Translations under genes and position numbers: made by a program
IMG/VR virus record: IMGVR_UViG_3300011125_000005
Span: 1 to 48,138 of that record
Source: a virus
Strand: one strand, 5' to 3'
Length of the DNA: 48,138 nt
In this document: positions 1 to 48,138 of the stretch, in pieces
Layout of the letters: every line of letters starts with the position of its first letter
How positions within the stretch are numbered: the first letter of the stretch is position 1
Notes under the pieces: model-generated
The model's input: the letters and a program-made list of their open reading frames with translations, nothing else
Told to the model about the DNA's origin: nothing
Database searches by the model: none

Positions 1-2
1 TA

Positions 3-440
3 CCGTGTTTAGGTTCTGCTTTATACGAAGAATTCAAAACAAAGATAGCAGCAGCAACTACCAACGCAGACGAGGACACTTTAATTAGTGATTACATAGC
101 ACCGATGTTAGTTAAGTTCGTACAAATGGAACTTAGCACCGACCTACTTTATAAATATAGAGACAAGGGAGTAATGAAGAAATCTAGCGAAAATAGTTCT
201 AGTGTATCTTATACAGATATGCGCTATTTAATGGATAGATGGGATAACAAAGCACAATTCTATAAGAAGCGTTTAATAGATTATTTGTGCGGTAATACAT
301 CTTTATTTCCTACTTACTTACAAAGCCCTAATACGTGGGATATTATACCAGATACTAACGCATTTACTAACCCTTTTTACTTAGGTACAGAATCGTGGGA
401 AGAAAAAAAACAACGTCTGAAACTTCGAGGAAGTTTGTAA
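3..440 (+). CDS. Head-completion/connector-like protein, 5' partial (DUF6712-like)
   Basis: The reading frame is open from the window's left edge, so the true start lies outside; the first internal ATG is at 105. The visible part is about 145 residues, without membrane segments. Its pattern (a conserved 'I-P-x-L' helix, a 'D-K-G-V' turn, then a helix ending in 'YL-x(2)-N-x(3)-FP') resembles the short head-tail connector or head-completion proteins of Bacteroidota phages (DUF6712-like). I infer a virion connector role from that resemblance and from the tail-completion-like gene 30 nt downstream. The region uses CG-containing codons more than the genes after 2.8 kb. The family call is tentative; the coding call is firm. 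Confidence 0.6.
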   Translation, partial: PCLGSALYEEFKTKIAAATTNADEDTLISDYIAPMLVKFVQMELSTDLLYKYRDKGVMKKSSENSSSVSYTDMRYLMDRWDNKAQFYKKRLIDYLCGNTSLFPTYLQSPNTWDIIPDTNAFTNPFYLGTESWEEKKQRLKLRGSL

Positions 441-470
441 ACATAGACAAAAAACTAAAAAAGTATTTTA

Positions 471-935
471 ATGCTAAACTACCAAAAGATAATACTAGAA
501 AGTAATACTTTCGCAGATAACCATTTACAAATTAATAGTTTTGGTAATGGTAATATGTGGGAGGTTGTGGAGAGAGACAAGTTACAACCTTTCAACTATC
601 AGTTACTATCGTTAGAAGATAGCGGTAGTAGTGTACAGGATAAAGCAATTACATTTAATTTCAATATTGTGGTAATGGATCAAGTATTGAATGGAGAAGA
701 AAACGAGGTTTTTGTTAAATCTAGTATGCACCAAATACTATTAGACTATTTAGCCTACTTTGATAGAACTGTTCTTTATGATGTAGATGGAGATAGAATT
801 AAATTCGACATTGTAAGGAGTAGTAGTTTATCTAGTTTTACAGAGAGGTTTAACGATGAGTTAGCAGGGTGGGTAATGACTGTAACATTTAGAACACCTT
901 TCGACTATAACAAATGCAATATACCTTTAACATAA
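471..935 (+). CDS. Tail-completion/terminator-like protein
   Basis: A 154-residue soluble protein with no signal or membrane segment. The C-terminal part (about residues 115-154) has a 'FTERFND-x-L-x-GW' stretch followed by alternating beta residues and a final 'PFDY-x(2)-CNIPL', a pattern I associate with small tail-completion proteins of Bacteroidota tailed phages. The ATG is preceded by an A-rich stretch, as is usual where Shine-Dalgarno sites are not used. It follows a connector-like gene, which fits a head-tail joining role. Such a protein would be more expected in a long-tailed phage than in a crAss-like podovirus, which adds to the suspicion that this end is mosaic. Function is inferred from recall of the pattern only. 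Confidence 0.5.
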   Translation: MLNYQKIILESNTFADNHLQINSFGNGNMWEVVERDKLQPFNYQLLSLEDSGSSVQDKAITFNFNIVVMDQVLNGEENEVFVKSSMHQILLDYLAYFDRTVLYDVDGDRIKFDIVRSSSLSSFTERFNDELAGWVMTVTFRTPFDYNKCNIPLT

Positions 936-948
936 TAATATATAAAAA

Positions 949-1233
949 ATGAAAGCAAACAACACACAGAATTAATGAGCAGCAGAAGATGGAGTAATAA
1001 TAGTAAATGATACAACCGCTTACACCGCAAAAAGATTTAACGCCTTTTACGTTTCAGAAGATACAGTAATAGGTAATTTAGAAGTTAACGGAGTAGTGGC
1101 AGATGTTACCGCTAACTATATTACAACACCAGCAACAGGAATAAAAGCAGGCGTTTTAGTTACTTCTTTCGGTGATGACGTATTTAGCGCAATTACATTA
1201 ACTAGCGGTTCTGTCGCATTAATAGTAGCCTAG
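949..1233 (+). pseudogene. Small structural-type protein with two consecutive in-frame stops
   Basis: The ATG at 949 follows an A-rich leader 13 nt after the preceding stop. Eight codons later come TAA (973-975) and TGA (976-978), after which the same frame runs open for about 84 codons to TAG at 1231. The downstream peptide is typical of small phage structural proteins: a 'DTVIGNLEVNGVVADVTANY' segment and an 'ITLTSGSVALIVA' end. No ATG exists after the stops; the first alternative start is a GTG deep in the domain. It may be a pseudogene, a sequencing or assembly error (for example a compensated indel pair), a start not of the usual type, or readthrough. It lies between the tail-completion-like and LamG-like genes. 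Confidence 0.5.
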
Positions 1234-1234
1234 T

Positions 1235-2005
1235 ATGTATGGATATTATTTTAGTGATAATTTAAGGAATGTAATTAATTCTACACCTAACTTTAATAAG
1301 ACCTATTGCAGTTATTATTTAAACGGTACGGACAGTTATTTGCAAGGAACTACAACCACTACTGATTTAGTAGGTGGAACTGGTAAAACATGGAGCGTTA
1401 GAATTGTATTTAGGAGGTTAAGAGTAGCAACGCAAGAGTATTTATTTGGCAATTTTCAAGTATCTGGAAACTTAAAACAATTTGTAGGAACTTTAAATAT
1501 TGACAATACTTTAACACTTACACTATCTAGTGATGGCTCAGCTAATTCTGGCAATTATAAAACAGTTAAAGAATTTAATAATACGACTGATTTTTATGAT
1601 TTGATACTAACTTATAACAATGGCGTTATGACTTGCTACGTTGATGGTTTAGCTGATGCAGGAACGTCAACAACAATACCAACAACAGTATATAATAATG
1701 CTTTGCCTACAACATACGGAACTACAAGACTTTTAACAGCACCTTTTAAGTTTTTCGAGGGTTATTATAACCAAGTAGGTTGGACAAATGACGTAATCAC
1801 AAGCACAGAAGCCTCCGAACTTTGGAACGCTGGAAGTCCTAGAATAACAAGCGATGTTTTAGATAATATGGTTCAGCAATATATTTTTGATAATGATACT
1901 TTTGACGGTACAGATTGGGATATTTTAGATAGTGTATCTACAAATGATGGAATTAGTGTAAATGTTAGCGCAATAGATAAAGATTGTAACGAAAACCCTT
2001 ATTAA
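1235..2005 (+). CDS. LamG/concanavalin-like jellyroll protein
   Basis: A 256-residue beta-rich protein. About residues 27-200 read as a Laminin-G-3-like (concanavalin A-like) jellyroll: a 'YYLNGTDSYLQG' opening strand, a 'TWSVRIVFR' strand, and 'FYDLILTYNNGVMTCYVDG', the strand pair that is the best-conserved part of the fold. Such domains bind glycans, and in phages they commonly sit on receptor-binding or head-decoration proteins. There is no signal peptide. The start at 1235 lies 1 nt after the previous stop. The next gene, 2 nt downstream, is a carbohydrate-esterase-like protein, so the two probably act together on host surface polysaccharide. The fold call is moderately sure; binding target unknown. 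Confidence 0.6.
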   Translation: MYGYYFSDNLRNVINSTPNFNKTYCSYYLNGTDSYLQGTTTTTDLVGGTGKTWSVRIVFRRLRVATQEYLFGNFQVSGNLKQFVGTLNIDNTLTLTLSSDGSANSGNYKTVKEFNNTTDFYDLILTYNNGVMTCYVDGLADAGTSTTIPTTVYNNALPTTYGTTRLLTAPFKFFEGYYNQVGWTNDVITSTEASELWNAGSPRITSDVLDNMVQQYIFDNDTFDGTDWDILDSVSTNDGISVNVSAIDKDCNENPY

Positions 2006-2007
2006 TT

Positions 2008-2766
2008 ATGGCACAAGTGAATAAAATATGGCTTTCGATGGGTCAAAGTTGGAGCGCAGGACAGACTGACGGAATACTAGATTTGCAAGCGGAATATACA
2101 GGGTTAAAAATCAACACTAGAATACTAAAAGACGGAGTTAATTTTTCCTGTATTGACTCAACTTTAAATAATAATCAATTTCCTTTAGCTTATAAAAATA
2201 ACGGATGTTCTATTGAGTTCTACTTTAAAGATATTGCAGATTTATTAGGTAGAGATGTTTATATAGTTAAATGCGCCAAAGGTGGAGCAGGATTAGCACA
2301 AGATGCAGGGATAGTAGATTGGAATGTAGCAAGTGTAGCAGAGTTATACGATGAAGCAATAGCAGCAATACAGAACGCTAAGACATGGATGGATAACAGA
2401 GGCAAGTCTTATATATTTGAGGGGTTAATTTGGTGGCAAGGAGAGCAAGATAGTAAAACTCTAGTAGATGCTAACGCTTATCAAACTAATTCAACAAACT
2501 TTTTTAATGGTATTATAACAGAAACTGGTAACGCTAATTTAAAGATTTATCAATATAATATTATTGATCCGCCAAGTTTAGGTAGACCATATAAAGCAGA
2601 AGTGAATTCAGGTAAATTAGCATTTACTAATTTAGATACTAACAACAGAAGGTTATTTACTCCAACAGTAATAGATTGGAATATAGACGATAAGCACCCT
2701 AGCGTAGATGGGTATTTGAAAATATGGGATGACTACCAAAAACCTTTAATAATTAACGATTTATAA
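2008..2766 (+). CDS. SGNH/SASA-type carbohydrate esterase
   Basis: A 252-residue protein with the landmarks of the sialate O-acetylesterase/acetylxylan esterase (SASA, SGNH-hydrolase) family. Near the N-terminus a 'MGQSWSAG' block supplies the nucleophile Ser14. A 'KCAKGGAGLA' block follows. A 'GLIWWQGEQDS' block is the WQGE.D signature of the family. At the C-terminus 'DDKHPSVDGY' gives the Asp228/His230 pair. All catalytic residues appear present, so it is probably active in removing acetyl groups from surface glycans. There is no signal peptide, as expected for a virion-borne tail enzyme. It follows a LamG-like gene by 2 nt, suggesting one transcriptional unit and a shared adsorption role. 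Confidence 0.75.
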   Translation: MAQVNKIWLSMGQSWSAGQTDGILDLQAEYTGLKINTRILKDGVNFSCIDSTLNNNQFPLAYKNNGCSIEFYFKDIADLLGRDVYIVKCAKGGAGLAQDAGIVDWNVASVAELYDEAIAAIQNAKTWMDNRGKSYIFEGLIWWQGEQDSKTLVDANAYQTNSTNFFNGIITETGNANLKIYQYNIIDPPSLGRPYKAEVNSGKLAFTNLDTNNRRLFTPTVIDWNIDDKHPSVDGYLKIWDDYQKPLIINDL

Positions 2767-2790
2767 TAACTAAAAAACACAATAAAAACC

Positions 2791-3015
2791 ATGGATAGCA
2801 AGGTTAAGTTTATGTTTAAGGGTGAGAGTAAAACTTACACTTATTGCTTACCAGAGATTAATGGAACTAGGTGATTAGTAGTAATCAATCCTAAAGATAT
2901 AGAAATGCTATTAAAAGACTACCCAAATATCTTAGGAGAATTTGGAGAAATATTAGTTAATAGTGTTGAGGAAGTTAATATACCAGAGTGGATTAACCAA
3001 GGTAATGAGGTATGA
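2791..3015 (+). pseudogene. Small conserved-looking gene with an in-frame TGA
   Basis: An ATG at 2791 opens a frame of 74 codons ending in TGA at 3013, overlapping the next gene's ATG by 4 nt (ATGA), as expected for a real cotranslated gene. Codon 28 (2872-2874) is TGA. One base change from TGG would give an uninterrupted protein reading 'GTRW LVVINPKD'. Other genes in this window end in TGA (for example at 4436-4438 and 8565-8567) and the very long frames contain none, so genome-wide recoding of TGA is unlikely. Either this is a fresh nonsense mutation, a base error, or a local readthrough site. It is the first gene of the CG-poor part of the window. Confidence 0.5.
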
Positions 3016-3497
3016 AGGAATTAATAAGGGGAATAGTAGCATTAGTAGGATCTTTAATAGTATTTAGTACTGTTATAGTTATAGGTATACTATATTCTCC
3101 TTTCCATTCTATTATATTAGCAGTGCAAAAAAGGAACATATCTTACTTCTTTATAGTATGGTATAAGTTATTAGATGGTACATTAGCTACTGTAGGAGGT
3201 ATGCTCTATAACTTAGCAGTTGATTATGATTGTTTAGGTAATGTATGGGGAGAATGGGTAGAAGATGCTATTACTCCAGATGATAATACTCATTTTGGAG
3301 AAAAGAATACTACTATATCCGCATCTATAGGGCAGTTAGAAAAAAGAGAATCAATTATTTATACAAGAGGAGTTACACTTAGTAAAGTATTAAATAAAGT
3401 GTTTAGGCAGAAGAGACACGCAGAAGGGTCATGGGATTATAAATTAGCAAAAGAAAAAATAGATAAAGCAGATTATCATCAGTCAATAAAAAAATAA
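3012..3497 (+). CDS. Membrane-anchored phage protein, 'TISASIG' family type
   Basis: A 161-residue protein with two hydrophobic stretches (about residues 5-27 and 44-67), followed by a soluble C-terminal part. The segment 'EKNTTISASIGQLE' and the following 'GVTLSKVLNKVF-x(4)-H' match a pattern I know from small phage proteins, including crAss-like ones, of the form 'DETISSxxGxN...G.xLxxxLDxxxxxHC'. Here the terminal cysteine is replaced (HAEGS). Function of the family is unknown to me; the membrane segments and the following small membrane genes suggest a lysis or envelope-related cluster. The start overlaps the end of the preceding small gene by 4 nt. Confidence 0.6.
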   Translation: MKELIRGIVALVGSLIVFSTVIVIGILYSPFHSIILAVQKRNISYFFIVWYKLLDGTLATVGGMLYNLAVDYDCLGNVWGEWVEDAITPDDNTHFGEKNTTISASIGQLEKRESIIYTRGVTLSKVLNKVFRQKRHAEGSWDYKLAKEKIDKADYHQSIKK

Positions 3498-3498
3498 A

Positions 3499-4152
3499 AT
3501 GGAATTAGTTATAAGTATCCTATTACCTTTCTCAGTAGTATTAAGCACTGTCTTTATAGCAGTATATAAAGTTAGAGGAGAAAGAAAAACCTCTTTACTA
3601 CTAGCAAAGGAAAACAAGAATCTAAAACAAGAAGTTAAAGACTTCTCAGACCCTATGGTTTTAGACCTACAAATGTTTAATACTATAAAAGATGCAGTAG
3701 AAAGGATGTTTAAAGAAACCCAAGCAGACAGGTTTATTATATTTACTGCATGTAATGGTAAAACTAATATGCGGTTTGCTACAGCTATTTATGAGCAGCA
3801 TAAAGATAGTGGTAAAGTAATGCTATCTATTGGTGCAGTTGGTAAATATGTTAGGTTTGAATTTGATGAGGTGTATAGAAAAATGCTTAAGACTATTGAA
3901 GCACAGGGGATGACTACTTTAGATGTAGGTCATATGCATGAAGGAGATTTAAAAAATATCTATAAAGTAGAAAAAGTTAAGCACTCTTTAATTTATTTTC
4001 TAAATAGGACTAAAATTAACTCAACCAAAGATAGGTTATTCTACTGTTCTGTAGCTACTCATGAACCTACTCCTTTTTCAGGACAGGAGTTAGTAGTAAT
4101 GAAAACAGCTATAGACACCATTAAAAAAGAAGTTAAGAAAGATGAAAACTAA
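3499..4152 (+). CDS. N-terminally anchored protein with GAF-like domain
   Basis: A 217-residue protein with one N-terminal membrane segment (about residues 2-24) and a short coiled-coil-like linker rich in Lys and Glu (about 30-50). The soluble domain that follows (about 60-215) has a 'F-x-TIKDAVERMFKET-x-ADRFIIFTACNGK' helix-strand start and a late 'DRLFYCSVATHEPTPFSGQE' strand, reminiscent of GAF/PAS-type sensor folds. No enzymatic motif is visible. It begins 1 nt after the preceding stop and overlaps the next gene by 11 nt, so it belongs to the same membrane-protein cluster. The GAF resemblance is weak; treat as unknown membrane protein. Confidence 0.55.
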   Translation: MELVISILLPFSVVLSTVFIAVYKVRGERKTSLLLAKENKNLKQEVKDFSDPMVLDLQMFNTIKDAVERMFKETQADRFIIFTACNGKTNMRFATAIYEQHKDSGKVMLSIGAVGKYVRFEFDEVYRKMLKTIEAQGMTTLDVGHMHEGDLKNIYKVEKVKHSLIYFLNRTKINSTKDRLFYCSVATHEPTPFSGQELVVMKTAIDTIKKEVKKDEN

Positions 4153-4438
4153 AAAAGAATATTTCCAATTATTTAAAGATATCTTAAAAGAAAAAGGTAG
4201 ATACTCCCAAGGTAGAGTATACTTGCTTTGGTCTATAGTAGCTTACTACTTAACCATTGGTATACTAACTGCTGCAGGTATAAGCTCTAAGTTTGAAATT
4301 GAAATAGATAAATTTAAGATAATTATTGATGCCCTGGAATATGCAATGACTCTATTTGGAGGATATGTGTTTGGAGGTAAATTTATTGACGCTTATACAG
4401 CAATTAAAGGAGTAAGAGATGACAGAAAAGAAGAATGA
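4142..4438 (+). CDS. Small two-helix membrane protein, holin-like
   Basis: A 98-residue protein with a charged N-terminus and two hydrophobic segments (about residues 27-47 and 64-84) separated by a short loop, ending in a charged tail (RDDRKEE). This size and topology is that of holins and related phage membrane proteins, but it is not diagnostic. Overlaps of 11 nt with the previous gene and 20 nt with the next indicate translational coupling. No lysin was recognised nearby in the window, which limits the lysis inference. Confidence 0.55.
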   Translation: MKTKKEYFQLFKDILKEKGRYSQGRVYLLWSIVAYYLTIGILTAAGISSKFEIEIDKFKIIIDALEYAMTLFGGYVFGGKFIDAYTAIKGVRDDRKEE

Positions 4439-4895
4439 GTTATTAGAACTACTTAAAAAGAATGCTATAGCTATACTACTATCTGGAGCATTACTTTTAT
4501 GGGGAATAGTAAAAGATACATTTAATGCAGGAGCTGAGTTAAAGTTTAGATCAGAAATTACTGGAATAGTAAAAGAAGACCTTAAGGTCCACTTTGATAC
4601 TATTATAGATAATAGATTTCAATATAATTTAGAGAAATGTCTTAAAGACCCTACATTATTTTTAGATGTACTAAGCAGTCCCTTTGTTAGTAGCTATGCT
4701 GAAGATAAAGCTTTAGAAATCCATAGAGAAGTAGAAAGTAAATTATTAGCCATGGACAGTATCCAAACTAGTTTTGTAACATCTATAGGTAAAAATTTAG
4801 GAGTAAGAGATGAAGATGTAATGCCTCTATTTAAAAATATGATGAGGGACTATATTAAAAAGAAAGGAATTGATAAAGTTACAGCCGCTTTTTAA
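4419..4895 (+). CDS. Single-span membrane protein of unknown function
   Basis: A 158-residue protein with one hydrophobic segment (about residues 15-31) and a mostly helical, charged remainder. I do not recognise the family. It overlaps the preceding holin-like gene by 20 nt and is the last gene before a Bacteroidota-type promoter box, so it probably closes the upstream transcription unit. It may act with the two preceding membrane proteins, for example as a spanin or holin-modulating partner, but nothing in its sequence proves that. Confidence 0.5.
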   Translation: MTEKKNELLELLKKNAIAILLSGALLLWGIVKDTFNAGAELKFRSEITGIVKEDLKVHFDTIIDNRFQYNLEKCLKDPTLFLDVLSSPFVSSYAEDKALEIHREVESKLLAMDSIQTSFVTSIGKNLGVRDEDVMPLFKNMMRDYIKKKGIDKVTAAF

Positions 4896-4914
4896 TTATT
4901 AAATTTTAATTTCT

Positions 4915-4922
4915 TATCTTTG
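4915..4922 (+). promoter_or_regulatory. Bacteroidota -7 box TATCTTTG
   Basis: TATCTTTG matches the Bacteroidota primary-sigma -7 consensus TAnnTTTG exactly and lies 22 nt upstream of the ATG at 4945. The expected -33 TTG is only weakly present (TTTAA about 20 nt upstream). It probably starts a transcript covering 4945 onward. Confidence 0.5.
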
Positions 4923-4944
4923 CATTATAACTAAAAACGATGTC

Positions 4945-5409
4945 ATGGAGAAGAAATTAAAAGTAGAAGAAGTAATGATGCTAGATAGCATCTTAGGAAA
5001 CATTATTGGAAGAGGTATTCCAGTATTAAAAACTGAGTTACTAGAAGTTAAAACTCAACTTGGAGAAGTAGTAGAAGATACACTTAATAAAAAGCAAGAC
5101 GCTATAGATAAGTATATTACTAGAGATGAGGAAGGTAAAGGTATCCTTAAAGAAGGAATAGATGCCGCAAAAGAATTAATGGTTACGGATTTTGAGTCTT
5201 CAGATGAAGAGGCCATGGTAGAAGCTATAAAGGCTATAACGGAAGAAGAAGTAGAAATTAATTTTCCTACTGTATCTAAAGATGAAGAAGTACTAGTTAA
5301 AGTTAATGGTGAATACACAACTTTTACTATACAACGTTTTTTAGAAAAATCTACTGAGGTAGACTCAAGAGTACTAGGAATATTAACTGAATTTTTTATA
5401 AATGACTAA
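4945..5409 (+). CDS. Acidic phage protein of unknown function
   Basis: A 154-residue, strongly acidic, largely helical protein without membrane segments. Residues 75-110 are dense in Glu and Asp. I do not recognise the family. It is the first gene after the promoter box at 4915 and overlaps the metallophosphoesterase-like gene by 8 nt, so it opens the crAss-type virion gene block. An ATG at 4940 is out of frame; 4945 is the in-frame start. An acidic early gene in this position could be a chaperone, scaffold or internal protein, but that is a guess from composition and position. Confidence 0.5.
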   Translation: MEKKLKVEEVMMLDSILGNIIGRGIPVLKTELLEVKTQLGEVVEDTLNKKQDAIDKYITRDEEGKGILKEGIDAAKELMVTDFESSDEEAMVEAIKAITEEEVEINFPTVSKDEEVLVKVNGEYTTFTIQRFLEKSTEVDSRVLGILTEFFIND

Positions 5410-6475
5410 GAATCAACTAAAAGAAGTACTAAGAGATAAACAAGGATACTTAAAGTCTGGACCACATAGACTGTCTTTACAGTTTGATATTCCTAAACAT
5501 CTCGCTAAGCAAGCTATTAGAGAAGTGAAAAATGAGATTAGAGGTGGGGAAGCTATTCATATAGACTTTATTCAATCTAAGCTTAAAGATGCTGAAGTAG
5601 CAATGTCTAAACAAGAAGCCCTTCAATTTACTGCTACTGCTTTAATAAGTGCAGGAAAAATAGAAGAAGCTATTGACTTGTTAACTAGAGTAGAAAAAGA
5701 AGTAGATAAACCTTCTTATACTACTAGTAAGTTTAAAGACGGTAACTACGTAGTACTAGGTTGTAGTCACTTACCTTTCCATAATAAGGAAATGTGGACA
5801 GCTACCTGTAAACTTATAGCTGATATGGAAGATCTTAAAGGTATTGTCCTTGCAGGAGATATCTTAGATATGCATTCTATATCAAGACACAGTAAAGGTA
5901 AGATTAGACTTCCTGGATATACATTAGCTAGAGAATACAAAGAGGCAAACCTTGCTCTTGATGAATTAGATGCTGCTATAGGAGATAGGAAAATAATTAA
6001 AGAATACTTCTATGGAAACCATGAAGATTGGTATAACCAATGGGGTAAAGATGTAGATAACAACTACTTAGGTAGAGCTGGAGCAAAGTCTCCTTACGAT
6101 GCATGCTTTAAACATAGAGGTTACAATACACAATTTAACTGGAAAACTGCTAATGTAAAATTAGGAGACTTAGAAATTATCCATGGAGAGTGGTGTAATA
6201 AACATGCTGCACATAAACATGCTGCAGAGCTACATAGAAACATAGCTTTCTTCCATACTCATAGAATGGGTACTTACTTTGAAAGTAACATTGCAGGATA
6301 TAACTGTGGTTGGGGAGGAGATAAAGATAGCCCTGTATTTAGTTACATGTCTAAGTCACAAAAAGAAAACTGGAGAAATGGTATACTTACGGTAACATTA
6401 AAAGATAATGTAGCGTATCCTACTATAGTAGATTTTAAAAATAATCATTTCTCTTTCAACAATAAATTATACTAG
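5402..6475 (+). CDS. Metallophosphoesterase-like (calcineurin fold) protein
   Basis: A 357-residue protein. The N-terminal 100 residues are helical and HTH-like ('HRLSLQFDIPKHLAKQAIREVKN'). From about residue 115 the calcineurin-like phosphoesterase motifs follow in order: 'GCSHLPFH' (where GDxH is usual), 'GDILD' near residue 152, 'GNHED', a 'HGEW' block and 'HTHR'. The first metal-binding Asp of the family is replaced by Cys121, while the remaining ligands appear present, so activity is uncertain. Possible roles are nuclease or phosphodiesterase action on DNA, or a structural use of the fold. It overlaps the acidic protein gene by 8 nt and precedes virion neck genes by 3 nt. Confidence 0.65.
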   Translation: MTKNQLKEVLRDKQGYLKSGPHRLSLQFDIPKHLAKQAIREVKNEIRGGEAIHIDFIQSKLKDAEVAMSKQEALQFTATALISAGKIEEAIDLLTRVEKEVDKPSYTTSKFKDGNYVVLGCSHLPFHNKEMWTATCKLIADMEDLKGIVLAGDILDMHSISRHSKGKIRLPGYTLAREYKEANLALDELDAAIGDRKIIKEYFYGNHEDWYNQWGKDVDNNYLGRAGAKSPYDACFKHRGYNTQFNWKTANVKLGDLEIIHGEWCNKHAAHKHAAELHRNIAFFHTHRMGTYFESNIAGYNCGWGGDKDSPVFSYMSKSQKENWRNGILTVTLKDNVAYPTIVDFKNNHFSFNNKLY

Positions 6476-6478
6476 ACT

Positions 6479-7171
6479 ATGCCAACATTCAATGAGATTA
6501 TATTTGATGTAATGGAGGTCATCAGAGGTCATCAAATCTCTGACGATACTGAAATATCAGAAGAACAAGTTATATACCAAATAGACAACCAGAGAGCACT
6601 TTGGTTAAAAAGGGAATATGATAAGCCAGGTCAGAATATTGATACTCAGATAACTAGTGATTTAGGATGCCTAGAATTAATTGAAGTAGATGCAGCAGAA
6701 TGTTGCACTGTAGAATTAGGATGTACTGTACTTAGGACTAGTAGAAAGTTACCTAACTTTATTAAGTTTACTGAAGGATTAGGTATTACTAGAGTGGGTC
6801 CAATACATAAACTTAAACTACCTTTTACTTATACTGACTATGATAAAGCAATTTATACTGCTAGTGCAGAGAATAAGTACAGTAAAGGAGTTTTAGCTTT
6901 CTTATTAAATGGGTATGTATATACAATTATGACAGACCCTAATATGGTTCACTTAACTCATATTAATGTAAGAGGAGTAGTAGCTTCTCCTGCAGACCTA
7001 ATAGATTATAAATGTGATAATGAAGGTACTACATGCTTTTCTTTTGATGATGAGTACCCTATTAACAGGCATATGCTACCTTATATCAAGGAGCAAGTCC
7101 TATCACAACTAGGTATAATGTCTCCAAAGGATTCAGCTAATGATGGTCAAGAACTACTAAATAAACAATAA
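6479..7171 (+). CDS. crAss-type neck/ring protein
   Basis: A 230-residue protein without membrane segments, beginning with 'FNEIIFDVMEVIRGHQISDDTEISEEQV', a helical start resembling the head-tail ring and adaptor proteins of crAss-like phages. The middle is beta-rich and contains three Cys in 'DAAECCTVELGC' (about residues 75-86). Its position directly before the IHF-like and P22 gp4-like genes is the one held by ring proteins in the crAss virion module. Its stop overlaps the next gene's start by one base (TAATG). Assignment is by gene order and general pattern, not by a catalytic motif. Confidence 0.5.
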   Translation: MPTFNEIIFDVMEVIRGHQISDDTEISEEQVIYQIDNQRALWLKREYDKPGQNIDTQITSDLGCLELIEVDAAECCTVELGCTVLRTSRKLPNFIKFTEGLGITRVGPIHKLKLPFTYTDYDKAIYTASAENKYSKGVLAFLLNGYVYTIMTDPNMVHLTHINVRGVVASPADLIDYKCDNEGTTCFSFDDEYPINRHMLPYIKEQVLSQLGIMSPKDSANDGQELLNKQ

Positions 7172-7746
7172 TGCAGAAAAAAGGGAAACAAAAAGAGAAG
7201 TATGTTGCCCACATTAAAAGTAAAGAATTCTTTGAGTACTATGCTAGAAAGTATTTTAAAGATTATACTAATGAGAAGGGAGAAGAAATTAAAAGAGCTA
7301 AGGTAGATAGGGATACTCCTTACTATGTTAGCTATGAAGTGTATTGTAAAGTTATTAGTGCCTTTAATCTAAAGATTAGAGAAGCTATATTAAATGAATC
7401 TTTTGATTTCAACTTACCCAGAAAGATGGGTATACTAGGTATAAGGAAAAAGAAAATTACTCCCTGGATAAATGCAGAAGGAGAATTAGTTAATCCTTTA
7501 CCTGTAGATTGGAAAGCTACTATGGATCTATGGGAAGTAGATTCTAAAGCAAAGAAAGAAAAAAAACGTGTAAGACACTTCAATAAACATACTAATGGGT
7601 ATATAGTACAATGGTATTACTCTACTAGGAAAGCTAACTACAAATGGAAATCAGCATATTCTTTTATTCCTTGTAGAACTGCTAAAGTAGAGTTATGTAC
7701 AATACTTAAAACCCCTAATAACAAAATAGATTATTACGAATTATGA
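7171..7746 (+). CDS. IHF/HU-fold-like virion protein
   Basis: A 191-residue basic protein. About residues 50-95 read as an HU/IHF-like unit: a helix 'YYVSYEVYCKVISAFNLKIREAI', then 'NESFDFNLPRKMGILGIRKKK', matching the HU pattern of a helix followed by 'G-x-V-x-LP-x-LG-x-F-x-V-x-x-R'. crAss-like phages carry such an IHF-related gene in the tail block, where it is a structural neck component rather than a nucleoid protein. The C-terminal part has aromatic and Lys residues without a recognised motif. It is coupled to both neighbours (overlaps of 1 and 4 nt). Confidence 0.55.
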   Translation: MQKKGKQKEKYVAHIKSKEFFEYYARKYFKDYTNEKGEEIKRAKVDRDTPYYVSYEVYCKVISAFNLKIREAILNESFDFNLPRKMGILGIRKKKITPWINAEGELVNPLPVDWKATMDLWEVDSKAKKEKKRVRHFNKHTNGYIVQWYYSTRKANYKWKSAYSFIPCRTAKVELCTILKTPNNKIDYYEL

Positions 7747-8567
7747 GTTTATTTAATGGAAAATATGTAAGTGTAGAAACTATTATCTCTAAGGTTTATA
7801 GAGATTTAGGTTTATCAGGTTCAATAGAATTTGGAGATGCTTTAGAATGGGCTGGTGAAGCCATGGAAATAATTGGAGCTAACTACTACCTAATTGAATC
7901 AGTTAAAGAAGTGTATGTATCTGATTATAGAGCATGCCTACCTGTAGAACTTTTCCAGATTACTACTATAGCAGGGAGTCCTGTTGCTGATGGTACTCCT
8001 GAAGAAGAATGCAGAGAGTCTAAAAACTATACTCAACTAAGATATTCTACTGATGCTTACCATCATTGGTATTGTGATGCTAGTAATGACCATCAATGTA
8101 ATTCAGAATTAACATATAAAGTAAATGATAACTATATCTTTACTAACTTTAAAACAGGGTATGTAAAGATAGCTATGATATCTATGCCTGTAGATGATAG
8201 AGGTTTTCCTAAAATTCCAGATGATGCTAAGTTTAAAGAAGCAGTTGCTGCTCATATTAAATGGAGACTAGGATTTATTAAATGGTCCAATGGTAAAATG
8301 CCTGGAGCCGTTTATCAAAAACTAGAAGCAGATAGAGATTGGTATATAGGTGCTGCACAAAATAGAGCAGTAATGCCTGGTGTAGATATGATGGAATCTA
8401 TTAAGAATAATTGGATAAGACTTATCCCTAAAATTAATCAGCATGCTGATGGGTTTAAATCTGCAGGTAGTGCAGAGCAAAGACATAATCATAATACAGT
8501 AGGTAATAGTAATGGTAGAAATAACCATAACTCAGGTACAGAAACTTATTTTAATATAGCAGAATGA
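7743..8567 (+). CDS. P22 gp4-like tail stabilization/adaptor protein
   Basis: A 274-residue protein opening with 'YVSVETIISKVYRDLGLSGSIEFGDALEWAGEAMEIIG', a helical bundle pattern typical of P22 gp4-like head-tail adaptors (tail accessory factors), which crAss-like phages are known to encode next to the IHF-like gene. A small strand-rich domain with three Cys follows (about residues 75-125). The C-terminal 50 residues are low in complexity, rich in Asn, His and Gly. The start overlaps the IHF-like gene by 4 nt and the stop overlaps a 35-residue frame by 4 nt. Family assignment is by gene order and pattern. Confidence 0.6.
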   Translation: MSLFNGKYVSVETIISKVYRDLGLSGSIEFGDALEWAGEAMEIIGANYYLIESVKEVYVSDYRACLPVELFQITTIAGSPVADGTPEEECRESKNYTQLRYSTDAYHHWYCDASNDHQCNSELTYKVNDNYIFTNFKTGYVKIAMISMPVDDRGFPKIPDDAKFKEAVAAHIKWRLGFIKWSNGKMPGAVYQKLEADRDWYIGAAQNRAVMPGVDMMESIKNNWIRLIPKINQHADGFKSAGSAEQRHNHNTVGNSNGRNNHNSGTETYFNIAE

Positions 8568-8671
8568 AATCAGGGGTGTACAGTATACAATGTAATCCTT
8601 CCACGATACTTAAAGTGTGTCAAGGGAGAAATAAAACAGCTATGAATTTTAAATGGATATATAAAACATGA
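8564..8671 (+). CDS. 35-residue NUMOD1/HTH-like mini-protein
   Basis: A small frame exactly bridging two large genes: it starts in the ATGA of the upstream stop and ends in the ATGA of the downstream start, so all three would be translationally coupled. The peptide opens with 'SGVYSIQ' and continues 'STILKVCQGRNKTAMNFKWIY', which resembles the NUMOD1-type DNA-binding module found at the ends of phage homing endonucleases ('S-x-Ix-k-x-x-G-x-x-K-x-A-x-G-F-x-W-x-Y'). No nuclease domain accompanies it. It could be a functional mini-protein or a remnant of an endonuclease gene. Coding is supported by the perfect overlaps; function is open. Confidence 0.5.
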   Translation: MKSGVYSIQCNPSTILKVCQGRNKTAMNFKWIYKT

Positions 8672-11600
8672 AAGCAATTCAATCTTATTTAGGAGGAATG
8701 AATCAGGATTCTGCAAAGAATAAAAGACCTGCTAACTCATATTACTCCTTATTAAATTTTAGAGTTACTACTGAAGATGGATTATCTACTGGGTCATTAG
8801 AAACAGAAAAAGGTAATAAAATTGGCTTCACTATTCCAGATATTAAAAAACAAGGTATAGTTAGTAATCAAACAGGCACTGTAACAATCACTTTTCAAGA
8901 TGCTACTCCTACAATAGTTATTGCTGTTACAGAGGATAATGTTTTTGACCAGATAAGTACAGATGCTAATGTAGTTGCTTTAGCAGGAGATGTTACAGTA
9001 TATCAGATAGGAAGTACTACTGTTATTGAGGATACTAATGGAGCTAAGATTCAAACTATAGTAGGTACTCTAGGTGCTACAGTAGACTTAATTGCTGCTC
9101 AAACTGATTTACAGATTATAGGATGGACTACTATAGTAGATGATATTATAGTATTCACTACTTCAGAAACTGGAGATACTCCTACAGGTGCAGGTCAAGT
9201 ATGGCAACTTGTATATAATGAAGCCACGGACACTATTGAAAACATTGGAGCATCTAACACATTAGTTGTTACAGAACATTTAAGATATAATAATAATGTA
9301 TCATTCTCTAGCTGCTACAGAGTAGGTAGGGCTATTGGTAGGTATGAAACAGAAACATTAAAAAGAGTTTACTGGACAGATAATTATAGTGCAGTAAGGA
9401 CTCTTAATGTAGCAGATCCATATGTATTTGAAACTCCTGTAGAGAATTTAGATTTAAGGTCAGGGGTAACCTTTGTACAACCTAGTATAGATAGTATAGG
9501 TACAGGAAGTTTACCTGACGGTGTAGTAGTACAATTTGCATATAGACAATTAGATTCAGGAGGAGCAGAGACAATATATTCTCCTGTTAGTCCCTTAGTC
9601 AATTTACCTAGTAACGTCTTCACTACTACAGACTTACAAGATTTTGAAGGAGATACAGTAGTAACTTCTCCAGGTACTAAGTCTGTCACATATACTTTAA
9701 AAGGATTAGATACAGACTATGATGTTATAGAGCATATAGTAATAGTGTATTCTAAAAACGGTACTAAAGCTATTTACAAATTTGATGAGGAGTTTGTACC
9801 TTCTGATGGGGAAACTACAGTAGTATGTAGCTCTATAGAAAATGCTATACCTATTTCTATTGTAGAATTTAATGCACTGGCATCAGGATTTGATAAAGCT
9901 AAAGATATTGAAGTAGTAGATAATAAACTTATTGCTGCTAATACAACTACCGAGGATTTCACTGTAGATTATGATGCTAGAGTATATAGGTTTAATAGCT
10001 CTACAGATGCATTACTTGAAGACCCAGATGGTAATATCACTTTAAGTGGTCCTACTCCTGCATATGATACTGTACCAGAAACACATGATGCTATCAATAG
10101 TTATAATGATGAAGATAATGCAGGATGGTTTACTGCAGTTAATCAGTATAAATATCAAGTAGATGGTACTACTTTAGGAGGTAGTGGTAAAAATATAAGT
10201 TATAAATTCACTACATATGGAAGTGCAGCTAACTTTCAACTAAGTCATCCTACTACTACTTTCCCACATGTGGATGTAGATAAATGGACATCTGCTGATG
10301 GCCCTGTTAACTTAGGAGTACTAGATGCAGATGGAAACAATAAAGAAATTAACTACGGAGGACAGTTAAAAAATAATGCATCACAATGGTTACCTAACAA
10401 TTTCACAGGTTACTCTAGAGGAGAAACATATAGATTTGGAATAGTATTTTACAATAGTAAAGGTGCAGTAACATTTGTTAACTGGATAGGGGATGTAAAG
10501 TTCCCTAATGTAGATGATGGTTATCCTTTAATGGAAAACAATGGCTCATATGATGATCTACAATCATTAGGAATAGAATTCACTGTAGATACTTCTTCTC
10601 TAGATAGTAATGTAAAAGCATACGCTATAGTTAGAGTTAAAAGAGAAGAATCTGATAAAACTAAATTAGGTTCAGGTATTCAAATGTTTTTTGCCTCTGT
10701 GATAACTACAGATAATCTACCTGACTTATGGGAAAATACAGGCCCTGGTGGACCAGGTGCAGCTACAGGTTACACTGCAGGTTTGGATATATTTGGAGTA
10801 TTTCAGCCTGTGAATGCTATATGTAGTGATTACCCAGGGTTAGACTCTTTCCAAGACACCTCTGCACAAGCTAAAAGGCTAACATATATGTTAGGACCAT
10901 TAGGGCAATTATATAATACTACTTTCAAAACTGGAGATTACATAGATACTAGAGGCTACTATAATAGTACACTAGCTTTATATGGTGGAGATCAATCAGG
11001 AGGAGTAGGTAGTAGGTCTTATGCTTTTTATTATAAAGCAGAAGGAGATTTAATAGCTAACCCTTACAGTAGAGAAAGATTTGAAATAGAAGCAACTAGG
11101 GATTTAAAAGTAGGAGAATTTATATTTGATAATACAGATATAATGGCTTTATGGGGGGCAGGTACAGGACTAGGTAACTGTTCCGTAGCCTTACTAGCAG
11201 ATCCCACTCCTTTAGGATTAGGGTCTGTTAAAAAGATGCTGCTATTAGATGATACTAACTCAGTTACTAATAATACAGGTTCACCTACAGATGCTACTGG
11301 AAATGCAGGAAATTTAAGACATCCTCATGACTTTGCCCATAAAGGTACTTTAAGTTTTGGAGGTACTAATGTATGTACAGGTGATATCTATTTAAAAGAG
11401 ATACAATATTGTAGATTTGTACTTAATCAATATGGAGGTAACTCTTACACTGATAGAAGTAAAAATCAGTACATTAGTACTAACCACTATCAAGTGCTTA
11501 ACGATAATATTCCAGACTCTATTACATTTGATGTATACGGAGGGGATACATATGTTAACTACTATGATGAAGAGCAGATTCAATTCTATTGGAATCAAAC

Positions 11601-13140
11601 TACAGCTTATGGAGGAGTTTACAATACGCCTAATACTAATAAATTATCTACTGCATTTTGTTTCCCTGTAGAGAGTACAGTTAATGCTGACTATAGATAT
11701 GGAAGACATTGGGCTGCAGATAGAGATGGTGGTGCAGGTATAGGAGACTATGAAAATAACTCTTGGGTATATAACCCATTGTGGAATGTCCAGAATAAAT
11801 CTGAAGAGAAATTCTTTGCTTTAGACTTCTTAACTTCTTTTGTAGAAGAGCATCCTCATCAACTATGGGCATCTGATACTAAAATAGATGGAGAATTATC
11901 AGATAGCTGGAGGTCTTTTAAAATAGCCAACTCTACAGAAGTTAATGGTATATACGGACCTATAAATAGAATTATAAACTTTAAAGATAGATTATTCTTT
12001 TACCAAGATAGGGCTTTTGGAGTAGCATCAATTAATGAAAGGAGTCTAATACAAGATAGTTCTGGCCAAGAGTTAGTACTAGGTACTGGAGGAGTTTTCC
12101 CTAACTATGATTATGTTTCTACTAACACAGGAAGTTATCATCAGTTTGGAGTAGTAGCTTCTGAGAATGCTTTATACCATTATGATGCAAGACTTAAGAA
12201 GATGTATCAATACTCTGGAGGAGGTGCCAATGCTATATCAGAAATGAAAGGTATGAGTTCTTTCTTTGATAAGAATATTAAAGGTAGTATACTTAAAGCA
12301 GATAAAACTTTAGCTACAGGAGATTGTGGTGTAGCAGTAGGAGTACACGGAGTAGCAGACTTTAGGTATAATAGAGTACTCTTTACTTTTCTAAAGAACT
12401 TTGTGACTACCAATATACATGAAGATGACCCTGCTACTATTGATTATACTATTCCTGCAGGAACATACATAGAGTACAACAATAATATATATTATTTTGA
12501 CACAGGTTTATCTGTACTAATAGGAGAAAGACTATCAGATATTATAAACTCTGGAGAGTTATTAGATAAGTCCCAATTAGGATTTACTATTAGTTACAGC
12601 GAGTTAATACAGGCATTTGAATCTTTTTACAGTTATGTACCTAATATCTACTTACAATATGGTAGAAGACTAATGTCAGCTTCTCCTTTTGATAGGAGCT
12701 CAGCTTATGTACATAATGAAGGAGATACAGCTACATTCTATGGTCAACCTGCTTATAAGTCTATTCTTCATACTATACTTGGAGAAAAAGGACAACTAAA
12801 CAAGGTATGGAACAACTTAGAATACAAGTCAGAATTATATGACACAGATGGTGTAGATGTGTATGATGAGACTTTTAGTTCAATTCAATTTTACAATGAA
12901 TACCAAGATACAGGTAAGATAGCTCTTAATGTTTCTACTGCTATAATCCCTGCTACTAATGGTGGAGATATTAAAAGGAGAATGAGAACTTGGAGATATA
13001 CTATTCCTAGAGATTCTACAGATGGTAAATCAAGATTAAGAAACCCATGGTTACATTGTATTTTAGAATATGATAACAACCTGAATAAGAGGCATGTAGC
13101 TCATGAGTTAATATACTCTTATAGTACTACTCCAATGTAA
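8668..13140 (+). CDS. Large tail nozzle ('muzzle'-type) protein
   Basis: A 1490-residue, beta-rich protein without signal or membrane segments, rich in Thr, Ser, Gly and Tyr. The start 'MKAIQSYLGGMNQDSAKNKRP' and 'GLSTGSLETEKGN' resemble the very large tail protein that follows the gp4-like adaptor in crAss-like phages; in the crAss001 virion structure this class forms the distal tail nozzle, comparable to P22 gp10. The gene is the last of its transcription unit, ending 56 nt before an intrinsic terminator. The overlapping 35-residue frame upstream suggests coupled translation. The role is inferred from size, composition, gene order and N-terminal pattern. Confidence 0.7.
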   Translation: MKAIQSYLGGMNQDSAKNKRPANSYYSLLNFRVTTEDGLSTGSLETEKGNKIGFTIPDIKKQGIVSNQTGTVTITFQDATPTIVIAVTEDNVFDQISTDANVVALAGDVTVYQIGSTTVIEDTNGAKIQTIVGTLGATVDLIAAQTDLQIIGWTTIVDDIIVFTTSETGDTPTGAGQVWQLVYNEATDTIENIGASNTLVVTEHLRYNNNVSFSSCYRVGRAIGRYETETLKRVYWTDNYSAVRTLNVADPYVFETPVENLDLRSGVTFVQPSIDSIGTGSLPDGVVVQFAYRQLDSGGAETIYSPVSPLVNLPSNVFTTTDLQDFEGDTVVTSPGTKSVTYTLKGLDTDYDVIEHIVIVYSKNGTKAIYKFDEEFVPSDGETTVVCSSIENAIPISIVEFNALASGFDKAKDIEVVDNKLIAANTTTEDFTVDYDARVYRFNSSTDALLEDPDGNITLSGPTPAYDTVPETHDAINSYNDEDNAGWFTAVNQYKYQVDGTTLGGSGKNISYKFTTYGSAANFQLSHPTTTFPHVDVDKWTSADGPVNLGVLDADGNNKEINYGGQLKNNASQWLPNNFTGYSRGETYRFGIVFYNSKGAVTFVNWIGDVKFPNVDDGYPLMENNGSYDDLQSLGIEFTVDTSSLDSNVKAYAIVRVKREESDKTKLGSGIQMFFASVITTDNLPDLWENTGPGGPGAATGYTAGLDIFGVFQPVNAICSDYPGLDSFQDTSAQAKRLTYMLGPLGQLYNTTFKTGDYIDTRGYYNSTLALYGGDQSGGVGSRSYAFYYKAEGDLIANPYSRERFEIEATRDLKVGEFIFDNTDIMALWGAGTGLGNCSVALLADPTPLGLGSVKKMLLLDDTNSVTNNTGSPTDATGNAGNLRHPHDFAHKGTLSFGGTNVCTGDIYLKEIQYCRFVLNQYGGNSYTDRSKNQYISTNHYQVLNDNIPDSITFDVYGGDTYVNYYDEEQIQFYWNQTTAYGGVYNTPNTNKLSTAFCFPVESTVNADYRYGRHWAADRDGGAGIGDYENNSWVYNPLWNVQNKSEEKFFALDFLTSFVEEHPHQLWASDTKIDGELSDSWRSFKIANSTEVNGIYGPINRIINFKDRLFFYQDRAFGVASINERSLIQDSSGQELVLGTGGVFPNYDYVSTNTGSYHQFGVVASENALYHYDARLKKMYQYSGGGANAISEMKGMSSFFDKNIKGSILKADKTLATGDCGVAVGVHGVADFRYNRVLFTFLKNFVTTNIHEDDPATIDYTIPAGTYIEYNNNIYYFDTGLSVLIGERLSDIINSGELLDKSQLGFTISYSELIQAFESFYSYVPNIYLQYGRRLMSASPFDRSSAYVHNEGDTATFYGQPAYKSILHTILGEKGQLNKVWNNLEYKSELYDTDGVDVYDETFSSIQFYNEYQDTGKIALNVSTAIIPATNGGDIKRRMRTWRYTIPRDSTDGKSRLRNPWLHCILEYDNNLNKRHVAHELIYSYSTTPM

Positions 13141-13196
13141 TGTTATAGATTCTAATTCTATATGTTACTATAAATCACATAGTTATAAACAAAATA

Positions 13197-13231
13197 AAAG
13201 ATGTTCTTCATTGTAAGAGCATCTTTTTTTT
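13197..13231 (+). terminator. Intrinsic terminator after the nozzle gene
   Basis: A 12-bp stem (13197-13208 with 13215-13226, one G-U pair) closes the six-base loop CATTGT and runs into eight Ts (13224-13231). This is a strong rho-independent terminator on the + strand, placed after the stop at 13140. Confidence 0.85.
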
Positions 13232-13240
13232 GTATATTTG
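13211..13240 (+). promoter_or_regulatory. Promoter nested in the terminator (TTG-N19-TATATTTG)
   Basis: TATATTTG at 13233-13240 is a perfect Bacteroidota -7 box. TTG at 13211-13213, in the loop of the terminator hairpin, sits exactly 19 nt upstream, the usual -33 position. It restarts transcription for the cargo-type gene at 13272. Confidence 0.7.
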
Positions 13241-13271
13241 TATCCAAATATACTTGATAATACCAAATATT

Positions 13272-15479
13272 ATGGCCAATAATAAAAAACAAAAGAAAAA
13301 AACTACTCCTAAATTACCCCCTTTTAAGTATGGAGATGGTGGAGGTCTAGGTTCTGACCTGTTTAGTGCAGGAGCAACTTTAGCCTCATCTGCAATAGAT
13401 ACCTTTGGAGATCAAGGTATGTCAGATAGGACTACTGATAGGGATATAGCAAAAAATACATTATCTGGTGGAATATCAGCAGCAGGTCAAGGAGCTAAGT
13501 TAGGCTCTGCCTTTGGCCCATTAGGCACTGGAGTTGGAGCTGCAGCAGGATTTATTGGTGGCTCAATACTATCAAATATAAAAGGTAATCAACTACAAGA
13601 TGACCAGTTTAATGCTCTTAAAAGTAAATTCTATGGGGCCAATGGTGGGTCATTAGACCCCTTTATGCTAGCTATGGGTGGAGATATAGAAGAAATAAAC
13701 GGGCCAAGACATGAACAAGGTGGAGTTCAGATGGGAGCCAATGCAGAAGTTGAAGGTGGAGAAGTTAAAGTAGATGACTACATCTTCTCAGATAGATTAG
13801 GTTTACCTGATTCTAAAACTACTTTTGCTGATGAAGCTAAAAAGATTAAAAAGAAATACGAACTTAGAGATGATGCTATAACTTTAAGAAGTCAAAAAGC
13901 AGAGTTAACTAAGTTAATGGAAGCTAATGAGCAGATAAGAATTGCTAAGGAAGCTGAAGATAAAGAAAAACAAGCTGCTATAGCAGAGAAAGAAGCTGTA
14001 GCAAATCTAGGGCAAGAAGAAATGCCTCAAGGTCAAGGACAAGTTCCTGTAGAACAACCTCCTATGGACCCAATGTCTCAAGAAGGTGCTACTGCTCAAG
14101 AGTTTGCTAACGGAGGCCCTATAACAGATTCTACACAAGTAGAAGTTCCAGACTTAGATTTTAGTAAAGATAAGTTAGATATCCCTGTAAATTTAGAGGG
14201 TTTTAATAGAGATATAACAAAGTTACCTATTCCTAGATTACAAACAGAAAGAGGAGAATTAAATTTACCTTCACAGTTTGCTAATGGTGGACCTTTAGAT
14301 GAACAATTTCTAAGTGACTTTAGTAAAAATACAGATTATAGGAATGATCCAAATTTATCAGACAAAGTTAAAAGGAAACTAGATGAAATACATCGAGATA
14401 CTTTATACACATTAGCAGAAACTGAAAGAGCTATACCTAGGTCTAATCAACAATACACACCTTCAGAACTAATAAAAGCTAGAGCTACTGCTCAAGGAAG
14501 ACCTAAACAGTTTTGGCCAGGTGGACCACTAGATGAACTTAATAATGGCTTAAAGCCATTTTTAGAATTACCTCAAGCAGGTTTATCCCAAGGTAGTGAC
14601 ATTCCAGTAGGAGTTATACCTGACTTTGGGCAGCAGTTTGGAGTTACTCCTTTACCTTCAAGTATTGACCCTTTTGATGCTCCTTCTAGAGCAGGTAGTG
14701 CACTTAACTCTCCTGCAGGACTAGATAGGAATACAGGGTTACCTGTAGAGTTCCAAGATAATCCTTTAAAAATGAATGGCACTACTAAGGATAAAATTAA
14801 AGAAGGTTTAAATAAACTTACTAATAAAGGAGAAGAGACTACCTCTGGTAATAATGAAGAGAAAGCTTTTATAGCTTCATCACTTCCTGCTTTAGATAAT
14901 ATGATTAGAGGTATGAAACCTGAAGTTACTAAATTTGATAGAGTTAAGGCAGCTAATATAGATTTAGATCCTCAGAGACAGGCTATGGCTAGGCAAGCTA
15001 GTTTAGCTAGAAATATTCAAAGAGAAAATGTAAGAGGTAGTGCTAAATCTTCTGGGGAAGCACTTACTGCAATGTCTACTGGAAATGCAGCTATCACAGG
15101 AAATCTTAATGAGCAATTAGGTCAGTCTTATATGGCCCAAGAAAATGCTAATGCTCAAATAAGAAATGCAGCTAATGCTCAAAATACTCAAATCAGTAAT
15201 CAAGAGATTATTGCTAATGAGCAGAACAGAGCTATGGCAGCTACCCTTAAAAATATGGGGCTATCTGATATCAGTACTAACTATCAAGGTTATATTAAAG
15301 ATAAAAAGATGGGCAGTGAAAATGCAAGACAAAATGATAGGCTTATGTCTGTTATCAATGCTACTTTCCCTAATTATAGATGGGAAGATGATAATGGTGA
15401 ATTTGCTTTACAATTTGAACAACAATACAAGACTACACAAAATAATGCTTATGGAGGATATATTCTCCCAAAAATGTAA
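13272..15479 (+). CDS. Cargo-type virion protein with Asn-Gly-Gly-Pro repeats
   Basis: A 735-residue protein. I choose ATG 13272 over a longer frame beginning at TTG 13230, because the latter overlaps the promoter. The N-terminus is Lys-rich. A Gly/Ala hydrophobic stretch (about 70-100, 'GTGVGAAAGFIGGSIL') could interact with membrane. 'INGPRHEQGGVQMG' near residue 143 belongs to an 'NGPxHExGG' block seen in Bacteroidota phage virion proteins. Short repeats of the type '(A)NGG(P/S)' recur near residues 124, 280, 336 and 415 (the last as PGGPLDE). Helical Gln/Asn-rich parts and 'AYGGYILPKM' end the chain. Position before the RNA polymerase suggests a cargo protein ejected with the genome. Confidence 0.6.
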   Translation: MANNKKQKKKTTPKLPPFKYGDGGGLGSDLFSAGATLASSAIDTFGDQGMSDRTTDRDIAKNTLSGGISAAGQGAKLGSAFGPLGTGVGAAAGFIGGSILSNIKGNQLQDDQFNALKSKFYGANGGSLDPFMLAMGGDIEEINGPRHEQGGVQMGANAEVEGGEVKVDDYIFSDRLGLPDSKTTFADEAKKIKKKYELRDDAITLRSQKAELTKLMEANEQIRIAKEAEDKEKQAAIAEKEAVANLGQEEMPQGQGQVPVEQPPMDPMSQEGATAQEFANGGPITDSTQVEVPDLDFSKDKLDIPVNLEGFNRDITKLPIPRLQTERGELNLPSQFANGGPLDEQFLSDFSKNTDYRNDPNLSDKVKRKLDEIHRDTLYTLAETERAIPRSNQQYTPSELIKARATAQGRPKQFWPGGPLDELNNGLKPFLELPQAGLSQGSDIPVGVIPDFGQQFGVTPLPSSIDPFDAPSRAGSALNSPAGLDRNTGLPVEFQDNPLKMNGTTKDKIKEGLNKLTNKGEETTSGNNEEKAFIASSLPALDNMIRGMKPEVTKFDRVKAANIDLDPQRQAMARQASLARNIQRENVRGSAKSSGEALTAMSTGNAAITGNLNEQLGQSYMAQENANAQIRNAANAQNTQISNQEIIANEQNRAMAATLKNMGLSDISTNYQGYIKDKKMGSENARQNDRLMSVINATFPNYRWEDDNGEFALQFEQQYKTTQNNAYGGYILPKM

Positions 15480-15482
15480 ATT

Positions 15483-18260
15483 ATGGCTGGAATAAATAGA
15501 TTTTATAAACCATCAAGTTCTAAATACGTATCTCAATTTGTACCTGACCAGTTACCTGCAGATTTAATGCTTAAAGGGTTAGCTGCAAAGCAACAAAAAT
15601 ATGATACTAATGCTGCTTTACTTAATAAGTTTGGAGAGGTAGAAATAGATGCTTTAAAAGGTAGAGATACTGAATATGCTCAAGAATGGGTAGGAGAAGA
15701 AGGAAAAATAGCTAAATTTATAGATGAGTCTATGACTAAGGATTTAGCTTCCCCAGAATTTATGAGGGAGTTCCAATCACTTAAAAAGAAGTTTAGTACT
15801 GATAAAGGACTTAAGTCAGTAGCATCTTCATTAGCTACTCACCAAGAATTTCTAGAAAGAACTAAAAAGCTTAAAGAAGGGAAAGGTACAGATTATGATA
15901 AAAACTTTGTAGATAAGTATAATAGAAATTATAGTGAATACACTAAGTCCACTGCTGCAGGAGGATTAGGTTTTGAAGGTAGTACACAGTTAGCAGATCC
16001 TAGTATACTTGAAGGAGTAGATATTAATACAGAAACAGAAAAATACTTTGACCATCTTAAGGCAGATGGTAGAGAAACACTTAAATCTTTAACTCAAGGA
16101 CTATCTTATAAGGATGGATGGGTTGGAGTCAGTGGTAAAAAAGTAAACCAACAGGCAGCTAATGTACTAGATGAATACTATGAAACTAGAGCAGGTCAAC
16201 AACTTCAAGCTAAGTTTAATGCGGAAAATATTCCTCTAGGAATGACTTATGACCAGTTTTATAGTTCTAGAACTCCTGAACAGTTAGAAGCATTTGAAAC
16301 AGCTAAAAAACAAAGTGTAGCTAATCATCTTATTAATGTAGGACAAGGATTCATACATAGTAAAACTACTACTAACCAAGATGTAGCTTTAAATATAAAA
16401 GCAGGTTGGGATAAGAAAGATAAAGAACTATATGCCCAAGAAGCTAACTTCCAAGTTAATGGTAACACTTTAGAAATTAAAACCCCTACATTTAAAGAAA
16501 GTACAGCAGCATTTGAAGCTAATAAAGAAGCTCTAGTGCAGCATACTAATGTTAGAGACACGTTTGCTAAGATTAAAAGAGGATTAAATGAAGGTTCCTT
16601 AGAGCAATTCAGAGATAAAGATGGTGTATTACGTTTGCCTCCTGCAGATATGAAGTTATTAGAAGGTTTACCTGGAGCTAAAGATTTTATAAATGGTGTC
16701 AGGTTATCTGAGCCTGAAATGACGAAATTCACTACTATGTTAGATAATAAGATAGAGGATCATGATTACCAAATTAATGGTATTAGAAGTGAGCAGACTA
16801 CTATACAACAAAAGAACATAGAAGCTGCTTCGGAGTTTATCAGCATTAAGGAAGGTAAAGACGTAAGATTTGGGGAAAAAGACTTGACATTAGTTGAGGC
16901 ATTGGACTTAGGTAATAGCTTTGACCAAGACCCAGCATTTAAAGATATTAAAGAGGAATTACAATCCATAATAGATAATGGTGGAGATTGGAAGACTGCG
17001 CTTAATAACATTAAAAAGGAATATGAAGCAGAGCTAATCTCTCCTTATAGAGGTATAAAAGGGATTAATGCTGAAGACTTTACAATGACTATAGATGATT
17101 CAGATTTGTCTCAAGTAGAGAAAGATAAGATAAAACAAGACCATAATACAGCCCTACAAAGTTTCGATGATATAAAAACTTGGGCTACTGCTACTAAAGT
17201 ATATGAGAATACTATGGACCAAATTAGCTACAATCCTTTCACTACATATGATTATGAGCAAGTATATAACTCACAAAAGGCTTACCAACCTGTAGCCCAA
17301 GTTATTAATCAAGAAACAGATAAATACGCACAACGCCAAGTAGATGAATATGGGCAAGTAGTTGTTACAGGGAATGCATATACTGCTGATAAGCAAATGG
17401 AGAATTTATTCAATGCTAATTCAGATGCATTTACAGTACGTATTGGTAGTGAGAGAATTTACCCTGATGACCCTAGATACCCTACTGATATAACATTTGC
17501 TTCTGCAAACAAGGAGACTTATAACGGTAAACCTACCTTTAATGCATCTAAAGAAGTGACTGTAGAAGATGCTTGGGGAATAGCTCCTAAGAAAAAAGTT
17601 ACATATAACTATACTATAGAGGCTACCAACATGACAAATGCAGATAACTATTTTTCTGCTAAATCTTTAGAGGCTAAATCTAATGTACTAGCAGACCCTA
17701 ATTATGACCCTAATTTACCTATGTCGGAACAGCAGAATCTTAGTGTTAATGGTAATCAGTCACTTATTGATTATACTACTTACGGAGATCCTCAACTAGC
17801 AGAACAAATAAGTAAAACTTCAGGATTAAAATCCCCTGGGGAAAAAGTATTCTTTAGTAGGTACAATGTTAATCCTTACTCAGGCAAAAATGAGCAAATT
17901 AACTATCAAGTTAAGAAATCAGGTAGTACTGATGGTGGGCTTATAGTAGAAATTACTGATAAAGCAGGAAACTACTTGACAAATGTACCTTCTATAGTAG
18001 TAGCTAACTCTGCCCAATTATCAGGTACTATTGCTAGGTATGAAGCAGAGTGGGCCCAAGAAGGCGAGGATATTAAAAGTGGAGCATTAGGATTAAGACC
18101 TCCTACTGATAAACAAGCAGGCTTTACTGATGAAGGGGTGTATAAAGGTACTACAGAGTTAACTGGACAAAATCAAGAGAGTTCATCTACTAAACCTGAT
18201 TATACTGCTCCCTACCTAAATACTCTTAAAAAATCTTTTATGTTTAGTTCAGGAAACTAA
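15483..18260 (+). CDS. Cargo/ejection-type virion protein
   Basis: A 925-residue, mostly helical, charged protein without signal or membrane segments. The N-terminus 'MAGINRFYKPSSSKYVSQFVPDQLPADLMLKGLAAKQQKYD' resembles proteins that lie just upstream of the virion RNA polymerase gene in crAss-like phages. It begins 3 nt after the preceding gene, in the same transcription unit opened at 13233. No enzymatic motif is visible. I infer it is packaged with or next to the polymerase; this rests on gene order and on the N-terminal pattern only. Confidence 0.6.
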   Translation: MAGINRFYKPSSSKYVSQFVPDQLPADLMLKGLAAKQQKYDTNAALLNKFGEVEIDALKGRDTEYAQEWVGEEGKIAKFIDESMTKDLASPEFMREFQSLKKKFSTDKGLKSVASSLATHQEFLERTKKLKEGKGTDYDKNFVDKYNRNYSEYTKSTAAGGLGFEGSTQLADPSILEGVDINTETEKYFDHLKADGRETLKSLTQGLSYKDGWVGVSGKKVNQQAANVLDEYYETRAGQQLQAKFNAENIPLGMTYDQFYSSRTPEQLEAFETAKKQSVANHLINVGQGFIHSKTTTNQDVALNIKAGWDKKDKELYAQEANFQVNGNTLEIKTPTFKESTAAFEANKEALVQHTNVRDTFAKIKRGLNEGSLEQFRDKDGVLRLPPADMKLLEGLPGAKDFINGVRLSEPEMTKFTTMLDNKIEDHDYQINGIRSEQTTIQQKNIEAASEFISIKEGKDVRFGEKDLTLVEALDLGNSFDQDPAFKDIKEELQSIIDNGGDWKTALNNIKKEYEAELISPYRGIKGINAEDFTMTIDDSDLSQVEKDKIKQDHNTALQSFDDIKTWATATKVYENTMDQISYNPFTTYDYEQVYNSQKAYQPVAQVINQETDKYAQRQVDEYGQVVVTGNAYTADKQMENLFNANSDAFTVRIGSERIYPDDPRYPTDITFASANKETYNGKPTFNASKEVTVEDAWGIAPKKKVTYNYTIEATNMTNADNYFSAKSLEAKSNVLADPNYDPNLPMSEQQNLSVNGNQSLIDYTTYGDPQLAEQISKTSGLKSPGEKVFFSRYNVNPYSGKNEQINYQVKKSGSTDGGLIVEITDKAGNYLTNVPSIVVANSAQLSGTIARYEAEWAQEGEDIKSGALGLRPPTDKQAGFTDEGVYKGTTELTGQNQESSSTKPDYTAPYLNTLKKSFMFSSGN

Positions 18261-18267
18261 ATTTAAC

Positions 18268-18275
18268 TATATTTG
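18268..18275 (+). promoter_or_regulatory. Bacteroidota -7 box TATATTTG before the giant polymerase gene
   Basis: TATATTTG lies 18 nt upstream of ATG 18294. Its surroundings (TTTAACTATATTTGTATA) are identical, over 18 bases, to the promoter inside the intron at 45439-45446 on the other strand. The -33 element is weak here. Confidence 0.6.
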
Positions 18276-18293
18276 TATAAATAACATTACTTA

Positions 18294-21200
18294 ATGGAAG
18301 ATAACACAATAGATAAAGATGGTTTACCATCTAACACTACACCTACACCTAGTTATGAAGGAACTAAACCAGCCAGTGAGAATACTAGAGGTAGAGATAA
18401 AGCCTTTGATATAGTTGCAGAGCAACCTAAAATTAAGCCTACAGTAGCTACTGGTATAGGTAGTAATTTAGATTATGGTAAATTTAGAAATAAATTAGGA
18501 GATGATTTTCAATTAAGTAAAGGAGAGAAATATCTTGTAGGTAAATACAATGATATTGTTCAAGCAGAGATGAGAGCAGAAGCTGTTCAAAAATCTGAGG
18601 AACAAGGTTTCTTTGGTGAGGCTTTAGCATTTGGAGCTCAAGTAAGTTCTGAAATAGTTTTTGGTGCTATAGAAGGTGCTGGGTATCTAATGGATTGGGA
18701 ATCTTTTATTACTAAAGGAGCAGAAGATGACTGGAGTAACGCAGTTTCTGACTGGGCTGCAGGTATGAAAGAAGATATCAATGCTGCTGCACCTATACAC
18801 TTACATCCAGATGATAAAGGTAGATTTGCTATGGACAGTAGTGCATGGTGGTTTTCTAATGGTGTATCTATTGCTTCTGCACTTAGTATTATGATTCCTG
18901 TAGCTGGTTGGGCTAAAGGGGTTAGTATGGTTGGTAAAGGCGGTAAACTATTAGCTACGGGAGCTAAAGTAGGTAAGTATGGGGCTAAAGCTAAAGATAT
19001 AGCAAAGATGGCAAGTAAAATTGCTAATAAATCTCCTAGATTAGCTAATTCAGGTAAAAAAGTAGCTGATGCTGTACATAAAGGGGTTATCTCTAGGCAC
19101 ATAGAATCTTCTATGGAGGCTAGTGGAGTTTATAAGGAGGCATATCAAAATGCTTTAGACCAAGGTCTATCAGATAAAGATGCAAAAAATGCTGCAGCTG
19201 CAGGTGCGTCTTTTTCATATAGAATGAACTGGGCTATGGCAGTACAAGATATAGGTCAATACATTATGCTGGGTAGGGGTATGGCTCCATCTAAGGCTAT
19301 TAGTTCTATGAGACATGCTAGAGCTGTAGGGAAATCCCCATATAAAGCATTAGCAGTAGCAGGGAAAGATTATGCTAAGCAATTTGCATCAGAAGGTTTT
19401 GAAGAAGCTTACCAATTTGTTATAGGTGAGGAAGGTAAACATTTAGCAGGAGTTACTGCAGGTATAATTGACCCTAATGAGACATCACTTGCAGATAGAA
19501 TGGAATCATACTCTAAGGATTCTGAGTTATGGACATCAGCTTTCTTTGGAGGGTTTGGTGGTATGGCTATGCAGTTTGCTGGTGATTTAAATAAAACAGA
19601 AAAAGCACAAGCAATTAAAAATAAAGTAAACTCCACAATAAGTAATAAAACTGGAGTAACTAAATATAAGAGTGAAGTAACTTCTAGAATAGAAGAGCAT
19701 CTAAATAGAAATAAAAACATATCAGCTAACTTACAAGCTTTAAATCAGGCAGTACAAGCTGAAGATGATAAAGCAGTACATACAGCTAAGGCTAGAATTG
19801 CTTTTGATATTGGTATGAATGCTTCTCAAGTAGGTAACTTAGACTTAGCTATTGAGAATTTAGAAGAATTAAAAAATGCTACTCCAGAGGAAATGGAGAA
19901 ACATGGTTTTGAAGAAGGTTTTCAGAAAGATTTAGATACATATATAGCGGCTGCTAAGAAAGTAGGTGCACTGTATCAAAAGAATAGTGCTAAATATAAT
20001 AGTGCCTCTGTACCAGTTATTACTTATAGTCAATATATGGTTGATGAAATGTCAACTAAAGCAATAGAGTTAGGTAATACTATACAAGAGTTAACTGATA
20101 AAATCCCTAGTATTAATAATTTATCTGATAATGGTAAAATATCTTTTGAAGAGAATTTAAAAGTACTATCTAGAGAAAGGTTTATTAGATCAGCTAAGTG
20201 GAAAATAGCTAATGTTACGATGCCTACAGAAGACAAAGCAGCATTGGAAACATCTATAGCTGTACATCAACAAATAGTAGATAATAGTAAAGCTAAAATT
20301 AAAGAAGTATCAGAGAAGTTTTTAACTAGCCCTGATAAAATTGCAACTAACTCTGTTAAAGGCGCATATGCTGAAGAGTTATCTAAAGCTATTTCTGAAT
20401 TACAATGGACTCAGCACTATCAAGATGCTTATATCAATGATATAAACTATATGACTTCTGCAAAAGGGCAAAAAGAAATGGAGGAGAAGAGACTAGCTTC
20501 CATTAAAGCATCTCAAAAAACAGAAAAGGCTAAAGATACTGAAGAAAAGCATGCTCTTAAAAAAGAAGAGTTAAATGATGGTGCAAGTAAAGTAGAAGAA
20601 GAACAAGTGCTTCAAGGAGCTACTAAAAATAAGATGACTGATGAACAGTTAAATCAACTACAAGGAGCTATATCTAGAAAGGAAACATCTATAAACAAGT
20701 TCCCTAAAGAAGTACAAGATGCATTAGCTGACTTTAAGAAAAGAAAATCTGAAGGTAAAGTAGATTTAGGTAGAGATGCTAATACTGACCACCAAGCTGC
20801 TAATAACGCTGCTGTGTCACATGTTACAGTGGAAACTCCTAGTAATGAAACAGGAACTATAGTATCAGAAGATGAAACTGAGACTTTAAACACTACTAAT
20901 CAAACTACTCCTCTTGCATGGTTATCTGTAAATAATGCTAGACATATGGCTGAGGAGTTTAATACTCCAGAAAATAAAGCATTAACTAGTTTCCTAGAAA
21001 GAGATAATAGTATAGAAGGTGTAAGTATTGAGTTCAGTATTAACACAGAGCTTATAGATGCTCAAGCTGCTGCAGGATTAGAAGAATATGTAGCAATGAA
21101 AACTGCTGTTGAAAGTGGTACTATCCCAGAAGAATTAGTAGGTAGACTTCCTGTTAAAGGTTCATTAAAAAGGAATGGTGGTAATCTAGTACATAATGGT

Positions 21201-24200
21201 ATAGCCTTAAGTGTAAGTTTACATGATACTACTTTCTTTGATTCTACTAAAGACCCTAAAGTTGCTGAAGCTCAAGTAAAAGAAGTAGAAAGAACTAAAA
21301 GAGAAGTAATAGAAGCACATTTCAAAGGGGAAAAAGTTTCTACAAAATTAGAGTATAAAACTGGTGGTTCACTAAACACTGCTAAAGACAGTAATGGTAA
21401 ATTTGTAAAGAATTCTATATCCAAGGAATTAGGTAAAACTGCAGAAGACATTACTTATCTATATGGTGATTCTACAGATGGCTACTTTAATGTAGATGGT
21501 ACACAGAACTCTGATTTATTGCACTTAGCTTCTGCTACTCCAGGAGCTGTTTATACAGTAGTTAAAAAGGCTAATGGAGAATCATTTCCTTTAAGGGCAC
21601 ATGTTAATAACCTTAGTATGTCAGAAGCTAGCATTATATATGATATATATGTACAAGTACTAGGAGATCCAGGTAACTATAAGAAAGGATTATCAGATGA
21701 ACTTATTAATAAAATAAAGAATCATCCTGATGCTGTTGTTAATGGGTTAGCTGAATATCTTCCTCTTAACACTATGACTCATTCTGAGTTATTAAACCAT
21801 TTAGTATTTAATGGTGAAGCTGTTACAGAGTCTAAAGGAGAATCTAGGTTATTCATTACTCCTGCTCAAAATTTAAAAGGACAAAAAAGACCTGCTACTT
21901 TAGTATATGGTACTGGTGCAAAAAAGGTAGATATAGATGGTTTAAAGTCAGCTCAAGGTAAAGACTTATTTATTAACCACTTAGCTAAAAATAGAAGAAG
22001 ACAAGTAGACGTTAAAAAACTAGGAGATAAAAAGTATAAAGAGTACTTAGATAACAATGGTGTTTTATATACTAATGCTAAGGCTACTCCAGAGGGTAAC
22101 TTATTTATTCAACCTGTTCCTGTTTATAGTGCAAATACTACTACTTCTGAAACAGCTGCTGTTGATACTACAGAAACTAATACTGTAGAAAGTATTGAAG
22201 AAAGGAAAAGAACTGTACTAGATAGAATTACAAAAATAAAAGGTACACAACTTTCCCCAGGATTCAGTTTTTATAGTCAGGAATACACTGCAGAAGGTAA
22301 AACGAAAAAAGGGTATCATTTTTCAACTAAGATAAAAAAATACAATAGTGAAGAAGAGGCTAGATCTGCTATTGTAGAGGAAATCAACGCTAAATACGAT
22401 GCTGAGATAGCTGCTTTAGGTGAAACTACTTCTTCAGCAGAAGAAGTTACAGAAGAAGCAACTACTAAAGCTAAAAGTGATTTAGATACTAGTGTTAAAA
22501 ACACTGAGAATAAAGGAGTACCTTTCTTTATTACTACTGCTACTAAGCAAGGGTTGGCTGATTTAGGTTATACTAAACAAGACATTAGTAAACTTAAACC
22601 TGAAGAGGCTTTAGATATTTTAGAAAAAGGGGTAATTAACCCAGAGAAAGCTAAAAGACAAGCTAATAAGGAAGCACTAAGTAAGCCGTCTACACCGTTA
22701 TCTAAAATAGAAAAGCCTAATCTAGTAAATAAAGAAAGTATAGAAATAGCTAGAAAGGAAGCACTTAATAATAGGGAACGTAGGCAGGATTTAGCAGAGT
22801 TACCAATAAGTAAAAGTTTAGGGAAACAGTCTGTACGTAAAGTTATACTTGATTTACCTGTAGGACAGGTGTTTAGAAAAACAGAAAAAGATTTAAGAAC
22901 TGCAGACAATGATTATTTTGCTACAAGTACGTTATACTTTAAAGTTATTGCTCCAGGCGTTGTAGTAGGTCTAATAGGCAGAGGACAAGTTATAAATGTC
23001 AATGACAGTAAAACTTCTTTTAACTTTAGTCAATTTATAGATTTATTAGAAGGTAATGTACCTACTATACAAGAAATTAATGAACACTTTGATAATCAAC
23101 TATTAGAAGTAACAGACAATGTAACTACACAAAAAGATAATGCTCAACAAGATTTATTTAGTCAAGTAGAGAATTTACCAGGAACTGAAACTACTACTTC
23201 TACTAAAAAGAAGGCAGGATTAAGTGCTTTAGGTAAAAAGAATTCAGGTAAAAGTGCATTTAAAACTTATACTCCAGGTGCTTCTGTATCACATACCCCT
23301 AATAAGAAAGGGCATGAAGCAGAGATAGCTCATATTAATAGTATACTTCCTAAAGAGATAGCTACTAAGTTAACTCCTGATTACATTGGTTTACTTTCTC
23401 AAGGTAAAGTTATAGCTGGTTTATTTCAAGATGGTATGATTACAGTTAGTGAAATGGCAGAAGCAGGTACTGCTTACCATGAAGCTTTCCATGCGGTATT
23501 TAGAACTCTACTTAATGAGGAGCAAAGAGATAGACTTATTACTGAAGCAGAGAATGAGTATGCTTATCCTACAGAAAGAGATATCACATCTACTATGGAA
23601 GATGTTGGTGTGGGTAGAGTAGAAGCTATTAAGATTTATTTTGAAGAGCAAATAGCTGATGATTTTATGTCATATATGGCTAATCCTAAGTATGCTAATA
23701 AACATTATAAGTATTCTACAGGTATTAAAGGACTATTCCAAAAACTAATGGATTGGATTTCTGGTGTATTTTCTGATAAAGTAAAAGCTAGAAAGTTATT
23801 CTTTGATATTAGTAGAGGTAAATATGCTTCTAAGAAACCTAACATTACTAGAAGTACAGCATTTTCTGCTAGACATAAGTTATATACAGCTCAAGAAGTA
23901 AGAGAAACTACTAAGCAGATGGCTTACTTAGCATTTAAAGATGTGACTTCTTTAGATACTCTTGATAAATTTAATGCTAATAACATTGTAGAAGGTTTAT
24001 CAAACCAATATAATAAAGCAGAAGCGTTATTAGAAGAGAACCCTGACGATACTGCTGCTGCAGAGCAGATGAGTAGATTAGAAGGAGTATTTACTGATGA
24101 CTTACAAATACAACCTTTCTGGATTAAAAATGTTAAAGATTACATTAAAGACCAATTTGGCCTTAAAGAAGTAACCAAGATAGATAATAAAGAGGACTAT

Positions 24201-27200
24201 GATGAAACTGATGAAGGTATGCTTAGTTTCTTACAGTCTTCTTATGAAGTATCAGGAAAAGAATCTGCTACAGAAACTATTAAGTTCCTAATCTCTATGA
24301 CTCCTGATATTAAAGGGTATAAAGATGGAGAAGCTATATATAATACTGATACATTATTAGGTTTACCTAAGTTTAATGACTTTAGTGTTACATATAATGC
24401 TTTGGAAAACTTACTTGCAGGTAAAACTGCTACTATGAAAGAAGGTCAAGTTCAAGATGGTTATCAAGTAATGGTAGATGCATTGAAAGCTGAATCAGGT
24501 TACAAACCTGAATTTACTTTCTTATTGAATAAGCTAGAAGCTATGCCTGACCAAATTAAGACTCAGTTTCATTTCTCTTTTTCTAGAACTAAAGGTAACT
24601 ACATTAACCATATTATTGCAGGAGAACCTAAAGCTACTATATCTAAGATAGGTACATCAGATATTAATTCTAAAGAATATACTATTAGAGGGTCATGGGC
24701 TGCAGAGTTTAGTAACAAGTATACTACTCTTGTTGATGGTGCACCAGTTTACAGTGCTGAAGAAATAGATAAATTAATAGCAGTTAAAACTAAACTTAAT
24801 GCAGAGTTAATTACTGCAATGGGTAAAAAAGCAATGACTCCTGAGTTAGCTACTGCTTTTGGTAATGTGCTTACTCAATTAGGAGTAACTATGGCAGATA
24901 AAGCTATTACAAAGCTAATGTACAATCAAGGTTTACCTGTTGATCCTAGATTCCCTACTTTCCACCAGGCCAAAGCTATCAAACTTATTACTAATAAGTT
25001 AGATAAAGCTACTAGAGGTATAGTAAAAAAAGTGGGTACTCCTTTAACTAATGATACTAATATGTTATTAGATGAGGATACTTTCTTTAAAAATGAGCTA
25101 GCTAGAGTAGAAGGTGACTTCAGAAAACTAGGAGGAGAAAGTTCTTTCTTAGGGCCTGATGGTAATCAAATTTGGGCTTATCAAGATAATAACAGTTTCT
25201 CTAAAACTGTAAATGAATTTAAAGCAGGTGAACTTACTCACTTACAAGATTTACAGTCTTCTTTATGGGGGAGAAATTCACTATGGTTAGCTGAACTACT
25301 TCATGCAGAACAAGGTGCTAAAAACAGAGATGCTTTTACACTAGATTTATATGGTAACTATAAACAAGAAGATAAAGGAGATAAAGGAGATAAAGCATCT
25401 AACTTAAAATTCTCTGATACTTATATTGACCAAGTTAATAAACAACTAAGTGGTAGATATATTGGACTTGCTGAGGCAGATAAAGGACAACAGTCTTATT
25501 TCTATGGCCCAGCATTAAGAAGATCTGGTATATCACTTAACCCACTTACTAATAAAGTAGAATTTACTAACTCATCTCCAGAAACATTATCTATCCTTAC
25601 AGGATACTTAGCTGATGAGTTACATAGAATGGAAGTAGCTAGAAAAACTATCTATGGTCAAGAGGCTACAGAGACTTCAGAGGCTATTCCTCCATTAGCA
25701 GATGATAAGCAAATTCTATATTACCACTACTATCAAGTAGCTCCAGGAAAAGGTACTTTTGGAGAAAATATGGATAGAATTGAAGGTAATGCTTTCAAGT
25801 CTTTCTTATTCCCTACACTACATACTACTGAAACAGTAGAGGTAGATGGTGTAGAAATGACTCAAAATAAACTAGAACAGCTAGGCTTAACTGATGCTAA
25901 TGGTAAATTAGTACCGCTATCTAAAGAAGCCTTAGATAATAATCCTGAAGTTAAAGACTTCTTAGGTACTTCTTTTATAGACTTAGTTAGAGCTGAGATA
26001 GGTACTGCTATAGAAGCAGGTTTATTAAACTTTGATAATGGTAAGTTAACTAATAGATTAATAGATTTAAACCAATTAAATGAAAAAGGTGGAGATGTAT
26101 TTGCTGTGATGGGTGATTATGTACTTAACTCTTTAATAGGGAATGTTGAACAAACTAAGATGTTTAATGGTGACCCTGCATTGTTTAAAGTAAAAGAAAT
26201 TAAAGAAGTAGGTACACTTATAGATGCTAGTAAACCATCTACTCCAGAGAATACAGTTCAATGGGCAGACGTAGATATGTTTGGAGACTTTAGAAAAAGA
26301 ATTCCTTCTACTAGTGCTTCAGGTAAAGACTTTAGAATATATAACCATTCTAATGGTACTCCTGCAGTTAGGTCTTTCTACAATTCAGCTACAGTAGCTA
26401 ATATTGATGGTATTGGTTCTGAGTTTTTTGCTGGAGAAGATGGTAAATTCAATAAAGGTAATTTAGAAAGAATTAGTAAAGCTACTAATCTACCAGTTAG
26501 TGAACTTGAGAAGTTATTTAAACCTTATCTAGGAGTAAATGTAACTGATGCACAAGCTTGGATTACTTTACCTGTCTATAAAGAAAGATTACTAGGATTA
26601 GGAAAATGGTCCCCAGCACATGAAGATGCATATGCTGCTATGTATGCTACAGATGAAACACCTACTCCAGAGCAAGTTAAATTATTAGCTATGCCTCTAA
26701 AGACTGTTCATAATGAGTTAGTTAAGACTAATAATGATGTAATGTCGTTACATTATAATAAACAATCTGAAGCAGTTTTACTTCCTATTATGACTAAAGG
26801 TACTCAGTTAGAGAACCTAAGATTAGCAATGGAAGCAGAAGATAAATTTGATAGTAATGGTAAGTTAATATCTAAAGGTGGCCCAGACCACGTTATTGTA
26901 CTAGATGGTAAGAAAGCAGGTGGAGTTGGTATTACAGATATTTCTGATGGAAATGGTAATATTGTAGCCAATCCTACTTTTAATTCTACTAAGTTATCTT
27001 ATAGAAGACTATTCCTACAGCAAGATTTATCTACTAAAGGTACTAAACAAACTGTAGTAGGCTCTCAAGGTGTAAAGAATGTACTATCTGTAGTTAATCC
27101 AAATGAAATGTATGGAGAAATTAATGGTAGAGATTTAATAGATAAATACCATGAAGTAATTTCCCAATTATCTGACATAGGACTTAACTCTTATAAAAAG

Positions 27201-30047
27201 ACAATTGGTTATTCTGAAGAAACTGGTATAAATGATAAGGCTCTTAGACAGCTACTTGCTAATGAATTTGCAGGAGAGATTTCTGATAACCACATTGACG
27301 CTATTTTAGGAGGTATTAATTTAGATGCATTACCTATTTCTAAGAAGATACAGAATAAGTTACACGCAATGTTAACTAAAAAGTCTGTAAAACTTAAGCA
27401 ATTAGGTGGAGCAATGGTACAGTTATCTGATTTTGGATTTGTAGGTACTGAAGTAGATATGGATTCTAAAGTTAAAGATGGTATTGTTTGGCTTAAAGAC
27501 CCTAAAGAAAGACTTCAACCTATGAGAATAGATGAAGAAGGTGTAGTACATCCTGCACAAATCTTAATGCCTCATAGTTATTTAGCTAAAGAGTTAAAGA
27601 AACAAAATATAGATATTAAAGGTATGACTCATAGTGAAATTATGAAGTTAATACCTAAAGAAGTATTAGAAGGTTTCTCTTACCGTATTCCTAATCAAGG
27701 CCCATCATCTAATGATGCTTTTGAAATTGTAGGTATATTACCAGAAGAAGCTGGAGATACTATGGTAGCTTACTCTGCTATTACTACTAAAACAGGTTCC
27801 GATTTTGATATTGATAAGGCATTTGTTATTTTACCTAACTTTAGTATTGATAAAGAAGGTAGAGTATTCTATGTAAAAGATAATAGTCCTAAAGGATTAG
27901 AAAACCAGAGATTAGAAATGATGCGAGATATGCTTATGCATCCTTCAGCTTATGCTGCTGTTATGGCTCCATTAGATGATCCATGGTTAGAGAAGTTAGC
28001 TACTAAGATTTTCCCTGTTAAGGAGAAACTTAAAAACTTGCAATTCTTCACTGGTAATAATCAGATGAAAACTAAAGCTACATTTGATAGTGCTAAGTCA
28101 TTAGTAGGTACAATTGCTAATCACATGACTCACCACTCTTTAGCTTTATCTGAAGGTCTGTATTTTAATGACTACTACTTAGGTAAAGGAGTTAAAGTAG
28201 GAAATAATACATCGCTTTCTAATAAAGTAGATGAAAATGATAATAATGTAGCTAATACTTTAGGAGCATTTATGAATGCTATTGTTGATGCTGCTAAAGA
28301 CCCTTATATTACTAGAGCTAATATTAACCAGTTTACTGCTAACACAGCTTTTATGATGGCTAGAGCAGGAATTAGTAGAGAATGGATTGTATCTTTTATG
28401 GGACAACCTATACTTAAAGAACTAGTGGCTTATACTGCTGATGCTGAAGGTAAATTTGCTAAAAAGGGCAGAAACGCTAAAGGTGAGATTATCAAGCCTT
28501 TAGATGTACTATTAGCAGATTATGATTTTAAAGGTAATATCCATGATATAAATATGAAGTATATGGATGAGATTTCTACTACTACTGAAGAGTTACAAGC
28601 TAATTTAACTGTAGGAGAAGTAAATAAAGCAGAGCAGATTAAAATATTAGGGCAATTCCTAGAATGGCAAAAGAAAGCTAAGCAACTTAATGAAGTAGTT
28701 AAGATATCTAAATCAGATACTGACGGTGCTACTAAGAATCAAGGTACTGCTAAGCTTACTGAGAACTTACTAAGAAAAGTTATTGCTGATGATGCAGTAG
28801 GTAATGTAGATAAGTTAATGGGCTATGATGTAGTTAATGGTGAAGCAGTATTTAATGGTTCTAGAATGACAGGTACTTATTTTGCTAACTCAGTTAGAGC
28901 TGCTAGAATAATGTATGAAGGTATGTTTGTATCTAATTCACCTGCAGTAGAAAACTTAACTGACCTTATGGCTTCAATGTCTGGGTATGTATATTTAACT
29001 CCTGGAGCTCAAAGTGAAGAAGTAGATAGTGCCATTAAGAATGAAGCTTATGCTATGACTGCTACTGATACTTCAGCATTTGATATAGCTGCAGATGTTA
29101 AAGAAGGGTCTAAGTATAGTGAAGGACAAATAGGACTTCATAGATTACTATTTGGTAATTCAGAAGAAGCATCTTTAGCTGAAAGACTACTTGAAGCTAA
29201 GTATGGTGTACATAAAGATAATGCATTAATAAATGCTTTAGAAGTTAGAGCAGGAGATAAAAATAAGCCTAGTGCTATATTTTTACCAAAAGGAGAAGCA
29301 TTAAAAGAGGCTAAAGATGATTTATACCTAGCTTGGGAAGAACTTAAGTCTGAAAATCATTACTTGGCAGATGACTTAATGTTATACTCTTTCTACGCTT
29401 CTGGTATGTCTAAAGCAATAGGCAGTTTCTATGAGCATATCCCTATGCAATTCTTATCTGATAAACACTTCTCAGATCAGATTAAACATAAAATAGGTGA
29501 ATATTCTAATCCTAAATTTCTAGAAGGTAAAATGGATAGTATATACAAACATTTATCTAGTAATGACCAACTAGTACCTACAGTTAGTGATAAAGTTTAC
29601 TTCAGAATGAAGACAGTAGATAACAAAGTAGAAATACCTACTTCAGTAGGATTTATACTTACTCCTGAAAAAGGGACTAACTATGTTGCTGGACTAGATG
29701 CTAATGGTAAATATGTGTTCAAGAGATTTGTAAAAACTAAGAATGGTGACTTATTTCAAAATGCAGGTACTACTGAAAAAGGTAACGCTGTATATGTTAG
29801 GACTAATAAGTTAGGATACAATAATAAAGGTGTAGTTATTAAAGAATACATGGGTAAAACAGATAAGGTTTCGTTATTCAAAGAAAATAATGTAACTTTA
29901 CCTGCAGAGATTATGCCTTATTTAAATGCTACTATGCCTGTGAATGTACCAGTATCTGAGTATGATGATACAGCAAGTAAAGCTAAGAAAAAGGAAATGA
30001 GTAAATCAGAAGCAGTAGATAATTTAAAATTCTGTATAAACGTATAA
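18294..30047 (+). CDS. Giant virion protein: zincin-like peptidase plus virion RNA polymerase
   Basis: A 3917-residue uninterrupted frame. Residues about 1-430 are rich in Ala/Gly with hydrophobic patches (for example 190-225), suited to membrane passage. A zinc-peptidase motif H1729-E-A-F-H1733 sits in 'GTAYHEAFHAVF', with a Glu-rich helix downstream. The 'TKTGSDFDIDKAF' block places DFDID at 3170-3174; this DxDxD motif binds the catalytic Mg in the single-chain virion RNA polymerases of crAss-like phages (phi14:2 gp66), related to cellular two-barrel polymerases and RNAi-type RdRPs. The chain is far longer than phi14:2 gp66 (about 2180 residues), so upstream modules appear fused. It is expected to be packaged, ejected and to transcribe early genes. 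The HEAFH enzyme may process the chain (inference). Confidence 0.85.
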   Translation: MEDNTIDKDGLPSNTTPTPSYEGTKPASENTRGRDKAFDIVAEQPKIKPTVATGIGSNLDYGKFRNKLGDDFQLSKGEKYLVGKYNDIVQAEMRAEAVQKSEEQGFFGEALAFGAQVSSEIVFGAIEGAGYLMDWESFITKGAEDDWSNAVSDWAAGMKEDINAAAPIHLHPDDKGRFAMDSSAWWFSNGVSIASALSIMIPVAGWAKGVSMVGKGGKLLATGAKVGKYGAKAKDIAKMASKIANKSPRLANSGKKVADAVHKGVISRHIESSMEASGVYKEAYQNALDQGLSDKDAKNAAAAGASFSYRMNWAMAVQDIGQYIMLGRGMAPSKAISSMRHARAVGKSPYKALAVAGKDYAKQFASEGFEEAYQFVIGEEGKHLAGVTAGIIDPNETSLADRMESYSKDSELWTSAFFGGFGGMAMQFAGDLNKTEKAQAIKNKVNSTISNKTGVTKYKSEVTSRIEEHLNRNKNISANLQALNQAVQAEDDKAVHTAKARIAFDIGMNASQVGNLDLAIENLEELKNATPEEMEKHGFEEGFQKDLDTYIAAAKKVGALYQKNSAKYNSASVPVITYSQYMVDEMSTKAIELGNTIQELTDKIPSINNLSDNGKISFEENLKVLSRERFIRSAKWKIANVTMPTEDKAALETSIAVHQQIVDNSKAKIKEVSEKFLTSPDKIATNSVKGAYAEELSKAISELQWTQHYQDAYINDINYMTSAKGQKEMEEKRLASIKASQKTEKAKDTEEKHALKKEELNDGASKVEEEQVLQGATKNKMTDEQLNQLQGAISRKETSINKFPKEVQDALADFKKRKSEGKVDLGRDANTDHQAANNAAVSHVTVETPSNETGTIVSEDETETLNTTNQTTPLAWLSVNNARHMAEEFNTPENKALTSFLERDNSIEGVSIEFSINTELIDAQAAAGLEEYVAMKTAVESGTIPEELVGRLPVKGSLKRNGGNLVHNGIALSVSLHDTTFFDSTKDPKVAEAQVKEVERTKREVIEAHFKGEKVSTKLEYKTGGSLNTAKDSNGKFVKNSISKELGKTAEDITYLYGDSTDGYFNVDGTQNSDLLHLASATPGAVYTVVKKANGESFPLRAHVNNLSMSEASIIYDIYVQVLGDPGNYKKGLSDELINKIKNHPDAVVNGLAEYLPLNTMTHSELLNHLVFNGEAVTESKGESRLFITPAQNLKGQKRPATLVYGTGAKKVDIDGLKSAQGKDLFINHLAKNRRRQVDVKKLGDKKYKEYLDNNGVLYTNAKATPEGNLFIQPVPVYSANTTTSETAAVDTTETNTVESIEERKRTVLDRITKIKGTQLSPGFSFYSQEYTAEGKTKKGYHFSTKIKKYNSEEEARSAIVEEINAKYDAEIAALGETTSSAEEVTEEATTKAKSDLDTSVKNTENKGVPFFITTATKQGLADLGYTKQDISKLKPEEALDILEKGVINPEKAKRQANKEALSKPSTPLSKIEKPNLVNKESIEIARKEALNNRERRQDLAELPISKSLGKQSVRKVILDLPVGQVFRKTEKDLRTADNDYFATSTLYFKVIAPGVVVGLIGRGQVINVNDSKTSFNFSQFIDLLEGNVPTIQEINEHFDNQLLEVTDNVTTQKDNAQQDLFSQVENLPGTETTTSTKKKAGLSALGKKNSGKSAFKTYTPGASVSHTPNKKGHEAEIAHINSILPKEIATKLTPDYIGLLSQGKVIAGLFQDGMITVSEMAEAGTAYHEAFHAVFRTLLNEEQRDRLITEAENEYAYPTERDITSTMEDVGVGRVEAIKIYFEEQIADDFMSYMANPKYANKHYKYSTGIKGLFQKLMDWISGVFSDKVKARKLFFDISRGKYASKKPNITRSTAFSARHKLYTAQEVRETTKQMAYLAFKDVTSLDTLDKFNANNIVEGLSNQYNKAEALLEENPDDTAAAEQMSRLEGVFTDDLQIQPFWIKNVKDYIKDQFGLKEVTKIDNKEDYDETDEGMLSFLQSSYEVSGKESATETIKFLISMTPDIKGYKDGEAIYNTDTLLGLPKFNDFSVTYNALENLLAGKTATMKEGQVQDGYQVMVDALKAESGYKPEFTFLLNKLEAMPDQIKTQFHFSFSRTKGNYINHIIAGEPKATISKIGTSDINSKEYTIRGSWAAEFSNKYTTLVDGAPVYSAEEIDKLIAVKTKLNAELITAMGKKAMTPELATAFGNVLTQLGVTMADKAITKLMYNQGLPVDPRFPTFHQAKAIKLITNKLDKATRGIVKKVGTPLTNDTNMLLDEDTFFKNELARVEGDFRKLGGESSFLGPDGNQIWAYQDNNSFSKTVNEFKAGELTHLQDLQSSLWGRNSLWLAELLHAEQGAKNRDAFTLDLYGNYKQEDKGDKGDKASNLKFSDTYIDQVNKQLSGRYIGLAEADKGQQSYFYGPALRRSGISLNPLTNKVEFTNSSPETLSILTGYLADELHRMEVARKTIYGQEATETSEAIPPLADDKQILYYHYYQVAPGKGTFGENMDRIEGNAFKSFLFPTLHTTETVEVDGVEMTQNKLEQLGLTDANGKLVPLSKEALDNNPEVKDFLGTSFIDLVRAEIGTAIEAGLLNFDNGKLTNRLIDLNQLNEKGGDVFAVMGDYVLNSLIGNVEQTKMFNGDPALFKVKEIKEVGTLIDASKPSTPENTVQWADVDMFGDFRKRIPSTSASGKDFRIYNHSNGTPAVRSFYNSATVANIDGIGSEFFAGEDGKFNKGNLERISKATNLPVSELEKLFKPYLGVNVTDAQAWITLPVYKERLLGLGKWSPAHEDAYAAMYATDETPTPEQVKLLAMPLKTVHNELVKTNNDVMSLHYNKQSEAVLLPIMTKGTQLENLRLAMEAEDKFDSNGKLISKGGPDHVIVLDGKKAGGVGITDISDGNGNIVANPTFNSTKLSYRRLFLQQDLSTKGTKQTVVGSQGVKNVLSVVNPNEMYGEINGRDLIDKYHEVISQLSDIGLNSYKKTIGYSEETGINDKALRQLLANEFAGEISDNHIDAILGGINLDALPISKKIQNKLHAMLTKKSVKLKQLGGAMVQLSDFGFVGTEVDMDSKVKDGIVWLKDPKERLQPMRIDEEGVVHPAQILMPHSYLAKELKKQNIDIKGMTHSEIMKLIPKEVLEGFSYRIPNQGPSSNDAFEIVGILPEEAGDTMVAYSAITTKTGSDFDIDKAFVILPNFSIDKEGRVFYVKDNSPKGLENQRLEMMRDMLMHPSAYAAVMAPLDDPWLEKLATKIFPVKEKLKNLQFFTGNNQMKTKATFDSAKSLVGTIANHMTHHSLALSEGLYFNDYYLGKGVKVGNNTSLSNKVDENDNNVANTLGAFMNAIVDAAKDPYITRANINQFTANTAFMMARAGISREWIVSFMGQPILKELVAYTADAEGKFAKKGRNAKGEIIKPLDVLLADYDFKGNIHDINMKYMDEISTTTEELQANLTVGEVNKAEQIKILGQFLEWQKKAKQLNEVVKISKSDTDGATKNQGTAKLTENLLRKVIADDAVGNVDKLMGYDVVNGEAVFNGSRMTGTYFANSVRAARIMYEGMFVSNSPAVENLTDLMASMSGYVYLTPGAQSEEVDSAIKNEAYAMTATDTSAFDIAADVKEGSKYSEGQIGLHRLLFGNSEEASLAERLLEAKYGVHKDNALINALEVRAGDKNKPSAIFLPKGEALKEAKDDLYLAWEELKSENHYLADDLMLYSFYASGMSKAIGSFYEHIPMQFLSDKHFSDQIKHKIGEYSNPKFLEGKMDSIYKHLSSNDQLVPTVSDKVYFRMKTVDNKVEIPTSVGFILTPEKGTNYVAGLDANGKYVFKRFVKTKNGDLFQNAGTTEKGNAVYVRTNKLGYNNKGVVIKEYMGKTDKVSLFKENNVTLPAEIMPYLNATMPVNVPVSEYDDTASKAKKKEMSKSEAVDNLKFCINV

Positions 30048-30048
30048 T

Positions 30049-33000
30049 ATGAGTAATAAAACAAGATGCCCTAATAAAAAAACTAGAGAATGGCAACTCT
30101 TAGTAGAGAAACATAACGGAGTTACAGAAAAAGCTTTTATAGAATGGGATAGTTTAGACGGAGCCTATCCTACTGATATTCTTACTAAAGTAGAACAAGA
30201 AGAAGGTATAGCACCTAAAGAAGAATCTTACACTCCAGGTACTACTGAATATCTAAGGGAAAGAGATATTATCTTACAGAAAAGTAAAACTATTATAGAG
30301 CTTAAGATTAAGAAGTTAGGTAATATAATGCAAGGAAATGAAACTTTAACTGATGCTGAAAAGGAATTCAGAGAATTACTAGCAGAAATGAATAGTAATA
30401 GTGCTGATATAGCTTTACACAGATTTATCTTAGCAGGTAATAGAATGTCATCTTCAGCTAAGAAGTGGATGGCGGAACTTAAGAAAGAAGATACACCTTC
30501 TTTAGATAAACTAAAGCAGATTAATGAATTTATTCAGAGTTTTTCTATTATTGATGATATCAAAGAAGAGTTTTTCAATGATCCTAAGCATAAAAAAGAT
30601 TACGCCATAGTAAATGACATATCTACTATAAGAAAGGGAATTAAAAATGACTTTATAGTACTAGCTAGAGAATCATTAGCTTCTCAATTTGCTCCGCATT
30701 TTGCCAAAATAGAGGCAGAAGAGAGAGTTAAAGCAGAAAGAAAATTTACTGCTGAGGAAAAAGACAGATATAAGGAGCAAGGACTTAGTGGTAAACAGTT
30801 AGCTGAAGCCAAGAAGGAGTATATAGACAACTATATGATGGATAATGCAGTACGTATCCAATATGCTACTGAGGATTATCTTAATGATATGCTTCTAAAA
30901 ACTGTAGATGTTAATAGTATTATTTCATATGCTGTCAACCCTAAAGATATGAATAATGATATTATATCTTTAGCTGTAGACCAATTAGATAAAGCAGACT
31001 GGGAAATACAAAAGAAAACTATATCCGCTAGAGACAGATTAGAATTTGCTAACCAAGCTTTTATTAAGCAAGTAGGTAAATCTGGTAATCCTGCAAACCA
31101 ATATAGTGTATTACTTACATCTGATAACCAGATTATTAATAAAAAGGTTAAAGGATGGGTAGAATTTAAAAAAGAGTATGAAGGTACTGCAGTATGGGAG
31201 TTACATTCTATATTAAGTGAGCTAATAGAAGAAAAAGAGGCATTAGTACCTAAAAGAGCTAAACTTGGGTATGGTTTACCTTCTATTAATAAAAGTAATA
31301 TAGAAAGAGCCTATTCTAATGGTGTGTTAGAGACTTTAAAGCAAGGTACTATTGACCATTTCAAAGTAAGGGCAGAGGATACTGAGTTTGGAAATATAGA
31401 TTTAAGTACTGTAGAGGAAGTAGACGGTAAAAAAGTAAAAGAAGTAGTTGTTAGTGAATCAGGTAAAGAAAGAGAAACTATACCTATTTTCTACAGACAG
31501 AAAATAGATAGTAAAGATTTAAGTAAAGATGTAGTATCCTCTATACTACTAGATTACCATAACTCTTTAAACTATAAATTAAAAACAGAATCTGCTGTAG
31601 TATTAGATGTACTTAAAGAAGTAGTATCTGCTGCAGACATAAAAAAGAAGGCTAATTTTACTAAGATTACTAAAACAATAAAAGGTACATTAGGTAGAGA
31701 AGTAACTGAATCTGCAGAAGGCAGTAATATAGTTAAAACCTTGGACCACTTAATTAGACATAGAGTATATGGTATTAATATAGAAGGTGATCCTGGTGTA
31801 GCTAAGGTAGTAGGTTCTCTTGGGAACTACTCTTCTATAATAGGAATGGCAGTTAACCATATTTCAGCAGTAACCAATGTTTTACAAGGTACTACTATGT
31901 CTACTATAGAAGCTATGGGTAATTCTACTGGCTTATTTGGTATTAAAAATAAAGCTAATGCTATAGCTAAGTACCATTTAGACGATGTTGGTATTATAGG
32001 AGATATAGGGCAAAGAGTACCTAAAAGTAAGACTAATAAACTAGTTGAACTATTCAATGCCTTTTCTGAGTACCACGCTTTAGATAAAAGATTTGTAGAT
32101 AATAACACCGCTAAAAGGATGGCTAATACAGGTACTCTAATGGGTATGCAGGCTATGGGGGAACACTATGTTCAAAGTGTAGTTATGTACTCTATTTTAG
32201 ATAACATTAAAGTAAGAAATGCTAACGGTAAATACTTAACTAAGGATTTTACACCTACAGATAATAGAGATGAAGCTATTTCATTAGATACTGCTTATGT
32301 AATTAATGAAAAAGGTGAATTAGATTTACACCCTTCCGTAACTAGTACGGATAGAACTCCTGGTGTAGGTATGGAAGATATGAGAAAGATAAGTAAGTTG
32401 ATTAGAAGATCTAATAGAGACTACTATGGTAACTACGATGCTTCTAATAAAGCTGCTATCCAAAGACACGTAGTAGGAAATCAAATGCTTAAGATGAGAG
32501 GATGGTTAATTCCAGGTATTCAAAAAAGATGGAGAGGATTTGGAAATATAAACACTAAATTAGGAGAAGAAGATATAGATAGAAAGTCCTTTAACTTGGA
32601 AACAGGTCAATTTGAAGAAGGTACTTATACTACTACTATGAGATTTCTATGGCATCTTAAGGGTGATTTGAAAACTATGAAGATTCAGACTGTTCCTGAA
32701 AATTGGAATAATCTTACTGATGCGGAAAGAGGTAGAATTAAAACTGCTATAGCTGAAGTAGGGTTTGCTGTATTAGCATTATTAGTTTACAACTTAGCTG
32801 CAGATGGAGATGACCCTGAAGATGTATATGTAGCATTATACGCTAGACGTTTATACTCTGAACTTACAACATTTGCTAATCCTATTGAAGGAGTAAGAAC
32901 ATTAAGAAGTCCTGCAGTAGGCTTAAGTACTGTAGAGGCAGGACTAGAGTTAATTATGCAAGCTGGAAGTGATTCTTTTGCTGTAATTACAGGTGGAGAT

Positions 33001-33129
33001 GCAGAAAGATACAAATCAGGTAGACGTAAAGATGAGCTTAAAATTAAAAGAAGATTAACTAAGTTAGTACCTGTATGGAAACAACTAGACAGAACTGCTA
33101 AAGAATCATTAGATTTCTTACTACAGTAG
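30049..33129 (+). CDS. Polymerase-linked virion/cargo protein
   Basis: A 1026-residue protein beginning one base after the giant gene's stop. It is mostly helical and charged, with one hydrophobic segment near residue 905 ('AEVGFAVLALLVYNLA') and a basic C-terminus. I do not recognise an enzymatic motif. In crAss-like phages a large protein of unknown fold commonly follows the polymerase and is thought to be packaged with it; the position here fits that. It is the last gene of the + strand arm and ends 27 nt before the terminator stem. Confidence 0.55.
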   Translation: MSNKTRCPNKKTREWQLLVEKHNGVTEKAFIEWDSLDGAYPTDILTKVEQEEGIAPKEESYTPGTTEYLRERDIILQKSKTIIELKIKKLGNIMQGNETLTDAEKEFRELLAEMNSNSADIALHRFILAGNRMSSSAKKWMAELKKEDTPSLDKLKQINEFIQSFSIIDDIKEEFFNDPKHKKDYAIVNDISTIRKGIKNDFIVLARESLASQFAPHFAKIEAEERVKAERKFTAEEKDRYKEQGLSGKQLAEAKKEYIDNYMMDNAVRIQYATEDYLNDMLLKTVDVNSIISYAVNPKDMNNDIISLAVDQLDKADWEIQKKTISARDRLEFANQAFIKQVGKSGNPANQYSVLLTSDNQIINKKVKGWVEFKKEYEGTAVWELHSILSELIEEKEALVPKRAKLGYGLPSINKSNIERAYSNGVLETLKQGTIDHFKVRAEDTEFGNIDLSTVEEVDGKKVKEVVVSESGKERETIPIFYRQKIDSKDLSKDVVSSILLDYHNSLNYKLKTESAVVLDVLKEVVSAADIKKKANFTKITKTIKGTLGREVTESAEGSNIVKTLDHLIRHRVYGINIEGDPGVAKVVGSLGNYSSIIGMAVNHISAVTNVLQGTTMSTIEAMGNSTGLFGIKNKANAIAKYHLDDVGIIGDIGQRVPKSKTNKLVELFNAFSEYHALDKRFVDNNTAKRMANTGTLMGMQAMGEHYVQSVVMYSILDNIKVRNANGKYLTKDFTPTDNRDEAISLDTAYVINEKGELDLHPSVTSTDRTPGVGMEDMRKISKLIRRSNRDYYGNYDASNKAAIQRHVVGNQMLKMRGWLIPGIQKRWRGFGNINTKLGEEDIDRKSFNLETGQFEEGTYTTTMRFLWHLKGDLKTMKIQTVPENWNNLTDAERGRIKTAIAEVGFAVLALLVYNLAADGDDPEDVYVALYARRLYSELTTFANPIEGVRTLRSPAVGLSTVEAGLELIMQAGSDSFAVITGGDAERYKSGRRKDELKIKRRLTKLVPVWKQLDRTAKESLDFLLQ

Positions 33130-33160
33130 AAAAGTCAAAAAATTTAGAAAAGTCAAAAAA
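33127..33160 (+). repeat. Tandem 16-bp direct repeat at the arm junction
   Basis: TAGAAAAGTCAAAAAA occurs at 33127-33142 and again at 33145-33160; the first copy begins with the stop codon of the preceding gene. The second runs into the terminator stem. Confidence 0.7.
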
Positions 33161-33182
33161 GGGGAAGTTAATTCCCCTTTTT
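33156..33182. terminator. Bidirectional terminator between convergent arms
   Basis: An 11-bp perfect stem (AAAAAGGGGAA at 33156-33166 with its complement at 33172-33182), loop GTTAA, has a T-rich run on its right and an A run on its left, so it can terminate both the + strand virion operon and the - strand replication operon that meet here. Confidence 0.85.
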
Positions 33183-33253
33183 CTTTTTAGTTTCGTTAAT
33201 GTTCCGTAAATATTCCGTGTATATCCAGCACGCAGTGCCTAAATATGTATAAG

Positions 33254-33463
33254 TCATTTTATAACTATTTTATCATTAATTACTTCTACAGAAGTTGCGA
33301 AACCTTGCATTACTCTGTAGGGTTGTCTTTTATTCTTCTTACTTTCACAAGGTAAGTTACATTCTAGGTCAGTAGCATGAATGCACTGATTCCTAAAATG
33401 TACAGACCATTTATCTGTCTGTCTTACCCAATGAAAAAAGTATCTATACTTCTTTTCTGGCAT
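33254..33463 (-). CDS. Small Cys-containing phage protein downstream of RNR
   Basis: A 69-residue protein starting at ATG 33463, which overlaps nothing essential and lies 1 nt after the RNR stop; a GTG three codons earlier is less likely. The sequence 'FHWVRQTDKWSVHFRNQCIHATDLECNLPCE' is dense in aromatic residues with three Cys, suggesting a small metal-binding or redox fold. I do not recognise the family. As last gene of the arm behind a ribonucleotide reductase it may be a redox partner, but that is speculation from position. Confidence 0.55.
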   Translation of the reverse strand: MPEKKYRYFFHWVRQTDKWSVHFRNQCIHATDLECNLPCESKKNKRQPYRVMQGFATSVEVINDKIVIK

Positions 33464-33464
33464 A

Positions 33465-36170
33465 CTACCCACATTTAGAGCTTCCGCATTCCAAACATAG
33501 ATTACATCCTTCTTGAAATATTACATTTTCTGAACCACAATCATTACAGCTTACTGTTGATTTTGCCCCTTCAGGAATATACTTCTTAAGTACTCTTGCT
33601 AAAGATTTAGTAAAACTAAACATATCACCATCAGCTTTACGTAGTTGTTCTACAATAAACTTGATATCAGCTCTGTGTCTTAAACTAGTACTCACTAATC
33701 TAGTAATAGCTGCCTGTTCATCAGTCATATTACTACTAATATCCACAGTAACATCTCCTTTCTTAAAGTAATAGTCACCTCTAGCTTTCTTTAGAATAAC
33801 TCCTACTCCTGACATTTGATTATCAGATTCATCAATAAAGATTTCATATGGCTTATCATCCATTAAACCTACAATGATTTTGTATGCTACATCTTTAGTA
33901 GTACTATTATGTACATGGCCTATTAATTCTGTAGGCCTTTTCACAGCATCTACATAATCAAAACTATCAGTAGATTTAGCATCATTAGAAACTAACACTC
34001 CAGACCTTGAACCATCTCTATAAACAGTAATACCTTTAAGTCCCATTTTCCAGGACTCTAAGTAGATTTCAGCTACCTCTGCTTCAGTTACATCTTCAGG
34101 TAAATTAATAGTTGAGGATATACTATGCGTAATATACTGTTGTATAACACTTTGTATTTCAACTCTTCTTACCCAATCTATATCTGGTGCAGTAGCTCCA
34201 AACCAAGGAGATAATTCATAGCATTCTTCTATAGTAGGATTAGTAATAACTTTATCATTAATACAAAGTTGCCAATTATCTACTCCTTCTTGATAATCAA
34301 AATTACCTGCTTCAGTAACTCCTGCTTTACCGTTTACTATTAACCAATCCTTAAAAGCTCCCATCATTACAGGATACTCTTGCCAAGTATCTCCATTCTG
34401 GTCAGTAAAATCAACTCTAGAACCTTCTTGGCCAGGATTAACTTTCTTTCTACGCATATAATAAGGTGCAAATACAGGTTCTAATCCTGAAGATAAGTTA
34501 CAATGTACAATAGCCTTAGCCATAATAGATAAACTACCTGTTGGTGCTACTGTGCTCCAAGACACATTTCTACGCCCATATTTATACATTTTTTGAACTT
34601 GTTCTGGAAACGTGTTCAATAAAAACTGATAAAACGGATTAGTACCTTCATAAGCACCTGATGTATGACCATCTGTAACTCCTAAGTATTCCAAAGAACT
34701 ATCCCATCCATCAAAAGTACCTCTTAAGATACCCATATCAATAGTACAGTCTAATTCAGATTCCATTTTAGTATGCATAATAGTCTTAATCATCTCTAAA
34801 CCTTCATCAGAATCATACTTTAATCCTAAAGCTGCAAGTGTATCTCCTAAACCAGTAATTCCTAGTCCAGTTCTTCTACTTGCAAGAGCTGTTTTCTTAA
34901 CTTTATTCCATAGTTTAACTTCTACTGAGTAGTTTTGCTCTACTTCTTCTCTAGAAAGCTCCCCTGTAGCTACATCTTCTTCAATGTCTTTAGCAAGTTT
35001 AGCTAGAATTCTATCTATATGCTCTACTTCTAAGTCAATTAAATCATCAGATAATCTCATTGCCTCATAATTATGAGTATAGAATAGGTTAAAGTCAAAC
35101 TTAGCCTCCTTAGTAAAAGCATTAGTTACATAGTGGAACAAGTTATGTGCAATTAATCTACATGCATCATAAGGTTGCATCCCTATTTCACTACAAGGAT
35201 TAGTAGTTATCTGTTTAAATTGAGGATATACTCCATCAGGAGAATAATTTACCATTCTATTCCAGAACATTAGTCCAGGCTCAGCTACATTATGAGCAGA
35301 CTTAATAATCTCATCATAGTACTCTTTAGCTTTAATCTTTTTAATGTAAACATCTGCGTCTACAAAATTAAGTTTTGCTAATTTATTATACTCCATCCCT
35401 TCAGGAAAGTATTTAAGTATATTCTTTTCTTCAAAAGTACAAGGCCATCTAAGAATATAATCTTCATCAGCTTCTACAGCTTTCATAAACTCATCATTAA
35501 GTTTAATAGAAATATTAGCACCAGTTACCTGACTTAAATCTCTTTTAATTTTAATAAATTCCATTACATCAGGATGATTAATATCAATAGATATCATCAA
35601 TGCTCCTCTTCTACCATTCTGTGCAACTTCTCTAGTAGTATTACTAAACCTATGCATAAAGCTTATAGCTCCAGTACTAGATTTAGCTGCATTACTAGTA
35701 GCTACTCCTTCAGGTCTAAGTGGAGAAATATCAATTCCTACTCCACCTCTACGTTTCATTAGTTGAGCCATTTCCTGATCCTTCTGGAATATACCTCCAT
35801 AAGAATCAGTAGGTTGACCCACTACAAAGCAATTACTTAAACTTCCAATAGAATCTGCCCCTAATTGACTCATTACTGAGCCTTGAGGTATGATATATTT
35901 AAAATCTTTGAATAAGTTATATATATCTTTTTCTAATAACTCCTTACGGATTTTACCATAGTCAGATAAATTACTTGTTTGCTCCTCAGTATAAGTCTTT
36001 TGAAACTCATATTTATCCTCTACCCTAGCAAATTCTTTTGCCATTCTTCTATGCATATCATCAGGAGTTACCTCACTATCTAATGCATATTTTCCTTTCC
36101 ATACACTAGCAGCTAACTCATCACCTTTAAAGTAATCAAGTAGCCTAGTGTCTTTATCTTTTCCCTCCAT
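33465..36170 (-). CDS. nrdJ: Ribonucleotide reductase, class II (adenosylcobalamin-dependent)
   Basis: A 901-residue protein that reduces ribonucleotides to deoxyribonucleotides for phage DNA synthesis. Visible landmarks: 'SLSNCFVVG' supplies the first redox Cys; 'RRGGVGIDISPLRPEG' is the substrate-loop block; 'N324-P-C326-S-E328' holds the catalytic Asn/Cys/Glu triad; 'STVAPTGSLSIMA' is the phosphate-binding block. The C-terminal tail is a Cys-rich zinc-ribbon-like segment ('CNDCG' ... 'EGCNLCLECGSSKC') typical of the B12-dependent NrdJ type. No small radical subunit or activase gene is seen, which fits class II. No intein or intron interrupts it. It is the last large gene of the minus-strand operon. 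Confidence 0.9.
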   Translation of the reverse strand: MEGKDKDTRLLDYFKGDELAASVWKGKYALDSEVTPDDMHRRMAKEFARVEDKYEFQKTYTEEQTSNLSDYGKIRKELLEKDIYNLFKDFKYIIPQGSVMSQLGADSIGSLSNCFVVGQPTDSYGGIFQKDQEMAQLMKRRGGVGIDISPLRPEGVATSNAAKSSTGAISFMHRFSNTTREVAQNGRRGALMISIDINHPDVMEFIKIKRDLSQVTGANISIKLNDEFMKAVEADEDYILRWPCTFEEKNILKYFPEGMEYNKLAKLNFVDADVYIKKIKAKEYYDEIIKSAHNVAEPGLMFWNRMVNYSPDGVYPQFKQITTNPCSEIGMQPYDACRLIAHNLFHYVTNAFTKEAKFDFNLFYTHNYEAMRLSDDLIDLEVEHIDRILAKLAKDIEEDVATGELSREEVEQNYSVEVKLWNKVKKTALASRRTGLGITGLGDTLAALGLKYDSDEGLEMIKTIMHTKMESELDCTIDMGILRGTFDGWDSSLEYLGVTDGHTSGAYEGTNPFYQFLLNTFPEQVQKMYKYGRRNVSWSTVAPTGSLSIMAKAIVHCNLSSGLEPVFAPYYMRRKKVNPGQEGSRVDFTDQNGDTWQEYPVMMGAFKDWLIVNGKAGVTEAGNFDYQEGVDNWQLCINDKVITNPTIEECYELSPWFGATAPDIDWVRRVEIQSVIQQYITHSISSTINLPEDVTEAEVAEIYLESWKMGLKGITVYRDGSRSGVLVSNDAKSTDSFDYVDAVKRPTELIGHVHNSTTKDVAYKIIVGLMDDKPYEIFIDESDNQMSGVGVILKKARGDYYFKKGDVTVDISSNMTDEQAAITRLVSTSLRHRADIKFIVEQLRKADGDMFSFTKSLARVLKKYIPEGAKSTVSCNDCGSENVIFQEGCNLCLECGSSKCG

Positions 36171-36179
36171 TTTATAAAT

Positions 36180-36593
36180 TTAATTTATTTCTAATTCTAA
36201 GTCAAGTGCTTTAAATAAAAATTTCTCTTTTTCAACTATAAATAACTCTTTAGCTGCTATAATAGTATCTAATTGCGTAGGAGCAATAACATTGACTTCA
36301 CCACCTTTCCTCTCTATTACATTTATAATAGGTTGGTCATTATTAAGATATTGTATTGTTACATCCCCCTTAAGATCACTATTATCTGTACTATGTATTT
36401 TATGTCTTGTTACTATATTGAGAATGGATACATTAAAATCCCTTGTATTTCTATTTTTAATAGCTTGGTTTAAGGTATTAGAGTCAATAATTGCGTCTAT
36501 TTCTATTGTTATAGCCCCCTTTATCCTAAATTCATCTTGCTTCCCATTAAGCTGGGTTATTTCTTGTAAAAACTGTACTTCTCCCATTACCAA
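36180..36593 (-). CDS. Unknown 137-residue protein between UDG-like and RNR genes
   Basis: A soluble, beta-rich 137-residue protein with a helical C-terminus; ATG at 36593 or 36587. The start overlaps the end of the UDG-like gene by 7 nt, and the stop lies 9 nt before the RNR start, so it is embedded in the operon and probably real. Several overlapping frames on the opposite strand here are taken as shadows, because this frame fits the operon spacing. I do not recognise the family and see no motif. Confidence 0.55.
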   Translation of the reverse strand: MVMGEVQFLQEITQLNGKQDEFRIKGAITIEIDAIIDSNTLNQAIKNRNTRDFNVSILNIVTRHKIHSTDNSDLKGDVTIQYLNNDQPIINVIERKGGEVNVIAPTQLDTIIAAKELFIVEKEKFLFKALDLELEIN

Positions 36594-37285
36594 TTTATTT
36601 TAAATTCCTCTCCATTTTGTTTAGTTATGATATCATTTACTTGTGAGAAGTGGTTACAATTTTTAAACCCTCTAGTAAATGCTCCAGTTGCAGGAAAACC
36701 TGCTTCTAATATGTAATTTGATTTACTATCTATTAAAGGTTTACAACTTTGAGCAAAATTACCCCAAAGTAAATAAATTAATCCTGTTTTTTCTCGTAAA
36801 ACTTTAAATATATTAGACGTAAACGGCTCCCATAATTTAATATGAGAGTGTTGTTTATCTTTCTGAACTGTAAGGGCTCTGTTTAGTAAAAGTACTCCTT
36901 GAGAAGCCCACAAAGATACATCATTTATTTGACCTAGATGTAAATCTTGCTCCTTAAAATACACATCTCTTTCTACTTCTTCAAATATCTCTTTTACTAC
37001 AGGATGTAAAGGGTATAGTTTCTTAGATTTAAACGCTAATCCTGTAGCATGTCCTGCTATATGATAAGGTTCTATCCCAACTATTACTACCCTCACATCT
37101 TCCCATTTACATAGTTTAAATGCTTCAAACATTTCAGTACTTTTAGGCATAACTACGGAACTTTTCCTCCTTTCTAGTACTGTTTTTCTTATTGTCTCCA
37201 TATCTTCAGAAACCAGAAAAGGCCGTAGTACATTGTACCACCCCTCTCCTAATTCCTTTAGATACCATTCTGTTAATTTATTCAT
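36587..37285 (-). CDS. Family 1 uracil-DNA glycosylase fold with altered active site
   Basis: A 232-residue protein aligning end to end with E. coli Ung. Conserved blocks: 'G70-I-E-P-Y-H75' (GQDPYH in Ung), 'GLAF', 'ASQGVLLLNRALTV', 'LLWGNFAQ' and 'RGFKNCNHFSQVN' near the C-terminus. Two catalytic positions differ. The water-activating Asp of GQDPYH is Glu72. The HPSPLSAH block, which carries the catalytic His and the leucine that pushes into the helix, reads 'GFPATGAFT', so the His position is Phe197 and the Leu position is Gly. The fold is kept but classical uracil excision should be weak or absent. It overlaps its neighbours by 7 and 8 nt within the replication operon. Confidence 0.85.
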   Translation of the reverse strand: MNKLTEWYLKELGEGWYNVLRPFLVSEDMETIRKTVLERRKSSVVMPKSTEMFEAFKLCKWEDVRVVIVGIEPYHIAGHATGLAFKSKKLYPLHPVVKEIFEEVERDVYFKEQDLHLGQINDVSLWASQGVLLLNRALTVQKDKQHSHIKLWEPFTSNIFKVLREKTGLIYLLWGNFAQSCKPLIDSKSNYILEAGFPATGAFTRGFKNCNHFSQVNDIITKQNGEEFKINW

Positions 37286-38102
37286 CTAACTTATTATTGT
37301 CTAATTTACTATTATCAAGTCTTAAATGATTTCTAAATATCTCATCTCCATGATAAAATACACTATATAAGTCTACATCTTCAGGTATAGGGGTATCTAG
37401 TAGTAAATCCTTTTCTAGGGACTCCTTACGTATAGGTGATTTACTTAAAATCTGTCCTAATGTGCTAGTTTCCCTAGAATTATGGAATCTTAGTATCCTT
37501 TCTTTAGTGCTTACACTAACACTAGAATACTTACCTTTAATTAATAAATTTACGTCTTTTTTATGTTCTTCTGGAATATCAAATTGATATAATACTTGGT
37601 ATTTATCCACATCTACTGTTTCTTTGTACCAAGGATGCTCCATTAGTTGTTCTTCAAATTTTATATAATCTAATTGCCCACTAAAACGGTAAAGTAAATA
37701 TATACTATCTCCGTAATCTCCATAGGGCTCATACCCTATAAATGCATTGACAAATTGTGTAGAAAATTTAAAAAACGCCCTATTATCCCCTAATAAGGGC
37801 ATAATAAAGTTAAACGTTTTTGTTAAACCGTTATTTGTTATAAGTTTGTAATATGCTGGCTTATTTGCGGTAGCCTTTATTTTCTTTATATTAGTTAGTT
37901 TATATTTTGTTTTATTTAGGTTTATTGTTTTATTTTTGTGTATCTTGTACTCTCCGCCATAATTTATGCTTTCTATATTACCTTCAGAATCTAATACTTC
38001 GTAGTCAGCATGTGCTGGACTAACATGTATTGTTCTGGGGTTCTCTTCTGTAATAATTACAGAAACATTTTTCTCTGTTGTTAAAACTATACTTCTTCCC
38101 AT
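37278..38102 (-). CDS. Unknown 274-residue replication-operon protein
   Basis: A 274-residue soluble protein. The N-terminal 95 residues are beta-rich; a middle part has 'FNFIMPLLGDNRAFFKFSTQFVNAFIG' and 'SIYLLYRFSG'; a later block 'LIKGKYSSVSVSTKERILRFH' is followed by 'LGQILSKSPIRKE'. I have the impression that this protein recurs in crAss-like phages next to the 5' nuclease gene, but I do not know its function. It overlaps the nuclease gene by 16 nt and the UDG-like gene by 8 nt. The Asn/Lys/Leu-Asp repeat at the C-terminus (LDNSKLDNNKLDE) is low in complexity. Confidence 0.55.
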   Translation of the reverse strand: MGRSIVLTTEKNVSVIITEENPRTIHVSPAHADYEVLDSEGNIESINYGGEYKIHKNKTINLNKTKYKLTNIKKIKATANKPAYYKLITNNGLTKTFNFIMPLLGDNRAFFKFSTQFVNAFIGYEPYGDYGDSIYLLYRFSGQLDYIKFEEQLMEHPWYKETVDVDKYQVLYQFDIPEEHKKDVNLLIKGKYSSVSVSTKERILRFHNSRETSTLGQILSKSPIRKESLEKDLLLDTPIPEDVDLYSVFYHGDEIFRNHLRLDNSKLDNNKLDE

Positions 38103-38836
38103 CTCTCTGTTATCCTAAGTTTCGGTAACTTAGGAATATATCCTACCTCATTCTTGAAGTCCTCTGTGTTTCTTAATAAGTAAACTTGTCTAAAATTCTT
38201 TTGAAACTCATAAATTCCTACTGAGGTTGATTTAAATTTCTTACAGTATTCATTTAAAACTGTACCTCTCATCTCATCTAGTGTCTTACAAGTTGCTAAG
38301 ATATTATTAGCCTTTACTTCTCCTACTCCTGGGATTCCTTTGATATTATCTGTAACATCTCCCATTAATGTCTGCAAAAATATAAATACTGCTGCATCTT
38401 TTTTGGTGGTTTTACCTGATTCAAACTTTTTAAAGTTAAACCATGGTCCCCAAACAGATTGCAACACATCTTTATCTATTGACATATTTATAAAAGAGAA
38501 TTGTGGAGAAGCTATTGATACTGTGGTCATTACATATGCACTTAAGTCATCTGCTTCTAACCCCTCATAACTTACCCCTCCATATTTATCTCTTAAATAC
38601 TGCTTTATTTCTTCTAAATACTTCAACTCTGAAGTTGGCCTTTTCCCTTTATACTCTGTATTAACTTGATGCCTAAAATAAGGAGAGTCAGATAAAAACA
38701 TATAATAATGAGAACAATGTACTGCATTTAATGCATTACTTATTAAATCATCTACGTTATCTAAACTCTCCTGTAAGGTATCTTTACTACATATATAAGC
38801 TATAGGGTCTGCATCTATAACACCTACCTTAATCAT
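38087..38836 (-). CDS. FEN/T7 gp6-type 5'-3' exonuclease
   Basis: A 249-residue structure-specific 5' nuclease of the PIN/FEN type. 'VGVIDADPIAY' carries the first metal-binding Asp; 'YKGKRPTSE' is the arch/R-K block; 'GLEADDLSAYVM' gives the E-x-x-D-D acidic cluster; 'SIDKDVLQS' follows; and 'LMGDVTDNIKGIPGVGEVKA' combines the G-D-x-x-D-N metal site with the helix-3-turn-helix DNA-binding motif. All key residues are present. It should remove RNA primers or resect DNA ends during phage replication. It overlaps both neighbours (4 and 16 nt) in the minus-strand operon. Confidence 0.85.
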   Translation of the reverse strand: MIKVGVIDADPIAYICSKDTLQESLDNVDDLISNALNAVHCSHYYMFLSDSPYFRHQVNTEYKGKRPTSELKYLEEIKQYLRDKYGGVSYEGLEADDLSAYVMTTVSIASPQFSFINMSIDKDVLQSVWGPWFNFKKFESGKTTKKDAAVFIFLQTLMGDVTDNIKGIPGVGEVKANNILATCKTLDEMRGTVLNEYCKKFKSTSVGIYEFQKNFRQVYLLRNTEDFKNEVGYIPKLPKLRITERWEEV

Positions 38837-39888
38837 GGTACTAATGTTAATTGACGTTCCATATTTAACTGCTGTCTGAAACTAATATGCTCTTTAACCT
38901 CTAATGCTAAATCACTTAGCCACACCTTTTTCTCCTTAATACTTTTTACTTCATTAGGAATGCTTACAGTATTATATAATGAAGTTAAAATACTATCAGT
39001 AGGTATAATATCTATACCTGCTGCTACTAAAGGAGCCTTAATATGCTTTCTATAATGAGGTCTTAAGTTCTTAAACTCTGACCTTACTACATCAAATTCA
39101 GGATCTACCCATACCTCATAAACTTCAGGTAAAGGGTTTTCCTTCATAATCATACATAAGTAAACATAAGGTACAAAGTCCTTATGTAGTACAGTCTCCA
39201 TTAAAGGTCTAAGTATACGTAATTCCCTATTATGGTAAGTACGCTGTATATTGTATATACTTCCCCTGTTAACCATAAAAGCTTGAGTACGTAAATTAAT
39301 ATGATGCCATCTATATGCATGCTTATTAGATCTTATTAATTCAGCGTAACTACTACCATAATGATTAAAAGACATATCAGGTAATCCATATTCTATAGTA
39401 CCATAAATGACTTTATCAATAATGATATTTATACTCTGCCTCAGTAAGTCTTTAGCTAACTTTTCTAGGGATTGGGTACTAGCATCATCAAAATTTGCTA
39501 AGATAACTGCTTGATTTTTTTTAAATAAGCTATCTACTATACTAGCTATGTGTACATTTAATCCCCTATTATACTTCAGTAACTCAGTATAATCTGGAAG
39601 TCTTTCTATACACTTTACCATTACACGTACTAGTTTTTTGCCTATATCATGTGACATTAAAGTAGTCCTATCAAAATGTCCATAATTACTTCCAGATGTA
39701 TAAGTCCTCCTCATTTCTATAGCCATTATAGCATTTATACCATGTAAGGGTACATACTCTGCCTGCTTACTGTTATTAAGTAAAGGGATAGTTGAAGTAT
39801 TTCTACCAATACTAGGAGCATACTCATAATTTTTACTAGAATGGTTCTGTATTATTTGGCTATCAAATACTTCACGTATATCTGTCAT
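38833..39888 (-). CDS. Unknown 351-residue protein directly downstream of the E1-like gene
   Basis: A 351-residue soluble protein. Notable stretches are 'LHGINAIMAIEMRRTYT', 'HYGSSYAELIRSNKHAYRWHHINLRTQAFMVNRGSIYN' (His- and Arg-rich, about residues 176-216) and 'EVWVDPEFDVVRSEFKNLRPHYR'. I recognise no family or catalytic motif. It starts 10 nt after the E1-like gene's stop with the same A-rich initiation motif as the JAB-like gene, and overlaps the 5' nuclease gene by 4 nt. It could be part of the ubiquitin-like cassette (a target or adaptor) or of replication; the sequence does not decide. Confidence 0.5.
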   Translation of the reverse strand: MTDIREVFDSQIIQNHSSKNYEYAPSIGRNTSTIPLLNNSKQAEYVPLHGINAIMAIEMRRTYTSGSNYGHFDRTTLMSHDIGKKLVRVMVKCIERLPDYTELLKYNRGLNVHIASIVDSLFKKNQAVILANFDDASTQSLEKLAKDLLRQSINIIIDKVIYGTIEYGLPDMSFNHYGSSYAELIRSNKHAYRWHHINLRTQAFMVNRGSIYNIQRTYHNRELRILRPLMETVLHKDFVPYVYLCMIMKENPLPEVYEVWVDPEFDVVRSEFKNLRPHYRKHIKAPLVAAGIDIIPTDSILTSLYNTVSIPNEVKSIKEKKVWLSDLALEVKEHISFRQQLNMERQLTLVP

Positions 39889-39900
39889 ATTTACTATTTT
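39886..39900 (-). promoter_or_regulatory. A-rich initiation motif (AAAATAGTAAATATG)
   Basis: The ATG at 39888 follows AAAATAGTAAAT, one of four near-identical leaders of minus-strand genes (also at 42348, 47308 and 47766). It probably serves as ribosome entry site in place of a Shine-Dalgarno sequence. It overlaps the stop of the E1-like gene. Confidence 0.45.
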
Positions 39901-41148
39901 AAATTATTACTTCTTCAGCTACTACGTTAGTAGCTTGTACATTTAATAGAGGTAATTCAAAATCAATTCTGAAATCCATACTTCTAATATCTGCATTAAT
40001 ATACCTATTAGCTAGGTAATTATTTAATCCTGCTACCATTAAGGAAGCTATAAATGAACCACAATGACTTGTAGCTTTAAAAGAGCAAGGTGCATCTTCA
40101 ACTTCTGAATCAGCAAAAATCTCTGCTCTATATTGGTCCTCTTGTCCTTTTTGAACTAGAAACACCATACCTGTTTCTGCAAGCATTCTCGTGCTCTCCT
40201 ATATTTTCATATAGGCACGGACTATATCATCACCCTATTAGGGTGGAGGACGCTTTTTCAATAGGTTACTAACCCTATCTACTTCCTGTTATTAAGCACA
40301 CTTTAGTGCTCAGGTAGTCTCTGAACCTTCCATAGATGTGTCTATGGCTTGGCTGCTGATTGGCATATAAAAATACAAAAGGGCTAGTTAAACCCTTTCT
40401 AGTTTTTAGATTCTTTCTATTTGAAGTATCTCACGGCTTACCCGTATAACCTGTCAACTCTTAAGACGGAGCTAAGGGAGTCTTCTTGCTTTATTCCGAA
40501 TAATTAGCTCCTAACCCTTTGCTAATCATCTAGGGGAAGTTTTTAACCTACTACTTCCAAACGGGGGTTCCTATATGCGTATATATCTTTCACCAACAAT
40601 TAAGCGAGTTATTTTTCAACGCAATATTTTATTTCTACTTAGCTTTCCAGCAATTCATCCTCTCCACTGTTAATATTACTACTAACAGGGGCAGATTGTA
40701 TAATATACGAAAAAATTTCATATTATGCTCTACCATCTACAAATAATTCTCTATCCTCTTCAGCTGCCCACTTCTCAAACATTACTTTTCTAGCTTCCAT
40801 GTTATCAAAGCAACTAAACACTATAGGAGAATATAAAGAATCCTTTGTGTATCTACCATTTGAAGAACAACGTGTTCCTGAGAAATCTCTAATCATCTCC
40901 ATAACAGCTACTTCTTTACTTTTACCTATTGCTGAAATAGGGTAAAGTTGTCCTGCCATGTTTGTTTCATCTATTGTATCATCATCGTAGATATGGAGTT
41001 CATGGCCAATCCTGGACAGCAATAATGCTACCCAGGAACCAATACCTCCAACTCCACCTACAATAATATCTTCAGGACCAGATTTATACCAATCTGCATC
41101 ACTGAATCTTACTTTTTTATTGTCTATATTGCTGTCATTGCTGCCCAT
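39899..41148 (-). CDS. ThiF/E1-like ubiquitin-activating enzyme, split by a group I intron
   Basis: Spliced product 235 residues, from exons 41148-40732 and 40189-39899. E1 enzymes adenylate the C-terminus of a ubiquitin-like protein and pass it to a Cys. Residues 31-41 'GGVGGIGSWVA' are the nucleotide-binding Rossmann loop; 'IYDDDTID' (53-60) gives the ribose-binding acidic residues; 'NMAGQ' (63-67) aligns with the usual N-x-x-R-Q, so the Arg is replaced by Gly; Asp115 in 'SCFDN' matches the Mg-site Asp. Candidate catalytic Cys are 174 and 182 in 'CSFKATSHCG'. Unspliced, the first exon ends after 141 residues at TAA in the intron. Splicing joins Gly139 to 'RMLAETG', a sensible 'DGRM' block. 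It overlaps the JAB-like gene by 25 nt. Confidence 0.85.
40190..40731 (-). ncRNA. Group I self-splicing intron (ORF-less, 542 nt) in the E1-like gene
   Basis: On the minus strand the conserved elements occur in order: P 'GAATTGCTGGAAAGC' (about 40656-40641), Q 'AATCAGCAGCCAAG' (40361-40348), R 'GTTCAGAGACTA' (40326-40315) and S 'GATATAGTCC' (40228-40219). The 5' splice site follows the T at 40732: exon GGT plus intron AGA pair with TCTGCC near 40690-40695, placing the exon U opposite a G, as P1 requires; the ATAATAT/ATATTAT arms extend that helix. The intron ends in G at 40190, after a GTGC...GCAC closing helix. Ligation restores the E1 frame exactly. No endonuclease frame is present. Confidence 0.9.
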
Positions 41149-42350
41149 TTTGTTGTATCTTTTAAATTAGTTAATAGCATTACTTTTTTATCAAATTCTG
41201 CATCTCTATCTACATCTAAATAAACTGCTAGTACTTCAGATAGACAATTATATAAATAAGTGTCATCATATATCGTACATGTGTCTATTATTTGTAAAGC
41301 CACACAGAAAGTATCTAAATCTGTCAGTTTATTTATAGCAAAGAAATCTGCTATATAATCTTCAAAATTCTCCTCCATTTGTTCCACTAATATTTCTATA
41401 TGTACATCAGGTAACGCTGTAGCAGTTTTAAACACTTCCCCTATTCTAGCTTTAGATTGTAAATCTGCATAAGCTAGTTTAGGTAAAAAATCCATAACTG
41501 AAGGTTTACTATATAATCCTGCAGGTCTTCTTTGAATCTCTGGCTCTTTTTTGTCAAATAAAGTAGGTGTTTTACTTTTTAAAGTACCTAAAGTAGGTAA
41601 ATCCCAATCCCTAAATCCTCCATGCCATCCAGCATGGTGAGTAGATGCTCCTACAGCTCTTCCTACAGCTCTTTTAACAACTTTAGGAGTACATATTTCA
41701 GTAACTCTATCATAGAAAGGTTTAATTTCCTCTGCTAACTCTAAATCTAAATCTATAGTATACAGAATAGGAACTACTTTCTCAATAGTTTCAGTTACTT
41801 CACTACCAAATCCTAACAGGTTAAATAGAGAATTCTTAGTTCTAGTTATAGTACCAGATACTTTTTCTTCTCCTACAAATGCTACTTTAGCACACCACTC
41901 ATCAGGTTCCTTGTAGTTTACAATTAAACTTACATAGTAACTATGATTTGGTGCATTTTCATGTAACTCTGACATATCAGTACCTGAGAAGAAAGTCTTC
42001 ATATTATGGTGAGTATGGATATGACCTAATCTCTTACCTTCTGCCATAGCATCAGTATACTTATCAAAAGAGTACGTATCATCTGTATCAAAATCATATT
42101 CTGTATATGCTCCTGTACCTACATCCATAAAGATAAAATCTTCTGCTTCTAATACCCAATTAGCAGGGTTATCTATACTCCCTTCTTTGGTATTAAATAC
42201 TAAAATACCACTCCATTCTGTATTATTCTTTACTCTAGTATGTAAATAATGAATTTTCATTACTACTTCTTTACTAAGAATTAACTTAGCTTTATCTTTT
42301 ATAGGTACTACAGTTCTACTATGAACTTTACCATCATCTTTTAAACTCAT
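41124..42350 (-). CDS. JAB/JAMM (MPN) isopeptidase, deubiquitinase-like
   Basis: A 408-residue protein. The N-terminal domain (about 20-190) is a JAB/MPN metalloprotease: Glu45 in 'NNTEWSGILVF' and the metal motif H112-T-H114-x7-S122-x2-D125 in 'GHIHTHHNMKTFFSGTDMSE' fit the JAMM signature perfectly, so zinc-dependent isopeptidase activity is likely. Such enzymes cut ubiquitin-like proteins from targets or mature their tails. A His-rich link ('STHHAGWHGGF', about 236-246) leads to a C-terminal helical domain (about 290-408) of unknown role. Start ATG 42350 lies 3 nt after the E2-like gene; its end overlaps the E1-like gene by 25 nt. The order E2-JAB-E1 strongly supports the cassette interpretation. 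Confidence 0.88.
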   Translation of the reverse strand: MSLKDDGKVHSRTVVPIKDKAKLILSKEVVMKIHYLHTRVKNNTEWSGILVFNTKEGSIDNPANWVLEAEDFIFMDVGTGAYTEYDFDTDDTYSFDKYTDAMAEGKRLGHIHTHHNMKTFFSGTDMSELHENAPNHSYYVSLIVNYKEPDEWCAKVAFVGEEKVSGTITRTKNSLFNLLGFGSEVTETIEKVVPILYTIDLDLELAEEIKPFYDRVTEICTPKVVKRAVGRAVGASTHHAGWHGGFRDWDLPTLGTLKSKTPTLFDKKEPEIQRRPAGLYSKPSVMDFLPKLAYADLQSKARIGEVFKTATALPDVHIEILVEQMEENFEDYIADFFAINKLTDLDTFCVALQIIDTCTIYDDTYLYNCLSEVLAVYLDVDRDAEFDKKVMLLTNLKDTTKWAAMTAI

Positions 42351-42362
42351 ATTTTACTTTTT
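42348..42362 (-). promoter_or_regulatory. A-rich initiation motif (AAAAAGTAAAATATG)
   Basis: The leader of the JAB-like gene, shared with the genes starting at 47768, 47310 and 39888. It overlaps the last codons of the E2-like gene. Confidence 0.45.
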
Positions 42363-43523
42363 AATTTTTAATAAATATATATTAGCCTCTTTTTCTAATT
42401 GTGCTATAGCAAACTTAGTAACATAGGGATGGGCTATATGCACTATGGCTTCATTAGTATCCTCTGTATTATCCATTTCTAATACTTTTGCTTTAACACC
42501 TACTCCTTTAAAAGTAAAGAAAGGTATTTGTTTACTATTTATATTACTGATAGATCTGTTAATAGTACTTATGTTTGTAGAAGCATCAATAGTATGGATA
42601 TCACCATTACTATCTCTATATCTTATATAATTTGGGCTAAGTCCTACAGCTAATGCTACTTCTAACTCTGCTTCATTTTGTACTTTAATTGAAGGTACAT
42701 CATATGACGTATCTACAGTAAATACAGGATAAATTTCAGATTCCATACAATACCTCTTAAATGTTTGCTCTATAGCAGTAGTACCAGGACTATATGCCCC
42801 ACTACTTCCCCCTTTCATAGTGATATTTTCCATTCTCCTATAAGGACCTCCTTCTATAGATTCCCATACTACATAAGAATGTAGTATTAATAGTGCATTC
42901 TTAAATTCTTCTATATTCCATTCCTCTACAGTTAGGGTTGATACTATACTTCCTGTATCACTATCTCCTCCTAAACAAAATCTACCAAAAGAACTTATTC
43001 TAGTGCCATCATTACTGGTAATAGTTGGTAAATGGGAATGACCATATTTACTTTTAAATTCTGGATAACTATACGTACTTCTAGTACCAAACCATCCTTG
43101 TAAATGACTCATACTACTATTAAAGTACATTCTAACATATAAATCTCTTATAGTATGTATATGTCCTCTACTATTAGTTATTACAAACTCTGGAAAATGT
43201 ATAGTTAATGCAAATCTAGCAGTAGTAAGATATTTAGAATCATAATCTAAAGGGTAATCTTTAAGGGCAATAAAATCCCAATTTCCTCCATGTATTTCCT
43301 CTGCTACCTCTTTAACTAGTCTTATTCTCATTTCTAATCTAGTCTCTTTAGGTTTTGTCTTCTCTACTACAATAGGTGTAATAATAGGTTCAGGTATACT
43401 GTCTACAACTACTTCCTCCACTACTTCTGGTACACTAGGTACTGAAGTATTTTCTATTACTGTTACATTACTATCATCAGCTAATCTGGCTTCTAATAAT
43501 GCAAAGTCATCTTGTTCTGACAT
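42354..43523 (-). CDS. E2-like ubiquitin-conjugating protein
   Basis: A 389-residue protein. Residues 1-60 are acidic and Val/Pro-rich, probably flexible. About residues 65-215 look like a UBC/E2-like fold: a helix, strands 'ARFALTIHFPEFVI' and 'IHTIRDLYVRMYF', then 'YSYPEFKSKYGHSHLP' and 'SSFGRFC183LGG', the last two matching the E2 pattern of a His-containing 'HPH' loop followed by the catalytic Cys in a 'CLG' turn, and finally the helix 'EEWNIEEFKNALLILHSYVVWES'. C183 is the predicted thioester Cys. A C-terminal domain (about 230-389) is unassigned. It lies between a Ubl-like and a JAB-like gene, as E2 proteins do in bacterial conjugation operons. A terminator stands just before its start. 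Confidence 0.75.
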   Translation of the reverse strand: MSEQDDFALLEARLADDSNVTVIENTSVPSVPEVVEEVVVDSIPEPIITPIVVEKTKPKETRLEMRIRLVKEVAEEIHGGNWDFIALKDYPLDYDSKYLTTARFALTIHFPEFVITNSRGHIHTIRDLYVRMYFNSSMSHLQGWFGTRSTYSYPEFKSKYGHSHLPTITSNDGTRISSFGRFCLGGDSDTGSIVSTLTVEEWNIEEFKNALLILHSYVVWESIEGGPYRRMENITMKGGSSGAYSPGTTAIEQTFKRYCMESEIYPVFTVDTSYDVPSIKVQNEAELEVALAVGLSPNYIRYRDSNGDIHTIDASTNISTINRSISNINSKQIPFFTFKGVGVKAKVLEMDNTEDTNEAIVHIAHPYVTKFAIAQLEKEANIYLLKIKK

Positions 43524-43543
43524 ATTATAATTTTTAAGTTAAT

Positions 43544-43569
43544 AAAAAAGGGGAGCATAAGCCCCCCTT
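43544..43569 (-). terminator. Intrinsic terminator between the Ubl-like and E2-like genes
   Basis: On the minus strand a 9-bp stem (43569-43561 with 43556-43548, one G-U pair), loop TTAT, runs into six Ts (43549-43544). It begins 6 nt after the Ubl-like stop and ends 20 nt before the E2-like start. It should reduce transcription of the enzymes relative to the modifier. Confidence 0.85.
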
Positions 43570-43575
43570 ATATAT

Positions 43576-43872
43576 TTAAATGCTATCTCTAAGAGCACGT
43601 AGTTTTGCAACCATTGCTTCTTGGTGGGCAGTAATTTCATCACTACCACTTTTCACCTTACCAGGTGTAAGGAAAAGAATAACATCTCCTGTAGGTAGCA
43701 TTGCTGCATCACTATCAAGTGTCATCTTTGAAACCTTCTCCATAACTTTCATATCAGAAATACTGATACCGTTATTTTCTAATTCAGGTTTTAACTCTCC
43801 CCATGTAGTTGCACTTGAATTTAATTCTTTTTTCCCGTCAATCTTAGTTGATACAATTGTAATTTTTCTCAT
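43576..43872 (-). CDS. Candidate ubiquitin-like (beta-grasp) modifier
   Basis: A 98-residue protein. Strand 'KITIVST' and a hairpin 'IDGKKEL' precede the helix 'TTWGELKPELENN', then 'KVMEKVSKMTL' and 'LPTGDVILFLTPGKVKSG', in the order of a beta-grasp Ubl (beta-beta-alpha-beta-beta). About 22 residues after 'VKSG' extend beyond the fold, and there is no terminal Gly-Gly, so a tail cut by the JAB enzyme, perhaps at the Gly, is possible. Its place at the head of a Ubl-E2-JAB-E1 array is the main support for the call. It begins 1 nt after the preceding gene and is followed at once by a terminator, suggesting high relative expression. Confidence 0.65.
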   Translation of the reverse strand: MRKITIVSTKIDGKKELNSSATTWGELKPELENNGISISDMKVMEKVSKMTLDSDAAMLPTGDVILFLTPGKVKSGSDEITAHQEAMVAKLRALRDSI

Positions 43873-43873
43873 C

Positions 43874-44095
43874 TTAATTTGTGATTTTTAACATAAATAA
43901 TGAATAAGTTTTAACAGCCTCGTCAAACTTATTTTTGTTTGTAATAAACTCTTCTCCTGAAGAGGATCTTTCTAGTGATTTTTTAGCTTTATCATAAGCG
44001 TCTTCCAAAGCATATCTGATTTTATCTGCCAGTAATACTTTAGGCTTGTATCCTATTATGCTTTCTATTTTTGTTTTTAATTCTTCATCTTCCAT
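43874..44095 (-). CDS. Small charged helical protein before the Ubl-like gene
   Basis: A 73-residue, helical, Lys/Glu-rich protein without Cys or membrane segments. Its stop is 1 nt before the Ubl-like start, so the two are coupled and end at the same terminator. I do not recognise it. It may be a cassette component or a small regulator. The 109 nt upstream hold only a long-range inverted repeat. Confidence 0.5.
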   Translation of the reverse strand: MEDEELKTKIESIIGYKPKVLLADKIRYALEDAYDKAKKSLERSSSGEEFITNKNKFDEAVKTYSLFMLKITN

Positions 44096-44114
44096 ATATA
44101 GATATTAAAAATTC

Positions 44115-44206
44115 AAGCAGTAATATTTAATTAACTTTCATTTAATTTTATAAATATTACAATTACATAACTTTAAGTCGTCCCTTACTTACAGTTATTA
44201 CTGCTT
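44115..44206 (-). repeat. Long-range 11-bp inverted repeat downstream of the RusA-like gene
   Basis: AAGCAGTAATA (44115-44125) has its exact complement at 44196-44206, overlapping the stop of the RusA-like gene; on the minus strand the second arm is followed by a T-rich run. It could close a large hairpin that ends the transcript or protects its 3' end. Confidence 0.5.
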
Positions 44207-45731
44207 AAATTATTTTGATAGTAAACACCAGTTTTCTATCTTCTTCATTTTCAACCCAGTGATATCTTTTTCTACCACTTTCTAATACATAATCAGGGTC
44301 ATCCCCTGGAATTACTTTACACTCTTGCAAAGAATCCTCAAAGAACTTCTCTAGTAGCCACATATTAGACACATCAGGCATAGTTCTACGTCTTATTTCA
44401 TATATATCACATGAAATAGATAGATACTTACCTTCAGGTATAATAATAGGTTTCTTAAGTTGTGCTTTGATGTATTTAGAAAAATAAGTATGGTAATATT
44501 TAGCCACGGTTTTACGTAAACGCCAATTTAAAGTAGCATTATATAACATTTTGTTATCGTGCTGGCTCTTTATCCTGCACTTCTATATGTTTCCATATAG
44601 TTCAGACTATATCATCACCTCCACATGAGGTGCTATGCGCTCTTGGTACTTTACTATCTCCAACTTAATGCTGAGACTCCATGTACTAGTCGTTGAACCT
44701 TGAACTCATTTCTGAGAGCCTTGGCTGCTGATTGACATACAAAATAATAAGCTGTTCTTTCCAGGTTAGCATAAACAGAGCGTAACCATTCCCAGCATCT
44801 GTCACTTATTATTTCACTTAGTGTTCCAGCAATTCACATAGTTTATTCAGGACCTATATAAATAACTTATATCTCATAGATTCTATAACATAAGGACTAA
44901 TAGTAGAAGTAAATAATTCTTTAGATTTACTTCGGATATATATCATATTACTTTGCGGTTGCAAAGTTGTTTCAATATTAAATTTATCTTTAAGTAATTT
45001 TCTTAAGAAATTATTTTCTTTCCTAGTAAAAGATTGAGTACATAACAGATATCCAGAAATTGTTTTAGCTCCATCATCCATAAACCATATGGCTAATCCT
45101 AAAGCATTCATTTTCTGTATAGTACTTCTATGTACAATCTTTTTCTTGTTTTTGTAAAAAAGTTCTCTATATTCAGTAAATATAGGATTCGTCTTACTCC
45201 GAAACCTATACTCTTCAATAAATCCCTCTTTATACCTATCATTAACTATCTTATTGTAACAAAGTTTACCAGCTAATTCTTTTTCAGCTAATATACTATG
45301 TTTATATTCACAATACTCTTTTTGTTTAGCACTGTGAGCTATAGATAATCTTGAATTTTTCAATGTATGTGATATTTTATCTAAATATCCATCTCCTAAC
45401 ATTGATCCTATTATAAGTTGTTCTAATTTTTCCATATACAAATATAGTTAAAATCTGTATACTTTCAAACTATTTGTGTTTAATCCTGACCGTTCATTAC
45501 CCAAAGATTAGGTTTTCCTGCAGTTTTGGTATTTTTAAGAAACCTTTCCTCTAAATCATTACAGCAATACGCTTTACCTCCTATAATTAGAGGGGTGCGT
45601 CTTAAGTTTTCTGTATGCTTTATTGGTAATTTTTCTCTTTCTGTCCATAGCCAATACTTAGGCATTCTTTTTGCAGATTTCTGGTAGCTGCTTTCCCATT
45701 CAGGAATCACTACTTCATAACTTCCCAACAT
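44205..45731 (-). CDS. RusA-like Holliday junction resolvase, split by a group I intron
   Basis: Spliced product 200 residues, from exons 45731-45482 and 44557-44205. RusA-type enzymes cut branched DNA during recombination and packaging. The C-terminal exon carries 'RRRTMPDVSNMWLLEKFFEDSL' and 'VIPGDDPDYV', the R-x-x-P-D-x-D/N-N and late Asp-Asp pattern of the family. The first exon ends in 'NLWVMNGQD' and splicing adds Tyr and 'NKMLYNATLNWRLRK'. Unspliced, it would stop at TAA (45482-45480). The start at 45731 overlaps the primase gene by 22 nt. One Asp of the usual catalytic set reads Ser-Asn ('DVSN'), so confirm activity. The split-gene model is well supported by frame and P1 pairing. Confidence 0.8.
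44854..45435 (-). CDS. LAGLIDADG homing endonuclease encoded in the intron
   Basis: A 193-residue protein starting at ATG 45435; an in-frame TTG two codons earlier is less likely. Two LAGLIDADG helices are visible: 'LIIGSMLGDGYL' (residues 7-18) and 'LGLAIWFMDDGAK' (about 112-124), each with the catalytic acidic residue, so it is a single-chain two-motif enzyme. Such enzymes cut intronless alleles of their host gene and so spread the intron; some also help splicing. It sits inside the intron of the RusA-like gene, is transcribed from its own promoter 4 nt upstream, and ends just before the intron's catalytic core. Confidence 0.88.
   Translation of the reverse strand: MEKLEQLIIGSMLGDGYLDKISHTLKNSRLSIAHSAKQKEYCEYKHSILAEKELAGKLCYNKIVNDRYKEGFIEEYRFRSKTNPIFTEYRELFYKNKKKIVHRSTIQKMNALGLAIWFMDDGAKTISGYLLCTQSFTRKENNFLRKLLKDKFNIETTLQPQSNMIYIRSKSKELFTSTISPYVIESMRYKLFI
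45439..45469 (-). promoter_or_regulatory. Bacteroidota promoter inside the intron (TTTG-N19-TATATTTG)
   Basis: On the minus strand TTTG (45469-45466) and TATATTTG (45446-45439) are spaced by 19 nt, the full consensus. The -7 box ends 3 nt before the endonuclease ATG, so the message would be leaderless or nearly so. The 18 bases TTTAACTATATTTGTATA also occur at the promoter of the giant polymerase gene. Confidence 0.7.
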
Positions 45732-46699
45732 CGGTTAATATATTCTAATAACTTAGCGTAGTTATATTTATGTACAAAGTCAGCACAATCTTTAGTATCT
45801 TGAGGCAATATAAAGTGTTGTATGCCAATTAGTTCTTGTAACTTATTAGCTGCTGTTATTCCAGGCTTATCATTATCAAATAATAATCTGATTTCTTTGA
45901 AACGTGTAAGTAGGTAATCATAAAAATCTTTATCTATAATAGATGACTCACTTTGAGGAGCTATAGCATGTATGCCAAGTTTCCTTAAGACTAGTACATC
46001 TTTATATGATTTAGTAATTATTAACCTATCTCCAGTTTCAGGGAGTAAATCAAATCCTTGATAATCATCTGGACCTGTATTTGTAAAAAATTTAGCTTTC
46101 TTGCTATAAGGTTGATATATCTTCCATAGTTCTCTACCTTCTTTGAAACCAAAGTAGTAACCATATGCTGTAGAATGTGCTTTAAAGTAAGAATCATTAA
46201 GCCAAAACCCCTCTAAAGGGTATACTTTACCTATTTCTAACTCTTTAACTGTAAATTCATACTGGTCATGCCAATACAATTTATCATTCTCATTCCAATT
46301 ACGTACACTAACTCTAATATCAGCTGGTGTTGATTCTATCTTAGATACATCTACATTATAGACAATAGAAGCTGTAGGAGTATATTCATAGTCTGACACT
46401 GATGACTCAAAACCTAGATTAAAATCCCTGTTTACTATATCTAATGCTTGAAAGTAATTACAACTATATTTCTGCATAATGTAACCAAAGCAACTTAATG
46501 CTCCTGTTACTGCATAATCTTTATATAGTAAATCTGTATTTCCTTTAAACACTACACAAGTAGGGGATTTATCTGGTCTTAACTCACTTTTAAATGCCTT
46601 ACCTACATCAACAAACCCTACGATATACTTCTTAAATATATCGTAGGAATTTATTAATGCAAGAATATTATCCTGACTAACTACTTTTTTACCGTACAT
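45710..46699 (-). CDS. DnaG-type primase (TOPRIM)
   Basis: A 329-residue protein. The N-terminal part (about 1-100) resembles the DnaG core start: 'LRPDKSPTCVVFKG' (the R-x-D-x-S-P-S/T block), a 'DYAVTGALSCFGYIMQKYSCNYFQALDIVNRDFNLG' helix pair typical of primase N-domains. The TOPRIM part has 'DRLIITKSYKDVLVLRKLGIHAIAPQSE' (the usual Glu of motif 1 reads Lys or Ser here) and 'IRLLFDNDKPGITAANKL' with the D-x-D. It should make RNA primers for phage replication. No zinc-finger Cys set is visible. It overlaps the RusA-like gene by 22 nt. Confidence 0.8.
   Translation of the reverse strand: MYGKKVVSQDNILALINSYDIFKKYIVGFVDVGKAFKSELRPDKSPTCVVFKGNTDLLYKDYAVTGALSCFGYIMQKYSCNYFQALDIVNRDFNLGFESSVSDYEYTPTASIVYNVDVSKIESTPADIRVSVRNWNENDKLYWHDQYEFTVKELEIGKVYPLEGFWLNDSYFKAHSTAYGYYFGFKEGRELWKIYQPYSKKAKFFTNTGPDDYQGFDLLPETGDRLIITKSYKDVLVLRKLGIHAIAPQSESSIIDKDFYDYLLTRFKEIRLLFDNDKPGITAANKLQELIGIQHFILPQDTKDCADFVHKYNYAKLLEYINRCWEVMK
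46617..46647 (-). repeat. Perfect 11-bp hairpin in the 5' end of the primase gene
   Basis: CCTACGATATA (46617-46627) and its exact complement (46637-46647) flank a 9-nt loop, within codons about 18-28 of the primase gene. There is no T run, so it is not a terminator; it could fold in the mRNA and affect translation, or be an operator-like site. Confidence 0.6.
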
Positions 46700-46722
46700 A
46701 CAGTAAAAGTACTAATTATTTA

Positions 46723-47310
46723 TTAAAATAACTCTCCTTCAGTAGAATCTGCTGCTACTGGTGTAGCTGCCATCGCTGTTTTAGCTGGTACAGCATAGAT
46801 GTCATACTTAGGATTAGTCTTACCAATTGTAGTTGGATTAGTACCATCCAATTCAACATAATTTGGAAACTTTGGAAAGTTTGGAAACCATGCATCAGAA
46901 GATTTATTGTGTTTCAATATAATCTTCATAGTAAACTTCTTACCTGCTGCCTGTGGAATTACTTTAGTTCCAATAGCTGTCATAAATGCTTGGAAAGTAG
47001 TACTACCTGCAATTGCTGCATAGTAATCTGCTTCAGGCATAATTCTAGTACAAATATGAAGCATAGCCTCATTAGTACTTTTAATAGCCCAATCTTCTTC
47101 TGAATCAAAGAACATAACTCTAAAAGTAGCCCCATTTGACTGCTTAATAGTTAATACTGATCTATTCTCCATTAGATTACCGTCCTTATCTTTGGCCATT
47201 TCCAAAGAAACAAACTCATTCCCTTCTACTCTTTCTCCAGTTATTACTGGGATGTTTCCTTCTGCTCTTAAAGCATTTCCTTCACTGTCTGTTTTTGATC
47301 CGTAACTCAT
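46723..47310 (-). CDS. Single-stranded-DNA-binding-like protein
   Basis: A 195-residue protein with a beta-rich core ('FVSLEMAKD', 'SVLTIKQSNGATFRVMFFD', 'KKFTMKIILKHN') and a flexible tail ending in acidic residues plus an aromatic ('STEGELF'), the layout of phage SSB proteins whose acidic tip recruits partners. It lies directly before the primase gene in the replication operon, as SSB genes of crAss-like phages often do. No strict motif proves the call. It starts from the shared A-rich initiation motif. Confidence 0.55.
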   Translation of the reverse strand: MSYGSKTDSEGNALRAEGNIPVITGERVEGNEFVSLEMAKDKDGNLMENRSVLTIKQSNGATFRVMFFDSEEDWAIKSTNEAMLHICTRIMPEADYYAAIAGSTTFQAFMTAIGTKVIPQAAGKKFTMKIILKHNKSSDAWFPNFPKFPNYVELDGTNPTTIGKTNPKYDIYAVPAKTAMAATPVAADSTEGELF

Positions 47311-47322
47311 ATTTACTTTTTT
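47308..47322 (-). promoter_or_regulatory. A-rich initiation motif (AAAAAAGTAAATATG)
   Basis: The leader of the SSB-like gene, near-identical to those at 39886, 42348 and 47766. Confidence 0.45.
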
Positions 47323-47327
47323 ATTTA

Positions 47328-47768
47328 TTAAAATTGAGAATCAACTGTTGATTCTTCTACTTGTTGGATAGTAGCCTCAATACTATCATTATTTTCTTCT
47401 GTATTAATAACAGGTGATTCATCTGCATTAAGCATCTCACCATCTGTTTCTACTTCTGCTTCAGGTGTTTCAGCAATATTCTTTGCAAGTCTAGCTTCTC
47501 CAGCTTTACTTGGTGAACCATAGGCAACTTCTCTATCATCTACAATGACAAATGATACCTTTTTAGGTGTTTTTACTTTCTTACCTTTTAATGCAGGATG
47601 TTTAAATAATTCATCTACATCTGATTTAGTAATACTATACTTTTCTTGAATAGAGCCTAATTCAGGATTATACCCTTTATCTCCTTCTTTTCTAGTAATA
47701 CCATTCTCTAAATCTGCTAATACACCTGACAAACTAATTGTTACAGGCCCTGTTCTCTCTTCTGACAT
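47328..47768 (-). CDS. Acidic-tailed protein of unknown function
   Basis: A 146-residue protein. The first 80 residues look folded ('YSITKSDVDELFKHPALKGKKVKTPKKVSFVIVDD'), with a short Lys-rich segment; the last 50 are acidic and probably disordered. It lies between the ATPase and SSB-like genes, 17 nt before the latter, and is likely a replication accessory. I do not recognise a family. Confidence 0.5.
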   Translation of the reverse strand: MSEERTGPVTISLSGVLADLENGITRKEGDKGYNPELGSIQEKYSITKSDVDELFKHPALKGKKVKTPKKVSFVIVDDREVAYGSPSKAGEARLAKNIAETPEAEVETDGEMLNADESPVINTEENNDSIEATIQQVEESTVDSQF

Positions 47769-47781
47769 ATTTTACTTTTTT
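47766..47781 (-). promoter_or_regulatory. A-rich initiation motif (AAAAAAGTAAAATATG)
   Basis: The leader of the 146-residue gene, lying just past the stop of the ATPase gene; one of four near-identical leaders in the minus-strand arm. Confidence 0.45.
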
Positions 47782-48134
47782 AATGATGGGTATATTAATT
47801 CCCATTTTACGTTAACTAATTCTTCTGTTTCTTCATCGTATTCTGCTACTTTAATTTCAGCACCTTTTAAGTGTTTGCATCTAGCTCCACACATTATTTC
47901 ATCATTGCTTTTAAAGTTTATCAGAATTTCTGAATCTGGCCCTCTATGTAAGAAACCTATAGCATCTGCATTAGCACATACAGTAAATTTAATTTTACCT
48001 GTAAGATCTAAATCTTTAGCTGCTACTTCTTTTCCTTTCTTATCTATGAAAGTATCTTTTACATGACCTACTAAAATTATATTATTAGCAAGTTTCTTCA
48101 ATTTCTCAATTGCTTCTTTAAATGCTTCTCTTAA
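47772..48134 (-). CDS. C-terminal part of a RecA/Sak4-like ATPase, 5' partial
   Basis: The frame is open from 48134 to the stop at 47772, about 120 codons. It reads 'EAFKEAIEKLKKLANNIILVGHVKDTF', then 'KEVAAKDLDLTGKIK', 'ADAIGFLHR' and 'DEIMCGARCKHLKG', which resembles the C-terminal third of phage RecA-like recombination ATPases (Sak4 type): the strand 'IILVGHVKD' is the motif after Walker B. The Walker A and B parts are missing. An in-frame TAA (48137-48135) stands at the very edge of the window. No ATG lies in between; TTG 48101 is the only common alternative start. The sequence before it looks like normal coding sequence, so the gene probably continues outside or is interrupted. Confidence 0.55.
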   Translation of the reverse strand, partial: LREAFKEAIEKLKKLANNIILVGHVKDTFIDKKGKEVAAKDLDLTGKIKFTVCANADAIGFLHRGPDSEILINFKSNDEIMCGARCKHLKGAEIKVAEYDEETEELVNVKWELIYPSLKK

Positions 48135-48138
48135 TTAA

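Follow-up and report, generated by a model that had tools for sequence, protein, structure and literature searches.

A probable ubiquitin-like conjugation pathway encoded by crAss-like phages

In bacteria, ubiquitin-like protein conjugation has been met chiefly in plasmid cassettes and in systems of anti-phage defence. Can a virus own the whole pathway? The question is raised by four minus-strand genes in the phage DNA IMGVR_UViG_3300011125_000005 (the window, that is, the whole stretch of 48,138 nucleotides that was analysed). They encode, in order, a ubiquitin-like protein (Ubl, 98 aa), an E2-like protein (389 aa), a JAB/JAMM peptidase (JAB, 408 aa), and an E1/ThiF protein (E1). The first-pass annotation had named these four genes from the sequence, and we find them at the places and with the residues that it gave (Ubl 43576-43872, E2-like 42354-43523, JAB 41124-42350).

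The Ubl gene occupies 43576..43872 (minus strand). An AF2 model of the protein (pLDDT 82.8, pTM 0.55) is a ubiquitin-like beta-grasp, as had been supposed. In particular, residues 2-75 of the model superimpose on residues 1-76 of ubiquitin (1ubq; Z 8.7, rmsd 2.4, 70 aligned residues). The protein matches phrog_15560 (E 7e-15), a PHROGs family of unknown function; nothing scores above cut-off in Pfam, NCBIfam, or PADLOC, and a PDB sequence search returns only rows with E of at least 0.1. In both model and alignment, the domain has a Gly at its C-terminal end. This residue, Gly76 in the window, is followed by a 22-residue tail and is invariant in the 46 Ubls (out of 63 listed non-redundant ones) that the alignment took in. 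The Ser75-Gly76 codons (43645..43650, minus strand) mark the predicted site of JAMM trimming and conjugation, a region modelled with low confidence (block 71-80, pLDDT 62).

The tail is a general feature of the family. A Ser or Ala followed by Gly lies at the domain end in 74/74 non-redundant sequences, none of which ends on that Gly. The number of residues that follow ranges from 1 to 213; 12 of the 74 proteins end one residue past the Gly and 52 carry a long extension. Tail lengths were taken from the nearest Ser/Ala-Gly, for which the alignment (Gly in 46/46) is an independent check; the tail of L053 (AG plus one residue) was placed by eye, and the Ubl of L010 is interrupted by an inserted HNH gene. 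Ser/Ala-Gly plus a tail is the layout expected of a precursor for trimming by a JAMM peptidase, which is a new finding here. Since 52/74 relatives have a long extension after the Gly, the Ubl domain could also act within a larger protein. The precursor-like C-terminus and the E1 intron described below are absent from the first-pass annotation.

The candidate trimming enzyme is encoded next to the E2-like gene, at 41124..42350 (minus strand). All five residues of the JAMM motif that had been noted are present: H112-x-H114-x7-S122-x2-D125 at 41976..42017 and E45 at 42216-42218 (minus strand). Among aligned non-redundant loci, the Glu and both His are conserved in 79/79 and the Ser and Asp in 78/78. 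The protein just misses the cut-off of PF14464 (24.1 bits against 25, E 3.6e-5).

The E2-like protein (42354..43523, minus strand) was assigned from motif, context, and a low-scoring model. The His loop followed by FCLG that had been described is there, with HSH at residues 162-164 and C183 in FCLG (codon 42975..42977, minus strand). This predicted catalytic Cys is found in 78/78 aligned non-redundant loci, with one gapped, and is invariant among 69 sequences; the gaps of L036 and L037 are alignment gaps, as the Cys is invariant in an alignment that holds both. The AF2 model (pLDDT 82.2, pTM 0.73) has a UBC-like core at about residues 60-222, with a helix at 62-78, strands up to residue 151, the loop with C183, and then helices. 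When the VIA rows are sorted by title, 47 of the 50 listed are UBC, UEV, or RWD proteins, with Z of only 5.0-6.0 and Mediator chains reaching 5.5; we count the FTS rows among them, which we take to be UEV-like. Foldseek matches are weak (best E 0.16). In sequence searches, the protein gives no Pfam match above cut-off, no PDB sequence match, nothing above cut-off in NCBIfam or PADLOC, and in PHROGs a match only to a family of unknown function. The earlier proposal of an E2/UBC protein finds support in the order of elements and in the mostly UBC-type structural matches; because the structural scores are low (Z at most 6.0; Foldseek E 0.16), we regard the UBC fold as probable only.

The fourth gene had been identified as ThiF/E1, which PF00899 (in exon 1, E 4e-12) and phrog_15670 support. 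One correction applies: the gene is not a single open reading frame, since a group I intron splits it. The last part of the JAB reading frame overlaps exon 1 (40732..41148, minus strand, 139 codons). The intron (40190..40731, minus strand, 542 nt) contains a match to Rfam RF00028 at 40198-40714 (64.6 bits; gathering score 50), and the ORF list holds no frame of at least 50 aa on its strand. Exon 2 (39899..40189, minus strand) carries the predicted catalytic Cys174 (codon 40085-40087). The joined exons encode 235 aa, and phrog_15670 covers both halves (profile positions 7-126 and 148-222 of 228). At the predicted junction, the DNA of the intron-free relative L002 is identical to that of the joined exons. 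A repeated AGA leaves the intron boundaries uncertain by 3 nt. Recoded stop codons were considered and rejected; the gap has many stops and corresponds to the intron. A second group I intron lies in the JAMM core of L039. A scan of eight loci at the Rfam gathering threshold gave no match; this means little, because L003, whose intron is identical to that of the window, gave none either.

At the position of Cys174, all 80 of the 80 aligned non-redundant loci have a Cys; the only gapped entry is exon 1 of the window. The protein has an N-x-x-G-Q motif, with the Gly in 89/93 loci, and its profile matches UBA5 (2.5e-14, the best PDB match), MccB, Cap2, and BubCD.

Linkage of the four genes in relatives had been set beforehand as a test of the proposal, and the order recurs widely. 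All four genes lie on a single strand in Ubl-E2-JAB-E1 order in 74/81 non-redundant E1 loci. In four of the 81, E2, JAB, and E1 are present and a Ubl was not detected; in one jumbo phage, E1 is the only gene of the four. The E2-like gene accompanies E1 in 79/81; of the other two cases, one lies at a contig end (L043) and the second is the jumbo phage. These loci derive from 80 of 304 confirmed relatives together with 12 annotated phages and the window; L001 (a piece of the window), L003 (the window's twin, with the same 5200 nt around the cassette), and sequences more than 90% alike by a simple string ratio were left out. Before redundancy removal, 86 of 95 sources (L001, L003, and the window included) have all four genes. 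Searches with E1 and E2 give equal counts by organism name except for four E1-only jumbo-phage records (78 versus 74 records). With this order in 74/81 loci and catalytic residues that are almost invariant, the cassette is real and more than chance.

The gene directly downstream of E1 (38833..39888, minus strand, 351 aa) is shared with near relatives only (HMM of the window and L002; beside E1 in a subset of loci). It was rejected as a fifth conserved cassette gene: it is kept inside sub-groups only, and the versions of the window and crAss001 show no hhalign match (prob 0.1).

A 93-kb record whose cassette region is identical to that of the window has a capsid gene of crAss001 type (43% protein identity), and therefore the window phage is crAss-like, as had been assigned. 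The cassette is present in PhiCrAss001 as gp79-gp76, annotated as hypothetical, metalloprotease, and ThiF. PhiCrAss001, a gut phage in culture, is a cultivable model for a group of gut viruses that is very abundant. Flavobacterium Fpv phages also have this order, and the crAss001 E2 gives a weak match to them (E 3e-3, 34% covered). A single scan of cellular genome contigs gave three loci; the one inspected, L096, is clearly a phage contig within a MAG. In the literature searched, we found no description of a phage-borne Ubl-E2-JAB-E1 operon.

Taken together, the cassette is probably a complete phage-encoded ubiquitin-like conjugation pathway with a precursor Ubl, an E1-E2 relay, and JAMM reversal. 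The Ubl would be made as an inactive precursor, which the JAMM peptidase would cut back to the conserved Ser-Gly (Gly76 in the window). E1 would then adenylate the Gly and either load the Ubl on Cys174 or pass it on; the E2-like protein would take it on Cys183 and attach it to lysines of one or more targets. The JAMM enzyme could reverse the attachment. Gene anatomy and residues are direct observations, and we infer trimming, thioester transfer, and conjugation from homologous families. The virus probably uses the cassette to tag proteins while it infects a cell. An apparently whole Ubl pathway would thus be virus-owned, in a lineage that includes PhiCrAss001, and would resemble the protein-tagging pathway of our own cells in a compact four-gene form. 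The four genes, which carry the labels hypothetical, metalloprotease, or thiamine biosynthesis, would gain testable functions, and an exact biochemical prediction follows from the Ubl C-terminus: a cut behind Ser-Gly.

What the tagging would serve is less sure. The cassette lies on the replication strand among primase, UDG, RNR, and exonuclease genes. In three sister Steigviridae, amidoligase sets or rII-like genes take the place of the Ubl cassette in the primase-UDG interval. A stretch of cr110_1 has no annotated primase and was uninformative. Because these three sisters hold unrelated modules there, the interval is suggested to be an exchangeable takeover or counter-defence site, and we infer, with less certainty, that the cassette serves to take over the host or to counter its defences, early in infection or during replication. 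The same chemistry might instead be aimed at the phage's own replication or transcription machinery, as core regulation. The replication genes around the cassette fit this reading, as do the group I introns in E1 of the window and the JAMM core of L039, since such introns usually sit in strongly conserved genes. However, unrelated modules between the same flanking genes in three sisters indicate that the cassette is not universally needed for replication, and we consider an own-machinery target doubtful. Somewhat less doubtful, and still tentative, is a broader proposal: Steigviridae-type and related phages may run their own reversible protein tagging, and the interval may be a place of exchange for unrelated systems that make amide bonds (Ubl conjugation, amidoligase/ATP-grasp ligases) or for rII-like genes, each an alternative means of modifying or disarming the same host function.

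Two other readings dispense with conjugation by the phage. The JAMM enzyme and Ubl might mainly undo or sponge Bil- or CBASS-type conjugation of the host. Hosts include Bacteroides, in which one study reports a Bil-like system whose deletion left assembly of the studied phage unchanged (PMC12135933). A decoy could do without an E1 and an E2 of its own whose active-site Cys are conserved, which makes this reading unlikely. Very unlikely is a sulfur-carrier module of the ThiS/MoaD type, in which E1 and Ubl deliver sulfur and the JAB trims the carrier. Records do name the E1 'thiamine biosynthesis protein', and ThiS/MoaD-like carriers with a JAB partner are described in Iyer 2006 (PMC1779556). 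Yet an E2-like gene with a conserved Cys accompanies E1 in nearly all loci, and rhodanese and class V aminotransferase are each found in 0/10 phage records against 13/14 and 14/14 controls, although part of these records are fragmentary and the sulfur could come from enzymes of the host. With an E2 present and neither enzyme in the ten records, thiamine biosynthesis or sulfur transfer was discarded as the main reading.

How does the probable conjugation cassette compare with known systems? For each of Bil, PRTRC, and CBASS, at least one defining feature is absent, and membership was rejected. For Bil (PMC11354881), Ubl, E2, JAB/JAMM DUB, and E1 are named in that order, which the phage cassette shares, and BilC trims BilA to expose a C-terminal Gly. 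BilA, however, has two ubiquitin-like domains, whereas the 98-aa phage Ubl is modelled as one beta-grasp. BilD combines inactive and active adenylation domains with a Cys domain; the phage E1 has 235 aa and one ThiF match. BilB has a CEHH motif (C138, E144, H146, H151), whereas the phage E2 has D189, G191, and T196 at equal spacing after C183, and its conserved His precede the Cys. Finally, Bil is a bacterial anti-phage system and the present cassette is carried by phages.

To type II CBASS, two of the phage proteins are distantly related: the phage E1 matches the PADLOC 'E1-E2' model (E 2e-7) and the JAB the PADLOC 'JAB' model (E 3e-5), which we take to be Cap2 and Cap3, and the E1 profile matches Cap2 as noted above. 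In CBASS, E2 and E1 are fused, whereas the phage has separate genes and a dedicated Ubl. The CD-NTase (SMODS, PF18144) is found in 0/10 phage records, with controls positive in only 3/14. Lambda-type TAPI/TAPK pairs a phage Ubl bearing the Gly with a JAB peptidase (PMC1779556); it differs as a structural operon (TAPI, TAPK, TAPJ, NlpC/P60 domains), for which the accessible part of that paper does not name E1 and E2.

In the UFM1 and ATG8 pathways of eukaryotes, one or two extra residues mask a single Gly at the C-terminus of the modifier. The likeness to the phage Ubl is an analogy; UBA5 is the best PDB match to the phage E1, and shared ancestry is supported only at the superfamily level.

By gene order and a related E1, the nearest kin of the phage cassette is the plasmid PRTRC cassette. 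PRTRC loci are an accepted Ubl-E2-JAB-E1 set on a mobile element. In Sphingobium L103, the order is Ubl (C, Prok_Ub), E2 (B, Prok-E2_D), JAB (A, Prok-JAB), and E1 (ThiF), as in the phages but with one extra gene between Ubl and E2. The differences lie in the sequences and in the partners. The phage Ubl and PRTRC C show no match (hhalign prob 0.1, small alignments; no Prok_Ub match in 12 phage members). The phage E2 aligns with PRTRC B on the Cys motif C-x-G alone (hhalign 4.6%), and none of 13 phage members matches a Pfam family, Prok-E2_D included. The DUF2016 domain of PRTRC A was not found in the phage JAB, and PRTRC-linked ParB (PF02195) occurs in 0/10 phage records (the window record is partial, its 93-kb twin included) against 10/14 controls. 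Eight PRTRC ThiF proteins have N-x-x-R-Q where the phage E1 has N-x-x-G-Q, and exon 1 ORF alone scores 39.5 with TIGR03736 against a cut-off of 144.75. The JABs share an FFSxTD core (hhalign 46.7%, E 2e-4, over the JAB core with two PRTRC A sequences only), and the phage E1 is homologous to PRTRC ThiF (hhalign 99.1%, E 8e-19).

The four cassette genes lie on the minus strand of the window, a virus record of 48,138 bases, between 43872 and 39899. In order, they encode a ubiquitin-like protein (Ubl, 98 aa), an E2-like protein (389 aa), a JAB protein (408 aa), and an E1/ThiF protein in two exons (41148-40732 and 40189-39899). The catalytic residues named for these proteins in the first-pass annotation prove correct when the genes are checked. 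The E1 exons are parted by 542 nt, with a match to the Rfam group I intron model (64.6 bits), and a single PHROG family covers both. In an intron-free relative (L002), the E1 is 78% identical to that of the window and its gene is uninterrupted; the junction DNA of this relative, GTAGATGGTAGAATGCTTGCAG, has exactly the sequence obtained by joining the window exons. A second group I intron of the window (44583-44899, minus strand, RF00028, 91.2 bits) splits a RusA-like resolvase gene (45480-45731 and 44205-44549), which is whole in L002, and goes with a LAGLIDADG endonuclease (44854-45441). In another relative, a group I intron (L039:5980-6216, 63.8 bits) adjoined by an endonuclease-like gene cuts the JAB gene directly after the HxH of the JAMM motif.

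The JAMM Glu and both His are conserved at 79 of 79 non-redundant loci, and the JAMM Ser and Asp at all 78 that align. The E2 Cys, its Gly at +2, and the second His are present at 78/78 aligned non-redundant loci, with one gap; the first His varies more (75/92, redundant set). The E1 Lys and Asp are conserved at 81/81 non-redundant loci and the E1 Cys at 80/80 aligned ones, the one gap being the exon-1 entry of the window. The usual E1 motif is N-x-x-R-Q. Counting against this pattern, 89 of 93 phage E1 loci have Gly in place of the Arg.

The beta-grasp fold proposed for the Ubl is borne out in the predicted structure. A model built from 46 sequences (pLDDT 82.8, pTM 0.55) matches the ubiquitin-like domains of TINCR (Z 9.5, rmsd 1.9, 69 aligned) and ubiquitin (1ubq; Z 8.7, rmsd 2.4, 70 aligned), and SUMO, ubiquitin, NEDD8, and ISG15 are among the Foldseek rows (best E 2e-4). 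Residues 2-75 of the model align on residues 1-76 of ubiquitin; therefore, Gly76 of the window Ubl is within one residue of ubiquitin Gly76. Model confidence is lowest around this residue. The E2-like model, built from 69 sequences (pLDDT 82.2, pTM 0.73), consists of a helix, strands, a long loop carrying H162, H164, and C183, and then helices. By title, 47 of the 50 VIA-align rows listed are UBC, UEV, or RWD, but even the best match (Z 6.0, rmsd 3.9, 119 aligned) does not reach the Z of 8 under which the tool advises caution, and in the same listing Mediator has three chains at Z 5.3-5.5. The Foldseek match is weak (Mms2, E 0.16), and profile comparison with the plasmid protein PRTRC B aligns the Cys motif alone (prob 4.6%). 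Because these fold scores and the PRTRC B match are weak, we call the 389-aa protein a probable E2 from motif, context, and predicted fold together; the motif residues proposed for it hold, and its UBC fold is probable.

Ser-Gly or Ala-Gly closes the beta-grasp in 74/74 non-redundant Ubls, and Gly76 is invariant in the 46-sequence alignment. None of the 74 ends on the Gly. It is followed by one residue (K, R, F, E, I, or H) in 12 of the 74 (one entry hand-corrected), by two to five in six, including one (L010, phage cr106_1) cut by an inserted HNH gene, by 21-24 in four, including the window, and by more than 50 in 52, with a maximum of 213. Glycines hidden in this way are a mark of precursors in the ubiquitin family, and the phage tails are of precursor type. 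Since the Gly is hidden and a JAMM peptidase is encoded in the operon, a clear job for the JAB gene and the exact bond to be cut can be predicted. In the anti-phage Bil system, BilC trims BilA in this manner (PMC11354881). In cr106_1 (L010:2761-3964), the HNH endonuclease gene is directly behind the Ser-Gly, and the Ubl extension seems to run on in a separate ORF. The extension of one member of the Ubl alignment A1, probably L016:3320-4246 (cr126_1), a guess from its sequence, includes a C-terminal domain of ribosomal protein L7/L12 (E 5e-12). In the C-terminal columns of A1, many Steigviridae extensions have a common 'KNxTQCxTxDL' segment and a 'SEIDDMF'-like C-terminal tip, both missing from the short window Ubl.

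The cassette is widespread in crAss-like phages. The E1 matches 78 of 50,697 phage records in tblastn. The E2 of the cultured gut phage PhiCrAss001 (crAss001) matches 74, with organism-name counts equal to the E1 counts minus four jumbo phages; Flavobacterium phages are matched weakly (E 3e-3, 34% covered). A crAss001-type capsid is found in 115 phage records, as against 74 with the E2, so the cassette is not universal. From 304 IMG/VR relatives, 80 were kept for locus analysis, and the non-redundant set of 81 E1 loci takes in 12 annotated phages and the window. The four-gene linkage first noticed in the window recurs in its relatives, with all genes on the same strand and in order at 74 of the 81 loci; the other seven comprise two contig-end cuts (L043 and L071), four loci without detectable Ubl, and one jumbo phage. 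The order Ubl-E2-JAB-E1 holds in 11 of the 12 annotated loci, the sole exception being the jumbo phage PhiXhv-12, where only the E1 is recognised. At this Xanthomonas phage locus (L015:5214-9464), the related E1 adjoins an 892-aa protein with no Pfam match above the cut-off, and no E2, JAB, or Ubl is recognisable. In crAss001, the cassette corresponds to gp79, gp78, gp77, and gp76 (Ubl, E2, JAB, and E1), annotated as hypothetical (gp79 and gp78), metalloprotease domain, and thiamine biosynthesis protein, respectively. The complete cassette is also present on L096, a contig binned as a Clostridium MAG but in fact a fragment of a crAss-like phage.

The assignment of the window to a crAss-like phage gains support from the twin locus L003, on a 93-kb record with the same sequence as the window through 5200 nt spanning the cassette. 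The capsid protein encoded on that record and its crAss001 counterpart are 43% identical (E 2e-112). The crAss001 capsid finds a match in 5 of 8 records tried, and none in the partial window record itself. The window primase has matches in 130 phage records, of which 51 are named as uncultured, 31 as Bacteroides, and 29 as Flavobacterium; among the matches listed are crAss001, phi14:2, Fpv, and numerous phages with cr numbers.

In nine annotated relatives, the gene order is primase, Ubl, E2, JAB, E1, one gene, and uracil-DNA glycosylase (UDG). One of the nine, cr106_1, has the HNH gene inserted; FpV4 has the glycosylase upstream, and the DAC15 annotation is too sparse for placing this order. 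In the window, the primase is upstream and a divergent UDG (36590-37285, minus strand, PF03167, E 1.4e-7; earlier PHROG match phrog_12143, function unknown) is downstream, with more genes between. Three Steigviridae with names absent from the E1 matches have different contents in the primase-UDG interval. That of cr116_1 is annotated with an rIIA-like gene (Pfam HATPase, sub-threshold) and two 'protector from prophage-induced early lysis' genes, for which nothing is found in Pfam; that of cr108_1 encodes ATP-grasp, COOH-NH2 ligase, Peptidase_C26, glutamine amidotransferase, and amidoligase (Pfam, above cut-off); and that of phi14:2 is annotated with gamma-glutamyl cyclotransferase, S6-glutaminyl-transferase-like, COOH.NH2 ligase, Gn_AT, and amidoligase. 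In T4, the rII genes defeat exclusion by the Rex system of lambda. In cr53_1 (Suoliviridae), a resolvase follows the primase. The three replacements suggest that modules for takeover or counter-defence are exchanged at this interval. Since close relatives have other genes in place of the cassette, a role in host takeover or counter-defence is favoured over one in core replication. For the biochemistry, the JAMM peptidase would trim the Ubl precursor, the E1 would adenylate the Ubl and pass it to C183 of the E2, and the E2 would attach it to lysines, an attachment that the JAMM peptidase could reverse. The cassette is testable in PhiCrAss001.

Iyer 2006 describes bacterial operon types with the parts of the cassette and a phage tail Ubl, and no phage cassette of the present kind is seen there. 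In term searches, no such cassette turns up in the main text of Yutin 2021, of Shkoporov 2018, or of a jumbo-phage review. Open-licence papers on crAss-like phages, Crassvirales, or crAss001 and ubiquitin, judged from text passages or from their listing, show no description of it, and it may be described elsewhere; for crAssphage and ThiF, no open-licence paper is found, and the titles listed in broader searches likewise show nothing on the cassette.

The nearest relative of the phage cassette is the PRTRC plasmid cassette, with Prok_Ub (C), Prok-E2_D (B), Prok-JAB (A), and ThiF. In Sphingobium (L103), its order is C, one more gene, B, A, and ThiF, which is the phage order plus one gene. The phage E1 is clearly homologous to PRTRC ThiF (hhalign 99.1%, 8e-19) and the phage JAB partly to PRTRC A (46.7%), whereas homology of the phage E2 and Ubl to B and C is not demonstrable by profile comparison. 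In addition, all eight PRTRC ThiF proteins compared keep the Arg of N-x-x-R-Q, whereas phage E1 mostly has Gly there. The PRTRC name comes from ParB, a feature absent from the ten phage records searched. Given these comparisons, we do not class the phage cassette as a PRTRC member. By analogy, it would work like PRTRC, with which it may share ancestry, and our verdict from sequences and models is that it probably represents a new, phage-owned variant of the bacterial ubiquitin-like conjugation systems.
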